This document shows positions 1 through 24,477 of a stretch of DNA of 24,477 bases, piece by piece. A program made the position numbers and the translations under genes. Position 1 is the first letter of the stretch. Each line of letters opens with the position of its first letter. The stretch is taken from IMG/VR virus record IMGVR_UViG_3300050025_000051, positions 1-24,477 of that record; one strand, given 5' to 3'. The notes beneath the pieces were generated by a model. That model saw only the letters and a program-made list of their open reading frames with translations, ran no database searches and was not told the origin of the DNA. The DNA comes from a virus.

Positions 1-236
1 GGAACTATGGCAACTATGAACCATCTCTCGTTTGTGGCCGAAGCAACCAGAACCACCGTATCTTTTTCAAGTCCAACCAGAAATCCTCCCCCACGGCCGG
101 CATAAGGGTGTGGAACTGGACAACTAAATGGTTTCTCTGCTTGCTTGTCATAAAACTGACAATCTACGTGATCCTGTGCTACTTTGGTTACTATGGCAAA
201 TCTCAAAGTCCGGCCCAGAGGAAGTACGCGATCCAT
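1..236 (-). CDS. Baseplate spike OB-fold protein, N-terminal part (runs off window)
   Basis: The reading frame starts at ATG 236-234, overlaps the hub stop codon in a TAATG junction, and stays open to base 1, giving about 78 residues. The protein begins MDRVLPLGRTLRFAIVTKV and continues with the motif CPVPHPYAGRGGGFLVGLEK, then a strand-rich DTVVLVASATNERWFIVAIVP. This alternation of short beta strands with a Gly-rich turn looks like the N-terminal OB fold of central spike proteins (T4 gp5 and P2 gpV families). In those systems the OB domain sits under the hub and carries the membrane-piercing needle. Its position directly after the hub gene matches the gp27/gp5 or gpD/gpV order. The stop-start overlap suggests translational coupling with the hub. 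The C-terminal part is outside the window, so a lysozyme or beta-helix needle cannot be checked. The OB assignment rests on motif recognition, not a search. Confidence 0.72.
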   Translation of the reverse strand, partial: MDRVLPLGRTLRFAIVTKVAQDHVDCQFYDKQAEKPFSCPVPHPYAGRGGGFLVGLEKDTVVLVASATNERWFIVAIV

Positions 237-3200
237 TATTTGCCTCCTGCTGTTGTCGGAATAAGAACGACTTCAATGGCGTAAGTTGGTTTGCCGGCAG
301 TTATGTTCCAAGTTTCCTCAGATGGTAGAAGCAAAATATCATCCAAAGCAACTGGCGGGGATATATTGACTGGATCCACGGCAGGCATCATTGCTTCGCT
401 AACTGCCGGAAAGCTTGGCTGCGATAATGGACACAAACTGCCATCCTCGAGGGCCATAGACGGAGACATCAACCAATGCCTAACCGCTCCCATACGATCT
501 CTCACCGTATCACCTGTAAGAGACTCGCCATCAGTAAACCCACGAACTTGTACTTGATATCCTGTTGGTTGTTTGTTGATCTTGAGTAGGGCATTCTTGA
601 GCTGTACGAGGTTAAAACTGCCGTAACTGTTGGACAAAAACTCAGACTGTATATCTTCTTGGTCTTGACTTACTTCATTCGTCGGCGGTTTTTGCTCCCA
701 GGCCACAACTCCCGCCACTGTACCGTTGACTGCTGTTCTGCGATTAGTTAAGAAGCTGTTTGCCTGATTTTGCCCCTTAATCAGCACCTTGCCTATTACA
801 TCCAAAGGCGTCGGTATGTACTCGCCCAAAGGATGTCCCATTTCGAGCGTTAACGTTGTGGTGAAGGTGCCGGCGTAAGCAAAACTGTGCGACACCCCAG
901 TAACGTAGTACAGCATATCACGAAAGTTCACATACACTACATCACCAAGCTGATAGTACTCATTTCCCACCAAGGTCACGGTACCAGTCACGGCCTTCTT
1001 TCGCGCTTGGGTTAGAAGCATCTGAGCATAGGGAGCGCATTGAGATTCGGCATTGTGTAAGAATGGGCGATCAAAAGTCTGCGCTGGCCTATATCCGTAC
1101 TGCCGCCACAAATCAAAGTCGGTCGCTCCGGCCCAATACAAAGGCATGTCGGGAACAAGAAACCCAGGACCACTACTTGCCCAGTTTTGTGACCCTTGAA
1201 CATCCACTCGACAGTTTACGTTCTGATCTGACTCCGTGAACTGCGAAGACAATACTTGGTCATCGTTTATAATGTATCGAGCAGCAGAGCCAGGGCCCAA
1301 CGTATCATTGAAGTCATCCTCTACCAAATCACCAAACACTGACAGTATCTTCTCTCTGCTGCCGGCTTTGAGCATATTACCTTGGAGCTGAGACCCATCG
1401 ATGCCCCCCTGATTTCCTGGCTTATTCTGTATTTTGGACAAGGTATCGTTAAGCTTTTGGCCACTACTAACCAAACCAGCCAACTTATTCACTTCGGCCA
1501 AACGAGCAGAGTTGATATTGGTGCTTACTGCCGGATCATTTAGTATCTGTAACTCTTTGATGGCTGCGTTTATGGTGTCTTGATCAGAAGCGTCGTCTAT
1601 ATTCCCGCCAGACAACTTGGCCAACGCAATACGAGCAGATATTAGATTTTGGGCGTTAGAGGTTAGATTACTTGCCGTAATGGTAGACACGGAATAAGGA
1701 ATGCGGCTACTAACGCTGATGCTTGCCTTCTCATCCACAACCACCAGATAACTTGCCTCCGATTGAACCGCTCCCATGTCGCTGCTCCACCCTAACAATA
1801 TCAACTCTATCTGTATTTGTAGCCCTATTGACTCCAGCTCGATTGCCATAGACTTCTGCTGATTTCGGAACAACGCATCTAAGAACTCGGGATATAGTCG
1901 CGTGCCCTTCTGTTGTAGCAGCATCATTTTAAGTAGCAGTGATAAGGGCACTCGATTGTACTTTGGGAATCGCAGTTGTATGTGACCTTGCGAGTCATTG
2001 AAAAACTCGAGATCCAAAGTTTTAGCTACGGCCTCACATATCTCGAGTGGTGTCTTGTACTCACTCTTCCACATATCAGGATTCTTGAGAGCACTTAACA
2101 CATAAGCTTGTACGTCCAGATCTTTGTCGTAGCAATCATCCACTATGAACAGATTAACGTCTGTATTGAACTTACACTTTAACTGTGGACGGAACTGAAG
2201 GAAGCTATTCTTGATTTGAAGCTTGCCTACGTTAAGCTGCGACTCTTCCTTTGTTGGCGCCTCAGTTATGTTCACCAGCATATCGTTGCCGTAGATTCTT
2301 AGTCCTGAGCTTAGTCCTGCCTGTATATTGGACTGGAACTTGGCAACTTCGGTCTGTATTTGCGCATTTAAGCTGTTAACCTGCGCCGTGAGTTGCGTCA
2401 CCAAACTAACACGATCCAGCATACTCTTGTCGTTTATTTTGTTCGCGCCCAACTTACCCACCGAAGTATTTAGCGAATCCAACAAATCCTGCGCTTGGGC
2501 CCACTTACTACGCAGGTCATTTAGAGTGCTCGATGTGTTGTTTATGGTTGATTGATTCTGTATGCGTTGGGCCATCTTCTCGGGCGTCAGGTTGGTAGTC
2601 TTGAATGGTTGAAAGTTGCCCAAAGCTCTGTTAGCCGAGCGAGTTACGTCCATCGAAGTGTGAAAATAATCTTCGGGTGAGTTTGTTCCGCCGCCATTTG
2701 TATAGGTGCCGGTATCTCGTGTGTGCTGAATAAAAGTCTCGTAGCTGTGTGGAAAACCTGTAACCAAGATGCTAATGATGTCTGCTGCGTCCATACTCGC
2801 AAAGGGGTTCTCTACTACTGTTTGGCCCACCTCTCGCATAAGTTGTTGAGAGGCGCTGCCACTGCCATCGAGGGCCGTTCGAAGATTAACGGTCATGGTC
2901 GAAGTTATGATTCCGCTCTTCCACCGATAAACCATTCCGGGTGTGTGCTGAACTACCGGCAGACCCAAAAGCCACGAATAGTCTTGAATCAGATTAGAGT
3001 CCTCAACTACCTGGCCGGCATTAACACCAGTCTTGTTAACCAGCTTGCGATCCACGTTCTCTTGTAGCAACGGTGGATTAGTCGTGGGCAAACCAGTAGC
3101 AGAGTCCACCTTGATATCGTAGGGGGTAATCGGATCTTCCAACACGCCCTGGATTTGATCTAAGCCGGGAGAAGTATTGACGCGAGACATATTGAGCCAC

Positions 3201-4897
3201 TTCAAGTTGCTACTACCCGCTACATTCATTGTGTATCCGCGATCTGGGGCGTAAGTGTCCGTTACTGTCGAAACCAAACCACCAAAAACGTGGGTGCCGG
3301 CGTTGCGCATAAACGAACCACTGCGCATATACCGATACAAGTCTACCGGTATGTTGTAGTCGCTCAGGCCAAATATACGCATCTCTTCTTCTAACACGGC
3401 ATCAGCGGCGTCTTTGGCATCATCCTTGAAAGTACGTACGAAGTTTGAGTTGTTCAGCAAGGCACTAAGCGGCCCCATCAGTTCAGAGTTGCGATAAGTG
3501 TTGCCTCTGAGATATACGTGAATGCCGTCCATAGGTTGAACGATTGACTTGCCCAAATAATGTATGCGTAGATTCTTTCGGGCATAAGTCGTGTCTGGAT
3601 CGTTATTCTGAACAAAGGTGGCATTGGATAGGTCTTCCATCGCATTTACATACTGAGTTAGTAAGCCAAAAATGCTCGATACCAGATTATCCTCGGCCAA
3701 AGTAAGTCGTTGATCAGGTGGCAGGTTATTGAAGACTAAGCGATAGTTGTCAGAGTTAAAGGGCTCAGAATAAGAAGACGTGGTGCCTTGTACTTTGTCT
3801 ACTGCTTGGGCCGTTGGGTTGATTTGGAAGATTATGTCAGATACAGTAGAGGTGTCGAGCATTCCACCGCCCAAGGTCCCACCAAACAGACCGGCAACTC
3901 GATTCCTACGCGCGGTCTGAAGCTGTTGATCCTGCTCTCTGGCCGCTTGAAGTATGGCGGCAGGATCGGAGTTAACTGTATTCGTGGTTACTTCAGCAAA
4001 AGCAGTAGACAACGCTATCTCTAAATCGTCACTGGATACTTTGGTTAGATTATAGGGGTCTTCCATCGAAAACTGAACGCTGCCCAAATCTCCACCGTCG
4101 AGTTTGAGTGCGGTGTTGATATCAGTCACAGTCGTCAGTTCTATTACGCCGGCACCTCGACCAACATTCACTACATCGGCCATATCAGGATCTATCACCC
4201 AGTTCGTATAGGTGGCAGAGTTGAGTTTCTTCTGATTCTGGGCTGCTTTGCGCACTCCCTTTATTGCCGGCACAACCTTAGCATAACTGTCCTTGAGCGC
4301 ATTCAACTGCTTATAGACTTCATCAGTTAGTTCTGCTGAGGCCTGAACGACGAACGCATTATTGATCACACCCACTGCGCTTTGATACCCACTGTCTAAG
4401 TAGTCCGCAATGGCATCTAATCGAGTAGCATCCAACTGGGCATCTTCACTCAGCAACTTGGAGGCTTTGGTTATTGCTTCATAGGCGGCCAACTGAGAGC
4501 ACTTGTTTTGGAATAGAATCTTGGTGGCGCGCAGAAACAACTTCTCGCCCTTGTTCATAAATCGCGTATCATTCTCGTTACGCAAAGTAGAGAACGCCCT
4601 CTTATGTATATAGATCGTGGCATTTGGCTCTTGTGTTAATATCTGCCGTGTCTTGATATCACTTACTGCGCTGACCTGGGAGCCAACAAATGAAGTGCCT
4701 GGTACTGAACTAAAACCCGTTTCAACATACACGTGCTCCAAAGGTGGTTGAGGTGGCATATTTCCAGTTGATGTAAGATTGGTGAAAGCGTTGGAAAGAC
4801 CGCTCGCTATTTTGGAGAAGTCTGAGGTTATCTGCCCCACGAAGTTAGAGAATGAGTTGGGTTGAACATTAACTTCCGAACTAAATACGATCGCCAT
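236..4897 (-). CDS. Large baseplate hub protein (gp27/gpD-like), 1553 aa
   Basis: This very long structural protein is probably the baseplate hub, which adapts the tube to the central spike. Around residues 450-480 a segment reads LGKSIVQPMDGIHVYLRGNT, a pattern seen in hub proteins of large tailed phages. Residues roughly 780-880 are Gln/Asn/Leu-rich and probably helical or coiled coil. The stretch near residues 1250-1365 contains YGYRPAQTFDRP, then GNEYYQLGDVVYVNFRDMLY and VTGVSHSFAYAGTFTTTLTL followed by GHPLGEYIPTPLDVIGK, typical of the C-terminal hub domain of the gp27 and late-control-D families. The last 140 residues look OmpA-like (see findings). ATG 4897 is preceded by AAGGAAGG five bases upstream, which supports this start. 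It follows the 312-residue gene closely and overlaps the OB-fold gene at TAATG. It is far longer than T4 gp27 (about 390 residues), so it may combine several baseplate roles. The hub role is likely; the domain borders are approximate. Confidence 0.72.
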   Translation of the reverse strand: MAIVFSSEVNVQPNSFSNFVGQITSDFSKIASGLSNAFTNLTSTGNMPPQPPLEHVYVETGFSSVPGTSFVGSQVSAVSDIKTRQILTQEPNATIYIHKRAFSTLRNENDTRFMNKGEKLFLRATKILFQNKCSQLAAYEAITKASKLLSEDAQLDATRLDAIADYLDSGYQSAVGVINNAFVVQASAELTDEVYKQLNALKDSYAKVVPAIKGVRKAAQNQKKLNSATYTNWVIDPDMADVVNVGRGAGVIELTTVTDINTALKLDGGDLGSVQFSMEDPYNLTKVSSDDLEIALSTAFAEVTTNTVNSDPAAILQAAREQDQQLQTARRNRVAGLFGGTLGGGMLDTSTVSDIIFQINPTAQAVDKVQGTTSSYSEPFNSDNYRLVFNNLPPDQRLTLAEDNLVSSIFGLLTQYVNAMEDLSNATFVQNNDPDTTYARKNLRIHYLGKSIVQPMDGIHVYLRGNTYRNSELMGPLSALLNNSNFVRTFKDDAKDAADAVLEEEMRIFGLSDYNIPVDLYRYMRSGSFMRNAGTHVFGGLVSTVTDTYAPDRGYTMNVAGSSNLKWLNMSRVNTSPGLDQIQGVLEDPITPYDIKVDSATGLPTTNPPLLQENVDRKLVNKTGVNAGQVVEDSNLIQDYSWLLGLPVVQHTPGMVYRWKSGIITSTMTVNLRTALDGSGSASQQLMREVGQTVVENPFASMDAADIISILVTGFPHSYETFIQHTRDTGTYTNGGGTNSPEDYFHTSMDVTRSANRALGNFQPFKTTNLTPEKMAQRIQNQSTINNTSSTLNDLRSKWAQAQDLLDSLNTSVGKLGANKINDKSMLDRVSLVTQLTAQVNSLNAQIQTEVAKFQSNIQAGLSSGLRIYGNDMLVNITEAPTKEESQLNVGKLQIKNSFLQFRPQLKCKFNTDVNLFIVDDCYDKDLDVQAYVLSALKNPDMWKSEYKTPLEICEAVAKTLDLEFFNDSQGHIQLRFPKYNRVPLSLLLKMMLLQQKGTRLYPEFLDALFRNQQKSMAIELESIGLQIQIELILLGWSSDMGAVQSEASYLVVVDEKASISVSSRIPYSVSTITASNLTSNAQNLISARIALAKLSGGNIDDASDQDTINAAIKELQILNDPAVSTNINSARLAEVNKLAGLVSSGQKLNDTLSKIQNKPGNQGGIDGSQLQGNMLKAGSREKILSVFGDLVEDDFNDTLGPGSAARYIINDDQVLSSQFTESDQNVNCRVDVQGSQNWASSGPGFLVPDMPLYWAGATDFDLWRQYGYRPAQTFDRPFLHNAESQCAPYAQMLLTQARKKAVTGTVTLVGNEYYQLGDVVYVNFRDMLYYVTGVSHSFAYAGTFTTTLTLEMGHPLGEYIPTPLDVIGKVLIKGQNQANSFLTNRRTAVNGTVAGVVAWEQKPPTNEVSQDQEDIQSEFLSNSYGSFNLVQLKNALLKINKQPTGYQVQVRGFTDGESLTGDTVRDRMGAVRHWLMSPSMALEDGSLCPLSQPSFPAVSEAMMPAVDPVNISPPVALDDILLLPSEETWNITAGKPTYAIEVVLIPTTAGGK

Positions 4898-4908
4898 TTA
4901 GCCTTCCT

Positions 4909-5847
4909 TTAAGTCAGCGTTCCTTTTGTGAGTATAGACTGTTGCTCCGTTGATGTAAAGCCTAAGTCGGCCGCAAAACTACTACCTGGCGACCCGAACG
5001 TTAATGGCGCTGAATCTGGGTGGAAGTTTTGTGGGGCTTGCTGTGATAACCCTATGGCCTGACGTATTGAGTTGCCTATACCGTTAATCAAGCTGCCGGC
5101 AAGGTCATTAGCAAGCGGCTCTTTTGACCAAGCCAAGTAGTTCTGTCGCTTGCCTCGTTGTTCGGTACTCATAAAGGTCATCGTGTAGTCAAACAATCCA
5201 GTCTTGTCGGCACTTTCTGTTACGCTGAATGCTGTGAAGAAACCCTTATATTCGATGCCCTGGTAGAACATCAAAACACTGGTAGCCAACGCAGCTAAAC
5301 TCGGCCGCAGTATAAAGTTGCGGCTTCTTAGTTGTTTGGCCAGATCAGACAAAGAAGTACTTATGCTATTCGAGTTGAGATCTTGACTGGTTAAAACGTT
5401 GGTCATCTCCCCTGTTTGAGAAGCGGCCACTAAATCAAAGGCGCGATTCTCAGCCATATAGATGTCGTGTAGAACGTTGATGCCTTGAATACTTGCCGAA
5501 CCCGTAGTGCCTCTTATGTCGAGCTGTGTAAGATTCGCGCCCCAGTACTGAATCACATAGCCGCCCTTGGTACGATTATAGTTGATCTGCTTTGATTCAT
5601 TCACGGTTAGGCTTTGCGGATTTATATACATCTGAACCGACGAGCCATTAGGGAGCCGCCAAGTGATAACCTCTGCGTCTCGATTGTTAAGCCCCTCCAT
5701 GCCTCGATAGTTTGGCTGGGGATTAAGCGCATTGGCCGTGTCTTGTATGGCTTGAGCGGATTTGGCGAGAAAGTCTGAACCTCCTGCTGCCTTAACTGCC
5801 CCAGAGTCGCCAGATCCGACTGCCTTTAGTAAGTTAAGTGCGCCCAT
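4909..5847 (-). CDS. Baseplate/tail-tube-end structural protein, 312 aa
   Basis: This is a phage structural protein encoded between the tape measure and the hub. Residues about 60-115 contain VITWRLPNGSSVQMYINPQS and, further on, GGYVIQYWGANLTQLDIRG followed by TTGSASIQG. This YWG...TGS arrangement recurs in tube-like baseplate proteins of contractile phages, including those that cap the tube or join it to the hub. Near residues 195-235 is a second strand-rich block (MFYQGIEYKGFFTAFSVTES) ending in a conserved-looking FDYTMTFMST. The C-terminal 70 residues are Gly/Ser/Gln-rich and probably flexible. ATG 5847 overlaps the tape measure stop in TAATG and has GGAGGGGG just upstream, so both coupling and a strong ribosome site support it. 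By position it could be a counterpart of T4 gp48 or gp54 or of P2 gpU/gpX-like joining proteins. The exact role is inference. Confidence 0.55.
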   Translation of the reverse strand: MGALNLLKAVGSGDSGAVKAAGGSDFLAKSAQAIQDTANALNPQPNYRGMEGLNNRDAEVITWRLPNGSSVQMYINPQSLTVNESKQINYNRTKGGYVIQYWGANLTQLDIRGTTGSASIQGINVLHDIYMAENRAFDLVAASQTGEMTNVLTSQDLNSNSISTSLSDLAKQLRSRNFILRPSLAALATSVLMFYQGIEYKGFFTAFSVTESADKTGLFDYTMTFMSTEQRGKRQNYLAWSKEPLANDLAGSLINGIGNSIRQAIGLSQQAPQNFHPDSAPLTFGSPGSSFAADLGFTSTEQQSILTKGTLT

Positions 5848-8153
5848 TATCCCCCTCCGCTATTCGTGCTTAGAGTAACCACATGCGTTATCTGCTCCGT
5901 TACCTTCTGCTTCAAAAAATCACCATCCAACGTCAGCCTTATGTTTAGTGGCACCTCTTGCGTCTGCTGTTTTTGCTGCGTGCCCTTATTTATTTCCTGC
6001 TGCTGAACTTTTGAACGAGTTGTGGCTTGGACCGCCTGATTTTGCTCCGCCGCAAGATTTGGCTTTGCGTTCCTGCCGGCCGCATTTACTTCACTCTTTG
6101 GCATTTCGTTTTGATGGCCTCGCTTTTCATTTAAAGCAGAAACCACCGAGTCGCGCCTGACATTGGGGGCCTTTCCGACCAGACTCTCCCCCGCGTATCC
6201 TTTGGGCGCATCTTTCCTGTTTCCTACGCCGTTATCAAGTAAGTCCCTGGCTGTTTTTCCCGTTACGCCCGTCTCCCCTGGCTTAGTTTTCTGGTTCGCT
6301 ATGTCCCGTGCCGCTTTACCGCTCCTGTTGATGTCTTCGAGTGTTGTGCTGGACGTGGATGCCTGCTGTGGTTCTGATGGCTTTCCAGATATTACATTCT
6401 TGACGTGCCTCCCAATCTTTTTAAAATCTCCTCCGTCTACTTCACCTTTTCTAATCGTTCCTTCTATATCTTTCGTAATCGTATCCAACTTTTGTATTAG
6501 TCCCGGGCCCATCACCTTCTCTATCGCCTTAACTATCCTCGTGCCGCTCGTTATTGTTGCTTGAACACTAGCCTGATTAAACTTTGTCTGAACCGCAGTG
6601 TCCTTGTCGGCAGTCTCTCCGCCTTGTTTCAGAAGGTTGCTAAAAGCCTTCTGACTGTCTGATCCTGCCTGCATACCATTTTTGCCCGCGTCCTGTAACG
6701 CTTTCAGTATCTTGTTCTGTACGGCCGGATCAGAAGACATTCCCATCTTTTCCAACAACCCGCGCTGAACCATAAACTGCGACTGTAAAGCGGGGTCTTT
6801 TATGGCATCTTGGCGTGTGATTACTTTCCCGCCGCCAAACTGTTCGAGCGTCTTGGTTATGCTGTCGACGTATTTCTTCGTTCCCTTGCCTGTTTTATCT
6901 TCAAGCGCTTCTTCCATTTCCAAACCAGCACCGAGAGCTCCGCCTGGCCCCTTTCCTACACCGCCCTGAATACCAATGAAAGCCCTCTGCGCAAAGCTCA
7001 TCTTCTCTATGCCCTGAGTAAAAGTTTGAAGTAACTCAGGCGCCAGTCCTTTGCGTCCCTGCTCCAGACTCTTAGAGAACATATTGAACAACGGCGTGAC
7101 TGAGTTAATCGAACCGCCCCACATTTTTAGGGCTTCTGCGCTTTGAAAGATCGTCTTGGACACTACCGACATACTCAAGCCAGAACCCTCTGCTGCTTCG
7201 CTTATTCGGCCAAACGCGTCCATCGAGCCCTTTACGTCCTCGCCCAACTCCTGATATGCCTTGCCCATCATTCCCGTTATCTCTTTGGTTCCCATCCCAG
7301 TAGCATTAGCCAACAACATCGCAGCATTTACGGGAGTTATTTCCGCTCCAAGTCCCTGATACTTTCTGGCCAACGCACCTAACGCGCCGCCCTGTTTCTC
7401 ATATCCAGCCGTAGTGGTCGTATTTGTAACGCCCATAACCTCAGATAGGTCTTTGGTGGCCCCTGTTATTTCACCCAAATCTCGCCGCGTTACTTGCTGT
7501 ATTCCCACTATCTGCTTGGCGAAACCATCTCCACTTTTCTCAGCGCTACCAAGATCTTTTCCTACGTCCTCTCCAAACTCTCTGAACGCTATCCTTGACT
7601 GGCGCATTATCTTGTCTATACCCAGGAAATTCTCTTGGTATGCGTTGTATAGGTCTTTTACCGGACCCAACTGATCATACGCCTTCTTGGCCAGCTGCGT
7701 TATTGCTATTGGTGCCCCTGCCTTGCCTAACACCTCACCGACCTCAAGCGCTTTCCCGGCCAACTCTTTGAACATACCCTGACTCAATCCCAGCTTTTTC
7801 TCCAATGAACCAAATATAGAACTGGTTAGAATGCTTCCTGCTGCGTCGCCTCCTGCTTGGGCCACTTTGGTTATCACAGACATAATCTTTCCGGATACGT
7901 CTGCCAAAACACCCATTTTGCCCACCTCAGCCGTAACAGATTTTATCACTTCAGGCTGCTTTGGATCTACAAGGATTGCGCCAGTACCAGTTGTTTTTTC
8001 AAGACCATTCCAGGACTCTTTAAGTTTGTCCAGATCCACTTTAGACTTGCGCAACGACTCTGATAACTCGTTCATTGATTGCGTGGCTGCCTTCAAGTCC
8101 GCAGTTGATGGTGCCGGGTTATCTGTATTTGGCTTGACTGGATCTTCTGCCAT
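5847..8153 (-). CDS. Tail tape measure protein, 768 aa
   Basis: This is the expected tape measure: a long, Ala/Gly/Lys/Gln-rich, mostly helical protein encoded right after the tail assembly chaperone pair and before the baseplate genes. The N-terminal 100 residues are charged and look like coiled coil (STADLKAATQSMNELSESLR). A Gly/Ala-rich, partly hydrophobic stretch follows at about 95-160 (SGKIMSVITKVAQAGGDAAG). Long helical repeats run to about 600, and a low-complexity Gln/Lys/Asn/Thr tail follows. The last 35 residues turn beta-like (VPLNIRLTLDGDFLKQKVTE). With the usual 0.15 nm per residue, 768 residues would set a tail of about 115 nm; that is inference from the rule, not a measurement. 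I see no lysozyme or peptidase motif in it. ATG 8153 has GGAG five to six bases upstream and lies 12 bases after the chaperone stop. The assignment rests mainly on context and composition. Confidence 0.8.
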   Translation of the reverse strand: MAEDPVKPNTDNPAPSTADLKAATQSMNELSESLRKSKVDLDKLKESWNGLEKTTGTGAILVDPKQPEVIKSVTAEVGKMGVLADVSGKIMSVITKVAQAGGDAAGSILTSSIFGSLEKKLGLSQGMFKELAGKALEVGEVLGKAGAPIAITQLAKKAYDQLGPVKDLYNAYQENFLGIDKIMRQSRIAFREFGEDVGKDLGSAEKSGDGFAKQIVGIQQVTRRDLGEITGATKDLSEVMGVTNTTTTAGYEKQGGALGALARKYQGLGAEITPVNAAMLLANATGMGTKEITGMMGKAYQELGEDVKGSMDAFGRISEAAEGSGLSMSVVSKTIFQSAEALKMWGGSINSVTPLFNMFSKSLEQGRKGLAPELLQTFTQGIEKMSFAQRAFIGIQGGVGKGPGGALGAGLEMEEALEDKTGKGTKKYVDSITKTLEQFGGGKVITRQDAIKDPALQSQFMVQRGLLEKMGMSSDPAVQNKILKALQDAGKNGMQAGSDSQKAFSNLLKQGGETADKDTAVQTKFNQASVQATITSGTRIVKAIEKVMGPGLIQKLDTITKDIEGTIRKGEVDGGDFKKIGRHVKNVISGKPSEPQQASTSSTTLEDINRSGKAARDIANQKTKPGETGVTGKTARDLLDNGVGNRKDAPKGYAGESLVGKAPNVRRDSVVSALNEKRGHQNEMPKSEVNAAGRNAKPNLAAEQNQAVQATTRSKVQQQEINKGTQQKQQTQEVPLNIRLTLDGDFLKQKVTEQITHVVTLSTNSGGG

Positions 8154-8165
8154 TTAAGCTCCGAC

Positions 8166-9088
8166 TTACTTACTTGAACTGTCTTTCATATTCTTCAAGA
8201 CGTCACTTGGATTTACGGTAACGGTCTCTACTTTTCCGTCTATCTTTCCCAGCTCCGCATCACGCCCGAAAACGCTCTTGATTGTATTTTCGAAGGACGC
8301 ATCTCCTACCGTTGCCTTTCCGTCGCGCTTTTCTTTTATCTTGCCTACCGCTTGTGGCTCTATAAAACTTGCGTGATACTCGACGAAATCCCTACGCGTC
8401 TCAAAGTCTTCCTGCTGATCTTCCTGGTCATTGAAGAAATACCACAACCACTGCGAATTTGAAATATCCGCAAACATCTCGTGGTCTACAGGCACTCCCC
8501 ACATTTTACAGAGTTTCCATCGGAGTCTGTGCCAGGGCTCCTCGACTATTTTTTTAGATTGTCTGCCGCTACCAACTTATCCGCTTCAGTAGAGAGTTTG
8601 TCATACTCGGCAAACAACCGCTCTATCACTTTGAGCTGCATGTTGTCAATCAGGTCGACTCTCTTGTCTATAACCGACGCATATTCCATCTCGGTTGGCA
8701 GATCTTCAAGCTTAATCCCGTCGATACTCCTAAGAGCAAAAGCCAAGGTACAAGTTCTGATGTCGAACGTATTAGCCGTTTCTTTCTTGCCGAGCTCCTT
8801 GATCAGTGTGTTGTATTCTTTGTGTGTCAAAGTACTTAGCTCAAACTTATGCCCAACCACTTCTACGATCTGAGCTGTTCGACCCATAAACAGCACATCT
8901 TCCATCTTCTTCTTGTCCCCTTCACTTAATGTACTCTGCTTGGGGACTGGAACTTGCGCGACTTCAACTGCCGGCGTTCCTTCAAATGCTGACAGATCTT
9001 CTACAACCAACGACTCTATTTTCTTTGGCGTTGGCTCCGATTGAATAGTGGGATTCTTACCCATCGACGAATGAGTTAGTGCGGCCAT
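8166..9088 (-). CDS. Tail assembly chaperone GT fusion, made by -1 frameshift (307 aa)
   Basis: This is the predicted long product of the chaperone locus. Ribosomes start at ATG 9088, read 180 codons, slip back one base on A-AAA-AAA (8555-8549) just before the TAG at 8548-8546, and continue for 127 codons to the TAA at 8168-8166. The -1 frame reads IVEEPWHRLRWKLCK straight into MWGVPVDHEMFAD with no stop between, so the apparent ATG at 8504 is internal. No good Shine-Dalgarno site lies close to that ATG. In lambda gpG/gpGT and many myophages, the T part binds the tube subunit while the G part binds the tape measure. The Trp-rich segment with QWLWYFFNDQEDQQEDFETR resembles such T domains. The gene lies immediately upstream of the tape measure, as in almost all long-tailed phages. 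The frameshift follows established biology but is not shown experimentally here. Confidence 0.8.
8491..8541 (-). promoter_or_regulatory. Possible frameshift-stimulating hairpin or pseudoknot
   Basis: Seven bases after the slip site the coding strand has GGAG (8541-8538), which can pair with CTCC (8525-8522) across a 12-base loop. Inside that loop GGCAC (8533-8529) is exactly complementary to GTGCC (8495-8491) downstream. Together these would form an H-type pseudoknot. The spacing fits known -1 stimulators. The stems are short (4 and 5 bp), the second loop is long, and the folding was done by eye. Confidence 0.35.
8546..9088 (-). CDS. Tail assembly chaperone G, unshifted product (180 aa)
   Basis: This is the main product of the chaperone locus, ending at TAG 8548-8546. 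The first 65 residues are polar and Pro/Glu-rich, probably disordered. From about 65 onwards the protein is helical and charged (LTHKEYNTLIKELGKKE, MQLKVIERLFAEYDKL), a style typical of G-type tail chaperones, which are not part of the mature virion and keep the tape measure soluble during assembly. ATG 9088 has AAGGAG at 9100-9095 with a six-base spacer. This favours it over a second in-frame ATG eight codons later. The gene follows the tube gene with a 62-base gap. Its last codons, CTA AAA AAA, form the slip site that makes the longer fusion. The family assignment comes from position, size and the frameshift signature. Confidence 0.8.
   Translation of the reverse strand: MAALTHSSMGKNPTIQSEPTPKKIESLVVEDLSAFEGTPAVEVAQVPVPKQSTLSEGDKKKMEDVLFMGRTAQIVEVVGHKFELSTLTHKEYNTLIKELGKKETANTFDIRTCTLAFALRSIDGIKLEDLPTEMEYASVIDKRVDLIDNMQLKVIERLFAEYDKLSTEADKLVAADNLKK
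8549..8555 (-). promoter_or_regulatory. Programmed -1 ribosomal frameshift slip site A-AAA-AAA
   Basis: Seven A residues on the coding strand sit in the register A AAA AAA, directly followed by the zero-frame TAG stop. Both tRNA-Lys anticodons can re-pair after a one-base backward slip. The shifted frame is open into the downstream 112-codon frame. This is the classic position and heptamer for the G/GT frameshift of tail assembly chaperones. Confidence 0.78.
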
Positions 9089-9094
9089 AACTTT

Positions 9095-9100
9095 CTCCTT
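9095..9100 (-). promoter_or_regulatory. Shine-Dalgarno of chaperone gene (AAGGAG)
   Basis: AAGGAG lies six bases before ATG 9088 and decides that start over the in-frame ATG eight codons downstream. Confidence 0.75.
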
Positions 9101-9150
9101 TATATGTGAATGTTTTGGTTTTTGTTAGGTGGGATCTTACGTTAGCGATA

Positions 9151-9804
9151 TTATAGTCCGAGGCCGCTAAACACTGAGTTCCACAGACCACTCGCATCCA
9201 TAGCACCGAGACGTTTGCCGTGATTGACACTATCTTCGATGCCTGTTGCGTCTGTTTGGGCCTGAATGCCGAGAGCGTTAACTGGAATGCCCGGAGTGAC
9301 TGGTGCTACAAGATTCGCCGTCTCTGCCCATACTGTCGCCGTTTCTGTGATCAGGTAGTTGTCAGCCGTGTAAGGTGTCGAATAAGCCTGAAACCAACAG
9401 TTCTTGTATACCATTACAACTGCGCCACTGATGTTGGGCGCGTTTGACCCTGCTGCCGGCAAAGATGAAGAGGATACGTCATAAATCTCTATATCGAACG
9501 GCATTCTCTGGGCCGCGATAAACCTGAAACCTCTCGAAAATGCCTCGGGTAGTCGCAACTGATCGAAAACCAACCGATTAATGGTGAGATCAATCATCGT
9601 GGGCGCCATTGGAACTATCTCTATAACGCCATCTGTACCTATCTCATGAACGCGCATCAAAGGACGATTCTGATTAACCGTCAAGTTCTGAAGCGCTCCG
9701 ACAGGGTGATTATTTATTTTAACTATGATCTGAGTAGACAACCCAGAAGCAGTACGACCAAGATCAAGGTTTGTACCTGTGTTAGGATAAGTTACTGATG
9801 CCAT
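9151..9804 (-). CDS. Tail tube protein, 217 aa
   Basis: This is the probable inner tail tube subunit, which stacks in rings to form the DNA channel inside the sheath. After a short Ser/Thr-rich start it shows beta-rich blocks: QIIVKINNHPVGALQNLTVN, then RPLMRVHEIGTDGVIEIVPM and MIDLTINRLVFDQLRLPEAF. The pattern of a strand, a RVHEIGTDG loop and then a -DLT-NR- strand is typical of contractile-tail tube proteins (T4 gp19-like). The FDIEIYDVSS and VVMVYKNCWFQAYS segments continue the sheet. The C-terminal 50 residues are less ordered. ATG 9804 has a perfect AGGAGG six bases upstream, the best ribosome site in the window, which fits the need for many copies. The gene lies after the sheath, separated from it only by the homing endonuclease gene. 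The function is supported by position and fold pattern. Confidence 0.8.
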   Translation of the reverse strand: MASVTYPNTGTNLDLGRTASGLSTQIIVKINNHPVGALQNLTVNQNRPLMRVHEIGTDGVIEIVPMAPTMIDLTINRLVFDQLRLPEAFSRGFRFIAAQRMPFDIEIYDVSSSSLPAAGSNAPNISGAVVMVYKNCWFQAYSTPYTADNYLITETATVWAETANLVAPVTPGIPVNALGIQAQTDATGIEDSVNHGKRLGAMDASGLWNSVFSGLGL

Positions 9805-9810
9805 GAATGT

Positions 9811-9816
9811 CCTCCT
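9811..9816 (-). promoter_or_regulatory. Strong Shine-Dalgarno of tail tube gene (AGGAGG)
   Basis: A full-consensus AGGAGG lies six bases before ATG 9804. It fixes the start and suggests high expression of the tube subunit even though the homing endonuclease gene lies between it and the sheath. Confidence 0.85.
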
Positions 9817-9844
9817 GATGACTTAGCGATTTATTATTCGTATG

Positions 9845-10642
9845 CTACCTGACTGGTTTTGGGGGTCTTGCTATTGATGGACTATCTGCGTAGTATTGTT
9901 TAAGCCGCTCCTTGTTTTCCATATATATACCATACTTGCGATCCAATCTGGTTTCCGGCGTGGATTCTTCATATAGCCAATCTAATATGTCCTCAACATA
10001 GGTTCCACAATATTCAACACGGTATGTATTGGCGTCTTTAACCTTGGAAACGTTTGTGTTTCCAGAATGCCTAGATCCTTCTTTGATATGCTTAGATATC
10101 CACCTGATTATGTCTTCGGACCCTGAACAAATCGACAGCCTTGGTTTGCGGTCCGACTTCTTCCACCCTATTGACCCGTCTCCATCTATATAGCCTCTTA
10201 TGTAGTGTCTAATGAGATTCGATGGTATCTTGCTGGGCGGCGACAATATTCTGGATTTGGCTGGTACTATATTGAAGTTGACGCGAAGATCATCTGCTAT
10301 TTTCCGCGACCCGAGCGATAATCTGGCATATTCTATCATCTTGCCGCTTCTTAGGCGACTTCTTCGATATAGACTTGCCTCTCTTTGTGCCAGATTACTC
10401 AATTTAACAAGGTGCTCTGAGTCTTTGGCGTTGAGCTCTATAGCGACATACTTATTAGTCTTTCCCACAATCCATCCGTCAGCCGCTATAAACCCCGCCC
10501 AATAGCAACTTGCCTCACTAAATCCATCAAACACGTCATTATTGCCAACCGCCCTGCGTATATTCTTCTTAACTCCCGCCTTTGCCAATCGCTCTTGAAT
10601 GGTCCAATGCGATATGCCGTATATACCAGCTATCTCCTTCAT
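9845..10642 (-). CDS. LAGLIDADG homing endonuclease with N-terminal HTH, free-standing
   Basis: This is a selfish DNA endonuclease inserted between the sheath and tube genes. Two LAGLIDADG-type motifs are clear: WAGFIAADGW at residues 48-57 with Asp55, and IRGYIDGDGSI at 148-158 with Asp155, the two expected metal-binding acidic residues. Two motifs in one chain imply a monomeric enzyme with a pseudo-symmetric active site that cuts a long asymmetric target. The first 25 residues (MKEIAGIYGISHWTIQERLA) are the last two helices of a helix-turn-helix. The helix before them, DIVALYLEGKT, is encoded upstream of this ATG, so the true start is uncertain. ATG 10642 does have GAGGG seven bases upstream. 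The flanking sheath and tube genes look intact, so this is a free-standing homing gene, not an intron or intein. It ends with TAG, 40 bases before the tube ATG. Confidence 0.88.
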   Translation of the reverse strand: MKEIAGIYGISHWTIQERLAKAGVKKNIRRAVGNNDVFDGFSEASCYWAGFIAADGWIVGKTNKYVAIELNAKDSEHLVKLSNLAQREASLYRRSRLRSGKMIEYARLSLGSRKIADDLRVNFNIVPAKSRILSPPSKIPSNLIRHYIRGYIDGDGSIGWKKSDRKPRLSICSGSEDIIRWISKHIKEGSRHSGNTNVSKVKDANTYRVEYCGTYVEDILDWLYEESTPETRLDRKYGIYMENKERLKQYYADSPSIARPPKPVR

Positions 10643-10735
10643 TGTTTTGCCCTCGAGATACAGCGCTACTATATCTCTTGTGTCAATTTTGTAATAGCCT
10701 CGACGGCTGGCATCATAGGTCGTTTGCCCCCTTAC
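10643..10735 (-). other. Open N-terminal extension of the endonuclease, no ATG in frame
   Basis: These 31 codons are in frame with the endonuclease and begin right after the sheath stop TAA. They encode RGYYKIDTRDIVALYLEGKT, which completes the HTH of the endonuclease, yet they hold no ATG, GTG or TTG in this frame. A neighbouring frame has AAGGGGG followed by ATGATG at 10716-10711 and reads MMPAVEAITKLTQEI before hitting TAG. A single-base shift near 10675 would join it to IVALYLEGKTMKEIA. Possibilities are an indel, a programmed shift, a rare start codon, sheath stop readthrough, or real use of ATG 10642 with loss of helix 1. Confidence 0.55.
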
Positions 10736-13348
10736 TTAAATCTGTCCTATCCCAACTGAAATATAGACCCAGCATACGGGATAGCTTGGCTGTACATCTA
10801 CCGTAACGTTGTACTGTCGTGGATCTATGTCGTCCTGCGCTACTGACAGATTCGCGAAGTCCGAAAGCAACCCCTGCGAAACCAAAGACTGAATCGTCTT
10901 AGTGGCTACTGATGTCATACCCGCGCCCGTTGTTGAATCTTGGGGCTGACCGATAAACCCTCGCATTGTATCTCTAAGGGCCTGAGCAACTCGATCGCGA
11001 ATGAACACGATTGAAATCTCTTCCTCTTCGGGGGCTCCGCTATTTACGGTGGTCTTCCCATGAACCACCACACCACCACCTACAACTGGCGCTACTGTAC
11101 ACGCGCCTACATTACCCAGCTGATTAAGTGTAAGGGTACTGAAAGTTCTGCTGCGAGGAATGGTGAATCCTGTGAGTATTTTGCGAGTCAACGGTATTGC
11201 GTAGTTGGGTTGACCTGCCAAATATCCACCTGCTGCTGCGGCCAAGTAGAAACCATCTATCGTAGTGGCCGAACCATTGATTACTCGAATGATTTGGTCA
11301 GGGTAAAAATAAACCGCTCTGAAAGTCTCGCCGAAGTTTGTGGAAATATCATAGTTCTGTAAGTCTTCAGTGTTTCCAGTAAGTATGTCTTCTGGTGTGT
11401 TGCCCTGAATGCCTTCCAAAATGCCGACGTCCTCAATGGCAACCAACTCTTGTCCTGTTGCCGCCGCTGGAGTCAAACCGTTAATGGCACCGATCAAAGC
11501 AATACGCTCTTTCTGATTCAAGGTATTCGACATATCCTCACAATGCGCTATGGTTGCTTGCTGAACTGCGCTTATCATGGCATTGGGAAGTGGAACAATC
11601 ATCTGACAGTTTTGAGACTGTAATGATGCCAAGGCTTGCTCCCAGTTAGAGTCGTAATAGTCCGCGTCTTTCTGGTCTATAAACGTAACCCTTAGACCAT
11701 CGCCGCGCTTGATGGCTCCGTTCACAAATAAGTCCTTCGTGAACAGCAACTCTGGCGCCGTGTTATTAGGATCAACCAGCTCCCAAAGAAGATTGCTAAC
11801 TGTATGGGCAAAGGGCAAGGTACCGCCCGATCCAACCACTACGCTACCGAGAGCTACTATTGTTGCGTCTCCCATTCTTTCACCAACGTCAGAGATATTA
11901 TACGTACCAGCTATTCCGGCAACCACTGTATTGCCAAAAGCATCGACTGGAAGTATCTTGATCTGCTTATAAGTATCTCCGTCAGCAGCTACTACGTTAT
12001 ACTTGCTAAACGTTGCTGAAGCGGCCTTGAAATAGTCGCCTGAAGCTGTAATCCCGGCGTAGAAACCACTTGCTGTTACTTGGCCATCTGAACCTTGCTG
12101 ATCAACTGCTGGCGCTTCGATGGCCGTGTAGCTGTAAGTGTGCGAACCATTTATGAATTCAACGTACGGACTGTTCGTTATCGTTGTGTCATAGAATGGA
12201 ACCTTAGTCGGAAAAATCTGCGTCTCTTTTTGCGTAGTAGCATCCGTAACGAACCAATGTACTTCTGAGTTGGAATCTGGTGTTCCTCCCACCAACGGCC
12301 ACTCAAAAGCATACTGATCGCCCAATGTAATGCTTAATGGACTAACTAACGCCGGAAAACCTTCAACTGTGGTAGTGAGCGGATCATCAACCGCCACCAA
12401 AGTCTCTGCGGTGCGTCGTGGAATCGGTGGCATAGCTCCGACTGCCAACACACCAAACGCGCCATTCTCAAACGCCATAGAAGCGCCCAAAGCGAGCGTG
12501 TTATCCGTTGAGGGGTATCCGTGCTTGGCAAACAACGCCTGTGGATCCTGGAAAAACTCTGGATCATTAAGATCTGCTTCGGCTATGTAAGTTGCCGTAA
12601 GCTGATCGCCCTTTACCAACACCCTGCTACTTACCTTGGCCGTAAATCTGTCACCGCGATCGAAAGCCGTGGTGCCTGGGGTTATGGTAAGCTGAATGAT
12701 CGTATTATCTTTGGCAGTAGCGTTATCGGCAAACGTAATGGGTGCGCCGTAAGTATCGAGTATTTGGCCCGAAACTGAACCAACTGCTGTAAAAGTCGCC
12801 GTACCCTTTATTGGGTTGCCGTTAGAATCACGTATCACACTGATTGCTCGTATGGTCCAAGTCTCAGTGGGCGCATCAATATCAAGCAAACTAACCGTAA
12901 GGGTGCCATTCCCTACATTGGAAGCGCTGGGAATAACCAACTCTCCGCCCTGATCAACCAAACCAGCACGTTGAAGTTCTATGCGGCCGGTTAAGGGTTC
13001 CATTCTGTAATCGTATTGTGAGTCGAAAGGAGAAGTCGAAATGGTCTGCTCTATGCCATTAAGCGGTATGCCATTCAGGTACAAAGTCGTGCGCTTCGAT
13101 ATCAGGGGGTACTTGGCCGTTATGAAGTGCCGACCATCTGAACCGATCGTGGCATTAAAAGTGGGGGCAAATCCATCAGCACCACCACCAGTCGCGCTCA
13201 GTACCATAGTTTCCTGAGAGGCGCCGAGACCTATAATCGAGAGAATACGTAAGCCGCCAGGTATGGAAACGCTGCGACGAATTGTTTGGACCCTGCTGTA
13301 TGACCCAGGAATCAAGTAGCCAACGCCAGCGCCAGGTATGTTTGCCAT
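10736..13348 (-). CDS. Tail sheath protein, 870 aa (enlarged)
   Basis: This is the contractile sheath subunit, which surrounds the tube and drives injection by contraction. The N-terminus MANIPGAGVGYLIPGSYSRV and the C-terminal region carry the family marks. Near residues 700-735 is GGYLAGQPNYAIPLTRKILT; near 770-800 is IVFIRDRVAQALRDTMRGFI; and the end reads YNVTVDVQPSYPVCWVYISV, the strand that joins the neighbouring subunits' handshake domain. At 870 residues it is much longer than P2 FI (about 400) or T4 gp18 (659). The extra length lies in the N-terminal and middle parts: residues about 150-250 look like an Ig-like beta-sandwich (ISVIRDSNGNPIKGTATFTA), followed by DLNDPEFFQDPQALFAKHGY. 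AGGAG lies nine to ten bases before ATG 13348. A 150-base gap upstream suggests its own promoter. Sheath identity is firm; the domain reading is by eye. Confidence 0.88.
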   Translation of the reverse strand: MANIPGAGVGYLIPGSYSRVQTIRRSVSIPGGLRILSIIGLGASQETMVLSATGGGADGFAPTFNATIGSDGRHFITAKYPLISKRTTLYLNGIPLNGIEQTISTSPFDSQYDYRMEPLTGRIELQRAGLVDQGGELVIPSASNVGNGTLTVSLLDIDAPTETWTIRAISVIRDSNGNPIKGTATFTAVGSVSGQILDTYGAPITFADNATAKDNTIIQLTITPGTTAFDRGDRFTAKVSSRVLVKGDQLTATYIAEADLNDPEFFQDPQALFAKHGYPSTDNTLALGASMAFENGAFGVLAVGAMPPIPRRTAETLVAVDDPLTTTVEGFPALVSPLSITLGDQYAFEWPLVGGTPDSNSEVHWFVTDATTQKETQIFPTKVPFYDTTITNSPYVEFINGSHTYSYTAIEAPAVDQQGSDGQVTASGFYAGITASGDYFKAASATFSKYNVVAADGDTYKQIKILPVDAFGNTVVAGIAGTYNISDVGERMGDATIVALGSVVVGSGGTLPFAHTVSNLLWELVDPNNTAPELLFTKDLFVNGAIKRGDGLRVTFIDQKDADYYDSNWEQALASLQSQNCQMIVPLPNAMISAVQQATIAHCEDMSNTLNQKERIALIGAINGLTPAAATGQELVAIEDVGILEGIQGNTPEDILTGNTEDLQNYDISTNFGETFRAVYFYPDQIIRVINGSATTIDGFYLAAAAGGYLAGQPNYAIPLTRKILTGFTIPRSRTFSTLTLNQLGNVGACTVAPVVGGGVVVHGKTTVNSGAPEEEEISIVFIRDRVAQALRDTMRGFIGQPQDSTTGAGMTSVATKTIQSLVSQGLLSDFANLSVAQDDIDPRQYNVTVDVQPSYPVCWVYISVGIGQI

Positions 13349-13498
13349 AATTTAAATCTCCTATTTCGTTGATTTTGCTTGCTCTTTTATATAAGCATGC
13401 GCGCCAAACTTCCCATTACCAGCGCACTCCTAACACTACACACTACCACCTATATTTAAGTGTGAATATTAGTAGATTGGTTCCATAAATCGACCGAA
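13349..13498 (-). promoter_or_regulatory. 150-base intergenic region upstream of sheath; possible late promoter
   Basis: This is the only sizeable non-coding stretch in the window. On the coding strand it holds AT-rich words such as CTTATATAAAAG (about 13395-13384) and CTTAAATATAGG, and the sheath ribosome site AGGAG. TATATAAA resembles T4-like late promoter cores (TATAAATA), but I cannot assign an RNA polymerase. No clear GC-rich hairpin followed by a T run is visible, and short frames here end within a few codons. Confidence 0.3.
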
Positions 13499-14272
13499 CT
13501 ATAACGAATCGGCCTGCGTAGTTATCTCGTTCACCGCCAACGCATCATCCTCCTTACCATTAAAAGCAAAAGTGACGAAAAATCCAATCCTTTCAACTAC
13601 ATTTGATATGGGGATTAGCACTTTAAATTCTGACCGCGTTTCGAGATTTACAGATATAGAGTACAAATATCCGTTGCCGTAGGGTTCTTCTGTTTCCCCT
13701 GATGTTGATAGTGTCTTTATAAACAGTCCCGCATTTTGTAACTCAAGCCTTCGTGTGCTCATCAGAATGGTTTGAACTATATCACAAAGCTCCTCTCGAT
13801 CTACTGCGCTTTCTGATGTTACTTTAAGCTCGAATGTCTGATCCCAAGCGCCCACCAAAGTATGATAGGCCGGCGTTGATATTACGGTTGAGTTTCCATA
13901 TCCGTCTTGAAGCAGCTCTTGTCTATACTTAATGCCCAAGTAGTCCTGATTAAAGGAAATAGGTACGTATCTGGTGCCGGTATTTTTGACTGATATGGCC
14001 GGGAAAAACTTAACGTCAAACCTATAAACTGAACCTATGAAGATTCTGGTGGTTTCGTCGTCGTTCAGGCCGGCATCTGGGTTGAGAGTGACTTGGCCGG
14101 GGATCTTTGGAAAACCGAAAACATCTGAGACAAATTTAAACTCTCTATCCTCTCTGAACACATCTCTGAGGGTGTCAATGAGTAGATTCTTACCGGCAAC
14201 TATGGACGTGGATTGAACGATATTATTCACATTAAACAGGTCGGTGTTATAACTTTGAAGTAGATAGGTCAT
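13499..14272 (-). CDS. Probable neck/tail-terminator protein, 257 aa
   Basis: This is a structural protein of unknown exact role, encoded immediately upstream of the sheath. In T4-like and other myophage gene orders this slot usually holds the tail terminator or a head-tail joining protein. Residues about 15-60 (NIVQSTSIVAGKNLLIDTLR, EDREFKFVSDVFGFP) are followed by strand-rich segments TRIFIGSVYRFDVKFFPAIS and TRYVPISFNQDYLG. The middle has HTLVGAWDQTFELKVTSESA followed by a long helix (VDREELCDIVQTILMSTRR), an arrangement seen in minor tail proteins that cap tube ends. The start overlaps the previous stop in TAATG (14274-14270), so its translation is probably coupled to the 164-residue gene. 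It ends in TAG, followed by the 150-base gap. I recognise no diagnostic motif, so the terminator role is inference from position, size (T4 gp15 has 272 residues) and secondary-structure pattern. Confidence 0.45.
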   Translation of the reverse strand: MTYLLQSYNTDLFNVNNIVQSTSIVAGKNLLIDTLRDVFREDREFKFVSDVFGFPKIPGQVTLNPDAGLNDDETTRIFIGSVYRFDVKFFPAISVKNTGTRYVPISFNQDYLGIKYRQELLQDGYGNSTVISTPAYHTLVGAWDQTFELKVTSESAVDREELCDIVQTILMSTRRLELQNAGLFIKTLSTSGETEEPYGNGYLYSISVNLETRSEFKVLIPISNVVERIGFFVTFAFNGKEDDALAVNEITTQADSL

Positions 14273-14766
14273 TAATAAACCTCCATACGATCCATTCCCA
14301 TTTCCACCTCAAACATCTTATTTTGCGATATGAGTGGTTTGCCTCTGAAATTTCCCTCTATGTTTGCTACGTATTTACCAGGTGAAAGTTTTGCGCGCCA
14401 TTCTCCCGCTTTGTTCGTTTTTGTTTCCTTAATCAGAGCGTCGTTAGCATCATAAATCTTCACTACCGCGTCGATTATTGGTGTAGCCGTAGAGCCCAAC
14501 ATAACCGCCACTTTGCTTGAAACCATTGCGCCTGGTGTTGTAGCGCTGGGGGCTGTAGTTGGACCGGTCTTTTCAAATCCAAAACGCATGCCGGGTGCTT
14601 TTGGTGGATCTATCTGCTGAATTTGCTGTACTTGCTTGGCCGGCTCTTCTTTTGGCCGGGCATTCATCAGCATCTTTATGTTTCGATCTATAACGTCGAA
14701 CTTCTTATTTAGTAGTTTGACCTGCTCCACTAAATCGACCAACACTTCCAAGCCTGTCTTTTCCAT
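14272..14766 (-). CDS. Coiled-coil protein with carboxypeptidase-regulatory-like beta domain, 164 aa
   Basis: This small two-part virion protein has no firmly known role. Residues 1-35 (GLEVLVDLVEQVKLLNKKFD) form a clear heptad-like amphipathic helix, probably a trimeric or dimeric coiled coil. Residues 36-85 are Gln/Pro/Thr-rich linker. Residues about 85-160 match the pattern of carboxypeptidase-regulatory-like or Ig-like beta-sandwiches: a V-V-L-G start, TPIIDAVVKIYDANDALIKE, TNKAGEWRAKLSPGKYVANI, and a final strand NKMFEVEMGMDRMEV. Such domains often decorate phage surfaces and bind carbohydrate weakly or act as structural spacers. ATG 14766 has AAGGAG five bases upstream. The gene sits between the third spike gene and the terminator-like gene and is coupled to the latter by TAATG. 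It could be a neck whisker, a linker that seats the spikes, or a decoration protein. Family recognition is by pattern only. Confidence 0.5.
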   Translation of the reverse strand: MEKTGLEVLVDLVEQVKLLNKKFDVIDRNIKMLMNARPKEEPAKQVQQIQQIDPPKAPGMRFGFEKTGPTTAPSATTPGAMVSSKVAVMLGSTATPIIDAVVKIYDANDALIKETKTNKAGEWRAKLSPGKYVANIEGNFRGKPLISQNKMFEVEMGMDRMEVY

Positions 14767-14783
14767 TGTGCTCCTTAATTTGA

Positions 14784-17700
14784 CTAATAGCGGAAATTAA
14801 CTCTGGCGCCGTATATCAAGTTGCTGATGCCATCCGATGATGTTATGATCGCGTAATAGGTGTAGTGCAAGTTGTCAATAATGCCACCAACCGCAACATT
14901 GGTAGTAGCAACCCCCAAAGGGAGCGTTACGGTATCGCTTATAAGTGTTGGGGTAAGAGTGATCAAATCAAGACTATATACCTTCACCTTGGTTAGTGTC
15001 ACTATTGATGCCATCACACCTACGGACTCTAATTGCGATCCATTTGGCAACCCCTGTATCGGCACGCACAGAACTCTTGCGTTTGATGCCCCCCCAGGTT
15101 GCCAATAACTCACACCAGAGCTAACAGTAAGTGTCCAATTAACTCCCGACACCGAATCATAAGACGACGCCATATCTGCGGCTGGCACTGATCTCGTATC
15201 CAACAGCCCGGCATTAACCCCTATCGTGTTTGTATTTGTATCTGGGTAAGCGGCCCCCATTGCGCTCTCCGTTAGCGCTACACTATCAAAACCAACTCCG
15301 GCATATGGAAGCTGGTTGCCTGACACGAAGCAGTTGGTCGTTGAAGCACTCAAACTAATACACTGGAAACCTGCGGATGAGATGTCTGCGAATACATTAT
15401 TCACGATGGAAATAGATGTGCTTACTCCTGGAACTGAAACGCCAATGGAACCGCTGCCCACCATAACATTGCCTGCTACGGTCGAACAGTTGGAATGCCC
15501 ACCCGCTGCCAACACTATGAATGTGCCCGATCCTGTTCCTATTATCGTGTTGTCCGAAATCGATGCGTAGCTCGTGTTAGACGATATACAGATACAGGTT
15601 ACAGTGCCTCCTACGTTGCTTATTGTATTGCTGGATATCTTAACTTTGGCTGTATTACTGATATCATTAACGCGAATGCCAAAACTCGCGTCTCCGTCTG
15701 CTATGGTGTTGTGGGAAACATCGACGTCGGCCAATCCGGTACTTATGTTTATGGCTCCGACGTTGGTATATGAGCCGGCACTGACATCTCCTATTCCACT
15801 AATCTGATTACCAGTTATAGAAGCAATAGTTGCGTTACCCACCCAAATGCCCCAGATGTTTGAGTCGGCCAGTTGAACGTCTTGTATGATGTTGTCTGTT
15901 ATAAATAGGTTGCTGGCTTTATTTCCGGGGCCCACGTTGTTCTCATTAAACACTGAAATACCGTATGTCAAGGATCCGGTTGAGCTTGGTATGGCCTCAC
16001 TTATGTTGTTCTTGCTGATGCGAACACTTCCTATGTTCTGCCCCACATCAACTGCTATTCCTGATATGTTTCCGCCTGTAACGCTCGGGATAGATATTGT
16101 ATTGCCCTCGATTACTATGCTGTTCGATGTCCCTAATGCTGCGACGACTCTGAGGCCGTAAGCTGATGCGGAAGTACCTGATACGCCGGTTATGCTGTTA
16201 TTGGTTAGTTGAAGAGTAGTACTAAACTGCCCATCACACACAACGCCCGAATAACAAGCGCCTATCGAGTTGTTGTCTATCTTTATGTCGTCCAAAGCGC
16301 CTGTTGCTGTTATGGCCGTATTTCCTGAGTTGGTTGCCGATGCGAAGTTGAAATAGCAGTTTGATACTTCGACACTTGACCCCGTAATCGCAACCAAAGC
16401 GCCAGTACCCGAAGTGTTAAGTACTTGTAGGTCACGCAGCTTGTTATTGCCGGCCAGAGTGATGAAATTCCCTGCGGCTCCTGTGTTTGTGATTGATTCT
16501 AAACCCGTAGCGCCCAAAAGATTAACGCCTGCTGGAACAACCAAATTTTTAGACGTTAAAACTTGGCCTACAATCTTTACAACCGTCTTTTCTGAACTTG
16601 GGTAGCTTGTTATGTATTGAAGTGCGCCATCCAGAGTTTTGAAGTTGCCCAGGAAGTTATAGTTGGACGAATCGACTGTTAGATCTTGCTTTTCGTCCAG
16701 ATTGTCTATGAACAGTCTCAAATCCGTAAGAGTGGCCTGATTTATTACCCCACCAACTACCGCAACGCTATAAAGTGGTAGTATCTTGCCATAAGTGTAG
16801 CTCGAGCCATACCCGTCAGTTAAAATTTCGCCCAAAGACTCCGTAAAGGCCTGAATCGAGCCAAATTCGTTGATTCCTATAACCACTGTGCCCGAAGTTA
16901 TGGCCGATGATATGATTGCCTTCTGGGTTACTACTGCTACTCGTGTTCCATTTACATAAGCCACGCCGCCCATCAAAGGAACCGCTTGTAGGCCGGTTTC
17001 AGAGTCAGAATAAGGTAAAGCGGCCAGGTCAAAGCCACGAACTACGCCATTAGACCGCATTTCTTTGGCCGGCAGTTGAGAAAACACCTCTACAAAGTCA
17101 TCTCGTACTTGGTTCAGAGCCATATTTCCAAACAAACGCGTATCATACAAGTGCGTGATGTATTTGCTGCTGACAAAGTGCGCATTACACAGCATCATCA
17201 GCTCATCAGAATCCGGAGCAGCAAACAAGGTGAGAGACTGCGTTGTTGAAGCAATGCCGGCCAACGTAGGAACAACCTCGATAGTCAAATAGTCGAGGTT
17301 ATTAGGGGCATAAAGTTTAAATACGCCCGAGAAAGTGGTCGCTACACTAACTGTTGGGCCAGGAAGAGAGGTGCTCGTATCAATAAGCGTAAATCCCCTC
17401 AATCCGCCACCCGAATCACCTATGTAAAATGTGTAAGTTCCGGCAGCAAATGACTCGGATACATCAATCAGTTCTATTCCATATCCCAAAGTCGTGTACA
17501 TCAGTCTTTGGTTCGCTTCGGTTAGTCCATTTGCGTCTATGCCCACTTGAATGATGCCCTTTTGAGACGATTCCTGACTAAAATATTTCTGAAGCGGCAC
17601 GAAAGATCCAGTGAAGAAAGCAGTTAGTGGTGTAGTTGAAGCCGATATGGTCTCGTGTACAGTAACGCAGGTAGAGTTAGCCGCATAAACCATATAGTTG

Positions 17701-19430
17701 CCATTCATATCAGCAGTAGAATGGCCGGTCAGGTTCATTACAGATCCAGCACCAACACCAAACTCGGTCGGATTGAGTGTGTTGCCGTTTGAGTCCTTGA
17801 TTGTTACGTTGGTGTCTGATATTGTGGCTGTTCCGGTAAGTAAAGTGGCTATCGTGCCCAGTTCTCGCCCATTCACAACATAAGAGCTGCCCAAGTTGCC
17901 GGTTATAGTCTGACTTACCACATTTGAGCCGTATACATCAAACCCCAGAGCGTAGTTGGCGTGTGGACTTGGTAGGATTTCAAGTATGTAGTCTGCTCCT
18001 ACCCAGTTATGCGCTATGGCCAACTCATTTCCAACTCTGAATGCGGTTATTGGAAAGTGTGCGGCTGAATTCGGATCAAGTACGTAGGCATTGATTCGCT
18101 CGGCTACTGATTCGGCATCAACAGTCCAAGCTTGAGTGACTGCGTTCTGATATAAGTTGAGGCCGGATACAGTTATTGTTCGTGTTTGTCCGGCACCTAC
18201 TCCAACTTCAACACGTAGGTCATATCCGTCGCCGTTAATGATCGCGCCGTTGAAACCCATGCTGACTACTCTGGCCGCTTGGGGGTTAAGTATAGCAATC
18301 GTATCAACCAAAGTGCCATTATGAACCACTGAACAAGCCAAGGGAGCCGCATCACTGGAAACTAACTTCGCGCCATAAATGCTGGCCGTTACTGTGCTGG
18401 TCTCCTTAAACGTATGAAGCACTAAAACCTGATATGCGGTTAGAGCGGCCGATGACGGGTTGCCTATGACCTGCGCAACTGGCCCTACTTCTACGATTTG
18501 ATAAGTACCGGCATCCAAAGCAGTCGTGGTCTCTATGGTCAGCAAATCACCTGCCACTACTCCGGTTAAGTTAGCGCTGGGTAAAGTAACCACAGAAGAA
18601 CCCAAAACATAAGAAGCCGAAGTAGAGACGATTTTACGCTGACTTGTGTTGAATACTGAGCCCGACTGAACCTGCTTAAGTATGCCGTTTGAGTGGAAAG
18701 TGGTTATGTGCTCTCCGGCCAAAACTCCCTCGGCCGCATCCAGACTATCAAGTGCCGCCTGAACTGTGGTAGCGGCCTTACTCAAAATCTCAAAGTTGCT
18801 CGTATCTACTGAAACATCCACCGCTTTGTGTTTGATTGCGGCCGGTAGAGTTGTGTCGATATGTGGTTCGGCCGTATTAGTGCCTGAAAGCAACAACTCA
18901 CCTACGTAGTTAAGTGCTTGACCAGCCGATGTAGAGTTGAGTGCCAAAATACCCGAAGCAGTGTCAGTAGGAGAAACGTGAATGGCATATACGTCGTGAA
19001 AGTCTGAAATGCCAGCTATGTGTCCATTTAGCCTGGGCGCAATAGCCCCAAGACCTGATTGAAGCCCGTCTATGTCTGCTGTCTCCGAATCTGACAAACC
19101 CTTCAAGTATGACGTAGAGTAATCCAGAGCAAGTTTAGCTTCTTTAATAGCTGCGTGATCATCAACATCAGCATCAACAACTGGCAAAGCAACCAAACCT
19201 CTATCTTCAAGCGCAGAAGTTTTCAAGTTGCCGTCTTGATCTATGCTGACTGAAATACGAGAGGCAAGATCTGTACGATTACCTTGGGGATTGACACCTA
19301 CGGCCTTTTCGAGAGCCTGGGTTGCGTCCTTCAAAGAGTTAAGTGTGTCGCCGCTGATCTCTGTCGCACCATTCTCTGTTGCTGGTAGAGTTGAATCGTC
19401 GTCTATGTTTTGCGGATATTTGGTTGCCAT
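14784..19430 (-). CDS. Large tail fibre/spike with adaptor modules and parallel beta-helix, 1548 aa
   Basis: This is a probable receptor-binding fibre. The N-terminal 100 residues (LNSLKDATQALEKAVGVNPQ, then GNRTDLASRISVSIDQDG) look like the conserved virion-attachment start found in many phage fibres. Residues about 410-500 (ERINAYVLDPNSAAHFPITA, FRVGNELAIAHN) and 765-920 (NGVVRGFDLAALPYS, GGVAYVNGTRVAV, TLTDLRLFIDNL) are shared with the first spike gene. Residues about 1000-1375 form a parallel beta-helix with a dozen N-x-I/F turns spaced 25-30 residues apart (NNSIGACYSGV, GNTISIPSV, HNTIADGDASFGI, DNTIIGTGSGTF). A C-terminal beta-sandwich (LPNGSQLESVGVMASIV) finishes it. The fold resembles polysaccharide lyases and hydrolases, but I see no definable catalytic site. 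AGAGG precedes ATG 19430 by six bases. The stop is TAG, 17 bases before the next ATG. Beta-helix identity is firm; its receptor and any enzyme activity are not. Confidence 0.72.
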   Translation of the reverse strand: MATKYPQNIDDDSTLPATENGATEISGDTLNSLKDATQALEKAVGVNPQGNRTDLASRISVSIDQDGNLKTSALEDRGLVALPVVDADVDDHAAIKEAKLALDYSTSYLKGLSDSETADIDGLQSGLGAIAPRLNGHIAGISDFHDVYAIHVSPTDTASGILALNSTSAGQALNYVGELLLSGTNTAEPHIDTTLPAAIKHKAVDVSVDTSNFEILSKAATTVQAALDSLDAAEGVLAGEHITTFHSNGILKQVQSGSVFNTSQRKIVSTSASYVLGSSVVTLPSANLTGVVAGDLLTIETTTALDAGTYQIVEVGPVAQVIGNPSSAALTAYQVLVLHTFKETSTVTASIYGAKLVSSDAAPLACSVVHNGTLVDTIAILNPQAARVVSMGFNGAIINGDGYDLRVEVGVGAGQTRTITVSGLNLYQNAVTQAWTVDAESVAERINAYVLDPNSAAHFPITAFRVGNELAIAHNWVGADYILEILPSPHANYALGFDVYGSNVVSQTITGNLGSSYVVNGRELGTIATLLTGTATISDTNVTIKDSNGNTLNPTEFGVGAGSVMNLTGHSTADMNGNYMVYAANSTCVTVHETISASTTPLTAFFTGSFVPLQKYFSQESSQKGIIQVGIDANGLTEANQRLMYTTLGYGIELIDVSESFAAGTYTFYIGDSGGGLRGFTLIDTSTSLPGPTVSVATTFSGVFKLYAPNNLDYLTIEVVPTLAGIASTTQSLTLFAAPDSDELMMLCNAHFVSSKYITHLYDTRLFGNMALNQVRDDFVEVFSQLPAKEMRSNGVVRGFDLAALPYSDSETGLQAVPLMGGVAYVNGTRVAVVTQKAIISSAITSGTVVIGINEFGSIQAFTESLGEILTDGYGSSYTYGKILPLYSVAVVGGVINQATLTDLRLFIDNLDEKQDLTVDSSNYNFLGNFKTLDGALQYITSYPSSEKTVVKIVGQVLTSKNLVVPAGVNLLGATGLESITNTGAAGNFITLAGNNKLRDLQVLNTSGTGALVAITGSSVEVSNCYFNFASATNSGNTAITATGALDDIKIDNNSIGACYSGVVCDGQFSTTLQLTNNSITGVSGTSASAYGLRVVAALGTSNSIVIEGNTISIPSVTGGNISGIAVDVGQNIGSVRISKNNISEAIPSSTGSLTYGISVFNENNVGPGNKASNLFITDNIIQDVQLADSNIWGIWVGNATIASITGNQISGIGDVSAGSYTNVGAINISTGLADVDVSHNTIADGDASFGIRVNDISNTAKVKISSNTISNVGGTVTCICISSNTSYASISDNTIIGTGSGTFIVLAAGGHSNCSTVAGNVMVGSGSIGVSVPGVSTSISIVNNVFADISSAGFQCISLSASTTNCFVSGNQLPYAGVGFDSVALTESAMGAAYPDTNTNTIGVNAGLLDTRSVPAADMASSYDSVSGVNWTLTVSSGVSYWQPGGASNARVLCVPIQGLPNGSQLESVGVMASIVTLTKVKVYSLDLITLTPTLISDTVTLPLGVATTNVAVGGIIDNLHYTYYAIITSSDGISNLIYGARVNFRY

Positions 19431-19462
19431 GTTTTTCCTCTAAATCTGAATGTTGGGCCGCG

Positions 19463-21007
19463 TTAGTTATATCTGATTACGGGAGTGCCAAGATACATAT
19501 AGCTGCCATCGTTTCCGGTAACGGCTATACGCAACATCAGCTCTTCGCCAAGTTTTTTTATTCTGCGCTGATCAAGGTTGCTGGTTATCGAACTTTCCAG
19601 ATACCCGCCGCCTACAAGTTTGGCTCCCGTCTGACCCGCAAAGTTCCAATCCGCAAAAGTCGTCCACCCTCCTGCTGCCCCACGCGGATCTTTGACGTAA
19701 ATTGTAAAATCTATCGTGTAGGTGTTTTGCGCTTGAATAAAAACAGCAGGCGAAATTACAATCGATCCTTGCGGCAAAGTAACTGGAAAATAGACATACT
19801 TGGTTGCCCCATTTGAAATAAACGGATCGGAAAGCGGCGAACCTGAGTCAATCGCCAAACCGTTATATACTATGTCGCTTCCTCTCGCAAAGAATGCTCC
19901 TGGGATCACGAGGTGCTTGGTACCACACGGAAAAGATGCGAGACCGAGATTAATATAAATCGCCTCGACTTGAGAGATTTGGGGTTCATAGGCTTCATCA
20001 CCAAGCCACGGCCTAATAATACAACTAACGTCAGGGGCATCTCCAAAATCGGCCATTCCTTGAAGTCCGTTGCCGTAAAGTCCATTACGCTCGAAAGTCA
20101 TGTCCATAAGGAACGTGGCGGTCTCAAAGTTGGTATTCCCTACCCGTACCATCTTGACTGACGGAGCCCCACCGACAAGACCTGAACCAGAAATGAAGTT
20201 ATCGCAAATCGAAAGACCTATGACTTGCTTTTGATAACCATCGCCGTACATACCGGTCTCGACGTATATGTTCCCAAGAACGTTTGCCTCAAAGTAGTTG
20301 CCCTGAATCGAAGTTGAATCAGCCAGGTACGAATAGGTAGGAACATCGGCTTCGCTCAATACAACTCCATAGCCTGCGTTTCCTTCGATGATACAGTTTT
20401 CGATCCTAATGCTAATGCCCCAAAGATCTACGCCATTCCCGGGACTATGCGCTATTTCTGAATTAGTTATGGTTACTGCGTTTATTTGTGCTGCTGCTGA
20501 AGCCTTGCCGTAAACTCCACCACCAACGCAGCCATCAATAAGGCAATGATCTACCGTAAGGCAAGTAGCGTGATGGTCTGAAATTCCGTCACCAATGTGA
20601 ATGCCATAGCCATATACGCAGATACAGACATTGTGTATTAACGTATGTGTCTGCGTAATATACAGAATGCCATCGCCGAGTCCGTCAATTCGTAAGTCCT
20701 CAATAACTGGACCACCCATAACGAGCTGCCAGTCATATCCTGGAGTGCTACTTATTGTAATCGATGGGCCTGTTCCGACATTGTTCAAAATAGTTTTGCC
20801 CCAACCTACGCCTACGATCTTGACGGCATTAGTTATAGTGAATCCCGTGTGTTTGTACGTTCCTGCTGGTATCAAAACCGTTCCGTAGGCCGCAGCAGTA
20901 ATGGCAGCCTGAATAGCTGCCGTGTCGTCATGTACGCCGTCACCAACTGCACCATAGTCTTTTACATTCAGGGTGCTGTTGATTCCGGTGCTAATAAAGG
21001 TTGTCAT
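19463..21007 (-). CDS. Tailspike with pectate-lyase-3-type beta-helix, 514 aa, no anchor domain
   Basis: This is a compact tailspike, probably a capsule or O-antigen depolymerase or binder. After only about 12 residues it enters the Pectate_lyase_3 start motif LNVKDYGAVGDGVHDDTAAI and then PAGTYKHTGF. Parallel beta-helix rungs follow to about residue 330 (LRIDGLGDGILYITQ, LIDGCVGGGVYGKA, NSEIAHSPGNGVDLWG, IIEGNAGYGVVLS). From about 350 to the end there is a beta-sandwich-like C-terminal domain with YVYFPVTLPQGSIVISPAVF and LGEELMLRIAVTGNDGSYMY, reminiscent of the end of the 1548-residue fibre. It lacks any N-terminal virion-binding module, unlike both neighbours, so it may dock onto one of them. 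ATG 21007 has AGGA nine bases upstream and lies 14 bases after the preceding stop. Members of this family are often glycan lyases or hydrolases; the substrate cannot be read from the sequence. Confidence 0.75.
   Translation of the reverse strand: MTTFISTGINSTLNVKDYGAVGDGVHDDTAAIQAAITAAAYGTVLIPAGTYKHTGFTITNAVKIVGVGWGKTILNNVGTGPSITISSTPGYDWQLVMGGPVIEDLRIDGLGDGILYITQTHTLIHNVCICVYGYGIHIGDGISDHHATCLTVDHCLIDGCVGGGVYGKASAAAQINAVTITNSEIAHSPGNGVDLWGISIRIENCIIEGNAGYGVVLSEADVPTYSYLADSTSIQGNYFEANVLGNIYVETGMYGDGYQKQVIGLSICDNFISGSGLVGGAPSVKMVRVGNTNFETATFLMDMTFERNGLYGNGLQGMADFGDAPDVSCIIRPWLGDEAYEPQISQVEAIYINLGLASFPCGTKHLVIPGAFFARGSDIVYNGLAIDSGSPLSDPFISNGATKYVYFPVTLPQGSIVISPAVFIQAQNTYTIDFTIYVKDPRGAAGGWTTFADWNFAGQTGAKLVGGGYLESSITSNLDQRRIKKLGEELMLRIAVTGNDGSYMYLGTPVIRYN
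20922..20974 (-). repeat. Diverged 53-base repeat, copy in 514-aa spike gene
   Basis: This segment encodes the start of the beta-helix (LNVKDYGAVGDG...DDTAA). It aligns without gaps to 22664-22716 in the upstream spike gene, with about 12 mismatches by eye. Many are third-position changes, so it looks like diverged homology under protein constraint. Confidence 0.7.
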
Positions 21008-21021
21008 GTTGAACCGTCCTA

Positions 21022-24000
21022 TTATGGTATAGTTGAGGCAAGAAGGTAATACAATGCCCCATTTATGATTATTGCTACCGTTCTATTTGCTGTGGGAGTG
21101 GTGCTGCCAACTATTCCAGTACCTTCCGTTTGTACTCCCAATACTGTATTCCCGGGGGACATATCGTACGAGTACACCTGCAAAGTATCAGCAATGCCGG
21201 CCGCAGGAGCGGTTGCATTTGCCAGGCCAAGAACCCCTCTGGCAGTTGAATCCGCGTGTGTCATTCCGCCGATCAGGAAGTTTTTGTTGGCGTCTGCTCT
21301 AAACGCCAACTCGCTGTTAACTTCGGCCGTAAGATCCGGAGCAGTATAAACATAGTCCGCACTTATTCTCCAGCTTGTATTGCTTCCCGTGCTGTCGTAT
21401 AGGTCAATAATGCTACCGTTTATCGTAGCCTTAGGTAAATTTGTAACGCCGCTTCTATTGTTGGGAAACTGACCAAGTATGCGACTAAGATCGGCAATAC
21501 CAAGATCGCCCGTATCAACACCTGGTTCTACGCTTATTTCGCCAGATGATAGCCCCCATAGAGTAAGATTCTGTGTGTTGATTGAGTCCGTACAAAAAAG
21601 ATGCCCAAAACGTTGAAGGTCAGCGCCATTTACTTGCGCCATATAAACGTTGTCCAGATCTAAAAAGATCGCGTCTGCATCGACCGGCTCCGCATTTCGT
21701 CCAGAAAGCGTGCCTCCGATAATCTGAATTGCTGAGCGAATAGATGGGTCTGTGCTGCCTACGACGCCCACACGAATTGCGCCTGTAACTATCTTATACG
21801 TATCCCCAGGCGAAATAGGACCACTGAAAGCCGCTACTGTAAGCGTGTGGGTGCTGGGATTAAAGCCAGTACATCTTCGCGCATGTCCTGCGTTGGTTCC
21901 TGTCTTCATTATCACCCAAAACCCAACCCAATAATCAGTCGTGCTTTCTACACGTGAGGCGTCTACCAAACTGGTTGTGGATCCAGACGAAGCTGCGCCG
22001 GTTGGGAAAGCTACCGATGGATTGTTTTCGAGCCAGCAGTTTAGTAACGTTGCGGAACTGCCTCTGCCTATATCCATCGCGCCGATCACATTGCTTTCAA
22101 TCACAGTATCTACAAAGAAGTGGTTCAAGTTGCTGCCAGAAAGAATTGCGCCCCATCCAAGACCATCTTGCATTAAGCACCGAAGCACATGGCCCGTGGT
22201 ATTGTCTCCACTGGGCCCAAAATACATCGACGAGACTTTCGACGCAAGGCACATACAGTCTTCCAGCGACACCTCTTGAAAAGAATCGAGATATATCGAG
22301 TTGTTAAAACCAGTAATGGACAGGTTACGAAAATGAGACATACCGATATTCACCAGATGAAGTCCGTCTCCGCTATCGTCTGCTCCAACAAGCACGAGGT
22401 TTTCCATCAAGCAACCCTCGATTAATGGTTCAACGCCGGGATCTGCCGCGATAAACAAATGCGCGCCGGGGATGGTTGGCGCATGAACAAGGCGAGATGT
22501 ATTGGTGTAGTTGGCAAGATTGATTCCGCCAACGCCAACAATATGCACGCCATTATTTAGAATAAGCGTGCCGCAAATCTTATAGTACGAAGATCCCGCC
22601 GGCACTGTAATCTCGCCCTGGCCTTGCGCGGTGACAAAATCTATTGCGCGTTGAAAAGCAGCAGTATCATCAGTTATTCCATCACCAACAGCGCCGTAGT
22701 CTTTTACGTTTAGGGTCGCCACGTAATTGTGCATCTGTGTATTGGTGACGTAATCATTCGAAAATTGGCTCAGCTGCTTGCCCAAATTAGCTATGATGAG
22801 GCGCCGATCAGTAAATGCGCCACTGAATGCTAGTGATGGCGTCTGCGTTGTGCCGTATTCCAAAATCGTTGCGCATCCTACTGAATCACCGTATCCATCG
22901 CTTTGTAGGCCGGCATAACTAAAACCGCTCTGACTGCCGCTCTTGATGATTAGATTGCCATATCGATTCAGCAGCACCATTCCAGACGCCGCAGCAAAGT
23001 CGGCTGATATTAGTGTTATGGTTTGCGCTGGTACTTCAAGTCTTCTACCGGCCACATAAGCAACTCCACCACTAAAACTGATGGTTGATGCTGTGTTTGA
23101 TAAGTATTCAAGGCCGCTAACTACTCCATTGTTGTATAGATCGTTTATGACTTGCTCTACGGCGCCTTGATTAAATGAGTCGTAAGTGTCGTTGGTTGAA
23201 GTGGTGCCTAACTGTCTCTTGTCTGTAAGGAAGCCCAAAGCGTAAGTGCCCAAGTTACCGCCTAAAAGTACAGAGCATACGTAAAGCCGTGAAGTAGTGC
23301 CGGCAAAAGCGTAGGAAGTAACGGTTTGCCCAACAGTACCAGTAGCAACACTTCCAGTAACTTCTACATCAGCTATTCCCAGGCCATTATAAGACGCAAC
23401 CTGAAGCCTGCCTATAAAAGGTGATGATAGGTCTGCTGGTATAATAGTTGCTGGTCCTTTGTTGCCGGCCTCTGATATTGTGAGGCTACCCGAACCATCT
23501 ACTCCCCACACGACAGCAACAACGGGAAAGTACTCATTCACCGAGACTATGCTGAGACCTGAAATGGCTTGGTAATCGAGTCTTATGGCCGTACTAACTT
23601 TCCCCAAACCCGTCGAATCAAAATCTACGAAAACATCATACACTTGGCCATCCGAAGTCTGACCAAATGCGGCTGAGTTCTTTACCACTTCCAGATTAAA
23701 AGTTCCTGATGGTAGAGTTGCGTTAAGTGTTCCTGCTTCCGTTATGTAGTAGGTTCCATTTGCGCTGGAAGTTTGATGGTTGGTCACATTACAGAGCGAA
23801 CCAACAGGAAGAGCAGGTGAAGTTGGTATGGCACTGATTCCTGACTGATTACAAACTACGCCAAAGTCAGACACCAAACTGCCGGCCAACATAGCACCAC
23901 AATCAGAGGGCGCCGAAACAGTAACCGAACTCAAGCCCAACACGCCACAAGCCGAACCTGAAACCAAAATCGTATAGTTGCTTCCTGGTATGTTGTGAGC

Positions 24001-24477
24001 CAGTACCAGTTTTCCACCAACAGCATAAGCAGCTATGGGATAATGGGAATCTCTTGCTGCCGTATTGATTGTAGCGACTAAACCTTCAACGCTATAAACG
24101 GGTATGGTAAGCGTAACAGTAAGCGGCCCTAAGCCCAAACCGCCAGCCTGAATGACCAGTGTGTTTGTTGAGTTGGCTATTATTCCACCAAAGTCAATAG
24201 GGCCGCCAACTATTCGAGCTACATTGGGCCGCATCACTTGTATTATATTGGGCGTATTGTCGGCGGTGTAGTTTGTCTGGTAAATCGTCGCGGCCAGGGT
24301 AGTATTTCGTTGGGCCGATTCGATGATGCCGGTTGCGTGAGATTCGGTTACGTGAGCTGCTACTTTTTGAGTGCTTGCTGTATTGGCCGCTGCTATGTCG
24401 CTATTAAGATCTGCTATCAACTCGGTATTTGAGCTTTCATCTGTGGTTATTTGGGTGCTTATTGCGTTAAGAGCATC
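21022..24477 (-). CDS. Tailspike with adaptor module and pectate-lyase-3 beta-helix, N-terminus cut by window
   Basis: At least 1151 residues are present. The frame is open to the window edge (…QITTDESSNTELIADLN…), so a TTG at 24420 is not the true start. Near the N-terminus is helical, coiled-coil-like sequence. At about 24160-23930 is VEGLVATINTAARDSHYPIA and AVGGKLVLAHN, and at about 23170-22800 is GVVSGLEYLS, GGVAYVAGRRLEV and FTDRRLIIANL, both related to parts of the 1548-residue fibre. LNVKDYGAVGDGITDDTAAF at about 22715-22655 opens the Pectate_lyase_3 helix. At about 22010-21790 a small inserted domain (DYWVGFWVIMKTGTNAGHAR) interrupts it. The C-terminal 90 residues (ARGVLGLANATAPAAGIAD, then TLQVYSYDMSPGNTVLGVQ and IIINGALYYLLASTI) look like a trimerising end domain common in phage fibres. 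It is likely a tailspike; any enzyme activity is inferred from the fold. Confidence 0.75.
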   Translation of the reverse strand, partial: DALNAISTQITTDESSNTELIADLNSDIAAANTASTQKVAAHVTESHATGIIESAQRNTTLAATIYQTNYTADNTPNIIQVMRPNVARIVGGPIDFGGIIANSTNTLVIQAGGLGLGPLTVTLTIPVYSVEGLVATINTAARDSHYPIAAYAVGGKLVLAHNIPGSNYTILVSGSACGVLGLSSVTVSAPSDCGAMLAGSLVSDFGVVCNQSGISAIPTSPALPVGSLCNVTNHQTSSANGTYYITEAGTLNATLPSGTFNLEVVKNSAAFGQTSDGQVYDVFVDFDSTGLGKVSTAIRLDYQAISGLSIVSVNEYFPVVAVVWGVDGSGSLTISEAGNKGPATIIPADLSSPFIGRLQVASYNGLGIADVEVTGSVATGTVGQTVTSYAFAGTTSRLYVCSVLLGGNLGTYALGFLTDKRQLGTTSTNDTYDSFNQGAVEQVINDLYNNGVVSGLEYLSNTASTISFSGGVAYVAGRRLEVPAQTITLISADFAAASGMVLLNRYGNLIIKSGSQSGFSYAGLQSDGYGDSVGCATILEYGTTQTPSLAFSGAFTDRRLIIANLGKQLSQFSNDYVTNTQMHNYVATLNVKDYGAVGDGITDDTAAFQRAIDFVTAQGQGEITVPAGSSYYKICGTLILNNGVHIVGVGGINLANYTNTSRLVHAPTIPGAHLFIAADPGVEPLIEGCLMENLVLVGADDSGDGLHLVNIGMSHFRNLSITGFNNSIYLDSFQEVSLEDCMCLASKVSSMYFGPSGDNTTGHVLRCLMQDGLGWGAILSGSNLNHFFVDTVIESNVIGAMDIGRGSSATLLNCWLENNPSVAFPTGAASSGSTTSLVDASRVESTTDYWVGFWVIMKTGTNAGHARRCTGFNPSTHTLTVAAFSGPISPGDTYKIVTGAIRVGVVGSTDPSIRSAIQIIGGTLSGRNAEPVDADAIFLDLDNVYMAQVNGADLQRFGHLFCTDSINTQNLTLWGLSSGEISVEPGVDTGDLGIADLSRILGQFPNNRSGVTNLPKATINGSIIDLYDSTGSNTSWRISADYVYTAPDLTAEVNSELAFRADANKNFLIGGMTHADSTARGVLGLANATAPAAGIADTLQVYSYDMSPGNTVLGVQTEGTGIVGSTTPTANRTVAIIINGALYYLLASTIP
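22664..22716 (-). repeat. Diverged 53-base repeat, copy in first spike gene
   Basis: This is the partner of 20922-20974. It marks the boundary between adaptor and beta-helix in the first spike gene, a place where domain swapping between tailspikes often occurs. Confidence 0.7.

Follow-up and report, generated by a model that had tools for sequence, protein, structure and literature searches.

Many phages are known to use programmed -1 frameshifting in their tail chaperone genes (PMC5009743; PMC10885494), a phenomenon that the initial annotation of this DNA had called established for lambda and other long-tailed phages, and 6-7% frameshifting has been measured in two HK97-type genes (PMC3711429). 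For gp14A of corynephage phi16 (PMC5506516), a -1 frameshift in tail assembly has been described together with a predicted pseudoknot of the H type; it differs from the present locus in being described as a single-genome prediction with the slippery sequence GGGGGAA, an internal Shine-Dalgarno and no comparative evidence. The lambda G/GT frameshift (Levin, Hendrix and Casjens 1993; Xu, Hendrix and Duda 2004, reviewed in PMC5009743) is the known kind to which the locus described here belongs. As in lambda, the chaperone gene is flanked by tail tube and tape measure genes, the -1 shift is placed close to its 3' end, and a short product would be accompanied by a rarer fused form. No sequence similarity between lambda G/GT and the window, the 24,477-nucleotide IMG/VR fragment (IMGVR_UViG_3300050025_000051) that was analysed, was detectable in these searches. 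The lambda slippery site is G_GGA_AAG, and no conserved downstream RNA structure is known to be established for lambda. A lineage-wide RNA stimulator is apparently undescribed; no report of one in a tail chaperone gene was found in the open-access literature.

The nearest cultured relative is Bacillus phage G (JN638751), which was the only match in the phage collection and is homologous to the window in both frames, although at only 24-26% identity. In phage G the tail assembly chaperone annotation covers gp181 as well as gp182, the latter entered as a join of two pieces, and the tape measure gene follows. The phage G site, A_AAA_AAC followed by TAG, occupies the same place as the window heptamer. 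In contrast, the phage G hairpin GCGAC/GTCGT is unrelated in sequence to the stem of the window (S1), is offset by one base and lacks the second helix (S2). For the window itself, comparison of sequences makes it highly probable that a programmed -1 frameshift with a downstream RNA stimulator generates a G-T fusion. The features concerned are as follows.

9151-9804, minus strand: probable tail tube protein, the gene directly upstream (PHROG 985 virion structural protein, E 1.2e-9; adjoins the sheath gene)
8546-9088, minus strand: 0-frame ORF of 180 codons, resembling a G-like tail assembly chaperone and ending NLKK-TAG (sequence, PHROG, similarity to phage G gp181)
8549-8555, minus strand: slippery heptamer A_AAA_AAA, in phase (sequence; canonical in-phase heptamer in 46/46 loci)
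8542-8548, minus strand: spacer TAGTCGA, 7 nt, containing the 0-frame stop (sequence)
8536-8541, minus strand: 5' arm of S1, GGAGCC (S1 ranks highest among helices scanned without bias, with synonymous resampling as the null)
8522-8527, minus strand: 3' arm of S1, GACTCC, with one C.A mismatch in the window (GGCTCC in most relatives)
8529-8533, minus strand: predicted 5' arm of S2, GGCAC, within the S1 loop (helix scan, synonymous constraint)
8491-8495, minus strand: predicted 3' arm of S2, GTGCC, in Val-Pro codons (GTG bias for Val)
8166-8549, minus strand: -1 frame of 127 codons, starting IVEEPWHRLRWKLCKMWG... (IVEEPWHRLRWKLCK...), which would form the T-like part of the fusion (homology with the extension in phage G gp182)
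5847-8153, minus strand: 768-aa protein in the tape measure position (position only)

The minus strand reads CTA AAA AAA TAG at 8558-8546, exactly the A-AAA-AAA run before a stop that had been noted initially, and the TAG (8548-8546) abuts the 3' side of the heptamer. Stepping back one base gives ATA GTC GAG GAG CCC TGG ..., a frame open without interruption to 8166, and the fusion thus comprises the 307 residues originally predicted because the two frames contribute 180 and 127 codons. The gene contains no canonical in-frame heptamer other than that at 8555-8549. Sampling of the gene's own codons puts the probability that one would arise in phase within the window's overlap at approximately 0.04.

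Relatives were gathered from IMG/VR contigs of up to 340 kb in three ways: with the PWHRLRW peptide, with the upstream domain alone and with the downstream domain after removal of the junction. The upstream-domain scan recovered only contigs already found through the peptide, and the downstream-domain scan recovered 48 loci; when the window, phage G and four more loci were added to these, 46 distinct sequences were obtained. Since the first pattern scan had preset some stem bases, the constraint statistics given below use the protein-pattern loci. Scanning of genome contigs returned no relatives and single-protein scans almost none. The fused proteins are highly diverged, with a median end branch of 0.54 changes per column in the tree.

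In all 46 loci, which are related and whose counts do not represent independent events, the second frame overlaps the first with a -1 offset, and each locus has a canonical X_XXY_YYZ heptamer in phase, where chance would give 2.4 loci with one. A_AAA_AAC (22 loci) and A_AAA_AAA (14) dominate, followed by T_TTA_AAA (4), T_TTT_TTA (2), A_AAA_AAG (2), A_AAA_AAT (1) and T_TTA_AAG (1). Wherever A_AAA_AAN has been lost another canonical heptamer takes its place: in the tree, T-type heptamers are found in two clades that are separate from each other, slipperiness being kept through the change, and no relative found retains both frames with the heptamer destroyed. On this comparative evidence the relatives make the frameshift near certain, and a -1 shift joining two tail-chaperone frames, the original proposal, stands as the best reading of the window.

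The initial annotation had overlooked the conserved downstream RNA stem and the predicted pseudoknot. With index 0 assigned to window position 8541, the base that precedes the first codon (Glu) of EPWHRLRW, S1 consists in 19 close sequences of 6 bp between bases 0-5 (GGAGCC) and 14-19 (GGCTCC). When synonymous codons were resampled with each contig's own usage, 67.6 ± 3.4 S1 pairs were expected in these sequences against the 110 of 114 observed, and S1 came out on top in a blind scan of all possible helices, followed by S2 as the best-ranked helix independent of it. Seven of eight synonymously fixed sites lie inside S1 or S2. The stem Leu codon is CTC in 17 of the 19 close sequences, although CTC accounts for 8% of Leu codons, and free variation of the codons for Leu and Pro at positions that belong to neither stem serves as an internal control. 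Protein constraint alone, as an explanation for the extreme conservation of EPWHRLRWKLC, was ruled out by the synonymous resampling; the 6-bp stem is kept far beyond the needs of the protein.

S1 is still the top helix in the 27 distant sequences, with z of 6.5-7.3 for 5-6 bp against a null maximum of about 2.2. Over the 46 loci 91% of S1 positions are paired, and this falls to 20-52% when one arm is displaced against the other by 1-4 bases. Compensatory pairs occur in separate parts of the tree, namely GGAGTC/GACTCC (L093), GGGGTC/GACTCC (L076), GGATCC/GGATTC (L091) and TGATTC/GAATTA (L097), and the stem is degraded in L067, L069, L073, L074 and L100. In two further loci, L081 and L083, an unrelated longer hairpin starting 4-6 nt after the heptamer, at about position 1945 of each locus, replaces the 6-bp stem. 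A scan of viral-contig DNA for heptamer-spaced S1 returned only contigs already known to carry the chaperone gene. Rfam 15 holds no matching family: the window region gave only a sub-threshold chance match to a snoRNA, and eight relatives gave nothing.

The stem of -1 stimulators usually lies 5-9 nt after the heptamer. Here the spacer measures 7 nt in 39 of the 46 loci, including the window with its once-mismatched stem, 10 nt in five and 13 nt in two. The seven loci with the 10-13 nt spacers, which are long, all carry T-type heptamers, and stimulators at 12-15 nt are known (PMC5009743). At a predicted -5.7 kcal/mol, the S1 hairpin of the window is weaker than that of most relatives (about -11 kcal/mol). 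When the window region was folded as a single sequence, the result was no better than that for shuffles (z -0.5). With the C.A mismatch and the weaker hairpin, the efficiency in the window may therefore be lower or lean more on S2.

The second helix would pair bases 8-12 (GGCAC) with 46-50 (GTGCC) over 5 bp. In the 19 close sequences 94 of 95 S2 pairs can form, against 78.6 ± 1.5 under synonymous resampling. S2 holds a fixed register in 22 loci only, the window included, all with TGGCA in the loop. S1 and S2 together would probably make an H-type pseudoknot in these 22 loci. Its stems would have 6 bp (S1) and 5 bp (S2) with 1 nt at their junction, and its loops 1 and 3 would measure 2 and 26 nt, respectively.

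If S2 did not form, the frameshift would still be real, with the simple hairpin S1 as its stimulator and another cause behind the GTG and CAC codon bias. This reading appears unlikely, yet it is the strongest of the alternatives: S2 shows no two-sided compensatory change at a fixed position, and in the distant relatives a helix between the loop and downstream sequence lies weakly above expectation (313 against 274.8 ± 12.7). Against it, GTG encodes the S2 Val in 18 of the 19 close sequences, GTG making up 16% of Val codons, and CAC is preferred to CAT, whereas synonymous sites nearby that are unpaired do vary. In addition, within the 22 TGGCA loci 99% of S2 positions are able to pair, a share that does not exceed 59% once the arms are shifted, and L063 carries a different possible 6-bp second helix, GTCAAC/GTTGAC, again between the S1 loop and downstream sequence. 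Comparative evidence was obtained for both helices, for the predicted S2 as a strong synonymous constraint in the 22 loci.

Two separate genes, the second initiating independently at ATG 8504 or GTG 8495 by coupling or from the GAGGAG near 8541, are very improbable. The in-frame ATG 8504 is present in the window with GAGGAG upstream, and GTG 8495 is conserved in close relatives. However, the window sequence offers ATG 8504 no Shine-Dalgarno-like sequence at a usable distance, the GAGGAG approximately 30 nt upstream being part of S1, and the purine-rich arm is replaced by GCTCCC, TGATTC and GTCGCC in L083, L097 and L081, respectively. ATG 8504 is missing in many relatives and sits within the long loop of the predicted pseudoknot, which agrees with its early designation as a mis-start. 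Similarly, GTG 8495 is GTT in L021/L057 and is lost in distant relatives. In 39 of the 46 loci the second frame contains no ATG, GTG or TTG before the conserved Trp of the [RK]-x-[RK]-W motif, so that the motif is reached only by the shift. Independent initiation of the second frame was rejected. Slippage of RNA polymerase, rather than of the ribosome, on the seven consecutive A's of the window is the least probable source of the fused frame and was also rejected, since in over half of the relatives the run is shorter or is interrupted (A_AAA_AAC, A_AAA_AAG, T_TTA_AAA) but keeps the codon phase and the canonical X_XXY_YYZ heptamer, and since the conserved downstream RNA stem is spaced as a stimulator of ribosomal slippage would be.

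Under ribosomal frameshifting, ribosomes translating the G-like chaperone would arrive at CTA AAA AAA TAG, where most would stop and release the 180-residue protein. The RNA stem 7 nt downstream, probably as part of an H-type pseudoknot in this clade, would hold up a minority, in which both tRNAs could slip back one base on A_AAA_AAA and reading would continue in the -1 frame to yield the 307-residue G-T fusion. Dozens of distant relatives likewise retain a folded RNA directly downstream, and this RNA very likely makes the ribosome slip; for the window, slippage by a small share of ribosomes is probable, while its efficiency, its stimulation by the RNA and the roles of the two products are inferences. 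By analogy with lambda, the short form may bind the tape measure protein and the rarer fusion may recruit tail tube subunits. We consider it likely that a large, uncultured lineage of long-tailed phages carries a conserved, undescribed RNA element, formed by the 6-bp stem and in some members by an H-type pseudoknot, that sets the ratio of short to fused product and has been kept while the heptamer was exchanged. In many large phages from the environment, gene callers will report the chaperone gene as two and place the start of its second half wrongly, and the conserved element could help to find and correctly annotate such genes. Because heptamer, spacer and stem differ naturally among the relatives, these also offer a ready series on which to test how slippage of bacterial ribosomes is brought about.

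The chaperone gene lies between the tail tube gene and the tape measure position, the G/GT-type gene order. The product of 9151-9804 is probably the tail tube, as judged from gene order, the sheath gene (PHROG 2839) preceding it. The 768-aa protein has no PHROG or Pfam match above cut-off and is named a tape measure protein by its position and by analogy with the annotated phage G tape measure gene in the same place. Protein searches with the tape measure and sheath proteins of the window found no cultured phage. The first frame resembles a tail assembly chaperone through weak profile matches together with gene order: PHROG 2992/2792 are matched at E of about 1e-3 in the window, PHROG tail assembly chaperones at E down to 4.5e-7 in relatives, and Pfam gave no match. 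Its predicted model (mean pLDDT 66) matches phage chaperone models in BFVD, including that of phage G gp181; Foldseek comparison with solved structures, including the HK97 chaperone 2ob9 in the PDB, was not significant.

Elsewhere in the window, a LAGLIDADG homing endonuclease ORF (9845-10642, minus strand; PF14528, E 1.3e-9) lies between the sheath and tail tube genes, which adjoin without this insert in the relative L002. A 1553-aa protein encoded at 236-4897 (minus strand) adjoins a tube-initiator-like gene and has no Pfam match; its C-terminal VRGFTDGESLTGDTVRDRMGAVRHWL resembles, by eye, an OmpA-like motif. The neighbouring tail spike genes at 19463-21007 and 21022-24477 (minus strand) share a common pectate-lyase-type start (LNVKDYGAVGDG.DDTAA; PF12708) and are probably a duplication.
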